Source: Sideroxydans sp.
Lineage (GTDB): Bacteria; Pseudomonadota; Gammaproteobacteria; Burkholderiales; Gallionellaceae
Length of the DNA stretch: 64,000 nt
Direction of reading: 5' to 3'
NCBI GenBank assembly: GCA_027310665.1
Contig: DAIDAJ010000065.1
Coordinates: 1 to 64,000, forward strand
Shown here: piece by piece, positions 1 through 64,000 of the stretch
Layout: each line of letters starts with the position of its first letter
Numbering within the stretch: the first letter of the stretch is position 1
The notes under the pieces: generated by a model
Databases searched by the model: none
What the model was told of the DNA's origin: nothing
Seen by the model: only the letters and a program-made list of their open reading frames with translations
Made by a program: the position numbers and the translations under genes

Positions 1-76
1 AGAGGACTCGAACCTCCACAGTGTTGCCACCGCTAGGACCTGAACCTAGTGCGTCTACCAATTCCGCCATCTGGGC
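1..76 (-). tRNA. tRNA-Leu (anticodon CAG), 3' end cut by window edge
   Basis: Read on the minus strand, the sequence starts GCCCAGATGGCGGAATTGG and shows the leucine-type D-arm, a 5-bp anticodon stem CTAGG/CCTAG around the loop TTCAGGT (anticodon CAG, plus-strand bases 40-42), a long variable arm and a T-arm containing GGTTCGAGTCC. The long variable arm is typical of a class II tRNA. The acceptor 3' strand lies outside the window. It is divergent from rnr. Confidence 0.95.
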
Positions 77-121
77 ATTGCTTGAGGGTGCGCACTTTAA
101 TTGCTATAGGATTTTGTGTCA

Positions 122-2425
122 ATGACGAAAAAGAAAAAAAATATCCGCGAACTCGACCCGTTTCTGGAACGCGAACGCGAACAATACGAACACCCCCTTC
201 CCAGCCGCGAATACATCTTGCAGATTCTGGCGGAAAAGGGCGTACCACTGGAGCAGGACGAGTTATGCACCCTGTTGCAGATCGAGCACCATGAGGACGA
301 GCTGTTCCTGCGCCGGCTGCGCGCCATGGAGCGCGATGGCCAGATCATGCGCAACCGCAAGCGCGCCATTTGCGTGGTGGACAAGCTCGACCTGATCAAG
401 GGCAAGGTGCAGGGCCATCCCGATGGCTTCGGCTTCCTGATCCCGGAAGACGGCAGCCCGGACCTGGTGCTCAGCGCCAAGGAGATGCACAAGGCGTTGC
501 ACGGCGACACCGTGATGGCCCGCATCGGCGGCGAGGACAGGCGCGGCCGGCGCGAGGCCAGCATCGTCGAGGTGCTGGAGCCGGCCAATACGCGAGTGGT
601 CGGGCGCCTGTACGAAGAGCATGGCATCCAGTTCGTTGTCGCCGAGAACCGCCGTATCAGCCAGGACTTCCTGGTTGCGCCGGGCGAATCCGGCGGGGCC
701 AAGGCGGGGCAGGTGGTGATGCTGGAGATCATGCAGCAGCCCTCCAAGCATGCCCAGCCGATAGGCCGCATCGTCGAGGTGCTGGGCAACTATGCCGATC
801 CCGGTATGGAGATCGAGATCGCCCTGCGCAAGCACGATCTCCCCAATGAATTCCCGCATGACGCCAAGAAGCAGGCCGAAGCGTTCTCGCCCGAAGTGAA
901 GCCGGCCGATTACGCGGGACGCGAAAGCGTTGCCCAGCTGCCGCTGGTGACCATCGACGGCGAAACCGCGCGCGACTTTGACGACGCCGTGTATTGCGAG
1001 CCGAACGGCAAGGGGTTCCGCCTGGTGGTGGCCATTGCCGACGTGAGCGCCTATGTGAAATCCGGCGATGCGCTGGACCAGGAGGCGATCAATCGCGGCA
1101 ACTCGGTGTATTTCCCGCGCCGCGTCATCCCGATGCTGCCGGAAGAGCTCTCCAACGGTCTGTGTTCGCTCAACCCCAACGTCGAGCGCCTGTGCATGGT
1201 GTGCGACATGCAGATCAGCCTTGATGGCGAGATCGAGAAACATCGCTTCTATCCGTCGGTGATGTTCTCGCATGCGCGCCTGACCTACACGCAGGTCGCC
1301 GATATGCTGGCCAATCCGCAGGGCGAAAACGGGCAGAAATATGCCGAAGTCCTGCCGCACATCAACAACCTGTACAAGCTGTTCCAGACCTTGCTGCAGG
1401 CTCGCGAAAAGCGCGGCGCCATCGACTTCGAGACGGTCGAGACGCAGATGATCTTCAATGCCCAGGGCAAGATCGAGAAGATCGTGCCGGTGATACGCAA
1501 CGATGCGCACAAGCTGATCGAGGAATGCATGCTGGCGGCCAACGTCTGCGCGGCGGCTTTCCTGAAAGACCATCAGCACCCGGTGCTGTACCGCATCCAC
1601 GAAGGCCCGACGCCCGAAAAACTGGAAGCGGTGCGCGAATTCTTCAAGGAATTCGGCCTGCAGCTGGGCGGCGGAGACGATCCGCAGGCCAGCGATTATT
1701 CCAAGCTGCTGAAGCAGATCAAGGGCCGTCCCGATGCGGGATTGCTGCAGACCGTGATGTTGCGTTCCCTGCGCCAGGCCGTCTATGCGCCGGAAAACCT
1801 CGGTCACTTCGGTCTCGGTTACGAGGCTTATGCGCACTTCACTTCGCCTATCCGCCGCTATCCCGATCTGCTGGTGCACCGTGCCATCAAGGCCGTGCTG
1901 GAAGGCAAGCAATACAAGCCCAAACTCAAGTGGGCGGAACTGGGCGTGCATTGCTCGATGACCGAGCGCCGCGCAGACGACGCCACGCGCGACGTGGAAG
2001 CGTGGCTCAAGTGTTTCTACATGCGCGACCATCTGGGCAGCGTGTTCGACGGCAGCATCTCGTCGGTCACCGGCTTTGGATTGTTCGTGGCGCTGGACGA
2101 CCTGTATGTCGAAGGGCTGGTGCACGTGTCCGAACTCGGGGCCGATTATTACCACTTCGACCCCGCCAAGCACCAGATGCTGGGCGAACGTACCGGCAAG
2201 CGCTATCGCTTGGGCGACCGCGTGCGGGTGAAAGTGGTGCGTGTGGATATGGAAAGCACCAAGATCGATTTTGTGCTGGAAGGGGATACCGCGGCGCCAA
2301 GTACCGGTTCGAGCCACGATAATGTCGATATCGGTGCGTGGGGCGCGACCTTGCCAGGGAAGGCCAAGAAATCCGAGAAGAAGGCTGACAAGCCCTCCGG
2401 CAAGGCAGGTAAACGCCATGGCTGA
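122..2425 (+). CDS. rnr: Ribonuclease R (3'-5' exoribonuclease)
   Basis: RNase R degrades structured RNA 3'-5' in the cytoplasm. The 767-residue protein has the family order: N-terminal winged-helix region, cold-shock OB domains, RNB catalytic domain and S1 domain with a basic Lys-rich tail. The RNB acidic cluster is visible ([15 protein letters not shown], about residues 277-291) and the S1 domain lies near residue 640 ([16 protein letters not shown]). I place the start at the ATG at 122 because AGGA (108-111) sits about 10 bases upstream; an in-frame GTG at 116 would add two residues. The stop overlaps the rlmB start by 8 bp, so the two genes are very likely one operon. The rnr-rlmB pair is conserved in proteobacteria. 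Confidence 0.97.
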
Positions 2426-3161
2426 GTCGCGAATCATTCACGGTTTCCATGCCGTCACCGCGCGCATCCGCCAGAACGCCGACAGCGTGCTGGAGGTGTT
2501 TGTCGATACCCAGCGCCGCGACCCGCGCGCGCGCGACCTGCTCAAGCTGGCCGAGAGCAACGGTGTGCGCGTCATTCAGGTGGACGGAAAACGTCTCGAC
2601 GGCATGGCTGGAAGCACCCGTCACCAAGGCGTGGCGGCGCGGGTGGATGCGGCGCAGAAAGTGCAGCACCTGGACGACGTTCTGGATACGCTGACCGAAC
2701 CTGCGCTGCTGCTGGTGCTGGACGGCGTGCAGGATCCGCACAATCTGGGTGCCTGCCTGCGCAGTGCGGACGCCTTCGGCGTGCATGCGGTGATCGCACC
2801 CAAAGACCGCGCGGTAGGCATCAATGCCACCGTCGAAAAAGTCGCCTGCGGCGCCGCGCAGACGGTGCCGTACATCACGGTCACCAATCTGGCGCGTACC
2901 CTGCGCGAACTGCAGGAGCGCGACATCTGGGTGATCGGCATGGATGGCGACGCGGAAACAAATCTGTATGATGTGGAGCACAAAGGCGCGGTGGCCCTGG
3001 TGCTGGGCGCAGAAGGCGAAGGCCTGCGCCGCTTGACCAAAGAGACCTGCGACCAGCTGGTGCGTATCCCGATGTTTGGCAGCGTGGAAAGCCTGAATGT
3101 CTCTGTGAGCACCGGGGTGTGTTTGTACGAAGCAAGAAGGCAGAGGGCAATCAAACAATGA
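2418..3161 (+). CDS. rlmB: 23S rRNA (guanosine-2'-O-)-methyltransferase RlmB
   Basis: This SPOUT-class methyltransferase 2'-O-methylates G2251 (E. coli numbering) of 23S rRNA using AdoMet. The 247-residue protein has an N-terminal substrate-binding domain (about residues 1-75) and the three SpoU motifs: [20 protein letters not shown] near 97-116, [10 protein letters not shown] near 195, and [12 protein letters not shown] near 222. The length fits the family. The ATG at 2418 overlaps the end of rnr, which suggests translational coupling. Confidence 0.97.
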
Positions 3162-3179
3162 CGTGATAGGGGGATGGAG

Positions 3180-3392
3180 ATGCAGAAGTTCGATTTTTCG
3201 ATTCTGACCCGCGACGGTCAAAGAGTGGAAAGCGTGGTGATCGCTGGAAATGATGAGGCCGAAGCGGAACGCAAGCTGCGCCAGATGTACCGCTATTGCG
3301 AAATTGTGAGTTGCAACGCCAAAAACGCAGGGGACGGCAAGGCGCAGCAAGTGATGTCGGTCGAGGATATCCTGTCGCTGATATCCAAGTGA
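3180..3392 (+). CDS. Small conserved-looking hypothetical protein (70 aa)
   Basis: I do not recognise this gene. It encodes an acidic/basic soluble protein beginning MQKFDFSILTRDG, with no signal peptide or membrane segment. I chose the ATG at 3180 because AGGGGG (3168-3173) lies 6 bases upstream; the ATG at 3174 would directly abut that Shine-Dalgarno sequence. It follows rlmB by 18 bases on the same strand and may be co-transcribed with it. It ends 14 bp before the convergent ParA gene. Confidence 0.7.
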   Translation: MQKFDFSILTRDGQRVESVVIAGNDEAEAERKLRQMYRYCEIVSCNAKNAGDGKAQQVMSVEDILSLISK

Positions 3393-3406
3393 TCCCCCGG
3401 CAGGTC

Positions 3407-4174
3407 CTACTCGATAAAGCCGTCCGCCAGTAGCTCTTTCAGCAGGTCGTTGTAATCATGCGCTCCGCGGCTCTCCGGCGCATGCTCGAAGACGGTCTTG
3501 TTCATTGCCGGACTTTCGGCCAGGCTGACGTTCTCCGAGATTCGGGTACGGCAGACATCGGCGCCGAAGTGCTCCTCTACCAGCTTTAACACATCCCAGG
3601 CCATGCGCCGCCGGCCATCGAAGCGCGTGAGCAAGTAACGGCGGTTGACGCGCCGCTTGAGCACCTGCTCCAGGGCGTTCAGGGTCTTTTCGATCTGGAG
3701 CGCGCCCTTGGTGGAGAGGTGATCTGCCGAAATAGGAACGATCAGCCCGCTGCAGGCGAAGATCGCGTTCAACGACAGCACGCCGACCATCGGGTTGCAG
3801 TCGATCACCACCGGGTTGTCCCTGCCGCCGTAGCGTTCGGTCTGCAGCGCGCTGTTGAGCTTGTTCACCACATTGAAACCCTTGCCATACAGCGCGTCCA
3901 CCTTGGAAAGCTCGGTGTGGGCGGGAATGACCCTGATCGAGCTGGATGATTCCTTGACCAGCTGGCACAGGGGGCGGTTGCTCTGGAACATGCTCAATAC
4001 CGTTTCGGCGCCGGATTTTGCGGTGACGTTGGCGATGGCGCTGAGTTGCGCCTGCGGATCCAGGTCGATACCGTATGTCGCGCGTCCGATGCGTGACAGG
4101 GCGGCGGCGAGATTGACGGCGGTCGTGGTCTTGCCGACACCGCCTTTTTGATTGAAGACTGCAATGATGCTCAT
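3407..4174 (-). CDS. ParA/Soj-type P-loop ATPase (orphan)
   Basis: This protein belongs to the MinD/ParA family of deviant-Walker ATPases that position DNA or protein cargo. The 255-residue protein starts MSIIAVFNQKGGVGKTTTAV, with the deviant Walker A (KGGVGKTT), followed by a switch-I like GIDLDPQAQ near residue 36 and VVIDCNPMVG (Walker B region) near 123. No parB-like gene lies beside it, so it is probably not the main chromosome partition pair; its cargo cannot be told from the sequence. It is convergent with the small protein upstream and transcribed singly. Confidence 0.88.
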   Translation of the reverse strand: MSIIAVFNQKGGVGKTTTAVNLAAALSRIGRATYGIDLDPQAQLSAIANVTAKSGAETVLSMFQSNRPLCQLVKESSSSIRVIPAHTELSKVDALYGKGFNVVNKLNSALQTERYGGRDNPVVIDCNPMVGVLSLNAIFACSGLIVPISADHLSTKGALQIEKTLNALEQVLKRRVNRRYLLTRFDGRRRMAWDVLKLVEEHFGADVCRTRISENVSLAESPAMNKTVFEHAPESRGAHDYNDLLKELLADGFIE

Positions 4175-4232
4175 ACTGCGTGGATTCTAGCCGAAATCGG
4201 AGTCGTGGATGAGTGTATAGGTTGTTGCAAGG

Positions 4233-4255
4233 AAAAGCCCAGCCCGCTGGGGGCT
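4233..4255 (-). terminator. Rho-independent terminator after the DUF1161 gene
   Basis: On the minus strand, CCCAGC and GCTGGG form a 6-bp stem with flanking AG/CT pairs, followed by TTTT. It sits 17 bases beyond the stop of the DUF1161 gene and before the ParA start. Confidence 0.6.
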
Positions 4256-4271
4256 GAGCCGACAAGCGGTA

Positions 4272-4538
4272 TCAATTGCGTTTGTAGATGATTTGCTTGG
4301 TATCGCCCTCGCAGGTGCCCACCACTTTTCCGTCCGTTTCTTTGGCGGGCGCGGCCGCGGCACCGGATGCCGCGGTTGACGCTGCGTCAGGCTGTGCGAC
4401 GGGAACGATTTCAAGGGAATATGAAGTGACGCCCTTGGCCTGCAGCTTGGCATCGATCTGCGACTTGAGATCCTCGCAAGAGGCGAAAGCGGAAACGGAG
4501 AAACTCAAAAGACATGCTGTAAGTAGTAATTTGCGCAT
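4272..4538 (-). CDS. DUF1161 family secreted protein
   Basis: This is an 88-residue exported protein of unknown function. A signal peptide (MRKLLLTACLLSFSVSAFA) is followed by a short domain with two cysteines (SCEDL near residue 20 and GTCEGD near 76), the pattern I associate with DUF1161. An Ala/Pro-rich insert separates the two halves. The start at 4538 is chosen because GGAG lies 6-7 bases upstream and it begins the signal peptide; upstream in-frame starts would add 15 residues. It is probably periplasmic and has its own terminator. Confidence 0.72.
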   Translation of the reverse strand: MRKLLLTACLLSFSVSAFASCEDLKSQIDAKLQAKGVTSYSLEIVPVAQPDAASTAASGAAAAPAKETDGKVVGTCEGDTKQIIYKRN

Positions 4539-4609
4539 ATACGGCTCCTTAGCTGGATTGAGAAAAGACACCTGCCTTGCCAAATGCCCCGGACGCAGCG
4601 AAGCGTGTT

Positions 4610-5107
4610 TCAGGGCATCAACTCTTCGATCTTGCGGTTTGCTCCCTGCAGTTTCTTGAACAGCGCAAGCAACAGCGCCTTGTCCATGTACACGATCGCT
4701 TCTCCCCGCAGGCGATCGATACCGGTCTTGTTGATTTCAGCCGCAATCACTTGCCCGTCGGCAACCACGGTTGCGGAGCGCGAGATGTTCTCGTTGGCAA
4801 AGTACATGCCCTCGCCGATGCATTCGCCGCTGCGTATCGTTCCGACGATCTTCTTGTTGTAATAGACGGTGGCCGTGCCATAAAGAACGACGTAAAGGAC
4901 ATTCATGTCGTCCCCCTCCCTGGTGATGCAATCTCCCGCAGAGAAGGTCCGGATATCGGTCTGTTCCGAGATGGGCTTCAGCCATTCGCTGGGAATGGGG
5001 TCGAAGAAAGAACATTTGCGCAGTTCATGGAAACGGTCGCTGGAGACCTCATCGAGGCGTTTGGAATAACTGGCCAGGCTGGCCTGGACGGCGTCAATTT
5101 CGTTCAT
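4610..5107 (-). CDS. Cyclic nucleotide-binding domain protein
   Basis: A 165-residue protein consisting of an N-terminal helical part and one cyclic nucleotide-binding (CAP-type) domain, about residues 35-150. The phosphate-binding cassette reads GECIGEGMYFANENISRSAT, retaining the Gly-Glu and Arg-Ser-Ala-Thr core. There is no DNA-binding or enzymatic domain, so it may act as a stand-alone sensor or protein partner. A good Shine-Dalgarno (GGGGAGG) precedes the ATG. It is divergent from the DUF3025 gene across a 110-bp gap. Confidence 0.85.
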   Translation of the reverse strand: MNEIDAVQASLASYSKRLDEVSSDRFHELRKCSFFDPIPSEWLKPISEQTDIRTFSAGDCITREGDDMNVLYVVLYGTATVYYNKKIVGTIRSGECIGEGMYFANENISRSATVVADGQVIAAEINKTGIDRLRGEAIVYMDKALLLALFKKLQGANRKIEELMP

Positions 5108-5217
5108 TTTTCCTCCCCGTCGGGTCCAATCCCTGACGCGATCTGGCGAATATTGTGCAACTTACCATAAGCGCTGAAGAATGTGTTGCACAGCGCGATT
5201 GCGCTAAACTAGCCCCC

Positions 5218-6063
5218 ATGAAACCGATCCCGGAATGGAACAAGGAAGCTTTGCCGCATACGCCCGCTTTTGCTCCCTTGCATTCCATCGTCATGCGCCT
5301 TGAACCGGATGGATTCCCGACCGTGCAAGACTGCAACGCGCTGCTGGCCGCACAACGCCCGGCCATAGAAGTGCATAGCGGGCAGCCCCTGAGCTTTGTG
5401 CCGCAGGAGTACGGAAAGCTTCCTTTCGATCTGCAGTACGAACCGCGCTGTTATCTCAAGGGGGAAGTGCCCACGCGAGCCGGCAACTGGCATGACCTGC
5501 TCAACGCGCTGGTGTGGCTGGCTTTTCCCCAGGCCAAGGCAGCCGTCAACGCCCGCCATTTCCGGGAACTGACCGAGGCGGGCGGCGCATCGGCAACCGG
5601 CCGGCGCGGGGCCGTGCGCGATACCACCACCTTGCTGGACGAATCGGGCGTCATCGTTGCTTATGCCGACGCGGAACTGGCCGGACTCCTGCGCGATTTC
5701 CAGTGGAAAGAACTCTTCTGGCGGAGGCGCGCTCAAGTGTTATCAGCTATGGGCTTTTACCTGTTCGGGCACGGCTTGTACGAAAAGGCACTCAACCCTT
5801 ATATCGGCCTGACCGGGCAAGGTCTGCTGCTGCCGGTGGAACCTGCGTTCTTTGCCTGGCCTTATAACCGGCAACTGGCGCATCTGGATGCATTGCTTGC
5901 CGACTACCTGAATTCGGGGGAACACTGCCGCAGCACGCGGGAACTGACGCCGGTACCTGTACTTGGTATACCGGGCTGGGCTGCGGATAATGAAAATGCA
6001 ACGTATTACGACAATACTGGATATTTCAGAACGGGTAGACATGGACGCCACGCAAACAATTAA
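5218..6063 (+). CDS. DUF3025 domain protein
   Basis: A 281-residue protein of unknown function that matches my recollection of DUF3025: an N-terminal region with PLSFVPQE, a central NALVWLAFPQAKAAVN segment, and a later segment containing GLYEKALNPYIGLTG. No signal peptide is seen. I chose the ATG at 5218 (MKPIPEWN), which matches how the family begins; the open frame extends 21 codons upstream without a better start. Its 3' end overlaps the next gene by 23 bp. Confidence 0.75.
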   Translation: MKPIPEWNKEALPHTPAFAPLHSIVMRLEPDGFPTVQDCNALLAAQRPAIEVHSGQPLSFVPQEYGKLPFDLQYEPRCYLKGEVPTRAGNWHDLLNALVWLAFPQAKAAVNARHFRELTEAGGASATGRRGAVRDTTTLLDESGVIVAYADAELAGLLRDFQWKELFWRRRAQVLSAMGFYLFGHGLYEKALNPYIGLTGQGLLLPVEPAFFAWPYNRQLAHLDALLADYLNSGEHCRSTRELTPVPVLGIPGWAADNENATYYDNTGYFRTGRHGRHANN

Positions 6064-6808
6064 AGCCCGACTCCCTGCCTGTTTGGTCTGCATGCTGCTG
6101 ATGACCGTGCAGGCGGCAGCCGGAGAATTTTCACAGGGCCTGGTCGGCGATGTCGGCGCGGGCGCCTATTACACGGGCCGCATCGTTCGCGGCGTGAGCG
6201 ATTTCACCACCGTTCTGCCTTACGGCGATTTCGAATACGGCAGGATGTTCGCAAGGGTCGATACGCTGGGTATCAAGACGCTGCGGATGGGGGACGGGTA
6301 TCTGGAGCTTGTAGGCAGGATCAGTCAGGACGGATTCGATACGAACACGCCCGGCCTGCTCGGTCTCAAGAAACGGGAAACCTCCATTCCTCTGGGGGTC
6401 GGCACCTTGCAGGTGACGCCGATGGGCGGCTTCATGCTGAATGCGTTCCACGACGTGCGCCAGTCCCAGGGGCAACTGTTCGAGGCCATCTATGCCGCCG
6501 AACTCGACCTGCCGCAGGTGAGTTTCTATCCCCTGCTGGGAGCAGAATATCAATCCAGTGAGTATGTGCGTTATTACTACGGAGTCTCTGCTCAGGAAGC
6601 GGCAGCCAGCCAGTATGCGCTGTACCAGCCTTCGGGATCGGTCAACGACTTCATCGGATTGATCGCCGATATCAAGCTGACCGATGACTACCATTTGAAC
6701 GGATATGTACGCCGCAAGTGGCTGGGTAACGGGATCGAACAGAGTCCTATCGTCAATCAGCGTTACCTGGATACGGGCTACCTTTCCCTGAGTTATCGCT
6801 TCAAATAA
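6041..6808 (+). CDS. MipA/OmpV-like outer-membrane protein
   Basis: A 255-residue predicted outer-membrane beta-barrel. A signal peptide (LPACLVCMLLMTVQAAA) is followed by alternating amphipathic strands and ends in Tyr-Arg-Phe-Lys, close to the usual C-terminal aromatic signature. The strand pattern (GAGAYYTGRIVRGVSDFTTVLPYGDF, then LLGAEYQSSEYVRYYYGVS) resembles the MipA/OmpV family. The ATG at 6041 gives a standard signal peptide; an ATG at 5990 is also in frame. The start overlaps the DUF3025 gene. The substrate is unknown. Confidence 0.7.
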   Translation: MDATQTIKARLPACLVCMLLMTVQAAAGEFSQGLVGDVGAGAYYTGRIVRGVSDFTTVLPYGDFEYGRMFARVDTLGIKTLRMGDGYLELVGRISQDGFDTNTPGLLGLKKRETSIPLGVGTLQVTPMGGFMLNAFHDVRQSQGQLFEAIYAAELDLPQVSFYPLLGAEYQSSEYVRYYYGVSAQEAAASQYALYQPSGSVNDFIGLIADIKLTDDYHLNGYVRRKWLGNGIEQSPIVNQRYLDTGYLSLSYRFK

Positions 6809-6824
6809 GAAGTATCGCCGGATC

Positions 6825-8129
6825 TCATTGTTGCCCGGCAATCAGCCCGGCGCAGCGTATCCCGCTCAGCACTGCGCCTTCCAGAGTGGCGGGGTAATCG
6901 CCCGCTGTGTAGTCGCCGGCCAGCAACAGACTGGGCAGGGCCGTCTGTTGTGCGGGCCGGTGCAGGCCGGGAGCGCAGCAGAAAGTGGCGCGCTTCTCGG
7001 CGATGACCTTGAACCATTCCGGCTGCTCGGTGATGCCGAACTCTTCGCCCAACTCCGCGATGACTTTTCGTGCCAGTTGCTCCTGGCTCAATTCCTGGTG
7101 TATGCCTTCCGCACTGATGACCGCCGCGAGCAGGCCTTTCTGATTCGCGATCTGCCCCTTGTCGAACAGCCATTGGCCGATTCGCCGGTGCAGGCCGAGC
7201 ATCGGGTGCGGCAGGGTGACATGCGCGGGATATTGCAGATAGACGGTATAGATAGGCTGATGGTCCAGAGCCTCGATCTGTGCGACAACGCCGGCAAGCC
7301 CGGCGATGGGGCGCAGCAATTTTGCGGCGACGCCTGCCGGGGCGGCACAGATGACATGGGAGAAGAAATGCGTTCCGTTCGCCGCGGCAAGTTCGATGCC
7401 TCCCTCTTTCGGGACGATGGAGTCCACGCCGCAGGAGAGATGCACCTTGCCCCCGTTTCGTTCGACGAATGCAGCAGCGCGTCGCGGGAACAGCGCGGTG
7501 AAATCGATGCGTGGCAACAGCATGTCGCTGTCCGCACGGGTTCGATTCAAGGCGTCGCGCAGCACGTTCAACAATACTTGCGCGGACGCCTTGTCGACAG
7601 GCGTATTCAGCGCGGCGATGCACAAGGGTTCCCACAGTTTGAAGGTCAGGTCGGCATCCTGCTTGTGGGCCACGAGCAGCTCGGTGACCGTCATGTCGCC
7701 GGATAATCGGAAATCCATGCGGCGCAACCTGAGCATGAAGCGCATGGCTTTCACGCGCTCGTTCCAGGTCAGTCCGTGCGCCTTGAGCAGCGCGGCCAGA
7801 AGGTGAAGCGGGGCAGGCAGGCGGGGCGCCCTGAGCGAAAACTCGCCATGCAGATCAAGCTGCAACGGCAGACGCAGGAAGTCCTGCTCGATACGACCGC
7901 CCACCAGTTCGATGAGGCGCTGTGTCTCGTGGTAGCAGCCCAGCAACAGGTGTTGGCCGTTATCGAGCTGGGTGTCATTGTGCAGCACGCCGCGCGCGCG
8001 GCCACCGAGTTGCCTGGCGCTTTCGAACACGGTAACCGGGATACCTTGTGCGGAAAGCTCGACCGCGGCTGCCATGCCCGCGTAGCCACCGCCGATGATG
8101 GCAGGGTTCAAAGCAGATTTCTCCCGCAT
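6825..8129 (-). CDS. hpnE: Hydroxysqualene dehydroxylase HpnE
   Basis: HpnE is the FAD-dependent last step of the HpnCDE route, reducing hydroxysqualene to squalene for hopanoid synthesis. The 434-residue protein begins with a dinucleotide-binding motif (AIIGGGYAGMAAAVELSAQG) and continues FESARQLGGRARG, as in phytoene desaturase-like amine oxidases. The C-terminal FAD motif LLLAGDYTAGDYPATLEGAVLSG is present. It is the last gene of prmB-hpnC-hpnD-hpnE. A hairpin separates it from hpnD. Confidence 0.93.
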   Translation of the reverse strand: MREKSALNPAIIGGGYAGMAAAVELSAQGIPVTVFESARQLGGRARGVLHNDTQLDNGQHLLLGCYHETQRLIELVGGRIEQDFLRLPLQLDLHGEFSLRAPRLPAPLHLLAALLKAHGLTWNERVKAMRFMLRLRRMDFRLSGDMTVTELLVAHKQDADLTFKLWEPLCIAALNTPVDKASAQVLLNVLRDALNRTRADSDMLLPRIDFTALFPRRAAAFVERNGGKVHLSCGVDSIVPKEGGIELAAANGTHFFSHVICAAPAGVAAKLLRPIAGLAGVVAQIEALDHQPIYTVYLQYPAHVTLPHPMLGLHRRIGQWLFDKGQIANQKGLLAAVISAEGIHQELSQEQLARKVIAELGEEFGITEQPEWFKVIAEKRATFCCAPGLHRPAQQTALPSLLLAGDYTAGDYPATLEGAVLSGIRCAGLIAGQQ

Positions 8130-8147
8130 GGGAGAAATGGTGTTTGT

Positions 8148-8176
8148 CCCCTCTCCCTAAGTGTTAGGGAGAGGGG
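8148..8176. repeat. Perfect 13-bp hairpin between hpnD and hpnE
   Basis: CCCCTCTCCCTAA (8148-8160), a GTG loop, and TTAGGGAGAGGGG (8164-8176) form a perfect inverted repeat in the 55-bp hpnD-hpnE spacer. There is no clear T-tract, so it may be a processing or stability element rather than a terminator. Confidence 0.8.
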
Positions 8177-8184
8177 ATTCCCGT

Positions 8185-9021
8185 TCAGTTCTTGAGCCAT
8201 GCCTTGAACGCCAGCCAGAGCTTGAAGTTCGGCGTCAGCGACACGCGTTCTTTCAGCACATGGCAGCCGCTGGCGACGATCTCCTGCAGTGTGGCCTGAT
8301 AGACTGCCGCCATGATGAGCCCGGCGCGCTGCGCTTTGCGATCCGCTGCGGGCAAATGATCCATCGCTTGCCGGTAGTAACGTCGCGCCCGCTCGATCTG
8401 GAACGCCATCAGCTTCTGGAAATTCTCGGTCTCGCGCGAATTCAGGATGTCCGCCGCGGTGACGCCGAATTGCTGCATTTCATCCATCGGCAGGTAGATG
8501 CGGTTGCGCCGCGCGTCCTCACCGACGTCGCGGATGATGTTGGTGAGCTGCAGGGCGATGCCGAGGTCGTGGGCGTATTTGAGCGTCTGTCGGTCCGTGT
8601 AACCGAAGATCTCCACCGACAGCAGGCCCACCACCGAAGCGACGCGGTAGCAATACAACTGCAGCGACTTGAAGTCCTCATAGCGCGTCTGTTCGAGATC
8701 CATCTCCATGCCGTCTATGATCTCCAGCAGGTGTTCCTGCGACAGGTTGAATTGCCTGACGACGGGAACCAGTGCCTGGGCCACCGGGTGCTGCGGCTTG
8801 CCGCCGCCATAAATGGCCGCGACTTCATTGCGCCACCAGTTGAGCGTGGTGCGCGCCACGTTGGCGTCGGTGCATTCGTCCACCACGTCGTCCACTTCGC
8901 GGCAAAAGGCGTACAGCGCGGTGATAGCGCGGCGCTTGTCCCCGGGCAGGAAACGGAAGCTGTTGTAGAAGCTGGAGCCGCTGGAGGATGCCTTGTTTCG
9001 GCAATATTCGTCTGGAGTCAT
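8185..9021 (-). CDS. hpnD: Presqualene diphosphate synthase HpnD
   Basis: HpnD condenses two farnesyl diphosphates to presqualene diphosphate. The 278-residue protein shows both Asp-rich squalene/phytoene synthase motifs: REVDDVVDE near residue 41 and RDVGEDARRNRIYLP near 165. The C-terminus contains FKLWLAFKAWL. It lies 6 bp after hpnC on the same strand. The squalene/phytoene synthase fold is shared with HpnC; the order and the YNSFRFLPGDKRRAITALYAF motif support the HpnD assignment. Confidence 0.93.
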   Translation of the reverse strand: MTPDEYCRNKASSSGSSFYNSFRFLPGDKRRAITALYAFCREVDDVVDECTDANVARTTLNWWRNEVAAIYGGGKPQHPVAQALVPVVRQFNLSQEHLLEIIDGMEMDLEQTRYEDFKSLQLYCYRVASVVGLLSVEIFGYTDRQTLKYAHDLGIALQLTNIIRDVGEDARRNRIYLPMDEMQQFGVTAADILNSRETENFQKLMAFQIERARRYYRQAMDHLPAADRKAQRAGLIMAAVYQATLQEIVASGCHVLKERVSLTPNFKLWLAFKAWLKN

Positions 9022-9027
9022 TTCAAT

Positions 9028-9843
9028 TCAAAACCGTAATGGCGCACTTTTCGCCAGCATGATAACCCAGTCGAAAGGGCGCAATACGGGACGGCGATGG
9101 AACATGTCGTAATCGGCGGCTTCCAGCTTGTCGAGAATGCGCAGTCCGCCGGCGATGATCATGCGCATCTCCAGCCCGATGCGGCCACCGAGAATGCTGC
9201 CGAGAGGGGCACCTTGCAGCATCAGGGAGCGCGCCCGGTCTACCTCGAACTTCATCAGGGCGCGCCAGGTTTCGTTGCAGATACCTTGCCCGATCCGATC
9301 TTCGCTTACGCCGAAGCGGGCCATGTCGTCCTGCGGCAGGTAGATGCGCCCGATGGCGAAGTCCTTGGCGACGTCCTGCCAGAAGTTGATGAGTTGCAGG
9401 GCGGTGCAGATGGCATCCGAGTAGGCGATGTTGACGGGAGTGGCATCCTGGTAAAGGTGCAGCAGCAGGTTGCCGACCGGATTGGCGGAGCGGCGGCAAT
9501 AGTCCAGCAATTCGTCGTGATCGGCGTAGCGCTTCTTCACCACGTCCTGCGAAAAGGCATCGAGCAGGTCGCGGAACGGCTGCATCGGCAGGTCATGCAC
9601 CCTGATCTCGGCTGCAAGGTTAATGAAGAGGGGCAACTGCGGTGCTTCGCGCGCCGCAATGCGCGTCAGTTCGGCACGAAACCCATCGAGTTGCCGCAAC
9701 CGCTCGTTGTCGGGCAGGTCGCCCTCGTCGGCGATGTCGTCCGCCGCACGCGCGAAATGGTAAATCGCCGCCACCGGCTTGCGCAGCCGCTTCGGCATGA
9801 GGATGGATGCAACGGGGAAATTTTCGTAATGGTCGACCGACAT
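9028..9843 (-). CDS. hpnC: Hydroxysqualene synthase HpnC
   Basis: HpnC converts presqualene diphosphate to hydroxysqualene. The 271-residue protein begins MSVDHYENFPVAS, typical of HpnC, and has the motifs FARAADDIADEGD (near 30) and FWQDVAKDFAIGRIYLP (near 160). The ATG at 9843 overlaps the prmB stop by one base (TGATG), so translation is probably coupled; a TTG just upstream is less likely. The downstream neighbours are hpnD and hpnE. Confidence 0.93.
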   Translation of the reverse strand: MSVDHYENFPVASILMPKRLRKPVAAIYHFARAADDIADEGDLPDNERLRQLDGFRAELTRIAAREAPQLPLFINLAAEIRVHDLPMQPFRDLLDAFSQDVVKKRYADHDELLDYCRRSANPVGNLLLHLYQDATPVNIAYSDAICTALQLINFWQDVAKDFAIGRIYLPQDDMARFGVSEDRIGQGICNETWRALMKFEVDRARSLMLQGAPLGSILGGRIGLEMRMIIAGGLRILDKLEAADYDMFHRRPVLRPFDWVIMLAKSAPLRF

Positions 9844-10748
9844 CAACGCAGATCGTTCCGGTGCAGCATGAACACATACTCGTCGCCCGCGCTGACTTCC
9901 AGCCAGATGAAGGGAAGTCCGGGGTAAGCTGCTTCCAGCGCATCGCGGTTGTGGCCGATCTCGACGACGAGTACGCCGTTGTCGGTGAGGTGTTCGCCCG
10001 CCTGTTCGAGGATGATGCGGGTGGCATCCAGGCCGTCTGCACCGCTGCCCAGCGCCTGCTTGGGTTCGTATTTGTATTCCTGCGGCAGCGCAGCGACGGA
10101 GGGGGCATCCACATACGGCGGGTTGCTGATGATGAGGTCGTATTTCTGCCCTGCAAGATTCGCAAACATGTCGGACTCGATCAGGGAAATGCGATCTTCC
10201 ATTTCATAGTCGGTCACGTTGTACTGGGCGACGTCCAGGGCATCGGCAGACAGGTCGACCGCATCGACGTGGGCATGGGGGAAGGCATGCGCCGCCAGGA
10301 TGGCGAGACAGCCGCTACCGGTGCACATGTCGAGCACATTGCCGACGCGGTCCGCATCGCTGATCCACGGCGCGAGCTGTTCGCGCAGCAATTCGGCGAT
10401 GAACGAGCGCGGCACGATGACGCGCTCGTCCACATAGAAGGACAGGTCGCCCAGCCATGCCTGATTGGTCAGGTAGGCGGCGGGGATGCGTTGCTCGGTG
10501 CGCCGTTCGATGATGTCCAGTACATCGTAAAGCTCGGATTGCGTCAGCCGGGCGTCCAGGAACGGATCGAGCCGGTCCAGCGGGAGGTTCAGGGTATGCA
10601 GGATGAGGTATGCGGCTTCGTCAAAGGCGTTTCCGCTGCCGTGGCCGAAGAATAGCTCCGCCTCGTTGAAACGGCTGACCGCGAAGCGCAGGCAGTCGCG
10701 TACTGTCTTGAGCGAAGCGCTCGCCTCTGAGAAATGATTGATGTCCAT
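9843..10748 (-). CDS. prmB: Ribosomal protein L3 N5-glutamine methyltransferase PrmB
   Basis: PrmB methylates a glutamine of ribosomal protein L3 using AdoMet. The 301-residue protein has an N-terminal helical domain and a Rossmann methyltransferase domain with VLDMCTGSGCLAILAAHAFP near residue 138 and the signature LIISNPPYVDAP near 207. PrmB, rather than PrmC, is favoured by the N-terminal form (LRFAVSRFNEAELFFGHGSGN) and by the motif VPRSFIAELL. It is the first gene of the unit that continues into hpnC. Confidence 0.92.
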   Translation of the reverse strand: MDINHFSEASASLKTVRDCLRFAVSRFNEAELFFGHGSGNAFDEAAYLILHTLNLPLDRLDPFLDARLTQSELYDVLDIIERRTEQRIPAAYLTNQAWLGDLSFYVDERVIVPRSFIAELLREQLAPWISDADRVGNVLDMCTGSGCLAILAAHAFPHAHVDAVDLSADALDVAQYNVTDYEMEDRISLIESDMFANLAGQKYDLIISNPPYVDAPSVAALPQEYKYEPKQALGSGADGLDATRIILEQAGEHLTDNGVLVVEIGHNRDALEAAYPGLPFIWLEVSAGDEYVFMLHRNDLR

Positions 10749-10779
10749 CTTTAGTCTTCTCCCTGTACGCCGGTGAACG

Positions 10780-12267
<1,488 letters not shown>

Positions 12268-12271
<4 letters not shown>

Positions 12272-13440
12272 GTGCCAGAACCCGGCACTTCGATATTGAG
12301 CTTGATACCGTCGAAGTTGACCGCGGAGGGGGCGGTCTTTTCTGCGGGGTTTGCGCTCGGGTCATATACCTTCATCTTGCTGGTTTGCGAGTAGTCGATC
12401 AGTGAAGACAGATTGCTGGCCGAATCGGCATTGCGCAGCGCGTCTTCCTTGCTGATGTGTCCGGATTTGTAAAGCTTGTACAACGCCTGCTCGAAAGTCT
12501 GCGAACCTTGGGAGACGCTTTGCTCGATCGCGTCGCGGATCTGGTCGATCTGGTCGCTTTTGATCAGGTCGGCGACGAGTGCAGAATTAAGCAAGACTTC
12601 CACTGCCGGTATCAGCTTGCCCTGCGGGTTGCGGATCAGGCGCTGGGAAATGACGGCGCGCAGGCAAAGCGAAAGGTCGGACAGGATGCTGTTGCGCGCA
12701 TCGTAAGGGAAGAAATTCACCATGCGGTTGAGCGCGTGGTAGCTATTGTTGGCGTGCAGGGTAGACAGGCACAAATGGCCGGTTTGCGCAAAGATCAGCG
12801 CATGCTTGAGCGTCTCGCGGTCGCGGATTTCTCCGACCATCAGCACGTCTGGCGCTTCGCGCATGGCGCTCACCAGCGCGGCGCCGTAGTCGGCCGTGTC
12901 GGTTCCGACTTCGCGCTGGTTCACGATCGATTTGCCGTGCCGGAACATGTATTCGAGCGGGTCTTCGATGGTCAGGATATGGCCGCTCTGCGTTTCGTTG
13001 CGATGCTGGATCATCGCGGCCAGTGTCGTCGACTTTCCGGAGCCGGTGGCGCCTACCATCAATATCAGCCCCCGTTTTTCCATCACGAGTTCCTTCAATA
13101 CCAACGGAAGGTTCAGCTGCTCCACGTTGAGCACGTCGCCGCGCACGTAGCGAATGACCATGGCGACGCTGCTGCGCTGGCGAAATACGTTGACGCGGAA
13201 GTTGCCGATGTTGGGTACCCGGAAAGAGAAGTTCATTTCCATGTTCAACTCGTATTCGGCGATCTGCCGCTCGGTCATCATCTCGTAAACGATGCGCTTG
13301 ACCGTCTCTTCGTCGAGTTTCTGGGCATTCACCGGCATGACCACGCCGTCGATCTTGATATTGATCGGCGCGCCGACCGACAAGAACAAGTCGGAGGCCT
13401 GCTTTTCAGCGGCCAGTTGCAGCAGTGGCGTAATGATCAT
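12268..13440 (-). CDS. pilU: Type IV pilus retraction ATPase PilU
   Basis: PilU is a PilT-like hexameric ATPase that assists pilus retraction at the inner membrane. The 390-residue protein has an N-terminal PAS-like domain, Walker A GATGSGKSTT near residue 130, an Asp box near residue 159 (LTIEDPLEYMF), Walker B VLMVGEIRD and the His box TGHLCLSTLHANN. The longer C-terminus (about 40 residues past the ATPase core) distinguishes PilU from PilT. No pilT lies next to it here. A hairpin separates it from dapD. Confidence 0.92.
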
Positions 13441-13465
13441 GTCTTCACCTCAGAAGCAGGATTGT

Positions 13466-13516
13466 GGATTTGGGAATTGGGATTTGGCCAGATCCAGAAT
13501 CCCAGTTCCTAAATCC
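13466..13516. repeat. 20-bp imperfect inverted repeat between dapD and pilU
   Basis: The left arm (13466-13485, GGATTTGGGAATTGGGATTT) and right arm (13497-13516) can pair at 17 of 20 positions around an 11-base loop. Each arm is built of short GGATT/GGGATT words. It fills most of the 79-bp spacer. A similar word-repeat hairpin lies between guaB and guaA. Confidence 0.75.
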
Positions 13517-13519
13517 TGA

Positions 13520-14341
13520 TTAGATTCCGCGCAGCAGTTCGTTGATGCCGACTTTGCCCAATGTCTTTGCATCCACTTTTTTGACGATGACCGCACAGTA
13601 CAAGCTGTACTTGCCGTCGCTGGAAGGCAGGCTGCCGCTGACCACCACGGAGCCGGCGGGTACGCGTCCATAGTGGACTGCACCGGTTTCACGGTCGTAG
13701 ATCTTGGTGCTTTGGCCGATGAAGACGCCCATGGAGATCACGGAGCCTTCTTCCACGATCACGCCTTCCACGATCTCCGAGCGGGCGCCGATGAAGCAGT
13801 TGTCCTCGATGATGGTGGGATTGGCCTGCACCGGTTCCAGCACGCCGCCGATGCCGACACCGCCGCTCAAGTGCACGTTCCTGCCGATCTGCGCACAGGA
13901 GCCGACGGTGGCCCAGGTGTCGACCATGGTGCCTTCATCCACATAGCCGCCGATATTCACGTAGGAAGGCATCAGCACCACGTTCTTGGCGATGTAGGCA
14001 CCGCGGCGTGCCGCAGCAGGGGGAACCACGCGGAAGCCGCCTTCGCGGAATTCCTTGGAATTGTAGTCGGCGAACTTGGAGGGCACCTTGTCGAAATAAT
14101 TGGTGAAGCCGCCCCTGATGAAGGCATTGTCCTCGATGCGGAAAGAAAGCAGAACGGCCTTCTTGACCCATTGGTGGGTGACCCAATGACCGTCGATCTT
14201 TTCGGCCACGCGCAGTTTGCCTTTGTCGAGATATTCGATGACGGTGTCGATGGTCTCTTTCAACTGCGCGTCGACATTGCGTGGAGTGATGTCGGCACGG
14301 CGTTCAAAGGCTTCTTCGATGATGGCTTGTAATTGAGGCAT
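13520..14341 (-). CDS. dapD: 2,3,4,5-tetrahydropyridine-2,6-dicarboxylate N-succinyltransferase
   Basis: DapD adds succinate from succinyl-CoA to tetrahydrodipicolinate in the lysine pathway. The 273-residue length is the family norm. The left-handed beta-helix is evident as hexapeptide repeats from about residue 105 to 235 (for example [20 protein letters not shown] and [19 protein letters not shown]). It lies 8 bp after dapC and is probably co-transcribed with it. Confidence 0.97.
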
Positions 14342-14349
14342 GGCGGTTC

Positions 14350-15543
14350 CTAGTTAAGTTTTTGAGTGAATTCGGCGATGCGTCGTGCAGCTTCCAGTGT
14401 TTCGTCCAGACCGGCAACCAGCGCCAGCCTGATGAAATTCCCGCCGGGATTAATCCCTTGCGCTTCGCGGGCAAGAAAGCTGCCGGGCAAAACGGAGACA
14501 TTATAGTCGCGGTGCAGCTGTTGCGCGAAGGCCGTGTCGGAGACGGGCGTCCTGACCCAGAAGTAGAAGCCTGCATCGGGTTTGGACACGGGCAGTACGG
14601 GGGCAAGCAGGGTAGCGGCCTTGGCAAATTTTTCGGCGTAAAGATGGCGGTTGGCGACGACATGCGCTTCATCGTTCCATGCGGCGACGCTCGCTGCCTG
14701 GATCGCCGGATTCATCGCACAACCGTGATAGGTGCGGTACAGCGCGAATCTCTCCAGTATCTTCGCATCTCCCGCGACGAATCCGGAGCGCATGCCCGGT
14801 ACGTTCGAGCGTTTGGACAGGCTGGAGAAGACGACCAGATTCCTGTAGTCCTCGCGTCCCAGTTGCCGGGCGGCTTGCAGTGCGCCGAGCGGCCTGCTTT
14901 CACCGAAGTAGATCTCGGAATAGCATTCGTCCGCAGCGATGACGAATCCATGACGGTCGCTCATCTCGAACAGCTGCTTCCATTCCGAAAGGGGCATCAC
15001 ATGCCCGTTCGGGTTGCCCGGCGAGCAGACGTAAATGAGCTGCGTGCGTTGCCACACCGATTCCGGCAACTGGGTGGGGTTCAGCGCGAAATTATCTTCC
15101 GGCAATGTATTGAGGAAATGGGGCGTGGCGCCGGCAAGGAAGGCGGCACCTTCATATATTTGATAGAACGGATTGGGGCAGATCACCGCCGGATCCGGCT
15201 TCGAGCGGTCTATCACTGCCTGCGCGAACGAGAACAGCGCTTCGCGACTGCCGTTCACCGGCAGGATCTGTGTCTTCGCATCCGGTGCGGGGATACTGTA
15301 GCGCTGTGCCAGCCAGTTGGCGATGGCGGTACGCAAAGCGTCGCTGCCGATGGTTGTGGGATAATTCGCCAGCCCGTCCATTCCCGCAACGAGCGCATCC
15401 TTGATGAACCGGGGGGTGGCGTGTTTGGGCTCGCCGATATGCAGACTGATGGGTTTGAACGCGGCATTCGGCGTCACTTCGCCCAACAATTGAGCCAGTT
15501 TCTGGAACGGGTAGGGTTGGAGGCGCTGCAGATCGGGATTCAT
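14350..15543 (-). CDS. dapC: Succinyldiaminopimelate transaminase
   Basis: DapC is the PLP-dependent aminotransferase that makes N-succinyl-L,L-diaminopimelate. The 397-residue class I/II aminotransferase has the cofactor-binding PGNPNG motif near residue 170 and the Schiff-base lysine in [13 protein letters not shown] near 235. The ATG at 15543 ([13 protein letters not shown]) is the conserved start. Adjacency to dapD supports DapC over other aminotransferases. Confidence 0.93.
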
Positions 15544-15689
15544 GTTTTCCTTGTTTATTATTCCGGTTCTTTGGCCGGCCCAGGGTAAAAACGGTCCGGG
15601 GCCGGGCGGAGAAACGAGCCGATGCTCGCGGTTTTCGGGGAACCGCCACACGGCATTATCAGGGTTGCCGGATTATAAAGGCGTAACGA

Positions 15690-16577
15690 GTGTCCACAAA
15701 ACAAAATCTGATGCCGGTTGCCGGGGTGCTGAGCGGCGCGATGGTCTGGGGGTTGATCTGGTATCCCTATCGCGTATTGCAGGAAGCCGGCATATCAGGC
15801 GCCATCGCGACATTCCTTACCTACCTGCTGGCGATGCTGTTCGGTGCGTTCATGCTGCCCCGCATATGGCGCGAGCGATCATCGTTCGGGTGGTGGGTGC
15901 TGCTCTTGGTATTGAGCGCCGGATGGGCGAATCTGGGTTACGTGCTGGGAATGCTGCATGGCGAGGTGATGCGCGTGCTCCTGCTGTTTTACCTCGCGCC
16001 GGTATGGACGATCCTGTTCTCGTTCTGGCTGCTGGGCGAGCGGCTCAACCGTTATGGCTATTTCGTGATCATGCTGTCGCTGGGCGGTGGCATGGTCATG
16101 TTGTGGGATCCCGGTCTGGGTCTGCCGGTGCCGCAGAATGTTTCGGAATGGCTCGGGCTTTCTGCGGGCATGGGCTTCGCGCTTTCCAACGTGACTTCGC
16201 GCCGCGCCGTGCATCTTAGCGTGGAAGTGAAATCATACAGTCTGTGGCTGGGCACGACGGGCCTGACCGTGCCTTTTCTGCTGTGGCAGGGAGAAGCGGC
16301 ATTCCGCGTGTCGGCGATTTCCGTTCAGGCAGGCGTGTTGCTCGCGATGATGGGGCTGGTACTCTGCGCGACCAGCTTTGCCGTGCAATATGGCGTGACG
16401 CATCTTGCGGCGAATCGGGCCGTGATACTGTTCCAATTCGAGTTGGTGATCGCGGCGATTTCCTCGTACTTCCTCGCTGACGAAACAATGGAGTTGCGCG
16501 AATGGATGGGTGCTGCACTCATCATTTCCGCCAGTCTGCTGTCCGGGAGGCTTTCTTCAGACGATGACCTGCGTTAG
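15690..16577 (+). CDS. EamA-family drug/metabolite transporter
   Basis: A 295-residue inner-membrane protein with about ten hydrophobic segments in two homologous halves, as in EamA/DMT exporters. The first half contains GVLSGAMVWGLIWYPYRVLQ and the second half starts near residue 150. The start is a GTG with AAAGG about 7 bases upstream. It is divergent from dapC. The substrate cannot be inferred. Confidence 0.88.
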   Translation: MSTKQNLMPVAGVLSGAMVWGLIWYPYRVLQEAGISGAIATFLTYLLAMLFGAFMLPRIWRERSSFGWWVLLLVLSAGWANLGYVLGMLHGEVMRVLLLFYLAPVWTILFSFWLLGERLNRYGYFVIMLSLGGGMVMLWDPGLGLPVPQNVSEWLGLSAGMGFALSNVTSRRAVHLSVEVKSYSLWLGTTGLTVPFLLWQGEAAFRVSAISVQAGVLLAMMGLVLCATSFAVQYGVTHLAANRAVILFQFELVIAAISSYFLADETMELREWMGAALIISASLLSGRLSSDDDLR

Positions 16578-16636
16578 ACTCGGGCGGGTTAAGCGGTGAT
16601 TTTCAATAAGATGCACGATGCGAGATTTTGCCGGAC

Positions 16637-17554
16637 ATGAAAAGTAATCCCACACCCGCGGATATCAGCGCGTTGTTCAACAACGACGACCTGGAGATCG
16701 TCTGGGATAAAGCGACTTCCATTGTCCGGCGCATGAGTCCGGCCTTCGATTTTACGCTTGTCGAATCCGTCTACCGGGACGTCATGGCGTTGTTCCGGGG
16801 TGAGTATCCGGGTTACGGCCCCATCAAGACGCTGTATCACGACCTTCCCCATACGCTGGAAGTCTTCATGTGTGGCGTGAGACTGATGCATGGCGTCCAC
16901 GTGTCGGGCGATCCTCTGCAGGATGACGAGATCACATTGGTCATGCTGGCGATCATGATGCACGACGTGGGTTACGCTCAACGCAAGGGGGAAGAGCGCG
17001 GAACGGGGGCGCAGTACACGCAGACGCATGTAGGTCGCGGCATTGAATTCATGCGGCAATATTTAACCGAGCGCAAGCTCTCCCCGGATATTGCGGATGC
17101 CTTGACTGGAATGATCATGGGAACGGAGCACAACCGTCCGTTCGCACGGATCGATTTCAGCGATGAACGTTCACGCATGCTGGCCCGCATCGTCGCTACT
17201 GCCGATATCACCGGACAGATGGCAGACCGGATATATCTGGAAAAGCTGTTGTTCCTGTACCTGGAGTTCAGGGAAGCCCATTTTGGCAGTTACCAGAGCA
17301 CATACGATCTTCTGTGCCAGACCCATCGTTTTTACGAAATGACCCGCGAAAAACTTGATACCGCGCTAGGGGGGATCTACAAGAAACTGGAGTTCCACTT
17401 CAAGGACACCATGGGTGTCAATTGCAATTATTATTTGCTGGCCATCGAGAAAAATATGGCTTATCTGACCAAAGTCGTCGCCCGTGATCAGGCCGAATTG
17501 TCCACAATGCTCAAACGAAACGGCGTCGTCGAAAAGTCGCTGAAGCTTGCATAG
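16637..17554 (+). CDS. HD-domain phosphohydrolase-like protein
   Basis: A 305-residue protein with an HD-type metal site. The likely first His is in LYHDLPHTLEVF near residue 77, and the His-Asp pair is in IMMHDVGYAQR near residue 112; more conserved acidic and His residues follow (TEHNRPFARIDF). No sensor or DGC domain is attached. The HD-GYP signature is absent, so it is more like a metal-dependent phosphohydrolase or cyclic-nucleotide PDE fold. The start is uncertain: the ATG at 16637 or the TTG at 16628, neither with a strong Shine-Dalgarno. Confidence 0.8.
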   Translation: MKSNPTPADISALFNNDDLEIVWDKATSIVRRMSPAFDFTLVESVYRDVMALFRGEYPGYGPIKTLYHDLPHTLEVFMCGVRLMHGVHVSGDPLQDDEITLVMLAIMMHDVGYAQRKGEERGTGAQYTQTHVGRGIEFMRQYLTERKLSPDIADALTGMIMGTEHNRPFARIDFSDERSRMLARIVATADITGQMADRIYLEKLLFLYLEFREAHFGSYQSTYDLLCQTHRFYEMTREKLDTALGGIYKKLEFHFKDTMGVNCNYYLLAIEKNMAYLTKVVARDQAELSTMLKRNGVVEKSLKLA

Positions 17555-17650
17555 CGCATTGTATTCACATTGTTAAATTAGATTTTCTCACCCAAATCCC
17601 GGGCAATCCGGGGCTGGCTCATGAATCTGGGTAAATACACGACAAAATTA

Positions 17651-17678
17651 TTTATGAATATTTATTTATGTTTATAAT
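17651..17678 (+). promoter_or_regulatory. Candidate sigma70 promoter of the cytochrome-porin cluster
   Basis: In the AT-rich 195-bp gap before the cytochrome b-like gene, TATAAT (17673-17678) is preceded at 16 bases by TTTATG (17651-17656), a weak -35. The location upstream of the whole cluster makes this a reasonable promoter call, but the -35 is poor. Confidence 0.4.
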
Positions 17679-17749
17679 GTTGACGTAAATTGAACAGTCG
17701 TGACAATTAGTCCCCGACTTCGGTGTGTGGGTAATTAATTGTTCAGAGA

Positions 17750-18664
17750 ATGCCTATGACAACATTAGCCGCATCTCAGCCGCCCGTTGACCGGCGCAAA
17801 CCGCAAAGACCAAAGGATCAGGCCAAAGACTATGGCTGGACACTATATTTGATAGTGGTCACCTTATTGATGTTTGCCGGATTCTTTGTCTCCTATGACC
17901 ATTTGTACAAGCCCGGCGACAATATCGGCTACAACATCGGGCTGGCGGGCGGGATCATGATGCTGACGCTCCTGATCTATCCGCTGCGCAAGCGGGTGGG
18001 GTTCATGAAGAACTGGAGCATCCTGCCCAAGTGGTTCAGGTGGCATATGGTCTTCGGCATACTGGGACCTGCCCTCATCATTTTCCATTCCACATTTCGT
18101 ATCGCGTCGATCAACGCAGGCGTAGCCATGGCGTGCATGCTGCTCGTATCCGGCAGCGGAATATTCGGGCGTTTCTTTTATACGAAGATCCATAACGGAC
18201 TTTATGGACGGCAGTCTTCGTTTCAGCAGTTGCAGGCCGACCTGGAAGGATCCGGGGACGTGAAATCCGTTCTCAGTTTCTCTCCCGAAATCGAGAAAAA
18301 GCTTGAAGCCTTTCGCGATCAGGTGTTGTCGTCTTCAAAGGCGGGCAAGCTCAACGGCTGGAATTTCATCACGCTGGGCTTCAGGATCAAATGGTTTTCA
18401 CGGAACCTGATCAGGGAGTTGGAAGACGCCATGTACGCCGACGCCAATGCGAAGCAATGGAACGACGCGCAGATGAAACGTCTCGACGAGCTTTTCTACC
18501 AGAATGAAAGATTCATCCGGACTTATCTAGTCACCGTGCGAGACCTTGCACAATTCTCTACCTACGAAAAACTGTTTTCCTTGTGGCACATATTCCATGT
18601 GCCCTTGGTTTACATGCTGGTATTCAGTGCGATCTGGCACGTCATTTCGGTTCATAAATATTAG
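17750..18664 (+). CDS. Di-haem cytochrome b-like inner-membrane protein
   Basis: A 304-residue protein with about five to six membrane segments. Two helices each hold a pair of histidines 14 residues apart: His99/His113 (WHMVFGILGPALIIFHSTF) and His283/His297 (HVPLVYMLVFSAIWHVI), the spacing of bis-His haem b helices in cytochrome b561/ferric-reductase-like proteins. A hydrophilic stretch of roughly 130 residues lies between them. It starts the cytochrome-porin cluster and ends directly before the 24-haem cytochrome gene, so it is a plausible quinone-side electron exchanger. No flavin or NADPH domain is present. That haems bind is inference. Confidence 0.75.
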   Translation: MPMTTLAASQPPVDRRKPQRPKDQAKDYGWTLYLIVVTLLMFAGFFVSYDHLYKPGDNIGYNIGLAGGIMMLTLLIYPLRKRVGFMKNWSILPKWFRWHMVFGILGPALIIFHSTFRIASINAGVAMACMLLVSGSGIFGRFFYTKIHNGLYGRQSSFQQLQADLEGSGDVKSVLSFSPEIEKKLEAFRDQVLSSSKAGKLNGWNFITLGFRIKWFSRNLIRELEDAMYADANAKQWNDAQMKRLDELFYQNERFIRTYLVTVRDLAQFSTYEKLFSLWHIFHVPLVYMLVFSAIWHVISVHKY

Positions 18665-20455
18665 ATGACCAGTCATTGCATGAAGCGGGCGTTCTTGAAG
18701 GCGTGCATGCTGGCAAGCCTTGTCTTTTCCATCCAGGCGCATGCCGATTCTGCAAATGATCTGCTAATGCCGGGCCAGGTGATACAGGGGCACGTGAAGC
18801 TCGAGAGCGAATGCAGCAACTGCCACAAGCCTTATGACAAGGCAGCCCAGCCGGGATTATGCAAAGACTGTCACAAGGAAATCGCGAAAGACATCGCCGA
18901 CAAGCATGGTTTCCACGGCCTGATGAAGGAAGAAAAGCCATGTAAAGAGTGCCACACCGAACACAAGGGACGGGACGCACGCATAGCAAAATTGAATACC
19001 GTCGATTTCGATCACATGACGACGGGATTCGAACTGAAGGGTGCGCACTTAAGCAGCAAGGTCCTCTGCAAGGATTGTCACTCCCCGCAGAAAAAATACC
19101 GGCAAGCGCCCGTCAAATGCATCGGTTGTCACGAAAAGGCGGACAAACACAAAGGCTCTCTTGGACCTGAATGCCAGAATTGCCACGAAGAAAAGGATTG
19201 GAAGACGACCCATTTCGACCATAGCAAAACTCATTTCCCCTTGCTGGGTAAACATGTGGATGTGAAATGCAAGGACTGCCATCCAAACAACAAGTTCAAG
19301 GACACTCCGTTGCAATGTAACGAGTGCCATAGAAAGGACGACAAGCACAAGGGGCACTTCGGACCCAAGTGCGAGACTTGCCATAATGAAAAGAGCTGGA
19401 AAGAGATCCTCTTTGACCATGACAAGAAGACCAAGTATCCGCTGCTCGGAAAGCATCGCGAGACAAAATGCGTCAGTTGTCACAAGGGCGATCTTTACAA
19501 GGAGAAGCTGAAGACCGACTGCGTTTCATGCCATCAAAAGGACGACAAGCACAAAGGCAAGTTCGGCCCGAAATGCGAGTCCTGCCATATCGAGCGCAGC
19601 TGGAAGGAAATCCCGTTCGATCATGACAAGAAGACCAAATTCCCGTTGCTTGGAAAGCATCGCGATGTGAAGTGCAACGATTGCCACAAGGGAGACTTGT
19701 ATAAGGACAAGCTCAAGATGGACTGCAACTCTTGCCACCAGAAAGACGACAAACACAAGGGAAGTTTCGGACCCAAGTGTGAGACTTGCCATAACGCAAA
19801 GAGCTGGAAGGAAATCATTTTCGACCATGACAAGAAGACCGATTACCCGCTGCTGGGCAAGCACCGCGATACGAAATGCGTCAGTTGCCACAAAGGCGAC
19901 CTGTACAAGGACAAGCTGAAGACATCCTGTTCCTCATGCCACGACAAGGACGACAAACATAAAGGCGAGGAAGGGAAGAAATGCGAATCCTGCCATCATG
20001 AGGATTCATGGGAAAAGGCTGAATTCGACCACAGGATCTCGCGTTTCCAGCTTACCGGCCAGCATACGTTGACCCAATGCAAGAAGTGTCATCTGACGGT
20101 GGTATTCAAGGAGGCCAAGTCGGATTGCGCGTCTTGTCACGGAAAGCAGGACGTGCACAAACGTACCCTTGGTACTGCTTGCGAAACTTGCCACAACACT
20201 CGCGACTGGAAGAACTGGGATTTCGACCACGACAAGACCAATTTCAAGCTTGACGGGAAGCACAAGGGGCTCAAGTGCATCGATTGTCACAATACCCCGG
20301 TAAGCAGCAAAGTGGTTCTGGCAGCAACTTGCGTCAGTTGCCACGAGAAGGACGACAAGCACAACGGCGATTTCGGCAACCAGTGCGATCATTGCCATGT
20401 CGGTTTGAACTGGAAAACGATCAAGGTGGGAAGCCGGCGCTGGATAAACCATTAA
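18665..20455 (+). CDS. Periplasmic 24-haem c-type cytochrome with internal repeats
   Basis: This 596-residue exported protein has a signal peptide ending near residue 26 and 24 CXXCH motifs by my count, one per roughly 24 residues. The body consists of about seven units, each with three CXXCH sites and a conserved Phe-Asp-His (FDH) plus a GKH motif that may supply distal haem ligands. The three central units are each exactly 68 residues. The protein is very Lys-rich. It is likely a periplasmic electron wire between the membrane cytochrome b-like protein and the outer-membrane complex. It matches the periplasmic-type partner in porin-cytochrome clusters (PCC3) reported in Gallionellaceae. No strong Shine-Dalgarno was seen for either candidate start (18665 or 18680). 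Confidence 0.9.
   Translation: MTSHCMKRAFLKACMLASLVFSIQAHADSANDLLMPGQVIQGHVKLESECSNCHKPYDKAAQPGLCKDCHKEIAKDIADKHGFHGLMKEEKPCKECHTEHKGRDARIAKLNTVDFDHMTTGFELKGAHLSSKVLCKDCHSPQKKYRQAPVKCIGCHEKADKHKGSLGPECQNCHEEKDWKTTHFDHSKTHFPLLGKHVDVKCKDCHPNNKFKDTPLQCNECHRKDDKHKGHFGPKCETCHNEKSWKEILFDHDKKTKYPLLGKHRETKCVSCHKGDLYKEKLKTDCVSCHQKDDKHKGKFGPKCESCHIERSWKEIPFDHDKKTKFPLLGKHRDVKCNDCHKGDLYKDKLKMDCNSCHQKDDKHKGSFGPKCETCHNAKSWKEIIFDHDKKTDYPLLGKHRDTKCVSCHKGDLYKDKLKTSCSSCHDKDDKHKGEEGKKCESCHHEDSWEKAEFDHRISRFQLTGQHTLTQCKKCHLTVVFKEAKSDCASCHGKQDVHKRTLGTACETCHNTRDWKNWDFDHDKTNFKLDGKHKGLKCIDCHNTPVSSKVVLAATCVSCHEKDDKHNGDFGNQCDHCHVGLNWKTIKVGSRRWINH
19361..19972 (+). repeat. Three tandem 204-bp in-frame repeats in the 24-haem cytochrome
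   Basis: The units 19361-19564, 19565-19768 and 19769-19972 each encode 68 residues that begin Gly-Pro-Lys-Cys and carry three CXXCH sites. They differ by only a few residues each. Flanking units (66-68 residues) are more diverged, which suggests recent internal duplication at the centre. Confidence 0.9.
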
Positions 20456-20634
20456 CGTCAATAACGGACTGTTGCCGTTCATCAGCTGGCTGTGCCGTTC
20501 ATGCTTTTGTGTCACAACCGATGAGCGGCCGAATGAAATTTCGAACACATGGCTACAATCGAGAATAGATAGGAAGCGGGAAAACTATTCACTTTTTGTA
20601 ATGATGGATCGACATTTGCAGCGAGGTACCGATT

Positions 20635-23499
20635 ATGAATACGCCAAGAACGAGCAATGACGTTGTGAAAATGGCTGCCGGAATGCTGATTGCCTTGATA
20701 TTCAGCTTTTCATTCTTTTCGACTGCCGCACAGGCAGTGACAGTCGAAAACAACTTCGATCACTCGAAGACAGGGTTTGTTCTCAGACAAGTGCATGCAA
20801 CCCTGAAATGCGAACAATGCCATGTCGACGGCATATTCAAGAACACTCCGAAAGATTGTGCCGGCTGCCATAACACCGGAACCAGAGTTGCCGCGCTTCC
20901 AAAGCCGATCAATCACATTCCAACAACGTTCTCCTGTGATACCTGCCATATCAGCGCTGCCAGCTTCCTGATAAAAAGCTTCAGCCATGTCACGATAACC
21001 GGTCAATGCGAGACCTGCCACAACGGGCAGTCGCTCGGTGTCGTGAGCAAACCGGCAAATCACTTTCCTACCCAGTCGCCTTGCGCGTACTGCCACAAGA
21101 ATACCAGCACCTTCCTGAGCTACCAGGTCGACCATGTGGCGAATGGATATGTCGGCAACTGTTTCCAGTGCCATGGCGGTCCTGCAGGCGAGCCGGGACC
21201 GATAGGGACTTATCCCAACGTTGTTAGTTACAACGCGGCGACCCACTTCCCCTTGACCTCTTTCGGTACGACTCCGCCGGACTGCAATGCCTGCCATACC
21301 GGTTTTTCAACGTTCCTCGGGGCCACTTTTGCCCATACGCCGGGTTCCACCTGTACTTCCTGCCATCAGGGGCAATATGCAGGCGTGGTTTCGATCAATC
21401 GTTCGATACACATCCCGCTGCCGACCGGCTCTACATGCGCCAGTTGCCACCCGGATCCCACGACCCAGGTGCTCCCGACGTTCCTGGGTGTGGCTTTCCA
21501 TACGACTACCATCGGCAATCCCCCGGCAGGCACCTGTTCGACCTGCCATAACGGAAGCTTCGTGTCGCAAAATGCGCAGACCAAGGGTGTAAACCATATA
21601 CCGACCAGCGCAGATTGCGGGACATGTCACACCGGCCCAAGCGGAACGCCGGCCAACACGACCCTGAACTACACGACCTTCCTGGATGCGAAATTCCACC
21701 AGACCACCTTGGGAAATCCCCCGACGGTCGCATGCTCGACTTGCCATAACGGGAGCTATATTTCCGAGGGCGCGCAAACCAAGATCGCGGGGCATGTGGT
21801 GACGACTTCGGATTGCGTGTCGTGCCACACCGCAACGAATACCGCGACTTACACGACATTCCTGGGGGCCAGCTTTTCACATGTACCGGGGGTCTATCCC
21901 ACTGCGTTCCCTGCGGATGGGGCGCCAGCCACACCGACATGCATGTCCTGTCACAATGGCTCTACGGCGACAGGCAAGGTTGCCGGCCATATCGTGACAT
22001 CGGCGGACTGCAATTCCAGCGGTTGTCATTCCATGGCCACTGACGGTTGTCCTACCTGCGTGAATTTTTCCGGCGTGGTGTTCAACCATATCAATTCAAC
22101 CACTGGATATACCTCGTTCGGAACGACCGCACCGTCACCGTACACCAAGCGCTGCGACAGTTGCCATAACGGGTCGACTTTGCTGGCTCAGCCCGTCAAC
22201 ACGGGACACATACCGACCTCCGGAGCCGATTGTGTTACTTGCCATACCCCGGCCAGCACGGGTTGTGGAAGTGGAGGGAATTGTTCGACATTCCTGAATG
22301 CGACACTCAATCACAGCACCGTTGCGGCCGGATCTTGCGGCACCTGCCACCAGGGGCAATATGCCGGTGTGGTATCCATCAATCCTGCAATTCATATTCC
22401 GCAATCATCCGGGAATGCCTGTGACGTCTGTCATACCAATGCAATTACCAACCTGCTCACCGCGTTTCCCGCCAACCCGACATTCCAGAATGTGATCTTT
22501 CACAAGACTTCCCTGGGAAATCCGCCGACGGGTTTATGCTCGAACTGCCATTCGGGGTCATATTTGTCGCAAAACGCTCAGTCCAAAAGCAGTGTGATCA
22601 CGAACCATGTGGCGACAACGGCGGATTGTGTGACTTGTCATACAGCAACGAATACCGCCAATTACACTTCGTTCCTGGGGGCCGGCTTTACGCACTCCCC
22701 CGGAACCTATGGATCCTGGCCACCGGCGCAGCCGCCAACCCCGACCTGTGCGTCCTGCCACAATGGATCTACCGCGACCGGGAAAAATACCGGGCACCCG
22801 GTCACGGCTCTGGATTGCATGAGTTGCCACACTACCACTGTTCTTCAGGGGTGCCCGAACTGTACGCTTTTCGGAATACCGGCGGGCGTCATACATAACA
22901 CCGCGCCATACAACACACCCGGTACCTGCGTGCAATGCCACAACGGCACGACTGCGATCGGGCTTGCCTCGGATACCGGACATATCCCGATCGGATCGGC
23001 GGGATGCGACCAATGTCACTCGGTCTATGACGGCGTTGGTTCCATCAACTTCAGTACAGCTGCCGTGTCCACGATCTCCGTGAGTGGCGTGACGAAGTAC
23101 GGGATGAAACATTCGGCCGTAACCGGGCGCTGCGACAGTTGCCACAACGGCTCTTATACCGGTCAGGGATTGTTTGGTGCCGTAACCAAGGTATCCAACC
23201 ATATCCCGACGACGATCATCAGCACGTCCGCCAATACGGATTGCACCAGTTGCCACTCGACGACGATCAATATCACGTCGGGCGCAGCTGATTGGGCAAC
23301 CGGCGAAAGGATGAACCACAACAACGCGATGGGTGGAGCGCCGAACTACTGTGTGACGTGCCACCTCAAGGGCGTCACCTATTTATCCAGGGCGCAATTG
23401 ATCAGTCATAACGGGGCCAGCACTTCCAAGGATTGTTCCAGTTCAAGTTGTCACAAGCCCTTGGGCAATAAAGGGACTGCGTATTCGTCGTGGGATTGA
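20635..23499 (+). CDS. Large multihaem c-type cytochrome, 27 CXXCH plus 2 CX4CH
   Basis: A 954-residue exported protein (signal peptide ending AAQA near residue 34) with 27 CXXCH motifs plus two CX4CH motifs (CNSSGCH near residue 461 and CSSSSCH near the C-terminus). It is rich in Thr, Ser and Gly and poor in Lys, unlike the preceding cytochrome, and shows repeating CHNGS and GHIPT segments, which suggests an extracellular or outer-membrane location. Its first 50 residues (FDHSKTGF...LKCEQCH) resemble the repeat of the 24-haem cytochrome. GAGG lies 8 bases before the ATG. It probably pairs with the downstream barrel as the outer electron-transfer subunit. Confidence 0.88.
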   Translation: MNTPRTSNDVVKMAAGMLIALIFSFSFFSTAAQAVTVENNFDHSKTGFVLRQVHATLKCEQCHVDGIFKNTPKDCAGCHNTGTRVAALPKPINHIPTTFSCDTCHISAASFLIKSFSHVTITGQCETCHNGQSLGVVSKPANHFPTQSPCAYCHKNTSTFLSYQVDHVANGYVGNCFQCHGGPAGEPGPIGTYPNVVSYNAATHFPLTSFGTTPPDCNACHTGFSTFLGATFAHTPGSTCTSCHQGQYAGVVSINRSIHIPLPTGSTCASCHPDPTTQVLPTFLGVAFHTTTIGNPPAGTCSTCHNGSFVSQNAQTKGVNHIPTSADCGTCHTGPSGTPANTTLNYTTFLDAKFHQTTLGNPPTVACSTCHNGSYISEGAQTKIAGHVVTTSDCVSCHTATNTATYTTFLGASFSHVPGVYPTAFPADGAPATPTCMSCHNGSTATGKVAGHIVTSADCNSSGCHSMATDGCPTCVNFSGVVFNHINSTTGYTSFGTTAPSPYTKRCDSCHNGSTLLAQPVNTGHIPTSGADCVTCHTPASTGCGSGGNCSTFLNATLNHSTVAAGSCGTCHQGQYAGVVSINPAIHIPQSSGNACDVCHTNAITNLLTAFPANPTFQNVIFHKTSLGNPPTGLCSNCHSGSYLSQNAQSKSSVITNHVATTADCVTCHTATNTANYTSFLGAGFTHSPGTYGSWPPAQPPTPTCASCHNGSTATGKNTGHPVTALDCMSCHTTTVLQGCPNCTLFGIPAGVIHNTAPYNTPGTCVQCHNGTTAIGLASDTGHIPIGSAGCDQCHSVYDGVGSINFSTAAVSTISVSGVTKYGMKHSAVTGRCDSCHNGSYTGQGLFGAVTKVSNHIPTTIISTSANTDCTSCHSTTINITSGAADWATGERMNHNNAMGGAPNYCVTCHLKGVTYLSRAQLISHNGASTSKDCSSSSCHKPLGNKGTAYSSWD

Positions 23500-23525
23500 T
23501 TTGTTAATTTGCAGACTTATGTTTC

Positions 23526-23550
23526 AAGCCGGCTTGGGTGAAGCCGGCTT
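23526..23550 (+). terminator. Hairpin between the large cytochrome and the porin gene
   Basis: AAGCCGGCTT (23526-23535), loop GGGTG, AAGCCGGCTT (23541-23550), followed by GGTTGTTTTG. Each arm is itself palindromic. It resembles a rho-independent terminator with a weak T-tract, so it may attenuate or separate transcription of the porin from that of the cytochromes. Confidence 0.6.
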
Positions 23551-23579
23551 GGTTGTTTTGAAATCGGGCGGCACAAATC

Positions 23580-26069
23580 ATGTTCCGAATTAAATTGCAT
23601 CGTTTGGTCCTGTCGTTTCTTGCGGTGATACTGCTGGATACGGTGTCCTCTTATGCGTCCGCCGAGATCATTGATGACATCACTGTTCATCAGGATGCAA
23701 GCGGAGGAACGGATGCGGTGATCAAATTCACTGTCCCGATCCAGTATCTGCGGCACTTTCCTCAAGGAAAATCAGGTTCCACTTCAATATACTTCAATAT
23801 CCTCAATACCATTCCCGTCGACGAATGGCAGGATTACGAATCGCACCGGACGCCCCCTTCTGACATTGTTCAGGAGATCATGGTAACCACGCGTGATCCC
23901 AGCACGGGTCCCAAGATTCACATCACGTTCTATCGTCCCGCAGAATTTTCCGTCGGGATGGGAGGCGACAATCAGACGTTGGTGATCCATGTCAAACCAG
24001 TCGCGGCGCAGCAGGGTGGCGAGAAGAAGCCGGCTGCAGGACCATCCGGGACATCGATGCCGGTCGCAGCGGCGCCGGTCGCGGTGATCGCTGCAATTCC
24101 CAAACCGCCGTCGGTGGCACCCTCTGCAGGAACGCCAGCAGTCACTGCCGCTAATGAAAAATCGGCACCTGCAGCATTGGCACCCGCGGCGTCGGCGCCG
24201 GTTGCCCCCGCTGGTACGGTCACTGCACCCACAGTGACGCTGAAACGGTCCTCATCAAAACCCGTTCATATTCCGCTGGGTGGAAAAGACGGGCTCCCGC
24301 CATTTCCCGAAATAGACCAGTTCGTCCAGCAGGGAGCAACGCCTGCAAATCCGTCGCTGGCCGACAAGATTCTGATCGCGAACAATCAGGCGGCCGCGCT
24401 GATGGAAAATGGAGGGAACGCGCTTCTGACCGGCCAGACATTTGCCGCGATCGAATCGTTCAATCAGGTACTCAACCTGCCTCCGAACAAATATACGGAA
24501 GACGCCCAACTATGGGTCGGGATCGCGAAAGAAAGGTCGGGGCAACTACCCAAAGCCGTCCTGGAATTCAATGCCTATTTAAGACTCTACCCGGACGGGA
24601 GATATGCGAAGTGGGTCAAGGAACGGCTCGCCAAGCTGAAGCTGGCCCAGCCGGCGGTCTTCGCCGCATTGGATAAGCAATCCGCCGCTCCGTCCAGGGT
24701 GCAAAACACCGAATTCCAGTATTCGGAATTCGGCAGTCTGTCGATGTACTACTATCAGGGAGCAAGCCAGACCAATACCGTGGCGAGCGCGGGCGCTGTT
24801 CAGACGCCTACCACCTTTTCGCTGATAGACCAGAAATCCCTGATAACGAACCTCAACATGACCGCACGGTCGTACAACAACGAATATGACAATCGTCTGG
24901 TATTCCAGGACTTCTATGCGGCGAACTTCCTCCCGGGACAGCAAAACATTTCGATGCTGGGTGCGGCCTACTATGAGATGAAAGACCGGATAGTCGATTA
25001 TTCATTCAGGATCGGCCGGCAGTCGGGCCTGGGTGGCGGGGTGATGGGCCGGTTTGACGGTGTTTCCGCAGGTTATGGGTTTGTCCCGAATTGGCGGGTG
25101 AATGTCGTTGCAGGCCAGTTGTCCGATTTCACCATCGACAGCAAACCCACTTTTTACGGAGCCAGCGTGGACTTCGGTACCAAGAGCCAGTTCGGCGGTT
25201 CGGTTTACGGGATCACCCAGCAGGTCAATGGCTTTAACGACCGGAGGGCAGTGGGCGGGAACCTGAGATATTTTGACCAGAAGTTCAACATCATGTCCAT
25301 GGTGGACTACGACGTGCTGTTCAAGGCGCTGAATATTTTTACCGTGCAGGGAACCTTGAATGGCGGAGGGGTGGGCGGCACGGACTACAACTTCCTCCTG
25401 GATCGCCGCAGAAGCCCGGTCCTGGATGTGAGAAATGCGATCAATGGCACCACCTCGACGATCGCGACCCTGATGCAGAACGGTTGGTCGATGAGCGACC
25501 TGATCCTGCTGGCAGACCAACGAACGACCGTCTCGAATATGGCGCAAGTCGGCATGACCAACCACCTGAGCGAAAAATGGTTCGTCGGCACCGACTTCAG
25601 CATTGCAAAGACAGCAGGCATGATTGCCAGCGGAACGCTGCTGCCGGACGGTACCACCGGAGTGGAAGGGTTCGTGCCGGCGATTCCTTCCACGGGCAAT
25701 ACCTGGACGATTACCGAAAGAGCGACCGGCCTCGGGGTTATCCGTTCGCAAGATACGACGAACTTCAGCGTGAGTTACTCCAAGGGCGCGCTGATCACTG
25801 CCGAAGGATTCCAGGCCAGCAACCATGTCGATCTGCAAGAAAAATGGACACTGGATTCGACTTTCGTCCTGAATTTTCAATCCGACAACACCGGCGGCAA
25901 AATGAACGATGTCGCGCCGACAATAAGAGTGGCCTACAAATTGAGAAGGAATCTGTCCACAGATGCGCAATTGGGGCTTGACTGGAACAAGACCTCCTCG
26001 AGCGTATTGCAGTCCACTTCGACCGCATTGCGGGAATTCGTTGCGTTCGGCTTCCGCCTGGATTTCTGA
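23580..26069 (+). CDS. Outer-membrane beta-barrel (porin) with AMIN-like and TPR periplasmic part
   Basis: An 829-residue exported protein. After the signal peptide (to about residue 28), an AMIN-like beta domain (residues about 30-140, IIDDITVHQD...LVIHVKPVA) is followed by an Ala/Pro-rich linker (about 145-225), a TPR-like helical part (about 255-350, FNQVLNLPPNKYTEDAQLWVG) and a barrel of alternating strands from about 375 to the C-terminal Phe (GFRLDF). It follows two multihaem cytochromes, so it is the likely pore of a porin-cytochrome conduit. The start has only a weak Shine-Dalgarno. The strand number was not determined. Confidence 0.82.
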   Translation: MFRIKLHRLVLSFLAVILLDTVSSYASAEIIDDITVHQDASGGTDAVIKFTVPIQYLRHFPQGKSGSTSIYFNILNTIPVDEWQDYESHRTPPSDIVQEIMVTTRDPSTGPKIHITFYRPAEFSVGMGGDNQTLVIHVKPVAAQQGGEKKPAAGPSGTSMPVAAAPVAVIAAIPKPPSVAPSAGTPAVTAANEKSAPAALAPAASAPVAPAGTVTAPTVTLKRSSSKPVHIPLGGKDGLPPFPEIDQFVQQGATPANPSLADKILIANNQAAALMENGGNALLTGQTFAAIESFNQVLNLPPNKYTEDAQLWVGIAKERSGQLPKAVLEFNAYLRLYPDGRYAKWVKERLAKLKLAQPAVFAALDKQSAAPSRVQNTEFQYSEFGSLSMYYYQGASQTNTVASAGAVQTPTTFSLIDQKSLITNLNMTARSYNNEYDNRLVFQDFYAANFLPGQQNISMLGAAYYEMKDRIVDYSFRIGRQSGLGGGVMGRFDGVSAGYGFVPNWRVNVVAGQLSDFTIDSKPTFYGASVDFGTKSQFGGSVYGITQQVNGFNDRRAVGGNLRYFDQKFNIMSMVDYDVLFKALNIFTVQGTLNGGGVGGTDYNFLLDRRRSPVLDVRNAINGTTSTIATLMQNGWSMSDLILLADQRTTVSNMAQVGMTNHLSEKWFVGTDFSIAKTAGMIASGTLLPDGTTGVEGFVPAIPSTGNTWTITERATGLGVIRSQDTTNFSVSYSKGALITAEGFQASNHVDLQEKWTLDSTFVLNFQSDNTGGKMNDVAPTIRVAYKLRRNLSTDAQLGLDWNKTSSSVLQSTSTALREFVAFGFRLDF

Positions 26070-26106
26070 CGGAATCCCGAAATCAGCCCCGGCTGGGCGA
26101 GGCCTC

Positions 26107-27156
26107 TCAGGCCACCGTCACCGTCTTGTCCAGATACACATCCTGAATCGCATTCAGCAGCGCCACGCCGTCCTGCATCGGTTTCTGGAATGCCTTGCGG
26201 CCCGAGATCAGCCCCATGCCGCCGGCACGCTTGTTGATGACTGCCGTGCGTACCGCCTGCTGCAGATCGTTCTTCCCCGACTCGCCGCCGGAGTTGATCA
26301 TGCCGACGCGTCCCATGTAGCAGTTCGCCACCTGGTAGCGCACCAAGTCGATCGGGTGGTCGGTGGTCAACTCGCTGTACACCTTCGGGCTGGTCTTGCC
26401 GAACTTGATGGCGTTGTAGCCGCCGTTGTTCTCGGCCATCTTCTGCTTCACGATGTCGGCGTTGATGGTGACGGCCAGGTGGTTGGCCTGCCCGGTGAGA
26501 TCGGAAGCGACGTGGTAGTCCTTGTCGGCAGTCTTGAACGCCGGGTTGCGCAGATAGGCCCACAGAATGGTCGCCATGCCGAGTTCGTGCGCGTGTTCGA
26601 AGGCATCCGAGATCTCCTGAATCTGGCGGCGCGAGTGCTCCGAGCCGAAGAATATCGTTGCACCGACTGCTACCGCGCCCATGTCGAACGCCTGATCCAC
26701 GCTGGCGAAGATCGTCTGGTCATAGATATTGGGATAGGTCAGCATCTCGTTGTGGTTGATCTTCACCACGAAAGGGATTTTGTGCGCGTAGCGGCGCGCC
26801 ACGGAACCCAGCACACCCAATGTGGAGGCGACCCCGTTGCAGCCGCCCTCGATGGCGAGCTTGACGATATTCTCTGGGTCGAAATAGATCGGGTTGGGCG
26901 CGAACGATGCGCCGCCGGAATGTTCCACGCCCTGGTCCACCGGCAGCAGCGAGAGGTAACCGGTATTGGCCAGGCGCCCTTGTCCGTACAGGGCCTGCAA
27001 ACTGCGCAGCACCCCGGTCTTGCGATCCTTCATGGCCACGACGCGATCCACAAAATCGGGCCCCGGCAGGTGCAGCGATTCCCTGGGTATCCCGGTACAG
27101 CGATGCTTCAACAGATGTTCCGCTTCTTCGCCCAGCAATTGCACGATGTTCGTCAT
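26107..27156 (-). CDS. fbaB: Class I fructose-bisphosphate aldolase (FbaB type)
   Basis: A 349-residue DhnA/FbaB-type aldolase that cleaves fructose 1,6-bisphosphate in central carbon metabolism. Motifs include [13 protein letters not shown] near residue 70, [12 protein letters not shown] near 127, and the Schiff-base lysine region [11 protein letters not shown] near 249. It is transcribed towards the porin gene (convergent) and is not part of the cytochrome cluster. Confidence 0.93.
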
Positions 27157-27424
27157 GATTTGGCTCCCGGGATGGTTGGAATGGCCCGGTCATCTTACTC
27201 CCATGCGCATGGTTTTTGGTATCCAGGATCAATCGCCTGCACGCATGCGGCAGTCGGATGAATCGATACAGGACATTGATTGAAATTGATTATCCGATAT
27301 TCCGACGAGCGGCTTATTCTGGGCAACGAGGTGTGTATTAAACTGAATATCGACCAATCCGAAATGGGGCCTCAAAATTCTTCACTCTCTTAATATCAAT
27401 GCCGGCAAATGGTGTCTAAGCCTT

Positions 27425-28831
27425 GTGATTTGTGTCGTATCGGCTCTGGCAGGGTGTGGCGGCGGCGGGGCATCAGCGCCGCCAGTCACCTTGAGCAGCA
27501 TCGCCATCAGTCCGGATCCTGTCTATATCGGGATAGGCACGACTCTCCAGCTGGCGGCGACAGGAACCTATTCGAACGGGACCACTGCCGATCTGACTTC
27601 CCAGGTCACGTGGACATCCGCCAATTCCGCAGTTGCCACTGTTGCGGCCTCGGGTGTCGTCAACGCGGTCGGTGCAAGTGGCGCAACTACAACCATCAGC
27701 GCATCTTTGGGTAGCGTGATTGCACCTGCAGTTACCCTCACGATCACGTCCGCAGTTTCTGTCTCTTCGTATGGACTTAATTTTGCCCGCTATGACCACA
27801 CGGCGACGCTGCTTAACGATGGTACAGGTAGAGTATTGGTGGCAGGTGGCTACAATAATGTCGCTCTTGCCAGTGCCGAACTGTACGACCCGGCCACAGC
27901 AAAGTGGATAACAACTAATGGAAATATGGGCGTGGGCCGCCGTGACCATACGGCCACACTTCTGTCTACGGGGCAGGTATTGCTGATTGGTGGAGGGACA
28001 GCTTCGGGTGATCTCGACAGCGCCGAGTTATACACCCCGAGCACAGACACTTGGGTATCGTACCCCCACATCCTAACGACGACACGTTCCTACCATACCG
28101 CCACTTTGCTGAATCCTTTAGTTAACGGGGGTAAAGATTTAGTGCTGGTGGTCGGTGGAAGCGTGCCCGCCCCAGGCAGTACAGCTATCACAGCCGACCT
28201 TTACGAACCATCGATTGCGGCGTCTGCGGTGGCAGTACCAGACAGTTCGCCGCGTTACTCGCATACTGCTACCTTGCTTGCCAATAACAGCGTCTTGGTG
28301 GCAGGAGGATTTGATTCCGCTGCGGCCAGTGTGCTTGCCACAGCCGAGTTGTTTGATCCGATGGGAACAACAGAGCAACAAACCGACAATCTTAAAACGG
28401 GGCGTTATCTGCATAGTGCGACCTTGCTTCAGGATGGCAGAGTGTTGGTCGTTGGAGGACTGGATGCCCTGGGTAATGCCCTCGCCAGCGCCGAGCTGTA
28501 CGATCCGACAGCGGCATCTGGATCCAAGTGGACTTCGACCGGAAATCTGACTATCCCGCGCTTTGGGCACATCGCAACGCTGATGCCCAATGGTCAGGTT
28601 CTGGTGATGGGCGGGAGGAACGCCAGCAACCCAACCCTGTCCAGCGCCGAGATATACGATTCAGCCACGGGGAAATGGAGCGGAACGGCCAATCTTCAAA
28701 CTGGTCGCGCCGTGTATAGCGCCACGCTGCTTAACAAGGGCACAAATGCCGGTAGCGTACTTGTGGTGGGAGGGGAGGGGACAGTCAACGGCAATTATGT
28801 CGTGCTCTCCAGTGTCGAGATACATAACTGA
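27425..28831 (+). CDS. Kelch-repeat lipoprotein with Big_2-like domain, uncertain start
   Basis: A predicted exported lipoprotein of about 468 residues. A lipobox LAGC (residues 8-11) is followed by a Big_2-like immunoglobulin domain (about 20-105) and then about six kelch repeats with the pattern R-H-x-A-T-L-L ... VLVAGG ... A-S-A-E-L-Y-D-P. The GTG at 27425 leaves a signal peptide with no positive N-terminus, and the in-frame sequence upstream (K-W-C-L-S-L-V-I before the GTG position) looks like the missing signal sequence but has no ATG, GTG or TTG before a stop at 27344. The start may be unusual, or the 5' end may be damaged. Probable role: surface or periplasmic carbohydrate or protein binding. 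Confidence 0.7.
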   Translation: MICVVSALAGCGGGGASAPPVTLSSIAISPDPVYIGIGTTLQLAATGTYSNGTTADLTSQVTWTSANSAVATVAASGVVNAVGASGATTTISASLGSVIAPAVTLTITSAVSVSSYGLNFARYDHTATLLNDGTGRVLVAGGYNNVALASAELYDPATAKWITTNGNMGVGRRDHTATLLSTGQVLLIGGGTASGDLDSAELYTPSTDTWVSYPHILTTTRSYHTATLLNPLVNGGKDLVLVVGGSVPAPGSTAITADLYEPSIAASAVAVPDSSPRYSHTATLLANNSVLVAGGFDSAAASVLATAELFDPMGTTEQQTDNLKTGRYLHSATLLQDGRVLVVGGLDALGNALASAELYDPTAASGSKWTSTGNLTIPRFGHIATLMPNGQVLVMGGRNASNPTLSSAEIYDSATGKWSGTANLQTGRAVYSATLLNKGTNAGSVLVVGGEGTVNGNYVVLSSVEIHN

Positions 28832-29309
28832 AGACGCAACATTTGCACGACCTGATTGCTTGGCGATCTGATGGGATGCGACTGGCGGCAAAACGGGTAA
28901 CTCGACGAGCTTCATCGGTGTCTTCCGACTACCAGATTTGCGCCCAAGTGCTCCAGCCATAGCGAGTTCCAAACCAGTTCTGCGCTTGGCTGGTGGTGAA
29001 GGGGCGCAACTTCGCTATCAGTTATTGTCATTATGAATTGCGTTGACCGTTTTTTATTATTCAAAGCGAAAAGACTCCACGGGTTCATCCGCGAGATGAA
29101 AGCACAATTTGCTCAGAGAACGAACGTTCTGTATAATGACGGCCGTATTCTGAAGCGTAGGCATTGCTTGTCAGTCTGTGGAGATGCAATCCCTGCAACA
29201 GGAACCCTCTGCAATGACTGGGTTGCTTTTGCCTGGTACAGCAAGAATTTCATTCGATCTGGCGTAACGGGACTATCTCCAGCTTACAGGCAATTGAAAA
29301 GAATTCGTT
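28832..29309. other. 478-bp region without a supported gene, left flank of the TnpB element
   Basis: No convincing gene is seen here. The first 170 bases contain, on the minus strand, an open stretch reading RPFTTSQAQNWFGTRYG that looks like decayed coding sequence but has stops. From 29100 on, a strong promoter and a leader with small palindromes precede tnpB. A 109-residue open frame starting at 29033 overlaps the tnpB start and has no family features, so I do not call it. Confidence 0.5.
29109..29137 (+). promoter_or_regulatory. Sigma70-type promoter for tnpB
   Basis: TTGCTC (29109-29114) and TATAAT (29132-29137) are separated by exactly 17 bases. The spacer contains the near-palindrome AGAACGAACGTTCT. 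It would give a leader of about 165 bases before tnpB. Confidence 0.6.
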
Positions 29310-30554
29310 ATGGAACTTCGCAAAGTCACTTATCGAATGTATCCCGGCACCCGCCAGACTGAAAAGCTGGAAGAATTACTCGGGTTGCATCAGCGCGTGT
29401 ACAACACCGCACTGGAAGAGCGCATCCGGGTGTACGGCGAGACCAGCAAAACACTTGGCTTTGCTGCTCAATGCAAAGAACTCACGTCATGGCGCAAGCA
29501 GTGCGAAGCACTGGCAGCGGTCAATGCCCAATCGCTTCAGGTTACGCTCAAACGTCTTGACTTGGCATATGCCGCATTCTTCCGTCGTGTCAAAGCGGGA
29601 GAGACGGCTGGCTTCCCGCGCTTCAAACCGATTCAACGATTTGCCGGATGGGGTTACAAGACTCACGGTGACGGATTCCGCCTGCAGGCCGGTGACAAGA
29701 TGCGGCACGGACATGTTCGGCTTTCCGGGGTCGGCATGGTCAGGGTGCGCGGACAAGCCAGAACGCCCGGCGCAGTCAAGACTGCCGAGGTGCAACACAA
29801 AGGCGGTCGCTGGTATTTGTCTGTAACGGTTGAATGCAATCCACAGCGAGCAAGCGGAACACTGGCAATGGGGCTGGACTGGGGTTTGGAATCATTTGCC
29901 ACCGTTTGCTCCAGTGACGAAAAAACACACTCAGTCGCCAATCCACGATTTCTGGATAAACCGCAACGTCAGATACTCAAAGTGTTGCAGCAAGCGGTCT
30001 CTCGCAAGAAGGACAAACGCACCAACAATCGCCGTAAGGCCGTTGCATTGTTATCGGCCGAGTCACGCAGGATAGCCAATCGCCGCAAAGATTTCTTGCA
30101 CAAGACTTCCGCTGGCCTGGTCAATCAATACGGATTGATTGCCACTGAGCAATTGAGCGTCAAGAACATGACCGCGTCCGGTGGCGCGCACAAAAGAGGA
30201 CTGAATCGCAGCATTCTGGATACCGCACCGTCAACTTTCCTTAACCTGCTCAAGACCAAAGCGGAAGAAGCTGGGTCATTGTGGGTGGAAGTGCCAACCC
30301 GTCAGGTTAAACCTAGCCAGACGTGTCACCGGTGTGGTAGCCAGTGCAAGAAACTCTTGTCCGAACGAAGACATCAGTGCGATTGCGGCGCAAGCTGCAG
30401 TCGTGATGAAAACGCGGCAAGGGTCATGTTACATTGGGCGTTATACGGTAACGCCACCGGGCAGGAACTGTCCGAGGTGGGGAACGGTAGTCGTTTAGCC
30501 GCGCAGAACCACGAAATTCCACATATAGCCGCTTTGGTGGCTTGGGTGGGGTAG
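29310..30554 (+). CDS. tnpB: TnpB, RNA-guided nuclease of a solitary IS200/IS605-type element
   Basis: A 414-residue TnpB. The RuvC catalytic residues are all present: Asp190 in GLDWG, Glu280 in IATEQLS, and Asp366 in SRDENAA. A zinc-ribbon is formed by CHRCG (339-343) and CDCG (357-360). No TnpA transposase is adjacent, so this is the IS1341-like solitary form. An omega RNA would normally overlap the 3' end of the gene; a hairpin AGCCGC-TTTG-GTGGCT lies at 30527-30542. The element ends close to the purT promoter. The full length and intact residues suggest an active nuclease, but that is inference. Confidence 0.9.
30527..30554 (+). ncRNA. Candidate omega RNA 3' hairpin/right-end region of the TnpB element
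   Basis: The AGCCGC / GTGGCT stem (one G-T pair) with loop TTTG at 30527-30542 is followed by GGGTGGGG and the tnpB stop. Right-end hairpins of this kind overlap the omega RNA scaffold in IS605-type elements. The exact element end was not determined. Confidence 0.35.
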
Positions 30555-30562
30555 TTCATCTG

Positions 30563-30568
30563 TATAAT
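30563..30568 (+). promoter_or_regulatory. Candidate -10 box of purT
   Basis: TATAAT lies 34 bases before the purT ATG and 9 bases after the tnpB stop. No good -35 is visible at 16-18 bases; that position falls inside the TnpB element. Confidence 0.35.
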
Positions 30569-30601
30569 TTTGGGTATTCCAACTTCACCGACCGATATCC
30601 C

Positions 30602-31807
30602 ATGAAAAAGATCACTCTAGGCACGCCACTTTCACCCTCCGCGACCAAAGTCATGCTGCTCGGCAGCGGTGAACTCGGCAAGGAAGTCATCATTGCGCTG
30701 CAGCGCCTGGGCGTGGAAGTCATTGCCGTGGATCGCTACGAGAATGCGCCGGGACACCAAGTGGCGCATCGGGCGCATGTCATCAACATGGCGGACGGTG
30801 CGGCATTGCGCGCGCTGATCGAGAAAGAAAAGCCCGATGTCATCGTGCCGGAGATCGAAGCCATCGCCACCGACATGCTGGTGCAGATTGAGAAGGAAGG
30901 CATGGCGCGGGTCATTCCGACAGCCCGCGCAGCGCAGCTCACCATGAACCGCGAAGGCATCCGCCGCCTGGCTGCCGAGACATTGTGGTTGCCGACTTCC
31001 CCTTACAAGTTCGCAAACAGCCTGGAAGAAATGATCGCCGCCACCTCGGCGATCGGCTTTCCGTGCATCGTCAAGCCTGTGATGTCGTCCTCCGGCAAAG
31101 GACAATCGAAAGTGGACAACGCCGACGAAGTGAAGGCCGCATGGGATTACGCCGCCAGCGGCTCGCGCGTGAACCAGGGCAGGGTCAGCGTCGAGGGTTT
31201 CATCGACTTCGATTACGAGATCACCCAGCTCACAGTGCGTGCGATCGGTGAAAGCGGCGAAACCGAGACATATTTCTGCGACCCCATCGGGCATGTGCAG
31301 GTGCATGGCGATTACGTCGAAAGCTGGCAGCCCATGCCCATGTCCTCTCTGGCGCTGCAGCGCTCGCGCGATATCGCCAGGAAGGTCACCGAGGAATTGG
31401 GCGGACTGGGCATCTTCGGTGTCGAGCTTTTCGTGAAAGGCGACCAGGTCTGGTTCAGCGAAGTCAGCCCGCGTCCGCACGACACCGGCATGGTGACGAT
31501 GTGTACCCAGCGTTTCAACGAATTCGAGCTGCATGCCCGCGCCATCCTCGGTTTGCCGGTCGACACGACGTTGCGCGCACCGGGCGCGAGCGCGGTGATC
31601 TACGGCCAGATGGACGAGAAGGGCATCGCGTTCAACGGCGTCGCCGACGCGTTGCGCGTGCCGGAATCAGATATTCGCCTGTTCGGCAAGCCCGAAGCAT
31701 TCAAGAAACGCCGCATGGGCGTGGCGTTGGCGAACGGCAAGGATACCGATGAGGCGAGGGCGCGTGCCAAACTGGCGGCGAGCAAAGTCATTCCCGTCAA
31801 AGCGTAA
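30602..31807 (+). CDS. purT: Formate-dependent phosphoribosylglycinamide formyltransferase PurT
   Basis: PurT makes formyl-GAR from GAR, formate and ATP in purine synthesis. The 401-residue ATP-grasp protein has the N-terminal [20 protein letters not shown], the ATP-grasp loop [11 protein letters not shown] near residue 157, and [20 protein letters not shown] near 275. The start at 30602 (MKKITLGTP) fits the family. The stop overlaps the next ATG by one base (TAATG). Confidence 0.97.
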
Positions 31808-32181
31808 TGATCACAGGTATCCAGCACGCTGCTTTCCTGACGAGCGATCTTGCCAGGTCGCGTGCGTTTTACGAGGGCGTGCTTGGTTTGCGTGTTTCTG
31901 CCAGCCGTCCGCAGATGAGTTATGACGGCGTGTGGTACGACATCGCGCCCAACCAGCAGATACACCTTATGCTGCTGCCCGATCCCGAGGCGGGCTTGCA
32001 GCGCCCTGCACATGGCGGGCGCGACAGGCATGTGGCATTGGGCGTGCAAGATTTTGCACAATTGAAGACCAGGCTGGATGCGGCCGGCATAGCCTATACG
32101 CAGAGCCAATCCGGTCGCCGCGCCCTGTTCTGCCGCGATCCGGACCAGAATGCGCTGGAATTCAACGAGGTCTCAGCCTGA
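31807..32181 (+). CDS. VOC-family (glyoxalase-like) protein
   Basis: A 124-residue protein of the vicinal oxygen chelate fold, starting [21 protein letters not shown] and ending CRDPDQNALEFNE, with the two beta-alpha-beta-beta-beta halves and metal-site candidates (His7, Glu near the C-terminus). The substrate is unknown. It is translationally linked to purT (TAATG) and to zapE (TGATG). Confidence 0.88.
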   Translation: MITGIQHAAFLTSDLARSRAFYEGVLGLRVSASRPQMSYDGVWYDIAPNQQIHLMLLPDPEAGLQRPAHGGRDRHVALGVQDFAQLKTRLDAAGIAYTQSQSGRRALFCRDPDQNALEFNEVSA

Positions 32182-33323
32182 TGCAGCAATCCGCAATCGA
32201 AACAGGCACCAGCCCAAAAGCGTGGTATCAGACAGCGTGCGAGCGCTCCGGCTTCATTTGCGATGAGCGGCAGATCGCCGCGATAGACCAGCTGGAAGCG
32301 TTGTGGCAGCAATTGGTCGAGTTCAAGAACAAGCGCAACCAATTCCTCGGGCGCAGCCTGCTCAGTCCGAACGTGCCCAAGGGGCTGTACATCTGGGGAG
32401 GGGTAGGGCGCGGCAAGACATTCCTGATGGACGGCTTTTATCACTGCCTGCCTTATCGCCGCAAACGCCGCATCCATTTCCACAACTTCATGGTCGAAGT
32501 GCATCACGAGATGAAACTGCTCGCGCATGAAAGCGATCCGCTGATGGCGCTGGCCGACAAGATCGAGCGCTCTACGCGCCTGCTGTGCCTGGACGAGTTT
32601 CATGTGGACGATATTGCCGATGCGATGATCCTCGGGCGCCTGCTGGGGGCGTTGCTGGAGCGCGGTGTGGTGTTGCTGACCACGTCCAACTATGCGCCGG
32701 ACGATCTGTATCCGAACGGCCTGCAGCGCCAGAATTTCCTGCCGGCCATCGCTTTGCTCAAGAGCGAATTGAAAGTCCTGCATCTCGATAGCGATACCGA
32801 TTACCGCATGTTGCAGATGGAGCGCGATCCGCTCTTCATGTTGTCCGCCGATCCGGCAACCGAAGGGCATATGAAGTCCTTGTTCCAGCGCCTCACGGCG
32901 GGAATGCATAGCGAAACGCATACTGTCCGGGTGAGGAGGATCGATATCCCGGTCAGGCGTGCGGCGCGGGAAGTGGTCTGGTTCGATTTCAATGAACTGT
33001 GCGGCGGAATCCACGACCAGTCGGACTATCTCGAGATCGCCTATCGCTATCCGACGATCTTCCTGTCGGGCATCCCGAAAATGTCGGCCGAGAACGGCGC
33101 AGCGGCGAGGCGCTTCACCTGGCTGATCGATGTCCTGTACGACAATCATGTCAAACTGGTGGCGTCATTCGATACCGGGCTGGCTGAGCTGTACGGGGAC
33201 GCCAAGCATGACAGCGAAGCGCAGCGCATCGCGAGCCGCCTGACCGAGATGCAGACCCGGCACTACCTGGAACTGCCGCACCGGACCCGCGGCGTGACCT
33301 TGAGCGAACCCCATCCCGGCTAG
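32181..33323 (+). CDS. zapE: Cell division protein ZapE (AFG1-like ATPase)
   Basis: A 380-residue AFG1/ZapE-type AAA ATPase linked to FtsZ-ring function and protein quality control. Walker A is YIWGGVGRGKTFLMD near residue 73, Walker B is LLCLDEFHVDDIADAM near 134, and the sensor region is LLTTSNYAPDDLYPNG near 166. The C-terminus contains FLSGIPKMS and RRFTWLIDVLYD, as in the family. It shares a 1-base overlap with the VOC gene. Confidence 0.93.
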   Translation: MQQSAIETGTSPKAWYQTACERSGFICDERQIAAIDQLEALWQQLVEFKNKRNQFLGRSLLSPNVPKGLYIWGGVGRGKTFLMDGFYHCLPYRRKRRIHFHNFMVEVHHEMKLLAHESDPLMALADKIERSTRLLCLDEFHVDDIADAMILGRLLGALLERGVVLLTTSNYAPDDLYPNGLQRQNFLPAIALLKSELKVLHLDSDTDYRMLQMERDPLFMLSADPATEGHMKSLFQRLTAGMHSETHTVRVRRIDIPVRRAAREVVWFDFNELCGGIHDQSDYLEIAYRYPTIFLSGIPKMSAENGAAARRFTWLIDVLYDNHVKLVASFDTGLAELYGDAKHDSEAQRIASRLTEMQTRHYLELPHRTRGVTLSEPHPG

Positions 33324-33337
33324 CCGTCCTCCGGTTT

Positions 33338-36300
33338 CTATTCCTGCTTTTGGATATAGGACGTGAACTGATCCGCGGGCAGCGGCTTGCTGAAGTAATA
33401 TCCCTGGACTTCGTCGCATCCCTGCAGGCGCAGGAATGCCAGCTGGCCTGCCGTTTCCACGCCTTCCGCGATGGTCTGCATGCCCAGGCTGCTGGCCATG
33501 TTGATGATGGCGGCGACGATGGCCTTGTCGTCCGGGTCGTCGGTGATGTCGTGCACAAAGGATTGATCTATCTTCAGCTTGTATACCTTGAAGCGCTTCA
33601 GGTAGCTCAATGAAGAGTAGCCCGTGCCGAAATCGTCGATCGACATGCGGATGCCCAGGGCATGGAGCTTGTCCATCATCTCGACGGCCGCCTGCGGATC
33701 GTCCATGGCGACAGCTTCTGTCAGTTCCAGCTCCAGATATTCGTGCGGCAATCCCGCCTCGTCGAGGATGCCGGTGACCAGTTCCGGCAGGTTGGGCTGG
33801 CGGAACTGTGCGGCAGACAGGTTGACTGCCATCACCATCGGCGGAAGCCCGTGAGCCATCCAGTCTTTCAATTGCCTGACCGCGGTGCGCAGGACCCACT
33901 CACCGATCTGGATGATCTGGCCGCTGTCCTCCGCGATCGGTATGAACTCGGCGGGCGAGATGGCTCCCAGTTCCGGATGCTGCCAGCGCAGCAAGGCTTC
34001 TGCACCGACGACGTGGCCATCCCGTATCAGTATTTGAGGCTGGTAGTGCAATTGCAGCTGGCCGCGCGACAGCGCCTGGCGCAATGCATTGCCCAATTGC
34101 AGGGCGCGGGCCGAATGCGCCTGCATCTCCGGCGTGAAGAACCGGAAAGCATTCCGGCCATCCTGCTTGACGCGGTACATGGCGGTATCGGCATTTTTTG
34201 AGAGCGTCTCGAAATCTTCTCCGTCATAAGGATAGATGGCGATGCCGATCGAGCAGGTGGCGACGAGTTCATGCCGTTCGATCTGGGATGGTCTGGAGAT
34301 CGCCTCCATCAGCTTTGTGGCGACATGGACCGCGCCCTTTTCATCTGTGCCCGGCAAGATCAGGATGAATTCGTCGCCGCCCTGGCGCGATATCGTATCT
34401 TCCTCGCGCAATGTCGTTTTGAGCCGGGCAGCGACTTCCATCAGCAGCTGGTCGCCGACGGAATGCCCGAGTGTGTCGTTGATATCCTTGAAGCGATCGA
34501 GGTCGAGGAACATGACCGTCAGTTGTTCGCCACTGCGCTGCGCCAGACTGAGGGCGAATTTGAAGCGTTCGTTGAGCTGGGTGCGGTTGGGCAGGCCGGT
34601 GAGCTGGTCGAAATGCACCAGTTTTTCGATACGTTCCTCGGTTCGCTTTTTTTCGGTGATGTCTTCCTTGATCGCCAGATAGTGCGTCAACCGTCCGTCG
34701 GCTTGCCGCACCGGTGAGATCAGCACCGACTCGAAGTATTCGGTTCCATCCTTGCGCTTGTTGCACAATTCGCCCTGCCACGATTCGCCGCTGGCAAGGT
34801 GTGCCCACATCTCTTCGTACGTCGATTTGGGCGTTTTCCCGGATTGCATGATGCGCGGGTTCTCACCGATCAGCTCGGCCAGGCTGTAACCGGTCACCCT
34901 GATGAAATTCGCGTTGGCGTACTCGATTTTTGCATCCAGATCGGTGATGACGATGCTGTTCGGGCTTTGCTCGACAGCCAGCGACAGCTTGAGCAGATCT
35001 TCTTCCAGGCGCTTGCGTTCGGTTTCGCCGGCAAAGCGCTCCAGCGCGAAGCTCACGTCCATCGCCATTTCGAGCAGCAGGTTGCGTGCCGCTTCGTCGA
35101 AGGCATAGGCTTCGCCCGCGTACAAGGTTATTACGCCAACAACAGCATCGCGGCACAGCAGCGGGATCGATGCCGATGCTCCCCACCCGAATCGCGTGCC
35201 GCGCTCATGCCAAGGCGCAGTGGCCGGATCGTTAATGAAATCCTGGCACCAATAGGGCCGGTTCTCGCGCAAGGCAGTGCCGGTCGGTCCGCGTCCGGCA
35301 GGATCGTTGGCATCCGTCGAGATCTGGAGACTTTCAAGGTATTCCGTGCCCGAGCCGAAGGAGGCGACCGCTTTCACCTGCTTGTTCTGCTTATCCACCA
35401 TGCCGATCCACGCCATTTTCATGCCGCCGAAATTCACGGCGTCGCGACAGATGATGGGGAAAAGCTCATCGATATCGGAGCAACGGACGATGGCCTGATT
35501 GCATTGACTCAACGCAGCATAGAGTTTGGTGAGCCGCAGTATCTGCGCTTCGTTCGCCTTGCGTTGCGTGATGTCGCGCGCCAGGGCGATGAAATGCGGT
35601 TCTTCCGCTGCAGAGGTCTGCATTCTGGAGACGGAAAGTTCGAACCAGAATGTTCCGCCGGGCAGGGATAGTTCGTACTCCTTGCCGCTCGACCGGCCGG
35701 TTTCATCCGCTTCGCGGATGGCGGACATGCAGACAACTGCCACCGCGGGTGGCATGACCTCGGCGATGCTTTTTCCCAAAAAGGCTTCTGCCGGGGCAGC
35801 CAGCAGATCATTGCGCGAAGAGTGGTATCTGAAAAAATGTCCGTCCGGGCCTACTTCGAAGAGCAAATCCGGTATGGCGTCGAGCGTCGATTGCAACTGG
35901 ATATTCAAGGCTGAAAGCTGCTGAGTCCTTATTTTGATCTGTCTGCGCAAAACCACTGCACCAAGCAGCGACAACAGCAGCAACGCGCTGATAAGCAGCA
36001 GGGCTTGCCAGAACGCGGGCGGGATGGAGGGGGCCGGAATGTGGCCACCCCAGCGCTTCAGGATATTGAAATATATGGAGTTCGGATCGGCAACCCAGAC
36101 CGACAGGTTCCTGTCTATTCCGTTCAGCAGGTCCGGCCTGTGTCCCCGGGCTGTTACATAGAACAGGCGCACGGGTTGAAAAATGACCGGGGTTTCGACC
36201 AGGTGGTAATCGTGTTCATGAAAATCGCCGAACTCATGGCTGGAGATCGCCGCGTCTGCCCGGCCGGATTGGGCCAGCCGAAAGGCTTCTTCGAGGGTCC

Positions 36301-36778
36301 TGGTCGGGATCAGCTGTGCTTTCAGGTCGAACCCCGCCAGCATATCCGCGATCGCTTTTTCCTGGATGCCTCCTTCCAGCAAAGCGATGCGTTTGTTACT
36401 GAGGTCGAGGACGGAGGCGATCCTTGCGTCGTTGCGGCTATATATTTGCGACCAGCTGTAGAGGGCCGGGGTCTTGTGGAAATCGAAACGCAGGTTGCGT
36501 TCGGCGGAGTAGGCGATGTCGGGCATGAGGTCGATACCGCCTTCTTCGAGCTTCTTCAGGCAGTCTTCCCATTTGCAGGACACGTAGCTCAGTTGCCAGT
36601 CTTCCTTGTCCGCGACCGCTTTCAGGATATCGATCAGGATGCCAGACGCGTTTCCTTTGGTATCGGTGAAGACCTTGGGTTCGTTCTCATAGATGCCGAC
36701 ACGTACTTCCGACGCACCGGCATTTCCCGTCAGGCAAAGGAAACCCAGGCAGAGGAGTACGCGCAGTGTCGGCATCAT
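33338..36778 (-). CDS. SBP-PAS-GAF-PAS-GGDEF-EAL signalling protein
   Basis: A 1146-residue inner-membrane c-di-GMP protein. A signal peptide is followed by a periplasmic amino-acid-binding-type (SBP_bac_3) domain (about 25-245), one membrane helix (about 260-285), a PAS (about 300-410), a GAF (about 430-590), a PAS (about 600-715), a GGDEF (about 725-885) and an EAL (about 895-1145). The GGDEF site is intact (QGGDEF) with an RxxD inhibitory site (REED) just upstream, and the EAL core residues (EALLRW, DDFGTGYSS, KIDQSF) are intact, so both activities are possible. I use the ATG at 36778; a GTG at 36790 is also in frame. It probably senses a small periplasmic ligand. Confidence 0.88.
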   Translation of the reverse strand: MMPTLRVLLCLGFLCLTGNAGASEVRVGIYENEPKVFTDTKGNASGILIDILKAVADKEDWQLSYVSCKWEDCLKKLEEGGIDLMPDIAYSAERNLRFDFHKTPALYSWSQIYSRNDARIASVLDLSNKRIALLEGGIQEKAIADMLAGFDLKAQLIPTRTLEEAFRLAQSGRADAAISSHEFGDFHEHDYHLVETPVIFQPVRLFYVTARGHRPDLLNGIDRNLSVWVADPNSIYFNILKRWGGHIPAPSIPPAFWQALLLISALLLLSLLGAVVLRRQIKIRTQQLSALNIQLQSTLDAIPDLLFEVGPDGHFFRYHSSRNDLLAAPAEAFLGKSIAEVMPPAVAVVCMSAIREADETGRSSGKEYELSLPGGTFWFELSVSRMQTSAAEEPHFIALARDITQRKANEAQILRLTKLYAALSQCNQAIVRCSDIDELFPIICRDAVNFGGMKMAWIGMVDKQNKQVKAVASFGSGTEYLESLQISTDANDPAGRGPTGTALRENRPYWCQDFINDPATAPWHERGTRFGWGASASIPLLCRDAVVGVITLYAGEAYAFDEAARNLLLEMAMDVSFALERFAGETERKRLEEDLLKLSLAVEQSPNSIVITDLDAKIEYANANFIRVTGYSLAELIGENPRIMQSGKTPKSTYEEMWAHLASGESWQGELCNKRKDGTEYFESVLISPVRQADGRLTHYLAIKEDITEKKRTEERIEKLVHFDQLTGLPNRTQLNERFKFALSLAQRSGEQLTVMFLDLDRFKDINDTLGHSVGDQLLMEVAARLKTTLREEDTISRQGGDEFILILPGTDEKGAVHVATKLMEAISRPSQIERHELVATCSIGIAIYPYDGEDFETLSKNADTAMYRVKQDGRNAFRFFTPEMQAHSARALQLGNALRQALSRGQLQLHYQPQILIRDGHVVGAEALLRWQHPELGAISPAEFIPIAEDSGQIIQIGEWVLRTAVRQLKDWMAHGLPPMVMAVNLSAAQFRQPNLPELVTGILDEAGLPHEYLELELTEAVAMDDPQAAVEMMDKLHALGIRMSIDDFGTGYSSLSYLKRFKVYKLKIDQSFVHDITDDPDDKAIVAAIINMASSLGMQTIAEGVETAGQLAFLRLQGCDEVQGYYFSKPLPADQFTSYIQKQE

Positions 36779-36826
36779 GTTCGGGAGCACAGCTAAAGCA
36801 GTTTGCCCGCCCCCGGCCGCGGAGGC

Positions 36827-37219
36827 TTATGAACCATTATGCAAGCGGGTGTCGTAAGTCGACTGGCATGCGGCATTGGCCGACTCCAGCGTTTTTGCCG
36901 CTTCGTCCATGACGGCGGGTGGGATGGTGAACAGGCCCGGTTTGTGCCGTACCGGCTTCTGGTTCTTGGCGAGGAACTCTTCCTTCGCCTGTTCCGCGAT
37001 GGCTTTGCAGGCCGTGAGGTCGGCCATGATCGTTGCCTCGAATTTCGCCCTGGCTTCGGCTGCTGCCTTTGCCCTTGCCATCGCTTGGGCGCGTGCCTGC
37101 GCCATTGCTACCCGCATTTCCTCGGCGGCCTTCAGTTCCTGTTTGTTGAGGTAATCCAGATAACCCCATGTTCCGGCCGCAAGCACGATAAGCACGACAG
37201 CAACGATCTTTTTAAGCAT
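36827..37219 (-). CDS. Membrane-anchored Ala-rich coiled-coil protein (130 aa)
   Basis: I do not recognise this gene. The 130-residue product has an N-terminal membrane anchor or signal (KKIVAVVLIVLAAGTWGYLDYL, too long for a standard signal; residues about 3-24), then an Ala/Lys/Glu-rich helix (about 28-80) and a C-terminal part with two cysteines (near residues 71 and 119). GGGGGA precedes the ATG. It sits 48 bp upstream of the SBP-GGDEF-EAL gene on the same strand and may be co-transcribed with it. Confidence 0.75.
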   Translation of the reverse strand: MLKKIVAVVLIVLAAGTWGYLDYLNKQELKAAEEMRVAMAQARAQAMARAKAAAEARAKFEATIMADLTACKAIAEQAKEEFLAKNQKPVRHKPGLFTIPPAVMDEAAKTLESANAACQSTYDTRLHNGS

Positions 37220-37362
37220 TTACTTCCCCCAAGTGATTGATATCAGCAGGCATCATGATAAACCAATTCAGGCCGATTTTGCCCGGCCGAAGCGCTGAGA
37301 TATGCAATCGATGGGCCAGGCATTCCTTCCTTCGCGTTCTTGCGTGCGCCGATGCGCCGGTA

Positions 37363-38397
37363 TTACGGTGCCGGATTCGGATACAGCCTGTGCACTGCTT
37401 CTATCTTTTCCAGGGTTTCTGCAGTCAGCGTCACCTCGGCGCTGGCCAGATTTTCCCTGAGTTGCTGCGGCGTCGTGGCGCCGAGGATGACGCTGCCGGT
37501 GAACCAGCGCGTCCTGGCAAAAGCCAGTGCCATCGTCGCCGGAGCAAGTCCGGCTTCCTGTGCGATGCGCACGTATTCCTTTGCGGCAGGCTGCACGTTG
37601 GGTTTCTCGTAACGCTGGCCGAAACCGGGAAAAAGCGTGATCCGTCCTTTTGCCGCCGGATCGGTAAAGTATTTGCCCGTGAGCCAGCCGAAAGCCAACG
37701 GGCTGTAGCCCAGCAGGCTGACGTTGGCGTGACGGCAAGTTTCGGCGAGTCCGCTCTCGAAGGTGCGGTTCAACAGGTGGTAGGCGTTCTGGATGCTGAC
37801 GATTTTCGGCAAACCGTGTTGCTCCGCGCAACGCACAAATTCGGATACTCCCCATGGGGTCTCGTTGGAAAGGCCGATGTGGCGGATCTTTCCCGCTGCG
37901 ACAAATTCCGCGAGGACTTGCAGTTGCTCGGCGATGGGCGTGCTGTCGCGTTCCTGCGTCACGTCGTAGCCGGTGGCGCCGAACATCGGGACGTAGCGGT
38001 CCGGCCAGTGGAGCTGATACAGATCGATGTAGTCGGTCTGCAATCGGCGCAGGCTGCCGTCGACGGCAGCGGTGAGGTTTTCGCGGTTGATGCGCGGGGT
38101 TTCGCGTATCCATTTGAATCCCCGCCCGGGGCCGGCGATCTTGGTGGCGACGACGAGTTTGTCGCGCTGTTGCCGCTTGAGCCAGGTGCCGACGTGACTC
38201 TCGGTGCGATGCGCGGTTTCGGCGCGCGGCGGAACGGGGTACATCTCGGCGGTATCGATGAAGTTGACCCCCTGCGATACGGCGAGATCGAGTTGCGCAT
38301 GGGCCTCCGCCTCGCTGTTCTGTTCGCCGAAGGTCATCGTGCCGAGAGACAGCGCCGAGACGCTCAAGCCGCTGCTGCCCAATGTTCTGTATTCCAT
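37363..38397 (-). CDS. tas: NADP(H)-dependent aldo/keto reductase, Tas-like
   Basis: A 344-residue aldo/keto reductase. It matches E. coli Tas closely in pattern: SLGTMTFGEQNSEAEAHAQLD, FIDTAEMYPVPPR (catalytic Asp and Tyr), VVATKIAG (catalytic Lys) and YQLHWPDRY (catalytic His), and it ends with NPAP. The physiological substrate is not known. It is a single gene, oriented like its upstream neighbour. Confidence 0.92.
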   Translation of the reverse strand: MEYRTLGSSGLSVSALSLGTMTFGEQNSEAEAHAQLDLAVSQGVNFIDTAEMYPVPPRAETAHRTESHVGTWLKRQQRDKLVVATKIAGPGRGFKWIRETPRINRENLTAAVDGSLRRLQTDYIDLYQLHWPDRYVPMFGATGYDVTQERDSTPIAEQLQVLAEFVAAGKIRHIGLSNETPWGVSEFVRCAEQHGLPKIVSIQNAYHLLNRTFESGLAETCRHANVSLLGYSPLAFGWLTGKYFTDPAAKGRITLFPGFGQRYEKPNVQPAAKEYVRIAQEAGLAPATMALAFARTRWFTGSVILGATTPQQLRENLASAEVTLTAETLEKIEAVHRLYPNPAP

Positions 38398-38461
38398 GAT
38401 TGCTCCTCAATATCCGGGTGAAGTTATTTTAATCCGTTCATCGTGCTAGCATCCCGACATC

Positions 38462-38611
38462 ATGACGACTGTCCTGTTTTCGTTTATTCCGCTTGACCCG
38501 GGTGGTGAATTGCAGCCTGCCGGCAAAGAACATCTGGCTGTTCGACTGGGGGTAAAGAATCGCTGGTGCTTGCCGCAAACAATCAAGGGTGTGTTGTTAG
38601 TTGAGAGGTGA
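38462..38611 (+). CDS. Possible 49-aa ORF directly before the FIST gene
   Basis: An ATG at 38462 opens a 49-codon frame (MTTVLFSFIPLDPGG...) ending in TGA one base before the FIST ATG (TGATATG). No good Shine-Dalgarno was seen for it. It could be a leader peptide coupled to the FIST gene, or chance. No family was recognised. Confidence 0.25.
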   Translation: MTTVLFSFIPLDPGGELQPAGKEHLAVRLGVKNRWCLPQTIKGVLLVER

Positions 38612-38612
38612 T

Positions 38613-39767
38613 ATGGACAAGACAAGCATGATGCATTATCTGCCTGAGCTTGAAAGGGACGCCATTGAGCGCAGGCTGGCTGAATTGAAGGCTATGCATC
38701 CAGACCTGGGAGTTTGTGTGCTGCTGCCGGAAGCCGAGAAGGACAAAGTCGGAGTGTTGCAGTCGGCTTTTGCGGGGTGCAAGGTTCCGTTGATGGGCGC
38801 GATCTTCCCTGCATTGGTCAAGGAAGGCCGTTTTGTCACCAGCGGCGCGTGGCTGCTCTGCTTCGTCGAAATGCCCTATTTCGTGTTGCAGGAGGACCTG
38901 CCTCCGCTGGCCGCGGAAGCAGAGCTGGTCGCCGAGAAGATCGCCGGCGACATAAGGGCACAAATCGACAGTACATCCGATTTCACGCTGTTCATGCTGT
39001 TCGATGCCATGGTGCCGAATATCGGCACGCTCCTGGACAACCTGTATCTTCATCTCGCGAACCGCGTTCACTATGCCGGAGCCAATGCAGGCAGCGAATC
39101 CTTCCAGCCGATGCCATGTCTGTTCGACGGTGAGCGCACGGTGCAGAATGGTGTGCTGCTGATGTTGCTAAGGCACCACAAGGGGGCGATCCTGGAGCAC
39201 GGCTATCAAACCAACCCGCATACCTCTTATGCGACATCGACCAGCGGCAATTGCATCTCCCAGATCGATTGGCGTCCCGCCTTTGATGTATATCGGGAAC
39301 TGGTGCACGAACATTATGGCGAAGAAGTCACCGCGAAGAATTTCTACCAGTATGGCGTTCATTTTCCGTTCGGCATCGTGCGCGCCAATCACCATGTCCT
39401 GGTGCGCATTCCGGTCATGCTGGCCGATGACGGTTCGCTGTTCTGTGTGGGGGAAGTGCCCGCCAATTCCGTCCTGACCCTGCTCAAGGCTCCGACCGTG
39501 CGCACGGTCGAGACGCTGCATAATGTGGCGGAAGGCCTGAAAGCCCTGAACGGGGACATCGAAGGTGCCGAGTTGCTGTTGTTCTATTGCGCCGGGCGGC
39601 GCCTGCATCTCGGGATACCGATGGCGACGACCGAACTGGAGGCATTTGCCGGGCTGACGCAGGCGTCGCAGGTCGCCGGTGCGCTTTCGCTCGGCGAGAT
39701 CGGCGGATCGACGGTGAACGGTTACCCGCTGTTCCACAATGCCACGTTGGTGGCCTCGCGCTGGTAG
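38613..39767 (+). CDS. FIST-domain sensory protein
   Basis: A 384-residue cytoplasmic protein with FIST_N (about 35-195) and FIST_C (about 210-370) domains, a small-ligand (probably amino-acid) sensing module. Motifs include GAIFPALVKEGRFVTSG near 58 and CAGRRLHLG near 327. No signalling output is attached. It heads a run of GGDEF-EAL, HD-GYP and GGDEF genes with 1-bp to overlapping spacing. GAGAGG precedes the ATG at 38613. Confidence 0.87.
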   Translation: MDKTSMMHYLPELERDAIERRLAELKAMHPDLGVCVLLPEAEKDKVGVLQSAFAGCKVPLMGAIFPALVKEGRFVTSGAWLLCFVEMPYFVLQEDLPPLAAEAELVAEKIAGDIRAQIDSTSDFTLFMLFDAMVPNIGTLLDNLYLHLANRVHYAGANAGSESFQPMPCLFDGERTVQNGVLLMLLRHHKGAILEHGYQTNPHTSYATSTSGNCISQIDWRPAFDVYRELVHEHYGEEVTAKNFYQYGVHFPFGIVRANHHVLVRIPVMLADDGSLFCVGEVPANSVLTLLKAPTVRTVETLHNVAEGLKALNGDIEGAELLLFYCAGRRLHLGIPMATTELEAFAGLTQASQVAGALSLGEIGGSTVNGYPLFHNATLVASRW

Positions 39768-39768
39768 C

Positions 39769-41967
39769 ATGGAGCGCGACGATGTCCTGCCGGTGCTGTA
39801 TGACCTCGCTGTCACCATCGGCAGCGAGATCAGCGTCAAGCCTCTCCTTACGCGCACCCTGCAGCGCCTGCTGTATCACACTTCGTTTTCGGCCGGATTC
39901 ATCTGCCTGGATGTTCCCCCGTGCCACAAGGCAGACCGCCAGGTCGAAGTTCGCCTCGATGCAGTGGTCGGCGATTTCGACCTGATCGGAGTGATCGGCA
40001 AGACCATCGCTTTGCCGTGTGCGTTGATCTGCGAAACGGCAGGGCCCGAGGCCGGACAGGCCGCATTATTGTCCGCGTTGCGTTGCACGCAGACTCAATA
40101 CCGGGTTTATCTCAGGTTACCTATCGATCATTGCGGCGTGATCGTGCTGCTGGCGGTCGAACGACCGGAAACAAAACTTCCCCTGACAACGATGCTGCAA
40201 CCGGTGCTGGCTCACTTGGCCAAAGCCATCATGCTGTGCCGCAACAACGACGCCCATACCAGCGGCTTGATCAATCAGCGCGACCTGCTCGAGAAAGTGT
40301 TCGAGAGCAGCCATTCCGGGGTAATGATCACGGACGCGGAAGGGCGTATCGTCGAAGTCAATCCCGCATTCACGCGCATCACCGGCTACGCATCTGAAGA
40401 CGTGTATGGCAGGAACCCGAATCTGCTGGCTTCGGGGCGCCATGACCATGAGTTTTATCGAGAAATGTGGGACGACATCAAGACCAGCGGGCACTGGGAA
40501 GGCGAGATATGGAATCGTCGCAAGAACGGAGAGGTGTATCCGGGCTGGCTGAACATCAATCCGGTGCGGGACGCGAATGGCGCACTGCTCCATTACGTCG
40601 GCATGTTCTCGGATATCAGCAAACGCAAGGAAGCCGAAGCGCAGATACATCAGCTTGCCTTTTATGATCCGCTGACCGATTTGCCCAATCGCCGCCTGCT
40701 GATCGAACGTTTGCAGCAGGCATTCGCGTTTGGCATGCGTAGCGGCCAGCATGGCGCGGTGCTGTTCCTCGACTTGGATAATTTCAAGGCGCTCAACGAC
40801 ACCAGAGGCCATGATGTCGGCGACCAACTGCTGACCGAAGTGGCGAAGCGGCTCAACAAATGCGTGCGCGACGGGGACACCGTGGCCCGCCTGGGGGGTG
40901 ACGAATTCGTGGTGGTGCTGGAATCCTTGAGCTCCGCCCCGGATGATGCAGCCGCCCAAGCGGATACGGCAGCCGAGAAGATACGCGATGAACTGAGCAG
41001 GCCGTACCTGTTGGCCGATCACACTTGCCATACCACGCCGAGCATAGGCGTTGTCCTGTTCCGGGGGCAGCAGCAAAGCCTGGATGAGGTGATGAAATTT
41101 GCCGATACGGCAATGTACCAGGCCAAGACGGCCGGCCGTAACACGATTCGTTTCTATGATCCGGTGATGCAGGCGGCGGTCGAGGCGCGTGCCGAACTCG
41201 AGGAAGACCTGAGACATGCCCTTGAACTTCGGCAACTGCTACTGTTCTACCAGATACAGATGGATAACCGGAATCATCCCATCGGGGCGGAAGTGCTGTT
41301 GCGCTGGCAACACCCCGGGCGGGGCTTGATCTCTCCGGCGCAATTCATTCCCCTGGCTGAAGAGACCGGACTGATCATACCTGTCGGACTTTGGGTGTTG
41401 CAGACCGCGTGCGCACAACTCAAGACCTGGCAGGGCGACGAGCGAGCTCGGAACCTGACGTTGGCGGTGAACGTCAGCGCGAAACAGTTCCGCCACCCGG
41501 ATTTCGTTGTGCAAGTTCAGCGCACGCTGGCGGAATCCGGTGCGAAGCCCGGATTGTTGAAGCTCGAACTGACCGAAAGCATCGTGCTGGAAGACGTGGA
41601 GGATGCCATCGCCAAAATGCGCGAGCTGAAGGAGGCGGGCGTGAGTTTCTCGATGGACGATTTCGGGACGGGCTACTCCTCGCTGCAATATTTGAAACGC
41701 CTGCCGCTGGACCAGATCAAGATCGACCAGTCCTTTGTGCGCGACATCGTCACGGATTCGAATGGCGCAGCCATCGTGCAAACCATCATAGCGATGGGCG
41801 AGATGCTGGGACTGAACGTCATCGCCGAGGGCGTGGAGACCGAAGCCCAGCGCGAGTTTCTGGATCTGCGCGGATGCCATGCTTTTCAGGGTTTCCTGTA
41901 CGGCCGTCCGGCGCCACTGCAGGATTTCGAAGCGCGCCTGAGGGAAGAAAGCGATGTCCACCTATAA
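39769..41967 (+). CDS. GAF-like/PAS/GGDEF/EAL c-di-GMP protein
   Basis: A 732-residue soluble protein with a GAF-like N-terminus (about 1-165), a PAS (about 175-300), a GGDEF (about 300-460) and an EAL (about 475-725). The GGDEF motif is intact (LGGDEF) with an RxxD I-site (RDGD). The EAL motif is EVL (GAEVLLRW), with the catalytic Glu kept, and the later DDFGTGYSS, KIDQSF and AEGVE motifs are intact. The usual YQPQ is YQIQ here. The ATG at 39769 comes one base after the FIST stop, so the pair is probably coupled and FIST may set its activity. Confidence 0.88.
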   Translation: MERDDVLPVLYDLAVTIGSEISVKPLLTRTLQRLLYHTSFSAGFICLDVPPCHKADRQVEVRLDAVVGDFDLIGVIGKTIALPCALICETAGPEAGQAALLSALRCTQTQYRVYLRLPIDHCGVIVLLAVERPETKLPLTTMLQPVLAHLAKAIMLCRNNDAHTSGLINQRDLLEKVFESSHSGVMITDAEGRIVEVNPAFTRITGYASEDVYGRNPNLLASGRHDHEFYREMWDDIKTSGHWEGEIWNRRKNGEVYPGWLNINPVRDANGALLHYVGMFSDISKRKEAEAQIHQLAFYDPLTDLPNRRLLIERLQQAFAFGMRSGQHGAVLFLDLDNFKALNDTRGHDVGDQLLTEVAKRLNKCVRDGDTVARLGGDEFVVVLESLSSAPDDAAAQADTAAEKIRDELSRPYLLADHTCHTTPSIGVVLFRGQQQSLDEVMKFADTAMYQAKTAGRNTIRFYDPVMQAAVEARAELEEDLRHALELRQLLLFYQIQMDNRNHPIGAEVLLRWQHPGRGLISPAQFIPLAEETGLIIPVGLWVLQTACAQLKTWQGDERARNLTLAVNVSAKQFRHPDFVVQVQRTLAESGAKPGLLKLELTESIVLEDVEDAIAKMRELKEAGVSFSMDDFGTGYSSLQYLKRLPLDQIKIDQSFVRDIVTDSNGAAIVQTIIAMGEMLGLNVIAEGVETEAQREFLDLRGCHAFQGFLYGRPAPLQDFEARLREESDVHL

Positions 41968-43186
41968 CGTCAATCTGCATGAGGCGGTCTATTCCCTGTC
42001 CGATGCGCTCGATCTGGTCGGCGTCACGCATATCCATCACGGCAAACGCGTTGCCTATCTGGCCACTGAGTGCGGCAAGCAGCTGGGCTGGAGCGGGCCT
42101 CGCCTGGACGAGCTTTTTCAGGCGGCGATTTTGCACGACAGCGGCGTGTCCAGAACGACGGTGCATGCCAGACTGACCCAGCTGGCATGGGAAGACGAGG
42201 CGGATCATTGCAGGCTCGGTGCGGAATTGCTGGCCGGCAGCCCTTTGTTGAAACACCTGTCGGATACAGTGCTGCACCACCACACGCATTGGACTGTGCT
42301 CAAGGACCTGGATCTGCCGCTGGAGGTCAAGCTGCGCGCAAACTGCATCTACATGGTTGACCGGGTGGATGTGCTGGCGTTGGGTTACCAGATCGGCGGG
42401 GAGGATATCCTGCTGGGCAAAGAGGAGATCAGGCACAAGATCTTCGAGCGGCGCGGCGACTGGTTCTGCCCGGAACTGGTCGACGCTTTCATGGAAATAT
42501 CGATGTCCGAAGCCTTCTGGTTCAAGCTGGAGAGCGACGATGTCAACGCTTATCTGGCGACATGGCTGTCGCACTTTCCGGATCAGGCCATGGAGTTCCA
42601 CGAATTGCGCAGCCTGGTACATGTCTTCTCATGCATTGTCGATGCGAAGAGCCCCTACACCAAACAGCATTCGGACGGTGTCGCCAGTCTTGCACGTTAC
42701 CTTGGCGGTCATTTCCAATTGCCGCAGGAGACTTGCGAGATGCTCGAACTGGTTGGATTGCTGCACGATATCGGCAAGCTGAGGGTACCCGATAGATTAC
42801 TGGAAAAACCGGCTGCGCTCGATGACGAAGAGATCATCGTCATGCGGCGGCACAGTTTCGACACTTACAGCATCCTGAAGAACATCAGGGGGCTGGAACG
42901 CGTGAGCCTGTGGGCGTTGCAGCATCACGAAAGGATGGATGGCACAGGCTATCCATTCCGGACAAAAGAGGCCGATCTCTCTTTTGAAGCGCGCATCGTC
43001 GCGGTTGCGGATGTGTTCCAGGCACTGGCGCAGGATCGACCTTACCGCGGTGCGCTGGAACAGGATGTCATCCTGACGATCCTCAAGCAACAGGCCGACA
43101 GTGGCAAACTGGATGGTCGCGTGGTTGCCGCGGTTGAGAGGAATCTACGGGAATGCTGGCATGTCGCGACACAGGGGCATGCATAA
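41954..43186 (+). CDS. HD / HD-GYP tandem c-di-GMP phosphodiesterase
   Basis: A 410-residue protein with an N-terminal HD-like half (HHGKRVAYLA, LHDSGVS, and DRVDVLALGY; about 10-200) and a C-terminal HD-GYP half (about 215-395) with KQHSDGVA, LLHDIGKLRVP and the signature HHERMDGTGYP. HD-GYP enzymes hydrolyse c-di-GMP. It starts 14 bp before the GGDEF-EAL gene ends, so it belongs to the same operon. The N-terminal half lacks a GYP motif and may be a sensor or degenerate partner. Confidence 0.88.
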   Translation: MSTYNVNLHEAVYSLSDALDLVGVTHIHHGKRVAYLATECGKQLGWSGPRLDELFQAAILHDSGVSRTTVHARLTQLAWEDEADHCRLGAELLAGSPLLKHLSDTVLHHHTHWTVLKDLDLPLEVKLRANCIYMVDRVDVLALGYQIGGEDILLGKEEIRHKIFERRGDWFCPELVDAFMEISMSEAFWFKLESDDVNAYLATWLSHFPDQAMEFHELRSLVHVFSCIVDAKSPYTKQHSDGVASLARYLGGHFQLPQETCEMLELVGLLHDIGKLRVPDRLLEKPAALDDEEIIVMRRHSFDTYSILKNIRGLERVSLWALQHHERMDGTGYPFRTKEADLSFEARIVAVADVFQALAQDRPYRGALEQDVILTILKQQADSGKLDGRVVAAVERNLRECWHVATQGHA

Positions 43187-43201
43187 CCAGGGTGTGATGG
43201 C

Positions 43202-44902
43202 ATGAAACTGAGCGCTAGATTCTATTTGCTTATGACGGTCATATTTTTGAGTTTCAGTCTGGTTTCATGGCTGGCATTCAGCGATATGGTCAACGAAATC
43301 AATGTTCTTTGGGGGAAGCGATTCGCCGAGCGTCAGGTGTTGTTCGACAAGCATCGGACTCTCTCGCCGCTGATCCGGGAGATCAGGCTGGCTCGCCAGA
43401 TGGCAGCCGAACCGGCGTTGATCGAGATGGCGTTGCACGAGGAAGATGCAGCGGTAAGGCGAAGGGCGACCAAGGTGATGGAGCGCTATCGTTTCGATTT
43501 TCGGGACCACAGTTATTTCGCGGCTTTTGCCCGCAGCGGTAACTATTACTTCAACGACTCGGCGGGACAGTATTCGGATAAACAGTATCGCTATACGCTT
43601 TCCCCTCGTGAAAAACGTGACTATTGGTTCTATGCCACCCTGAAAAGCGGGGTCGATTACCAGGTGAATCTTGATCCGGATGTGCATCTGGGGGTGGTGA
43701 AAGTCTGGATCAATGTGCTGCTCAAGAACGGCAGCGAAGTACTGGGCGTGATCGGCACCGGCATCGACCTGACCGAGTTCCTGAAAGAGAGCGTGGATAT
43801 CAACCAGCCCGGGGTGGACACTTTCTTCGTCGACAAGAGCCTGGCCATCCAGCTTTCCGCCGATCCCAGGCTGATCGATTATGCGAGCATCGCCAAGACG
43901 GTCGGCGAACGCATCAAGATCGACGCGTTGTTCAAGAACCCTGCTGATATCGAACGTCTGCGCCAGGCGGCCATCGACCTTGAGAAACATCAGGGTGGCG
44001 AAGTATCGACCTTGTGGGTGGATTACCGTGGAGAGAAGCGCCTGCTCGGCATGGCCTATTTGCCCGAGGTCGGCTGGTACGACCTGACGCTCATGGACGA
44101 AAGAAGCCTGCAAGTGTTGCGCGGCTTCACTTGGTTGCCCCTGTTGTTGGGGACAATATTTCTCATGGCGATGCTGATACTCGGATTCTTGCTGCATCGC
44201 TGGGTGCTGGATCCGATCGCAAGACTGACCGAAGCCACGGAGCATATCCAGCGTGGCAACTATGACGTCGAGCCCCCGATTGTAGGACGGGGGGAGATAT
44301 CGGCGCTATCGCGCTCGTTCTGGCAGATGGTCGAATTCGTACGCAATACCAACGTCGAACTGGAGCGCAAGGTCAATGAGCGTACGCAGGATCTGCTGCG
44401 GTTGACGGAGAGCGATTACCTGACGGGGCTGCTGAACAGGCGCGGCATGACGGACAAGCTGGAGAAGGAAGTTGCACGGCAGGCCCGTCAGGGAGGGGCA
44501 ATGGGACTGCTTTTGCTGGATCTGGATCATTTTAAACAAGTCAACGACAACTATGGCCATGCGGCGGGCGATCTCGCGATATGCGCTACCGCCAACGTAT
44601 TGCGCTCGATGAAGCGCAGCTATGACTACGCGGGGCGCTGGGGCGGAGAAGAGTTCATGCTGCTGTTGCCGGAGTGCAATGAGGATGAAATGGTTGCCAT
44701 TGCCGAACGCATCCGTGAGGCGATCAGGAATTTGCATATCGAAGCAGGAACCCGGAATTTCACATTCACGGTCAGTATCGGCGTGCACTATCCGAGCGGC
44801 CCGCAGACACTGGACACGATGCTGCAACAGGCCGACAAGGCGTTGTATGCGGCGAAAGACGCGGGGCGTGACTGTGTGCGTACCTCCAGGCAAAGGTCCT
44901 GA
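43202..44902 (+). CDS. dCache-HAMP-GGDEF diguanylate cyclase
   Basis: A 566-residue membrane protein. A transmembrane helix (about 8-28) is followed by a periplasmic double-Cache domain (to about 305), a second helix (about 310-332), a HAMP (about 335-390), a coiled coil and a GGDEF domain (about 400-560). The active site GGEEF is intact and an I-site RSYD lies 5 residues before it. It is the last gene of the FIST operon, 15 bp after the HD-GYP gene. Confidence 0.9.
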   Translation: MKLSARFYLLMTVIFLSFSLVSWLAFSDMVNEINVLWGKRFAERQVLFDKHRTLSPLIREIRLARQMAAEPALIEMALHEEDAAVRRRATKVMERYRFDFRDHSYFAAFARSGNYYFNDSAGQYSDKQYRYTLSPREKRDYWFYATLKSGVDYQVNLDPDVHLGVVKVWINVLLKNGSEVLGVIGTGIDLTEFLKESVDINQPGVDTFFVDKSLAIQLSADPRLIDYASIAKTVGERIKIDALFKNPADIERLRQAAIDLEKHQGGEVSTLWVDYRGEKRLLGMAYLPEVGWYDLTLMDERSLQVLRGFTWLPLLLGTIFLMAMLILGFLLHRWVLDPIARLTEATEHIQRGNYDVEPPIVGRGEISALSRSFWQMVEFVRNTNVELERKVNERTQDLLRLTESDYLTGLLNRRGMTDKLEKEVARQARQGGAMGLLLLDLDHFKQVNDNYGHAAGDLAICATANVLRSMKRSYDYAGRWGGEEFMLLLPECNEDEMVAIAERIREAIRNLHIEAGTRNFTFTVSIGVHYPSGPQTLDTMLQQADKALYAAKDAGRDCVRTSRQRS

Positions 44903-44935
44903 CTGCTCCTGCAGCCATCTTGCCGCAGTGAAAAA

Positions 44936-45355
44936 CTATCCCCGCGTGTTCGATTGCGTCTGGAACTGGGTCAGGTCGACCAGCGGCGCCGGTTGCCAGC
45001 CAGGTTTGCGATGCTCGGCCACGACATTGGTGAAGATACCGCCGCGCACGTAGAACTTGGCGGTGAGGCGCATGAAACGGGGCTGGATGGCAGCGATCAG
45101 GTCGTCCAGTACCCGGTTGGTCACGTCCTCATGGAAGTGCCCTTCGTTGCGGAAGGACCAGATATAGAGCTTCAGGCTCTTCAGTTCCACGCATTTTTCG
45201 TCCGCGATGTAATCCAGGATCAGCGTGGCGAAGTCTGGCTGTCCGGTCTTTGGGCACAGGCAGGTGAATTCAGGGATTTCCATGTGGATGTGGTAATCAC
45301 GCCCGGGTTGCGGGTTGGGGAAGGTCTCCAATGTCTTGGTGGGTTGGGTGGTCAT
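44936..45355 (-). CDS. queF: NADPH-dependent 7-cyano-7-deazaguanine reductase QueF
   Basis: QueF reduces preQ0 to preQ1 in queuosine synthesis. The 139-residue, single-domain (YkvM-type) protein has the catalytic Cys in [13 protein letters not shown] near residue 33, the motif [19 protein letters not shown] near 58-76 and a C-terminal VRGGIFTNV. It is divergent from smc across 60 bp. Confidence 0.96.
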
Positions 45356-45415
45356 TTGGTGAGGTGCCCGGGTTCAGTTAGAATGCGGCGCATTATATCG
45401 TCAGCCTGAATCAAA

Positions 45416-48400
45416 TTGCGTCTCGCACATATAAAGTTAGCCGGCTTCAAGTCCTTCGTTGATCCCACCCATATCTCCCTTCCCGGGCAGCTGGTGGGTA
45501 TCGTCGGTCCCAACGGGTGCGGCAAGTCCAACGTCATCGACGCCCTGCGCTGGGTGCTGGGCGAATCGCGCGCCTCGGCGCTGCGCGGCGAATCCATGCA
45601 GGACGTGATCTTCAACGGCGCCGGCACGCGCAAGCCGGTGGCTCGGGCCAGCGTCGAACTGGTGTTCGACAATTCGCTGGGCAAGGTTGGCGGGCAATGG
45701 GCCACCTATGCCGAGATCTCCATCAAGCGCGTGCTGCAGCGCGACGGCGATTCCAGCTACTACATCAACAACCAGTCGGTACGCCGCAAGGACATCACCG
45801 ACATCTTTCTCGGCACCGGGGTCGGCGCCAGAGCCTATGCCATCATCGAGCAGGGCATGATCTCGCGCATCATCGAGGCGAAGCCCGAGGAGCTGCGCGT
45901 TTTCCTCGAAGAAGCCGCGGGCGTCTCCAAATACCGCGACCGCCGCCGCGAGACCGAGCTGCGCCTGGGCGATACCCGCGACAACCTGCTGCGCGTCAGC
46001 GACATCCTGCAGGAACTCGACAAGCAACTGGTGCATCTGGGCGGACAGGCGGAGGTGGCCAAGACCTATCGCGAACTGGAAGTGCGGCGCGAAACCACGC
46101 AAAAGCTGCTGTGGCTGGTGAACAAACAGGAAGCCGAAACGCGCCGGGTACGTCTGTCGCAGCAGGTGGAAAAGACCAAGAACGACCTGGAAGCCGAGAT
46201 TGCCAGACTGCGTGAAGTGGAAGCCAAGCTGGAAACCGCGCGCAGCGAGCACTTTGGCCTGTCCGATGCGTTGCATGCCAAGCAGGGTGAACTGTACGCG
46301 AGCAATGCCGAGGTGTTGCGCCTGGAACAGCAGATCGCCTTCATCGTCGAACAGCGCAACCGCCTTTCGCAACAGATACAGAACGGCGAGCGCCAGATCG
46401 CACAGCAGCAGACGCAATTGCAGGGCCTGCGTACCCTGCGCACGCACTGGCAGCAACAGCAGGAAGATGCCGCCATACGCGTGGCGACCTGCGAGAATCG
46501 CAGCGAAGTGGAGGCGCAGAGCCTGCCGCAAGTCGAAGAGGCGGCGCGCGTGGCGCAGGAACGCCTCAATGCGATGCAGCGCGAGCAGATGCTGATCCAG
46601 CAGCAGCTGCAGATATTCGAGACCCAGCGCGGCCATGTGTTGGGCAATGTGCAGCAACTGGACAACCGTCGTTCGCGCCTGATGCTGGAGCGCGACAACC
46701 TGCCGCAAGTGGATATCGAATTGCTGGAGCAGAACCAGCAACAGCTCGCCGAGATGCAGGCCGAGTACGAGATGCAGCAGCAGCAACTGGCTGAGTTGCA
46801 GGAGCACCTGCCGCTGGCCGACGCCGAACGCCGCCGGCAGCGCGATGCGGTGCAGGAATTGTCGCGCCAGCTGACGCAAGCCGAAGCGCGGCTGAATGCG
46901 CTGCAGCAGTTACAGGCGCAGCTCGACAACGACAAGAATCTGAAGAACTGGCTGACGCGGCACCAGCTGGAAAACGCACCGCGTTTGTGGCAGTCCATCC
47001 GTATCGAGCAAGGCTGGGAAGATGCCCTGGAGGCGGTATTGCGCGAGCGTATCAACGCGCTGGCATTGCCGCGGCTGGAAGATGCGGCTGGCTGGAACGA
47101 TGCGCCGCCGGCCAAACTGGCAGTGTATGCGGCGGACGGGATGCGTCCGGACAATGCCTCGGCGCAGGCCGGTCTGACGCCGCTGGCGAACTATGTGCAT
47201 TGCCAGGATGCCCAGGCAGCACCGGTGGTCGAGGATTGGCTGGCCGGGGTGTATGCCGTATCGACATTGAACGAGGCTCTGAACCAGCGTAACAATTTGC
47301 CGGTCGGCTCCTGGCTGGTGACGGCGCAAGGACATCTGGTCGGCGCGCACAGTGTGCTGTTCCACGCGCCGGACAGCCAGTTGCACGGCGTGCTGGCGCG
47401 TCAGCGCGAGATCGAACAGTTGCAACAGGAAGTCGAGCGGCGCAGTGCCGCGCTGGAGCAGGGCAAGCAGCAGTCTGCAGCGGCGGAAGAGGCTTATCAC
47501 ACCATCGAAGGCCGCATCGCGCCGTTGCGCAGTTCCGTCAGCGAGTTACAGCAACGCCAGCACAGCGTGCAGATGCAGATCCTGAAGCTGACCCAGGCCA
47601 ACGAACGCACGCAGGAGCGCAGCGTGCAGATCGCGCAGGAACTGGAAGAGTTGGCGGACCGTATCGCGAACGAGCAGCGCCAATTGGAAGAGATCGCCGA
47701 GCAGATGGCGATCCAGCGCGAGAAACTGTCGTCGCAGCAGACGGAAAGCGATCAGGCGCGGCAGCAGTCCGGAACCCAGGACAATCTGTTGCGCGAACAG
47801 CGCGACCGGGCGCAAAAGGCGCAGCACGAATTGCAGGAGGCGCGTTTCTTTGCCAAGACCTGTGCGGAGAAACTGGCCGATCTGGAACAGAACATGAAGC
47901 AGCAAGGCGAGACGCTGACGCAACTGGAAGAGGCGCTGGCGCACAGCCGCAATGAGCAGGCCGGCCTGAGCGAAGGCGATGCGGACCGGCAATTGCAGGG
48001 GGCATTGCAACAGCGCCAGGTGCATGAACAAGCGCTGGCCGAAGCGCGCAATATTCTGGAAAACGCCACGCTGAACCTGAATCGCATGGAGCAGGAGCGC
48101 ATGGCCTGCGAGCAAAAGCTGCATCCGTTGCGCGAGAAGGTCAGCGAGATCACGCTGAAGGAACAGGAAGCGCGGATCCAGTTCGAACAATGGGCAGAAC
48201 AACTGCAGGGTGTGGATGAGGAGCCGCTGCTGCCGCTGATCGAAGGCGCCAAGGCGGGGGGGCTGCAGAACGAACTGACGCGCCTTGGCAACGAGATTAC
48301 GGCATTAGGGGCGGTGAACCTGGCGGCGCTGGAAGAATTGCAGACGGCGCAAGAGCGCAAGACCTATCTGGATGCCCAGGCAAAAGACCTGAACGAGGCG

Positions 48401-48946
48401 ATCGAGACGCTGGAAGACGCGATCCGCCGCATCGACAAGGAGTCACGCGACCTGCTGATGGCGACTTACGAGGAAGTGAATCGCCATCTGTCCGAGCTTT
48501 TCCCGGTGCTGTTCGGCGGCGGCGACGCGAAGCTGGTGCTGACCGGCGAGGAAATCCTGGACAGTGGAGTGCAGGTGATGGCGCATCCGCCCGGCAAGAA
48601 GAACGCATCCATCCATCTGCTGTCCGGCGGCGAGAAGGCGCTGACCGCCATCGCGCTGGTGTTCTCGTTGTTCCAGCTCAACCCGGCGCCGTTCTGCGTG
48701 CTGGACGAAGTGGACGCGCCGCTGGACGATACCAATACAGAGCGGCTGTGCAAGCTGATCCAGAAGATGTCGGACAAGACGCAGTTCGTCTATATCAGCC
48801 ACAACAAGATCACCATGGAGATGGCGCAGCAGCTGATTGGCGTGACCATGCAGGAACGCGGTGTGTCCAAGGTGGTGTCGGTGGATATCGAAGAAGCGTT
48901 GAAGTTGAGCGAAGACAGCGGCGGCAAAGCCGCTGTCGCAGCCTAG
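45416..48946 (+). CDS. smc: Chromosome segregation protein SMC
   Basis: A 1176-residue SMC ATPase for chromosome organisation. The N-terminal Walker A is GPNGCGKSNV near residue 32, followed by two long coiled coils around a hinge (about 500-660), and the C-terminal signature LLSGGEKALTAIAL and Walker B FCVLDEVDAPLDD near 1095. The start is TTG at 45416 (reading M-R-L-A-H-I-K-L-A-G-F). Its stop overlaps the convergent DUF4124 gene by 3 bases. Confidence 0.97.
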   Translation: MRLAHIKLAGFKSFVDPTHISLPGQLVGIVGPNGCGKSNVIDALRWVLGESRASALRGESMQDVIFNGAGTRKPVARASVELVFDNSLGKVGGQWATYAEISIKRVLQRDGDSSYYINNQSVRRKDITDIFLGTGVGARAYAIIEQGMISRIIEAKPEELRVFLEEAAGVSKYRDRRRETELRLGDTRDNLLRVSDILQELDKQLVHLGGQAEVAKTYRELEVRRETTQKLLWLVNKQEAETRRVRLSQQVEKTKNDLEAEIARLREVEAKLETARSEHFGLSDALHAKQGELYASNAEVLRLEQQIAFIVEQRNRLSQQIQNGERQIAQQQTQLQGLRTLRTHWQQQQEDAAIRVATCENRSEVEAQSLPQVEEAARVAQERLNAMQREQMLIQQQLQIFETQRGHVLGNVQQLDNRRSRLMLERDNLPQVDIELLEQNQQQLAEMQAEYEMQQQQLAELQEHLPLADAERRRQRDAVQELSRQLTQAEARLNALQQLQAQLDNDKNLKNWLTRHQLENAPRLWQSIRIEQGWEDALEAVLRERINALALPRLEDAAGWNDAPPAKLAVYAADGMRPDNASAQAGLTPLANYVHCQDAQAAPVVEDWLAGVYAVSTLNEALNQRNNLPVGSWLVTAQGHLVGAHSVLFHAPDSQLHGVLARQREIEQLQQEVERRSAALEQGKQQSAAAEEAYHTIEGRIAPLRSSVSELQQRQHSVQMQILKLTQANERTQERSVQIAQELEELADRIANEQRQLEEIAEQMAIQREKLSSQQTESDQARQQSGTQDNLLREQRDRAQKAQHELQEARFFAKTCAEKLADLEQNMKQQGETLTQLEEALAHSRNEQAGLSEGDADRQLQGALQQRQVHEQALAEARNILENATLNLNRMEQERMACEQKLHPLREKVSEITLKEQEARIQFEQWAEQLQGVDEEPLLPLIEGAKAGGLQNELTRLGNEITALGAVNLAALEELQTAQERKTYLDAQAKDLNEAIETLEDAIRRIDKESRDLLMATYEEVNRHLSELFPVLFGGGDAKLVLTGEEILDSGVQVMAHPPGKKNASIHLLSGGEKALTAIALVFSLFQLNPAPFCVLDEVDAPLDDTNTERLCKLIQKMSDKTQFVYISHNKITMEMAQQLIGVTMQERGVSKVVSVDIEEALKLSEDSGGKAAVAA

Positions 48947-49395
48947 TCGCAGCTGGAGCTGATTGTCTTGCGGGCATCCTCCAGGCGCTGAGCACGCGTG
49001 GCATCGTCCATAAAGGAACGGTCGCCGTTGGCATCGTACGTCACGATACGCGGACTTTGTTCCAGTGCCTGGGCGTTTTCGCGTGCGGCGGCACAGTTTT
49101 TCTTCTTGGCTTCAGCCTCGGCATCCTTTTGCGCCTGCTTTTGTGCGGCTTCCTCTTGCGCCTTCTTGGATTTCTTCATTTCAGCTTCGCGTTCGGCGGC
49201 GCTCTTCGGAGCGCGGCTGGCAGGGGCTTCGGCCCGTTCTTTGCCGGCGATGTTGCGCACGGTTTCGGTTGTCACGTCCGGCGGTGGAGTGTCCGAGTAA
49301 TGGACTTTGCCGTCGGCATCCACCCATTTATTCAGCGCAGCGTGGGCATTCAGGGGAAGTATCGACAGTGCGATAATGAAAAGATAATGCTTCAT
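48943..49395 (-). CDS. DUF4124 exported protein
   Basis: A 150-residue exported protein with a signal peptide (MKHYLFIIALSILPLNAHA) followed by the DUF4124 pattern LNKWVDADGKVHYSDTPP, then a Glu/Lys/Ala coiled-coil-like stretch (about 70-115) and a C-terminal Cys. Function unknown; periplasmic or cell-wall role possible. GGAGG lies 8 bases before the ATG at 49395. It is convergent with smc. Confidence 0.85.
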   Translation of the reverse strand: MKHYLFIIALSILPLNAHAALNKWVDADGKVHYSDTPPPDVTTETVRNIAGKERAEAPASRAPKSAAEREAEMKKSKKAQEEAAQKQAQKDAEAEAKKKNCAAARENAQALEQSPRIVTYDANGDRSFMDDATRAQRLEDARKTISSSCD

Positions 49396-49532
49396 GAGGT
49401 CATCCTCCAAGATTGATGGTCGTGAAACTAGCTGTTAATTTGCCTCGCGTCAATTTATGATAGCGCCCGGGTTTTAACCTGGCTACCAATCTTGGGAGCC
49501 AGGAACGACTACAAGCGGAGTTGCTGGCTGAA

Positions 49533-50204
49533 ATGTCCCGTACACAATTGCAGGCAGGCATGAATCAGGATTATTTCCAGATGGAAAAGAATCAGGACTT
49601 GGTGCACCGATTGTTTCGTTCCTATTACCGGGCGCACCAGAACTCCGGCAAGCTGTTCGACGACCTCCCGGATTTCTTCCTGGTCAAACCGATCGACCTT
49701 AAAGATGCCGATTTGACGACGCGTGCTTCAGACAAGCTGATCATCGACGACTGCGTCAATCGGGCGCAAGAGCGTCGGGGCTATGTCGGGGTGAGCAAAC
49801 GGAAGAATCCCAAGCTGAATTATTATTGGCTGGAATTGGCTGTACTGCCTTTTGTTTTGGGCGATCCGGTGTCGGAGAACAACAAGAACGAGTTTTTCTA
49901 TGTATTGAGCAATTTCATCGAATATACAAAACGCCATCCCAGAGTCTACGGGGATATCACCGCCGAGATCGATTCCGACAAGGATCTGGCGTTGATGCTG
50001 AAAGAAATAAATAAACAAGGCGCCAGCCTTGAGCCATTGTTGCAGGTCTATCCGCAGGAGATGCTGGTCCAGTTCAATACGAACTGGCCGATCAGCGAAG
50101 TGAACAAGCTGTTGATGACATTGAAGGATAACGACCAGAGCTGGTGTGAAGTCTTTTTCGAGTATCTGATCTACGTCATGGGCAGGAAGGGCAAGGGCGG
50201 CTAA
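49533..50204 (+). CDS. Conserved-looking hypothetical cytoplasmic protein
   Basis: I do not recognise this gene. It encodes about 223 residues, with no signal peptide or membrane segment and many charged and aromatic residues. The start is uncertain: an in-frame TTG at 49521, an ATG at 49533 and an ATG at 49560 are all possible. GCGGAG at 49515-49520 fits 49533 only loosely. It precedes guaB by 60 bp. Confidence 0.7.
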   Translation: MSRTQLQAGMNQDYFQMEKNQDLVHRLFRSYYRAHQNSGKLFDDLPDFFLVKPIDLKDADLTTRASDKLIIDDCVNRAQERRGYVGVSKRKNPKLNYYWLELAVLPFVLGDPVSENNKNEFFYVLSNFIEYTKRHPRVYGDITAEIDSDKDLALMLKEINKQGASLEPLLQVYPQEMLVQFNTNWPISEVNKLLMTLKDNDQSWCEVFFEYLIYVMGRKGKGG

Positions 50205-50233
50205 TCGCTGCGAGACCGCTGCGCAAGTTTTGA

Positions 50234-50239
50234 TATAAT
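50234..50239 (+). promoter_or_regulatory. Candidate -10 box of guaB
   Basis: TATAAT lies 25 bases before the guaB ATG. No good -35 was seen at 16-18 bases upstream. Confidence 0.4.
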
Positions 50240-50264
50240 GCGCTCTTTGCAGAGGAAGGTTCCC

Positions 50265-51725
50265 ATGCGTATTACTCAAAAAGCTCTCACCTTCGACGAT
50301 GTACTGCTGCTCCCGGCGCATTCCAACGTCTTGCCGCGCGATGTCAGCCTGCGCACCCAATTGACCCGCAACATCACCCTTAACATCCCGTTGCTGTCCG
50401 CGGCAATGGACACCGTCACCGAGGCACGCCTGGCGATCGCCCTGGCGCAGGAAGGCGGCATCGGTATCGTACACAAGAATATGACCGCCAAGGAGCAGGC
50501 GGCACAAGTCTCCAAGGTCAAGCGTTTCGAGAGCGGCGTTGTAAAGGATCCCATCACCATCGCGCCGGATATGACAGTGCGCGACGTGCTCAACCTGACC
50601 CGGCAACACAAGATATCCGGGCTGCCAGTGCTGCAGGGCAAGCAGGTCGTCGGTATCGTGACCAATCGCGATCTGCGCTTCGAGAGCAATCTCGACCAGT
50701 CCATCACCAACATCATGACGCCGCGCGAAAGGCTCATCGTCGTCAAGGAAAATGCAAACCGCGACGAAGCGCGCAGCCTGATGCACAAGCACCGTATCGA
50801 ACGCGTGCTGGTGGTGAACGATGCATTCGAGTTGTGCGGACTCATTACGGTGAAAGACATCCTGAAATCCAGCGAACACCCGTTGGCCTGCAAGGACCAT
50901 TATGGCCGCCTGCGCGTTGGCGCTGCGGTCGGTGTGGGTGAAGGGACCGAAGAGCGCGTGGCGTTACTGGTCGAGGCCGGCGTGGACGTGCTGGTGGTTG
51001 ACACTGCCCACGGCCATTCGCAGGGCGTGCTGAGCCGCGTGCAGTGGGTCAAGAAGAACTATCCGAAAGTCGATGTGATCGGCGGCAATATCGCAACCGC
51101 AGCCGCAGCCAAGGCGCTGGTCGACCACGGTGCGGACGGCGTCAAGGTCGGCATCGGCCCCGGCTCGATCTGTACCACGCGCATGGTCGCCGGTGTCGGT
51201 GTTCCCCAGATATCGGCCATCCAGAACGTGGCTGATGCGCTGGCAGATTCGGACGTGCCGCTCATCGCCGACGGCGGCGTGCGTTTTTCCGGCGACATCG
51301 CCAAGGCCGTCGCGGCCGGTGCGCATGCCGTCATGCTGGGCGGACTGTTCGCGGGTACCGAGGAAGCGCCGGGCGACATCGAGTTGTACCAGGGGCGCTC
51401 CTACAAATCCTACCGGGGCATGGGCAGCCTGGGGGCGATGCAACAAGGTTCCAGTGACCGCTATTTCCAGGAAAACGAGGGTAATCAGGAGAAACTGGTA
51501 CCCGAAGGCGTCGAGGGGCGCGTACCCTATAAAGGCAGCGTACTGGCCGTGATACACCAATTGCTGGGTGGGCTGCGCGCGAGCATGGGTTACCTGGGCT
51601 GCCCTGATATCGCTACCGTGCATGCCAAAGCGGAGTTCGTCGAAATCACCTCTGCAGGTATCCGCGAATCGCATGTTCACGACGTGCAAATCACCAAAGA
51701 AGCGCCTAACTACCACATAGACTAG
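50265..51725 (+). CDS. guaB: Inosine-5'-monophosphate dehydrogenase
   Basis: IMPDH oxidises IMP to XMP with NAD, the first committed step of GMP synthesis. The 486-residue protein carries the catalytic loop [15 protein letters not shown] near residue 298, two CBS domains (about 95-205) and the flap motif [10 protein letters not shown] near 406. The start at 50265 ([15 protein letters not shown]) has AGGAAGG upstream. It is followed by guaA. Confidence 0.98.
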
Positions 51726-51730
51726 GATTC

Positions 51731-51801
51731 AGGATACGGGATACAGGATACAGGATTCGAGAAAAACATCCCTGTATCCCGGCTCCTGTATCCCGTATCC
51801 T
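51731..51801. repeat. 17-bp perfect inverted repeat between guaB and guaA
   Basis: AGGATACGGGATACAGG (51731-51747) and CCTGTATCCCGTATCCT (51785-51801) pair perfectly around a 37-base loop. An inner CCTGTATCCC (51771-51780) can pair with the left arm instead, giving two alternative hairpins in the 84-bp spacer. The left side is made of repeated GGATAC/GGGATAC words. Confidence 0.85.
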
Positions 51802-51809
51802 CCAAAATC

Positions 51810-53390
51810 ATGCACAAGAAAATCCTCATCCTCGATTTCGGTTCCCAATATACCCAGCTTATCGCCCGCCGCGTGAGAGAGACGCATGTCTATTGCGAGT
51901 TGCATCCGTGGGATATGACGGATGCCGACATCAAAGCCTTCGATCCCGCCGGCGTCATTCTTTCAGGCGGCCCGAATTCGGTATATGAGGATGAGACGCC
52001 CAAGGCGCCGGATGTGGTGTTCGAGCTGGGCGTCCCGGTGTTCGGTATCTGTTATGGCATGCAGACCATGGCGGCACAACTGGGCGGCAAGGTCGAGAGC
52101 GGCAAGGTGCGCGAGTTCGGCTATGCCGAGATCCGTGCACAGGGTCACTCCAGGTTGTTCAATGGTATCCAGGACAAGACCAACGCAGCGGGCCACGGCC
52201 TGCTCGATGTGTGGATGAGCCATGGCGACAAGGTGACGGCACTGCCGCCCGGTTTCTCGGTGATCGCTTCGAACGAGGCCACACCTTTCGCTGCGATGGC
52301 GGACGAGTCGCGTCGCTACTATGCGGTGCAGTTCCATCCGGAAGTCACCCACACCCACCAGGGCAAGGCCATCATCGGCCGCTTCGTGCACGACATCTGC
52401 GGTTGCGGCCAGGATTGGAACATGCCGGACTACATCGCCGAGGCGGTGGCGAAGATCAAGGCGCAGGTTGGCAGCGAAGAGGTCATCCTTGGCCTGTCCG
52501 GTGGAGTGGACTCTTCCGTGGCGGCAGCGCTGATCCATCGCGCCATCGGCGACCAGCTTACCTGCGTTTTCGTGGACAACGGCCTGCTGCGCCTGAACGA
52601 AGGCGAACAGGTGATGGAGACGTTCGGCAAGAACCTGAACATGAAGGTCATCCGTGTCGACGCCAGCGGCGAATTCATGAAGCACCTCGCCGGTGTGACC
52701 GACCCTGAGCAGAAACGCAAGATCATCGGACGCGAATTCGTCGAAGTGTTCCAGCGCGAGTCCGCCAAGCTCAAGCAGGCCAAATGGCTCGCCCAGGGCA
52801 CCATCTACCCAGATGTGATCGAGTCTGCGGGAGCGAAGACCAAGAAGGCCCATACCATCAAATCGCACCACAACGTCGGCGGCCTGCCTGAATCCATGCA
52901 CCTCAAGCTGCTGGAGCCGCTGCGCGAACTGTTCAAGGATGAAGTGCGCGAGCTTGGCGTGGCACTGGGTTTGCCTGCAGACATGGTTTACCGCCATCCC
53001 TTCCCGGGGCCGGGTCTGGGCGTGCGCATCCTGGGCGAAGTGAAGCGGGAATATGCCGAATTACTGCGCCGCGCCGATGCCATCTTCATCGAAGAGCTGC
53101 GCAACACCCGGGATGCCGGCGGCAAGAGCTGGTATGACCTCACCAGCCAGGCTTTCACGGTGTTCCTGCCGGTGAAATCGGTCGGCGTGATGGGTGACGG
53201 GCGCACCTACGAATGGGTGGTGTCCTTGCGTGCCGTGCAGACACAGGATTTCATGACGGCGCACTGGGCGCATTTGCCGTACGAACTGTTGGGCAGGGTG
53301 TCGAACCGTATTATCAACGAAGTGCGTGGCATCAACCGTGTGGTCTACGACATCTCGGGCAAGCCACCTGCCACCATCGAGTGGGAGTGA
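51810..53390 (+). CDS. guaA: GMP synthase (glutamine-hydrolysing)
   Basis: GuaA converts XMP to GMP. The 526-residue protein has the N-terminal class I glutamine amidotransferase domain (catalytic Cys in GICYGMQ near residue 86 and His in QFHPEVTHT near 175), a PP-loop ATPase domain ([13 protein letters not shown] near 230) and the C-terminal dimerisation domain with [12 protein letters not shown] near 398. It lies 84 bp after guaB, with the hairpin repeat between. Confidence 0.98.
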
Positions 53391-53433
53391 CGCCTGGTAT
53401 TCCTGAAGTGAAGACAGGCATTTAAGACCCGGC

Positions 53434-56409
53434 ATGCATCCTTCCGCAATCTATCGTTGGGCAGATGTACCCGGGTTGCTGGGGTTCGCGGCGGCATATG
53501 CGCTGCTCATCAAACTCAACCTGACCTATCTCACCACGGACGGAAATATTTCGCCGGTCTGGCTCCCCAGCGGATTGGGACTTGCCGCGTTATTGATAGG
53601 CGGAAAAAAATTCTGGCCCGCCATTCTCGTTGGCGCGATGGCAACCTATCTGGCCGTCGGGCGTTCTCTTCCGGTCGCATTCTGCATCGCGTCGAGCAAT
53701 ACCATCGAGCCGTTGCTTGCGGTCTGGCTGCTTTCGCGCATCAGGCGTTTCGACCCGAAGCTGCAATTTTCGGGAGATTATCTTTGGCTGATTTCCATCG
53801 GGGCTCTAGTTGCGGCACTGGCCGCATTCATAGGCGCTGTCGGCCTGACGATGGCAGGTATCCTGCCCCGTGACGCCATCATTCTGGAATGGATGTCCTG
53901 GTGGCGCGGGAACCTGTTCGGTATCGCAATATTCACACCGGCCTTGCTGATCTGGCGAGATTGGCCGGCGGGCTGGATAAGAGGCACCGGCAGGGGCTTC
54001 GAGGCGTCGATGTTCATCCTGCTGGCTTTCCTCACAAGCCTGGTGGCTTTTCATGGCTGGACGCCGCAATCCTTATCCGGCTTCCCCTTGGGGTATCTGA
54101 TGTTCCTGTTCGTCAGTTGGGGTGCACTGCGTTTCGGGCGGCATGGCGTTACGCTGATACTGTTGATGTCGGCGATACAGGGAATCCTGGGTTCCCTGGA
54201 CGGTGTCGGATTTTTTGCCACGGATATCAATACCGGATTGGCGAATTTCTGGCTGTTCATGATGAGCATGACCGTCGTCGGGATCGTGCTTTCGACCACG
54301 ATCCTGCATCATCGGCGTGATGCCGGGGCCTTGCGCGAAAGCGAATCCAGACTGCATGAGATTCTCGACCATGCGCCGGTCGGTGTCTGGCTGGTAGGAC
54401 CGGACGGAAAATACCGGTTTGTGAACAGGCGGTTCTGCGCCTCCACAGGCATCCCGGAAAGCGCATTTTTGAACACCAAACACCTGCCAGATCTTTTGGG
54501 CGAGGAGGTCGCAGCGAATTTCCTGGCTTCCGACCGCACCTGCCTGACGCAGGACGCACCCTTCGTCTCGGTCGAACCGATCACGCTGGTGGACGGGAAG
54601 TCGCATCAACTGGAGATCACCAAGTCCAAACTGCGCGATACCAAAGGCGAAGTGATCGGCGTCATCGGTATTTCCGTGGATGTCACCGCACGTAAACAGG
54701 CCGAAGCGGCACTGCGCGAAAGCGAGGCGCTCTGGAGTTTTGCGCTGGAGGGCGGCGGGGATTGCGTATGGGACTGGAACCTGCAAACCAACGATGTCGA
54801 GCTTTCCAAGGGTGGCAAGAGCATGTTCGGGTTCGCCGACGACGAAATCGGCAACAGCATGGCGGAATGGAATGCGCGCGTTCATCCGGACGACATCGCC
54901 CGTTTGCTGGTCCATATCGGGGATTTTTTCCGCGAAAAGCAGGACAGGTTCGCGGCGGAATATCGCGTACGTTGCAAGGACGGGAGCTGGAAGTGGATTT
55001 TGACGCGCGGGATGGTGGCGCATCGTTCGGACGATGGCACGGTGGTGCGCATGATCGGCACGCACACCGACCTGACCGAGCGCAAGCAGGCCGAAGAGAC
55101 CATCCAGCGCCAGGCAAACTACGATGCGCTTACCCAGCTGCCAAACCGGCGCCTTTTCCGCGATCGCCTTGAGCAAACCATCAGATCGTCCAAGCGTGAC
55201 CGTTCGCCGTTTGTACTCATGCTGATCGACCTTGACCATTTCAAGGAAGTCAACGACACCATGGGACATGATGCCGGAGACTTCCTGTTGGTGGATGCGG
55301 CGCAACGCATCCAGCACTGCATGCGCGAATCCGATACGGTGGCGCGCATGGGAGGGGATGAGTTCGTCGTGATCCTGCCCGATATCGACGATACCGCCAG
55401 CATCGAGCGCATCGCGCTGACGATCATCGAAAAGCTGGCCGCTCCTTTCCTGCTGGGCGAGGAAAAAGCGTTCATCTCCGCCAGCATCGGCATCACGCTC
55501 TATCCCAACGATGCAGGGAGCATGGAAACACTGTTGAAGAACGCGGACCAGGCGATGTATGTCGCCAAGAATCTGGGACGCAACCGCTTCAGCTATTTCA
55601 CGCCCGTATTGCAGGAGAACGCGCAGAAGCGCATGCGCCTGGTCAACGACCTGCGCGATGCCCTGGCGTCCGGCCAGTTCTGCGTGTATTACCAGCCCAT
55701 CGTCGAACTGGCGACGGGCGACATCCACAAGGCCGAAGCGCTGATCCGCTGGATGCATCCCAAACGCGGCATGGTAAGCCCTGCCGAGTTCATTCCGCTG
55801 GCGGAAGAGATCGGCATGATCGTCGAGATCGGCGATTGGGTGTTGCGGCAGGCAATGCACCAGGTGAAGCGTCTTCGGGCGAGCCACCACAAGGGTTTCC
55901 AGATCAGCGTCAACAAGTCCCCGGTGCAATTCCACAACGACAATTCGCAGAAGGCCGCGGAATGGCTGAGCGAACTGGAACAGAACGGATTGCACGCGAG
56001 CAGCCTGATCGTGGAAATCACCGAAGGCGTTTTGCTGGACGATGCCGGCCATGTCAAGGACAGGCTGCTGGCCTCGCGCGACGCCGGTATCCAGGTCGCG
56101 ATCGACGATTTCGGCACGGGCTATTCTTCCCTGGCCTACCTCAAGAAATTCGACATCGATTACCTGAAGATCGACCGGTCATTTGTGAAAAATCTGGGCA
56201 GCGAGACCGACGATATGGTGCTATGCGAGGCGATCATCGTGATGGCACACAAGCTCGGGTTGAAAGTCATTGCCGAAGGCGTCGAGACCGAACAGCAATG
56301 CGATATGCTGCAGCGTGCCGGGTGTGACTATGCGCAAGGGTTCCTGTTTTCAAAGGCGATTCCGGCACAAGAGCTTGAGGCTTTGTTGCAGAGGAATAAG
56401 GAAGGGTGA
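53434..56409 (+). CDS. MASE1-PAS-PAS-GGDEF-EAL c-di-GMP protein
   Basis: A 991-residue inner-membrane protein. An N-terminal MASE1 sensor with about eight helices (about 12-290) is followed by two PAS domains (about 305-425 and 430-555), a GGDEF domain (about 565-720) and an EAL domain (about 735-985). The GGDEF is intact (MGGDEF) with an I-site RESD; the EAL core (KAEALIRW, DDFGTGYSS, KIDRSF) is intact, so both synthesis and hydrolysis are possible. It lies 43 bp after guaA but is probably a separate unit. Confidence 0.9.
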   Translation: MHPSAIYRWADVPGLLGFAAAYALLIKLNLTYLTTDGNISPVWLPSGLGLAALLIGGKKFWPAILVGAMATYLAVGRSLPVAFCIASSNTIEPLLAVWLLSRIRRFDPKLQFSGDYLWLISIGALVAALAAFIGAVGLTMAGILPRDAIILEWMSWWRGNLFGIAIFTPALLIWRDWPAGWIRGTGRGFEASMFILLAFLTSLVAFHGWTPQSLSGFPLGYLMFLFVSWGALRFGRHGVTLILLMSAIQGILGSLDGVGFFATDINTGLANFWLFMMSMTVVGIVLSTTILHHRRDAGALRESESRLHEILDHAPVGVWLVGPDGKYRFVNRRFCASTGIPESAFLNTKHLPDLLGEEVAANFLASDRTCLTQDAPFVSVEPITLVDGKSHQLEITKSKLRDTKGEVIGVIGISVDVTARKQAEAALRESEALWSFALEGGGDCVWDWNLQTNDVELSKGGKSMFGFADDEIGNSMAEWNARVHPDDIARLLVHIGDFFREKQDRFAAEYRVRCKDGSWKWILTRGMVAHRSDDGTVVRMIGTHTDLTERKQAEETIQRQANYDALTQLPNRRLFRDRLEQTIRSSKRDRSPFVLMLIDLDHFKEVNDTMGHDAGDFLLVDAAQRIQHCMRESDTVARMGGDEFVVILPDIDDTASIERIALTIIEKLAAPFLLGEEKAFISASIGITLYPNDAGSMETLLKNADQAMYVAKNLGRNRFSYFTPVLQENAQKRMRLVNDLRDALASGQFCVYYQPIVELATGDIHKAEALIRWMHPKRGMVSPAEFIPLAEEIGMIVEIGDWVLRQAMHQVKRLRASHHKGFQISVNKSPVQFHNDNSQKAAEWLSELEQNGLHASSLIVEITEGVLLDDAGHVKDRLLASRDAGIQVAIDDFGTGYSSLAYLKKFDIDYLKIDRSFVKNLGSETDDMVLCEAIIVMAHKLGLKVIAEGVETEQQCDMLQRAGCDYAQGFLFSKAIPAQELEALLQRNKEG

Positions 56410-56647
56410 ATTACATTCACCATTAGTTCCGGAGTCCATCCGGTTTCCCGCATCACCATTAGAAGCGCATAACCTCGCCGCATTTATATTCCATGTATCG
56501 GGTGGGGTGCCTGGCCAGCCTGCAAATCCCACCGTTTCATGAAATGGACCGTATTTCCGCTTTTATTCCACGCTTTCCCGCGAGACTGAACTGTTACTTT
56601 AGCGTCGAGCCGATGCCCTTGGCATCATCAAGCGAAAGAGGTGGAAC

Positions 56648-59251
56648 ATGTCAGCACTGAAAAATATCCGTTTGGTTTCTTCCCGCGGCGAAGAGAATCC
56701 TGTCGAATCCGAAGCGATATTGGAATCGCGCGGGCGTGTCGAAGCCGAGATCGAAGCGCAGTTGGCGGTGCAGGCACGCACGCGCGCCGAGGCCCATGCC
56801 CGAGCCGTGCTGCAAGGCAAGGTGCGGCAGGAGAGCGAACTCGCCGAACAGATAGAAGCGCGTACCCGCGCTGAATCCGAAGTGACCGGGGAAGTAAAGG
56901 CGCGGCTTGAGCTGGAACGCGAGCTGGCTGCGGCGGCCTATGCCAAGAAAAAGGCCGAGGAACGCCTGACCGACGCGGTGCGCGAGAAGCTGGAAGCGGA
57001 AAGACAGGCACAGGCCGAGATGGAGCAACGACTGGTAGCCGAACAGCGCGTGCGCAAGGAACTGGAACAGCAAGCCGAATCGGATCGCGAAGCGGCGCTG
57101 CTTGCGCAAGAAAAAGCCCACACGGAACAGTTATTGACACAGGCCGTGCAGAACAAGCTCAAGTCCGAGAAAGAGGCGATGGCGATGGTCAACGCCAAGC
57201 TGGCCGCCGAGGAATCTGCGCGGGAAGCAATGAATGCCCGCGTGCGGGCCGAGATGCTGGCCTTGGCCGAGAAGCAGGCCCGTGTTGCAGCCGAACTGGA
57301 TGCCGAGCGCGCAGCGATGGCGCGTGCGGATGAAGAGCGCAAGGCGGCCAGGGAAATCGAGTTGCGCATACAGGTCGAACGGCAGGCACAGGCGGAAGCA
57401 TCTGCGCGCGTGGCGGCTGAACTGAAAGCGGCGGAGATCGCGAAGAAGGCTGTAGAAGCGGAGCAGCAGGAACGCCTGGTCGCGGAACGCAAGCTGCAAG
57501 CGGAGCAAGAGATGCTGAAGCTGCTCGCATCGCGTGTGGAAGCGGAGCAAAAAGCGGTCAAGGAACGCGAGGCGGCAAATGCGCTGCTGGAACAGATTGA
57601 GCTGGAAGCGCGTGACTTGCTGGCCGCCGAAGAGCAAGCCAGGCGTGCCGCAGAGGTCAAATTGCAGGCGGAACGCGAATTGACTGCAATGGCGCAGCAG
57701 CGGGCCGAAGCCGATATGCGTGCTTCGCATGCCATTGAGCTGCAGGTGCATGCCGAAGCGGAAGCGATAGAGCAAGCCAACCAGCGCTACGAGATGGCGG
57801 AATGCGCCAGAAGTATCGCCGAAGGCAAGGCTGAAATGGAAGCCGGGCTTTTTGCGCAGGCGCAGGCGCAGGCCCGGGCCGATGAACTGACTGCCCGCGA
57901 ACTGCAAAAGAAACTGGACGCCATCAATGCCGCCTTGCCCCTGGCTGAAGAACGCGCGCGCCTGATGGCCGAATCCTGCCTGGCCGAAGAAGAGCGGCTG
58001 GCTGCAGAAAAGGCCGCCGTTGAGGCTTTGCAGAAACGCACGGACGCGGAGCGTCTTGCAGTGGAGGCGGCCAGACAAAGACAGGCTGCGGATGAGGAAG
58101 CGGCCCGGGTTGCAGAGGCCAAATTATCCGTCGAGAACGCAGCTATCGAACAGATCACTTTGCGCATGGACGCCGAGCTGCGCGCCATCGAAGCCGACAA
58201 CGAGCGCATTGCCGCCGAAGTGCGCGCGCAGGAGGCCGCCGCTGCCAGACTGGCGATGTCGGAAGAGATCGCCGCCGCAGCGAAAGCCAAGGAAGAGCTG
58301 GAGATTCGCGGACTCGGCATGGCAAAGTTGAAAGCCGAATCTCTGGCACTTGCCATCAAAGCGGAAGAAGAAACGATGCAAGCCGAGGCGCGTGCCGCGA
58401 TGCAGGCACGCCAGCGCGTCGCGGCAGCGGAGGAGACCAGGCGCCGCATTGAAGAACGGGAACGCCAGGAGACTGCACAGCTTTTGCTGGACCAGCAGAA
58501 CAGGGATGCGGAAGAGCGGGCTGCGGCCGAGCGTGTGGCCGCACTGGTACGCCAGCGCATCGCTGTTTCCGAGGAAAACAAGCTGATCATTGCAGAGCGC
58601 GAGCGTGAGGAGGCCGCCAAGCTGGAGCTGGAACAGCAGAATCAGGCCCTGGAGCAGCAGCACCTGCTGCTGGTGCAGCAGAACCGGGAAGCCGAGGAAA
58701 GCCTGGTTGCCGTATGCAATGGGCGCATCGAAGCGGAACGGTTGGCGATCGATGCGACAGAAGGCCGCATCGCGGCCGAGCAGCACGCCGCCGAATTGGC
58801 GCGCAGGCGTGATTTTGCAGAATTGCTGGCGCACCAGGCCGCCAACGAGAAGATCGCAATGCAGGAGCAGGCCATTGCCGCGTTGCGCCAAAGCGAAGAG
58901 CTGGAACGCGGACTGACCGGAAAAGTGAAGGAAGAATTGCACCAGGCCAAGATCCAGCTGGAAACGGGAAAGTTACTGCAACGGCTGAGCAAGACGCACC
59001 GTATCAACCGCTTCTCCCAGGTCGCCCTGTCTGGATTGCTGTTGCTGGTAGCGGGGATGTGGTTTGCGGGCGTGGGTTCGAATGCCAGGACTGAGAGTGC
59101 CGCGAACAACGGCAAGATCGTGATGGCGCAATCCGCACTTGAGAAACCTGCGAGCGAATCGGCGGATCTGGGCAATTTGAAGCTGTCCGCCAATTTGGGT
59201 GGTTCGCCTTCGATGCAGGGGATTCAGCGGCCGGCTGAGAAAGAGTTTTAA
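56648..59251 (+). CDS. 867-aa Ala/Glu-rich coiled-coil protein with C-terminal membrane anchor
   Basis: I do not recognise this gene. Residues about 20-780 are an almost unbroken charged helix rich in Ala, Glu, Arg and Gln, with many AEERAAAE-type words. Near the C-terminus one hydrophobic segment (about 792-810, VALSGLLLLVAGMWFAGVG) is followed by a 57-residue polar tail. There is no signal peptide, so the long rod is probably cytoplasmic with the short tail in the periplasm. AGAGGTGG precedes the ATG. Possible roles include a scaffold or spacer at the membrane, but nothing in the context decides this. Confidence 0.88.
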   Translation: MSALKNIRLVSSRGEENPVESEAILESRGRVEAEIEAQLAVQARTRAEAHARAVLQGKVRQESELAEQIEARTRAESEVTGEVKARLELERELAAAAYAKKKAEERLTDAVREKLEAERQAQAEMEQRLVAEQRVRKELEQQAESDREAALLAQEKAHTEQLLTQAVQNKLKSEKEAMAMVNAKLAAEESAREAMNARVRAEMLALAEKQARVAAELDAERAAMARADEERKAAREIELRIQVERQAQAEASARVAAELKAAEIAKKAVEAEQQERLVAERKLQAEQEMLKLLASRVEAEQKAVKEREAANALLEQIELEARDLLAAEEQARRAAEVKLQAERELTAMAQQRAEADMRASHAIELQVHAEAEAIEQANQRYEMAECARSIAEGKAEMEAGLFAQAQAQARADELTARELQKKLDAINAALPLAEERARLMAESCLAEEERLAAEKAAVEALQKRTDAERLAVEAARQRQAADEEAARVAEAKLSVENAAIEQITLRMDAELRAIEADNERIAAEVRAQEAAAARLAMSEEIAAAAKAKEELEIRGLGMAKLKAESLALAIKAEEETMQAEARAAMQARQRVAAAEETRRRIEERERQETAQLLLDQQNRDAEERAAAERVAALVRQRIAVSEENKLIIAEREREEAAKLELEQQNQALEQQHLLLVQQNREAEESLVAVCNGRIEAERLAIDATEGRIAAEQHAAELARRRDFAELLAHQAANEKIAMQEQAIAALRQSEELERGLTGKVKEELHQAKIQLETGKLLQRLSKTHRINRFSQVALSGLLLLVAGMWFAGVGSNARTESAANNGKIVMAQSALEKPASESADLGNLKLSANLGGSPSMQGIQRPAEKEF

Positions 59252-59512
59252 GATTGGTTTATTGGGAGCGGGGCGGAACGCTCCGATTCCCGTTACTTAA
59301 TTTGTGATATCAACCGGAAAGAACTCCCTGATTTTTATTGCACATTCTATGTGATTGTTTTTGTGGGTACTATTTAGCAAATGCAATGATACACTTGCAA
59401 TCGACCTGATTCAAAAAATTGGGTCTTGTGCAAGTTGATGGAGTGGTTATTACCTGCCATGCCTTGGTTGTCCTGATTCTGTTGGATGAGTGAAGCCCCC
59501 CGTTTAATCGTA

Positions 59513-59518
59513 TATAAT
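59513..59518 (+). promoter_or_regulatory. Candidate -10 box of the ccm operon
   Basis: TATAAT lies 32 bases before the ccmA ATG, in the 298-bp gap after the coiled-coil gene. No clear -35 was found. The rest of the gap is AT-rich and no gene is seen in it; a short GGAGCG/CGCTCC hairpin at 59265-59284 has no T-tract. Confidence 0.4.
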
Positions 59519-59549
59519 TCCCCGCTGTTCATTTCGGGGTTTTCCCTAC

Positions 59550-60164
59550 ATGCTGGAAGTCGGCAATCTCGCGTGCAGTCGCGGCGATCATCGGTTGTTT
59601 TCCGGACTGAGTTTTACGCTGCATCCCGGACAAATCATGCAGGTGCAAGGGGCGAACGGTAGCGGCAAGACCAGTTTGCTGCGTACCTTGTGCGGTTTCA
59701 TCCAGCCGGACGAGGGCCAGATACTCTGGCGCGGCAAGCGTGTTCGCGACCTGGGAGAGGATTATTTCGCGGAGTTGCTGTATCTGGGGCACTTGAATGC
59801 CATCAAGGACGAGTTGAGCGCGCTGGAGAATCTCCAGATGAGCGCGGGACTGGCGGGTTATACAGTGAGCGAGCAGCAAGCCATCACCGTGTTGCGCCGC
59901 ATGGGATTGCAGCGTCGCGAACATCTTCCGGTGCGGGTATTGTCTCAAGGGCAGCGGCGCAGAGTGGCGTTGGCGCGCTTGCTGACCAGCGATGCGCATT
60001 TGTGGATACTGGACGAGCCTTTGACCGCACTGGATGTGGGGGCTGTGGGCCTGATGCAGGAACTAATCGGCGAGCATCTGTCGAACGGAGGCATGACGAT
60101 ATTCACCACGCACCAGCCGTTGCAGGTGGCGGGTGTGCAGATGCGACAGTTGGCGCTGTCATGA
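59550..60164 (+). CDS. ccmA: Haem exporter ATPase CcmA
   Basis: CcmA is the ABC ATPase of System I cytochrome c maturation; with CcmB, C and D it releases holo-CcmE. The 204-residue protein has Walker A GANGSGKTSL near residue 36, the ABC signature LSQGQRRRVALARLL near 132 and Walker B LWILDEPLTALD near 152. It begins the ccm operon. Its stop is followed by the first 152-bp insert. Confidence 0.97.
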   Translation: MLEVGNLACSRGDHRLFSGLSFTLHPGQIMQVQGANGSGKTSLLRTLCGFIQPDEGQILWRGKRVRDLGEDYFAELLYLGHLNAIKDELSALENLQMSAGLAGYTVSEQQAITVLRRMGLQRREHLPVRVLSQGQRRRVALARLLTSDAHLWILDEPLTALDVGAVGLMQELIGEHLSNGGMTIFTTHQPLQVAGVQMRQLALS

Positions 60165-60316
60165 CACGGTGCGCGAATGCGATGGGTGCGGGAATGACAG
60201 TGCAGCACCTTCTCCCGCAAACGGCTGGCTTTGCCATAACCAGCCACTTGCCAGCTCGCTGGCTTAGTGGATTGGCTAGTAGCTTCACCAGTAACGTGTC
60301 GAAGGTGCTGTCATGA
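60165..60316 (+). repeat. 152-bp ccm-junction element, copy A (between ccmA and ccmB)
   Basis: The insert is bounded by GCTGTCATGA at 60155-60164 and again at 60307-60316, so it duplicates the ccmA stop/ccmB start junction. Inside it, TGCGGGA (60187-60193) and TCCCGCA (60213-60219) form a 7-bp stem whose 19-nt loop (60194-60212) is complementary to GAAGGTGC-TGTCAT (60301-60314), the ccmB ribosome-binding site and start. Two more hairpins follow (GGCTGG/CCAGCC at 60223-60245; GCCAG-CTCG-CTGGC at 60250-60263). It contains no gene. A copy about 90% identical and of equal length lies between ccmC and ccmD. Confidence 0.92.
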
Positions 60317-60996
60317 ACAAGCTCTCCCTGTTCGGGTTGCTGGGATTGGTGATCCGGCGCGATCTGTTGCTGGCGATGCGTCGCCGCGCCGATGTGCTGA
60401 CGACGCTGATCTTTTTTGTGATGGTGGTGAGCCTGTTCCCTCTGGGAGTTGGGCCGGAAGCGGAGATGTTGCGCAAGATGGCGTCCGGCGTGGTGTGGGT
60501 TGCGGCACTGCTTTCTTCCATGTTGTCGCTGCCGCGCATGTTCTCGGCCGACTATCTGGACGGAACGCTTGAGCAGATGCTGCTTGCTCCGCAGTCGCTC
60601 ACGGCTTTGGTGCTGGGCAAGATCGTTGCGCACTGGATGCTGTCAGGCCTGCCCTTGGTGCTGATCGCGCCGGTGTTGGGGTTGCAGTTCGATATGTCGC
60701 TGCAGGCACTTTGGATGCTGGTGGTGGCGCTGTTGCTGGGAACGCCCATATTGAGCATGATCGGGGCTATTGGCGCGGCGCTCACGCTGGGGCTGCGCGG
60801 CGGCGGTGTGCTGGTTTCGTTGCTGGTGTTGCCGCTGTGTATCCCGGTGCTGATCTTTGGTGCGGGTGCGGTGGATGCGGTCAACAGCGGGATGAGTGCC
60901 GTTTCCAACTTGTCGTTGCTGGGGGCTTTCATGTTGTTCGCCCTGGTGTTCACGCCATTCGTGGCTGCGCAGGCGTTACGTATTTCTATGGAGTAG
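60313..60996 (+). CDS. ccmB: Haem exporter permease CcmB
   Basis: CcmB is the ABC permease of the CcmABCD complex. The 227-residue protein has about six membrane helices and the conserved YLDGTLEQMLLAPQS segment near residue 80. The start ATG at 60313 lies in the last bases of the 152-bp insert and has GAAGG 7 bases upstream. ccmC starts 4 bases after its stop. Confidence 0.97.
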   Translation: MNKLSLFGLLGLVIRRDLLLAMRRRADVLTTLIFFVMVVSLFPLGVGPEAEMLRKMASGVVWVAALLSSMLSLPRMFSADYLDGTLEQMLLAPQSLTALVLGKIVAHWMLSGLPLVLIAPVLGLQFDMSLQALWMLVVALLLGTPILSMIGAIGAALTLGLRGGGVLVSLLVLPLCIPVLIFGAGAVDAVNSGMSAVSNLSLLGAFMLFALVFTPFVAAQALRISME

Positions 60997-61000
60997 AGAT

Positions 61001-61738
61001 TTGGCAATCAACTGGTTCAAATACTCGGCACCCACTACCTTTTACGGTCTGGCAGGCAAGCTGATTCCATTTTTTGCGTGGCCCTCTGCGATCTTGTTCG
61101 TCATCGGGCTCTATATCGGTTTCTTCGTTGCACCCACCGACGCAGTGCAGAGTGAAGCCTACCGCATCATGTTCATACATGTGCCGGCTTCTATCCTGTC
61201 CATGTTCATCTACCTCATCATGGCGGGCTATGCGGCACTGGGGCTGATCTTCAAAACAAGGCTCTCTGCCATGATGGCGCAAGCCTTGGCGCCGACAGGT
61301 GCGCTGTTCGCCTTCATCTCGCTTTGGACCGGCGCCCTGTGGGGCAAGCCGATGTGGGGCGCGTGGTGGGTTTGGGATGCGCGCCTGACTTCCGAATTGA
61401 TTCTGCTGTTCCTGTATCTCGGCTTCATTTCCCTGCATGCCTCCATCGATGATGTCCGCCGCGCAGACAAGGCCAGCGCCCTGCTTGCCATCGTCGGCTC
61501 CGTGAACGTACCAATCATCTATTTCTCTGTGAAGTGGTGGAACACGCTACACCAGGGTTCGACCATCAAGTTCAGTGGAACCAGCATGCATATCGCGATG
61601 CAAGAGGCCATATTTGCGTTATTGGCAGCCTGCTGGCTGTATGTCATCGCCATGAGCCTGGCCAGGGTGAGAAGCATCATTCTGGAACGTGAAGCCAATA
61701 CGACCTGGGTGAACAGTCTGCTGGAGGTGCGGTCATGA
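61001..61738 (+). CDS. ccmC: Haem-handling protein CcmC
   Basis: CcmC attaches haem to CcmE. The 245-residue six-helix membrane protein carries the tryptophan-rich WWD motif (GKPMWGAWWVWDARLTSE near residue 115-132) and periplasmic His residues (FIHVPASI near 59 and WNTLHQGS near 183). The start is TTG at 61001 (reading M-A-I-N-W-F-K) with GGAG 7 bases upstream. It ends in GGTCATGA at the edge of the second 152-bp insert. Confidence 0.96.
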   Translation: MAINWFKYSAPTTFYGLAGKLIPFFAWPSAILFVIGLYIGFFVAPTDAVQSEAYRIMFIHVPASILSMFIYLIMAGYAALGLIFKTRLSAMMAQALAPTGALFAFISLWTGALWGKPMWGAWWVWDARLTSELILLFLYLGFISLHASIDDVRRADKASALLAIVGSVNVPIIYFSVKWWNTLHQGSTIKFSGTSMHIAMQEAIFALLAACWLYVIAMSLARVRSIILEREANTTWVNSLLEVRS

Positions 61739-61890
61739 CACGGTGCGCGAATGCGACGAGTGCGGGAATGACCGCATCGCACCTCCTCCCGCAATCTGCT
61801 GGCTTCGCCATAACCAGCCACTTGCCAGCTCGCTGGCTTAGTGGATTGGCTAGTAGTTTCACCAGTAACGGGTCGGAGGTGCGGTCATGA
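61739..61890 (+). repeat. 152-bp ccm-junction element, copy B (between ccmC and ccmD)
   Basis: Same length and orientation as copy A, with about 15 differences by hand alignment. It is bounded by GGAGGTGCGGTCATGA at 61723-61738 and at 61875-61890. TGCGGGA (61761-61767) and TCCCGCA (61787-61793) form the stem; the 19-nt loop (61768-61786) is complementary to GGAGGTGC-GGTCAT (61875-61888), the ccmD ribosome-binding site and start. The loop differs from copy A exactly where its partner differs. Confidence 0.92.
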
Positions 61891-62072
61891 ACTGGTCTGA
61901 ATTTTTTGCCATGAACGGCTATGCCTTCTACGTATGGGGATCATACGGCGTGGCTTTGTTCGTATTGGGTATCGAGATCGTGCTGGTTCGCAATCGCAGA
62001 AAGAATGCGCTGCGCGAATTGCGGCTGATGCGCGATGAAATGGGTGACGACAGGACAGGAGAAACGGCATGA
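61887..62072 (+). CDS. ccmD: Haem exporter subunit CcmD
   Basis: A 61-residue protein with one membrane helix near the N-terminus ([23 protein letters not shown]), as in CcmD, which stabilises the CcmABC complex and releases holo-CcmE. The ATG lies at the end of the second 152-bp insert with GGAGG 7 bases upstream. Its stop overlaps the ccmE start (ATGA). Confidence 0.93.
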
Positions 62073-62554
62073 CGCCCCGAAAGAAGAGATTGATGTTCAT
62101 TGTTGCGGGCCTCGCGCTGGTTGGCGCGGCGGTTGGTTTGGTGCTGTTTGCGCTGAAGAACAATGTCAGCCTGTATTTCACGCCGACCCAGGTCTACAAC
62201 AAGGAAGCGCCGCAGGGACGAAGCTTCCGTATCGGCGGACTGGTTGAGAAGGGCAGTTTGCAGAGAGAGAAGGACGGATTGACCGTGCATTTCATGATCA
62301 CGGACACGACCAGGACCATGCCAGTGGTCTACGTCGGTATCCTTCCCGACCTGTTCAAGGAAGGCAAAGGTGTTGTTGCCCAGGGCAAACTGGAAGATGG
62401 TAATGTTTTCCGTGCGGAAGAGGTGCTGGCCAAGCACGATGAAAATTACATGCCGCCTGAAGCCGCAGATGCGTTGAAGAAAGCGGAAGCAGCAAAAACC
62501 GCAGCGGCTCAGCCGGGCAACGCGCCGTCCGCCGCCTATCCCGTAACCAAATAA
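62069..62554 (+). CDS. ccmE: Haem chaperone CcmE
   Basis: CcmE carries haem covalently on a histidine in the periplasm. The 161-residue protein has an N-terminal anchor (about 8-28), an OB-fold ([13 protein letters not shown]) and the haem-binding [13 protein letters not shown] near residue 130 with the conserved His and Tyr. The C-terminus is Ala-rich. It is coupled to ccmD by ATGA. Confidence 0.97.
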
Positions 62555-62571
62555 CTTTTGAGAGCCTCAGC

Positions 62572-64000
62572 ATGATTCCAGAGATCGGTAATTTCGCACT
62601 CATCGTCGCCTTGTTTCTTTCCCTTATTCAAGGTGCGATGCCCATCATAGGAGCGGCACGCAACAATGCGGTGATGATGGGCACGGCACGCACATTGGCG
62701 GTCGGCCAGTTTGTCATCGTTACGGTCGCCATCGGTTGTCTGGTCTATTCTTTCGTGAACAACGATTTCTCCGTGTTGTATGTTGCCCAACATTCCAACT
62801 CGCAATTGCCGATCCAGTATCGCGTGGCAGCGCTTTGGGGCGGTCACGAGGGATCGCTGTTGCTGTGGACGTTCATCCTTACCGTATGGACGATTTCTGT
62901 CGCCGCATTCAGCCGCCATCTGCCGCAAGAGATGGTGGCGCGCGTGATCGGCGTAATGGGGCTTATTTCCACCGGCTTCCTGCTGTTCATGCTGCTGACA
63001 TCCAACCCGTTCGATCGCCTGTTGCCTGCAGCGATGGATGGTAACGACCTGAATCCGCTGTTACAGGATCCGGGATTGGTGATCCATCCGCCGATGCTGT
63101 ATATGGGGTATGTCGGCTTTTCGGTTGCATTCTCGTTTGCGCTCTCGGCCTTGCTGGGAGGGAAACTTGATTCAACCTGGGCGCGCTGGTCCCGTCCGTG
63201 GACCACCGTGGCGTGGGTATTCCTCACCGTCGGCATCATGTTGGGTAGCGTTTGGGCATATTACGAATTGGGCTGGGGCGGCTGGTGGTTCTGGGATCCT
63301 GTGGAGAATGCCTCGTTCATGCCCTGGCTGGTGGGCACGGCGCTGATCCATTCCCTGGCGGTGACGGAAAAGCGCGGGGCGTTCAAAAGCTGGACGGTCT
63401 TGCTGGCTATCGCAGCTTTCTCGCTGAGTCTTTTGGGCACTTTCCTCGTGCGCTCTGGTGTGCTTACTTCGGTGCATGCTTTTGCGACCGATCCCAAGCG
63501 CGGCATTTTCATCTTGTCCTTCCTGGTGGTGGTCATCGGTGCTTCACTGCTGCTGTTCGCATGGCGGGCGCCCAAGATCGGGCTGGGAGGCAAGTTCGAC
63601 CTGATCTCGCGTGAATCCATGCTGCTCACCAACAATGTATTGTTGTCCGTGGCTTCCGCTTCAGTGTTCCTGGGCACGCTGTATCCGCTGTTCATGGACG
63701 CGCTGGGTTTCGGCAAACTTTCTGTTGGCCCGCCTTACTTCAATGCCGTGTTCGTGCCCTTGATGGTGCCCCTGGTGATGATGATGGGCCTGGGTCCTAT
63801 CGCCCGCTGGAAACATGCGACCGTGCCGGATATCTGGCAGCGCGTGCGCTGGGCGCTGGGGGCCAGCATGGTCGTCGCCTTGCTGTTGCCGCTGGTCATG
63901 GGGAAATGGACGCCGCTTATTGCGCTGGGCTTGTTGCTGGCCGCCTGGGTCGTCATCACATCGCTGCTCGATCTGCGCAAGCGCGTCGCCGGTTCCGGCG
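62572..64000 (+). CDS. ccmF: Cytochrome c haem lyase CcmF, truncated by the window edge
   Basis: CcmF transfers haem from CcmE to apocytochromes. The first 476 residues are seen. The WWD motif is GWGGWWFWDPVENASFMPWL near residue 228-247, preceded by RVAALWGGHEGSLLLW and DPGLVIHPPMLYMGYVG, all typical of CcmF. It starts 17 bp after ccmE. The C-terminal end lies outside the window. Confidence 0.97.
   Translation, partial: MIPEIGNFALIVALFLSLIQGAMPIIGAARNNAVMMGTARTLAVGQFVIVTVAIGCLVYSFVNNDFSVLYVAQHSNSQLPIQYRVAALWGGHEGSLLLWTFILTVWTISVAAFSRHLPQEMVARVIGVMGLISTGFLLFMLLTSNPFDRLLPAAMDGNDLNPLLQDPGLVIHPPMLYMGYVGFSVAFSFALSALLGGKLDSTWARWSRPWTTVAWVFLTVGIMLGSVWAYYELGWGGWWFWDPVENASFMPWLVGTALIHSLAVTEKRGAFKSWTVLLAIAAFSLSLLGTFLVRSGVLTSVHAFATDPKRGIFILSFLVVVIGASLLLFAWRAPKIGLGGKFDLISRESMLLTNNVLLSVASASVFLGTLYPLFMDALGFGKLSVGPPYFNAVFVPLMVPLVMMMGLGPIARWKHATVPDIWQRVRWALGASMVVALLLPLVMGKWTPLIALGLLLAAWVVITSLLDLRKRVAGSG

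What the first reader, a model, noticed from the sequence alone, without database searches (positions are those of the whole stretch)
60187..61888. Element loop matches the ribosome-binding site of its own downstream gene, with covariation
In copy A the loop ATGACA + 5 nt + GCACCTTC (60194-60212) pairs with GAAGGTGC-TGTCAT (60301-60314). In copy B the loop ATGACC + 5 nt + GCACCTCC (61768-61786) pairs with GGAGGTGC-GGTCAT (61875-61888). Each has 14 of 14 pairs around a 5-nt bulge, and the two sites that differ between copies differ on both sides. The pairing would hide the Shine-Dalgarno and ATG of ccmB or ccmD. It could be a translational switch for haem maturation, or a mobile element whose loop is templated by its target.
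Basis: partly seen in the sequence, partly recalled or inferred. Interest (0 to 1): 0.87.

Follow-up and report, generated by a model that had tools for sequence, protein, structure and literature searches.

The report
Mobile palindrome with self-matching ends
The two sites are copies of a roughly 100-base jumping DNA palindrome, found in many copies in Gallionella-like bacteria, whose central loop matches the element's own two ends, so the match to a gene's start signal looks mostly like a side effect of where it landed.

Summary
The pairing is real (19 of 20,000 shuffles per copy) but is half of a larger pattern. A and B are copies of a ~99-bp palindromic mobile element ("E1"), each with a 54-nt second element nested in it. 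In 159 distinct copies the loop's 5' half pairs with the LEFT end octamer (at least 7/8 in 149) and its 3' half with the RIGHT end octamer (125; 156 if one bulged base is allowed), although the octamers vary (69 and 43 forms). Empty sites show insertions of 99 bp in an ABC-transporter and a HemN-like gene and 102 bp in a 2-oxoglutarate dehydrogenase gene, sharing only GTGC, GC or TG with the target. Insertions occur in both directions in open frames. Mispairs show no G.U excess. A translational switch is thus unlikely to be what keeps the pairing in the family, though the right stem can hide the ccmB/ccmD Shine-Dalgarno and may be exapted. Best reading: a new miniature palindromic element, comparable to Rickettsia palindromic elements or REPINs, with covarying terminal stems and an unknown enzyme.

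The parts
60155..60162 (+). copy A left end octamer LF (GCTGTCAT, end of ccmA)
   Evidence: pairs with loop 60194-60201 (7 WC + 1 G.T); the same letters occur in several empty ccmA/ccmB sites
60163..60193 (+). copy A left arm: GACACG, mini-hairpin, TGCGGGA
   Evidence: arm shared by the family
60194..60212 (+). copy A loop: 8 nt matching left end, 3 nt spacer, 8 nt matching right end
60213..60300 (+). copy A right arm: TCCCGCA, mini-hairpin (with nested element), CGTGTC
60237..60290 (+). 54-nt nested element (E2) inserted at the tip of the right mini-hairpin of copy A
   Evidence: un-nested copies read GCCAGTAACG here
60301..60308 (+). copy A right end octamer RF (GAAGGTGC), in the Shine-Dalgarno position of ccmB
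   Evidence: 8/8 WC with loop 60205-60212
60309..60314 (+).
   Evidence: fully matched in 3 of 11 orthologues
61729..61736 (+). copy B left end octamer LF (GCGGTCAT, end of ccmC)
   Evidence: 8/8 WC with loop 61768-61775
61737..61767 (+). copy B left arm
61768..61786 (+). copy B loop (8+3+8)
61787..61874 (+). copy B right arm with nested element
61811..61864 (+). 54-nt nested element (E2) in copy B
61875..61882 (+). copy B right end octamer RF (GGAGGTGC)
   Evidence: 8/8 WC with loop 61779-61786
59550..60164 (+). ccmA
   Evidence: NCBIfam TIGR01189 / NF010061
60313..60996 (+). ccmB
   Evidence: Pfam PF03379, TIGR01190
61001..61738 (+). ccmC (TTG start chosen by frame)
   Evidence: Pfam PF01578, TIGR01191
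61887..62072 (+). ccmD
   Evidence: Pfam PF04995, TIGR03141

Best explanation
A and B are copies of a short non-autonomous mobile palindrome (E1; net insertion 99 bp at two sites and 102 bp at a third with empty alleles). Each is an inverted dimer of one module: octamer X, GACACG, a mini-hairpin usually with a GNA triloop, TGCGGGA, octamer X'. Shown: the octamers pair within each module and covary between copies; at the coding sites they arrive with the element, which shares only GTGC, GC or TG with the target. Inferred: the paired octamers are structural stems of the folded DNA (hairpin or cruciform) that an unidentified trans-acting enzyme recognises, so their pairing is kept while their sequence drifts; the conserved arms and GNA loops are the specific signal. 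At overlapping ATGA gene junctions such as ccmA/ccmB an insertion is tolerated because the left end still supplies the upstream stop codon and the right end (GGAGGTGC) a Shine-Dalgarno, which the right stem then partly hides. Any regulation there is secondary.
For: Pairing: 159 copies parsed by their arms, not by pairing; at least 7 of 8 WC in 149 (left) and 125 (right; 156 with one bulged base allowed, no shuffle control for that variant); means over distinct combinations 7.38 and 7.16 against 4.29 and 4.66 with shuffled partners (maxima of 2000: 4.73, 5.21). Positions carry up to four WC pair types, 79-87 of 89 and 70-77 of 77 targets paired (12 of 89 rows of the bulged subfamily left out on the right). 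Mobility: ABC-transporter site 99 bp in 4 of 28, a 48-bp derivative in 1, empty in 23; HemN-like gene 99 bp in 2 of 28, empty in 22, other or misaligned in 4; 2-oxoglutarate dehydrogenase gene: 102 bp in the query locus L132, 30 of 30 genus loci empty (28 give 102, 2 give 103 by alignment at 69-82% identity); ccmA/ccmB occupied in 11 of 28, empty in 17. Tandem copies at 99-bp spacing in L063, L078, L123. No mRNA-strand bias. GNA triloops in 59 of 62 left arms that have a triloop (26 of 88 distinct left arms have none) and, on the opposite strand, 25 of 33 right arms (1 of 34 has none).
Against: No transposase or autonomous partner was found: no E1 beside 26 Y1/RAYT matches in 6 genomes and no left arm with a distant right arm in fetched loci; other transposase families were not searched. 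The conservation of the arms is partly built into the parser, which required near-consensus arms. In-place evolution at ccmA/ccmB kept the loop octamers (0.89 identity) while the left arm decayed (0.69), which hints at a local function or a copying process rather than mobility alone. DNA folding does not clearly favour the octamer stems over the competing P1/P2 fold (29 against 36 of 87 on +, 39 against 27 on -). At the ATGA sites the left octamer equals target sequence, which the element-borne model explains only by tolerance or target similarity.
Confidence: 0.6

Rival explanations
1. Translational switch: the loop pairs with the Shine-Dalgarno and start codon of the downstream gene and regulates haem maturation.
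For: RNA folding places the right octamer (SD) of A and B in a helix with the loop; loop octamers conserved in place across 11 ccmA/ccmB insertions; L238 has a mispaired and L247 the compensated form of one pair.
Against: Full pairing with the six bases after the right octamer in only 3 of 11, an extra codon in 4 (a shifted pairing there was not scored); open-frame insertions in both directions, 35 and 27 of 119; no G.U excess; fold z-scores only -1.14 and -2.30.
Confidence: 0.12
2. Template-switch repair of quasipalindromes: the stems stay perfect because replication copies one arm onto the other, with no selection on pairing.
For: Explains covariation on both strands and multi-base compensations such as own against L232 (loop 6 of 19 bases changed, left arm 1 of 31); template switching is reported to create and mend hairpin stems (PMC8794818, abstract and opening paragraphs seen).
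Against: Does not by itself explain why the same two stems are kept in independent copies or the GNA loops; the other inverted repeats of the element (P1, P2) keep near-fixed sequence, though the parser favours that.
Confidence: 0.2
3. Guided insertion: the loop is a nucleic-acid guide that selects the target by pairing with it, as well as pairing with the element ends.
For: Right target resembles the left octamer beyond shuffles: mean 2.27 of 6 against 1.86, p=0.002 over 37 target clusters, p=0.005 in 34 without start-codon sites; left target against right octamer p=0.025; the ccmC/ccmD and C12 targets match the element end junction over about 15 nt.
Against: Not significant in the RF..TGC subfamily alone (p=0.2, n=15); at the ABC-transporter site the target shares only GTGC; survivorship at ATGA sites can mimic it; no preference for hairpin tips (p=0.49).
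Confidence: 0.12

Closest known systems
Rickettsia palindromic elements (RPE)
   Same: ~100-150-bp palindromic repeat, found in frame in protein genes and between genes (PMC2229807 and PMC3733652, passages seen)
   Different: different host; sequence not compared; end octamers that covary with a central loop are not mentioned in the passages seen
REP/REPIN elements and RAYT (TnpA-REP)
   Same: dimers of a tagged hairpin module; ssDNA hairpins are the enzyme's substrate (PMC3733652, PMC8266576, passages seen)
   Different: no GTAG tag in the E1 arms, no RAYT found flanked by E1, extra octamer stems
IS200/IS605 (IS608) guide sequences
   Same: ends recognised by base pairing with internal sequence
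   Different: tetranucleotide guides 5' of the end palindromes (PMC8266576, passage); here octamers in one central loop
IS110/IS1111 bridge RNA / seekRNA
   Same: short folded non-coding segment matching target or ends
   Different: seekRNA matches both strands of the target (PMC11187229, abstract and one section seen); here both halves match the same strand; no recombinase search was run
MITEs such as ERIC/IRU and Correia/NEMIS
   Same: small non-autonomous inverted-repeat elements whose transcripts can fold (PMC2229807, passages)
   Different: GTGC/GC/TG shared with the target rather than TA ends; covarying terminal stems

Membership tests
MITE (general) | short, non-coding, inverted repeats, many copies, insertion polymorphism | tested here: met
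   inverted arms; 32 of 34 genus genomes, own included; empty sites
MITE (general) | autonomous partner with the same ends | tested here: inconclusive
   none seen in fetched loci; genomes not scanned for all transposases
Rickettsia palindromic element | palindromic insert kept open in protein genes | tested here: met
   99, 99 and 102 bp at three genes; frame open through the element in 29 of 35 sense and 24 of 27 antisense cases
Rickettsia palindromic element | sequence homology to RPE families | not tested
   no RPE sequence compared
REP/REPIN-RAYT | GTAG or CGTC tag at one end of the hairpin | tested here: not met
   read from the parsed arms, GACACG..TGCGGGA; no systematic tag search
REP/REPIN-RAYT | RAYT gene flanked by the repeat | tested here: not met
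   26 Y1 matches in 6 genomes, 26 loci scanned: three E1-core hits and the arm-motif hits of L269, L281, L284 were chance on reading; short left-arm motif hits in other loci were not read one by one
IS110/IS1111 guide RNA | guides complementary to both strands of the target | tested here: not met
   both loop halves complement the same strand
IS110/IS1111 guide RNA | DEDD recombinase in cis or trans | not tested
   no IS110 family search was run
known RNA family (Rfam) | match to an Rfam model | tested here: not met
   only SNORD126 and IRES_Bip, both far below gathering score, in 59300-62600; none at gathering score in 8 loci

The most novel reading that the evidence does not exclude
The loop is a rewritable 8+8-nt guide in folded DNA (or RNA) that addresses both the element's ends and the next target, so each copy carries its own address: a guide-directed mini-element that can enter start/stop overlaps of operons and rebuild a Shine-Dalgarno and start codon behind itself.
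Probability: 0.1. Interest if true: 0.85.

Novelty: new variant of a known kind. Interest (0 to 1): 0.5.

Why it matters
It is an abundant palindromic element, not named in the paper listings seen here, whose terminal octamers vary yet stay matched to an internal loop; that makes the role of base pairing in the movement of miniature elements directly testable. It also shows how loop-to-RBS pairing with covariation, usually read as a riboregulator, can come from an inserted element.

Tried and rejected
Rfam covariance search: nothing at threshold. RAYT/Y1 association: E1-core pattern hits near three RAYT genes and arm hits in three more loci proved to be chance on reading them; the reversed-sequence control gave 5 core hits in 26 loci. 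Hairpin-tip targeting: observed mean stem 2.97 against 2.97 shuffled, p=0.49, 87 targets. Group II intron EBS/IBS, group I intron guide and IS110 bridge geometry: considered from anatomy (partly from recall) and dropped because of size, order of the two matches, and one-strand matching. The L086-L105 group was first thought to be one conserved orthologous copy; reading L104 showed E1 in the tip of a larger palindromic repeat, so copies with RF GATGGCGC were left out of the target set and two more such rows; some remain in the 119 targets. Rows dropped before the 159: copies with less than 30 nt of flank and exact duplicates (number not printed); degenerate-arm copies cannot be parsed. The 12-nt target clustering is loose (87 targets to 37 clusters). 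A note in the notebook says 24 empty ABC-transporter sites; the recount is 23 of 28. Distribution: one search used one copy as query at E<=1e-8 and sampled only one genome from another genus of the family, so spread beyond the genus is poorly tested; one search lists a few records with other labels. Literature: listings named no Gallionellaceae palindromic element, but one search listed only 10 of 1,750 papers and only open PMC papers are held.

Full report
What was checked. The letters reported are present at the stated coordinates. A comparable 8+6 match with a 0-8-nt bulge appeared in 19 of 20,000 mononucleotide shuffles of each region; in the real window 14 of 1064 overlapping tiles hold one, ten of them at five other places that are not E1. 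The genes are ccmA, ccmB, ccmC, ccmD and ccmE.

Anatomy. Searches of the own genome found further copies (18 matches with copy A, some of them to the nested element only; 13 at E<=0.001 with an un-nested copy). Laid side by side they show one element, here called E1: left octamer LF, GACACG, mini-hairpin, TGCGGGA, loop of 8+3+8 nt, TCCCGCA, mini-hairpin, CGTGTC, right octamer RF. The right half is an inverted repeat of the left half. In A and B a second 54-nt element (E2) sits in the tip of the right mini-hairpin (60237-60290; 61811-61864). The loop's first octamer is the reverse complement of LF, its last octamer that of RF.

The pairing is a family rule. LF pairs with the loop at 7 or 8 of 8 WC positions in 149 of 159, RF in 125 of 159; 28 more have 5 of 8, and 26 of these reach 8 of 8 with one bulged base. 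There are 69 distinct LF and 43 distinct RF. Shuffled partners never came near the observed means. Individual positions carry up to four Watson-Crick pair types.

It moves, and at coding sites it brings its ends. In an ABC-transporter gene the insertion is exactly 99 bp with GTGC on both sides: 4 occupied, one 48-bp derivative, 23 empty of 28. In a HemN-like gene it is 99 bp with GC shared: 2 occupied, 22 empty, 4 other or misaligned of 28. In a 2-oxoglutarate dehydrogenase gene of L132 it is 102 bp with TG shared, and 30 of 30 genus loci are empty (28 give 102, two give 103 by alignment at 69-82% identity). At the first two sites LF is not in the target beyond GC/GTGC; RF shares its last four or five bases with it. 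At ccmA/ccmB 11 of 28 sequences (own included) are occupied and 17 empty; there the octamer GCTGTCAT is found in several empty alleles too, so LF equals target sequence. Un-nested copies measure 95-102 bp, mostly 98 (65) or 99 (60) of 154 (LF to RF minus 2). Tandem copies are spaced by 99 bp. E1 occurs in 32 of 34 genomes of the genus. In 150 genomes of the order only the 3 of this genus matched, but just one other genome of the family was sampled.

Is it a switch? Four results speak against it as the general reason for the pairing. By the open-frame criterion targets are 35 sense and 27 antisense (48 ambiguous, 9 without a long frame, of 119). Mispairs are G.T 18 and A.C 16 on the left and 8 and 18 on the right (85 and 54 distinct combinations, bulged subfamily left out on the right), whereas an mRNA helix should favour G.U. 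In the 11 occupied ccmA/ccmB sites LF:loop stays at 7 or 8 of 8 WC in 11 of 11 and RF:loop in 10 of 11, but the loop is fully matched to the six bases after RF in only 3 of 11 (5 of 6 in two), with an extra codon in 4. The fold z-scores are modest. In favour of some local role: the left arm has decayed to 0.69 mean identity while the loop octamers stand at 0.89 and the spacer at 0.34, and the SD of ccmB and ccmD is in the predicted right stem.

How it may work. Each module has a mini-hairpin, with a GNA triloop in 59 of 62 left arms that have a triloop (+ strand; 26 of 88 distinct left arms have none) and 25 of 33 right arms (- strand). GNA loops closed by C-G are, from recall, unusually stable in DNA. 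This and the lack of strand bias suggest a folded DNA form (hairpins or cruciform) as the substrate of an enzyme supplied in trans; this step is inferred. The octamer stems compete with a second fold (P1 GACACG/CGTGTC with P2 TGCGGGA/TCCCGCA); DNA folding of 87 copies splits between them. The enzyme is unknown; RAYT genes are present but no link was found, and other transposases were not searched. Template switching between the arms is a serious rival for how perfection is kept (PMC8794818, abstract and opening). Guided targeting has weak support: right targets resemble LF (p=0.002, 37 clusters; p=0.005 without start-codon sites; not significant in the RF..TGC subfamily alone).

Against the known. 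In kind it is a MITE-like palindromic element comparable to Rickettsia palindromic elements, which also sit in frame in genes, and to REPINs as an inverted dimer. It fails the REP tag and RAYT tests, the Rfam test and the two-strand guide test of IS110/IS1111 as far as run. The listings named in Tried and rejected held no description of it. I therefore file it as a new variant of a known kind.

Noticed in passing
60237-60290 and 61811-61864; L011, L012, L013, L014, L016, L017, L020: A second repeat (E2, ~54-56 nt, ATAACCAGCGACTTG...GGCTAGTAGTTTCATCA) is nested in E1 and also inserted elsewhere, often at palindrome tips; it carries a GTAG next to a hairpin and appears to nest in its own kind (L016, L020).
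   Followed up: partly
L086-L105, e.g. L104:420-620: E1 copies with RF GATGGCGC have near-identical flanks; in L104 these are a larger palindromic repeat (GACAAGGCGCGAGC..ATATGTAAGGAG) with E1 in its tip, so the composite seems to have spread as a unit.
   Followed up: partly
L315 near 1046, L316 near 985, L317 near 1063: Half-elements: an end octamer is joined directly to TCCCGCA of the right arm (left arm and loop missing) in three loci with the same break points; mechanism unexplained.
   Followed up: partly
L353 (orthologue of the L057 site): GTGCCAGTGC instead of GTGC at an otherwise empty site, possibly an excision scar.
   Followed up: no
L231 and L232, ccmC/ccmD junction: E1 left and right ends are recognisable but the interior differs from E1.
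   Followed up: no
56648-59251: 867-aa open frame rich in Ala/Glu repeats without any Pfam match.
   Followed up: no
L115: A copy of the family lies in a metagenome record titled Sulfuricaulis sp.; horizontal transfer or mis-binning.
   Followed up: no
about 51720-51810: An unrelated inverted repeat of GGATACAGG-type units.
   Followed up: no
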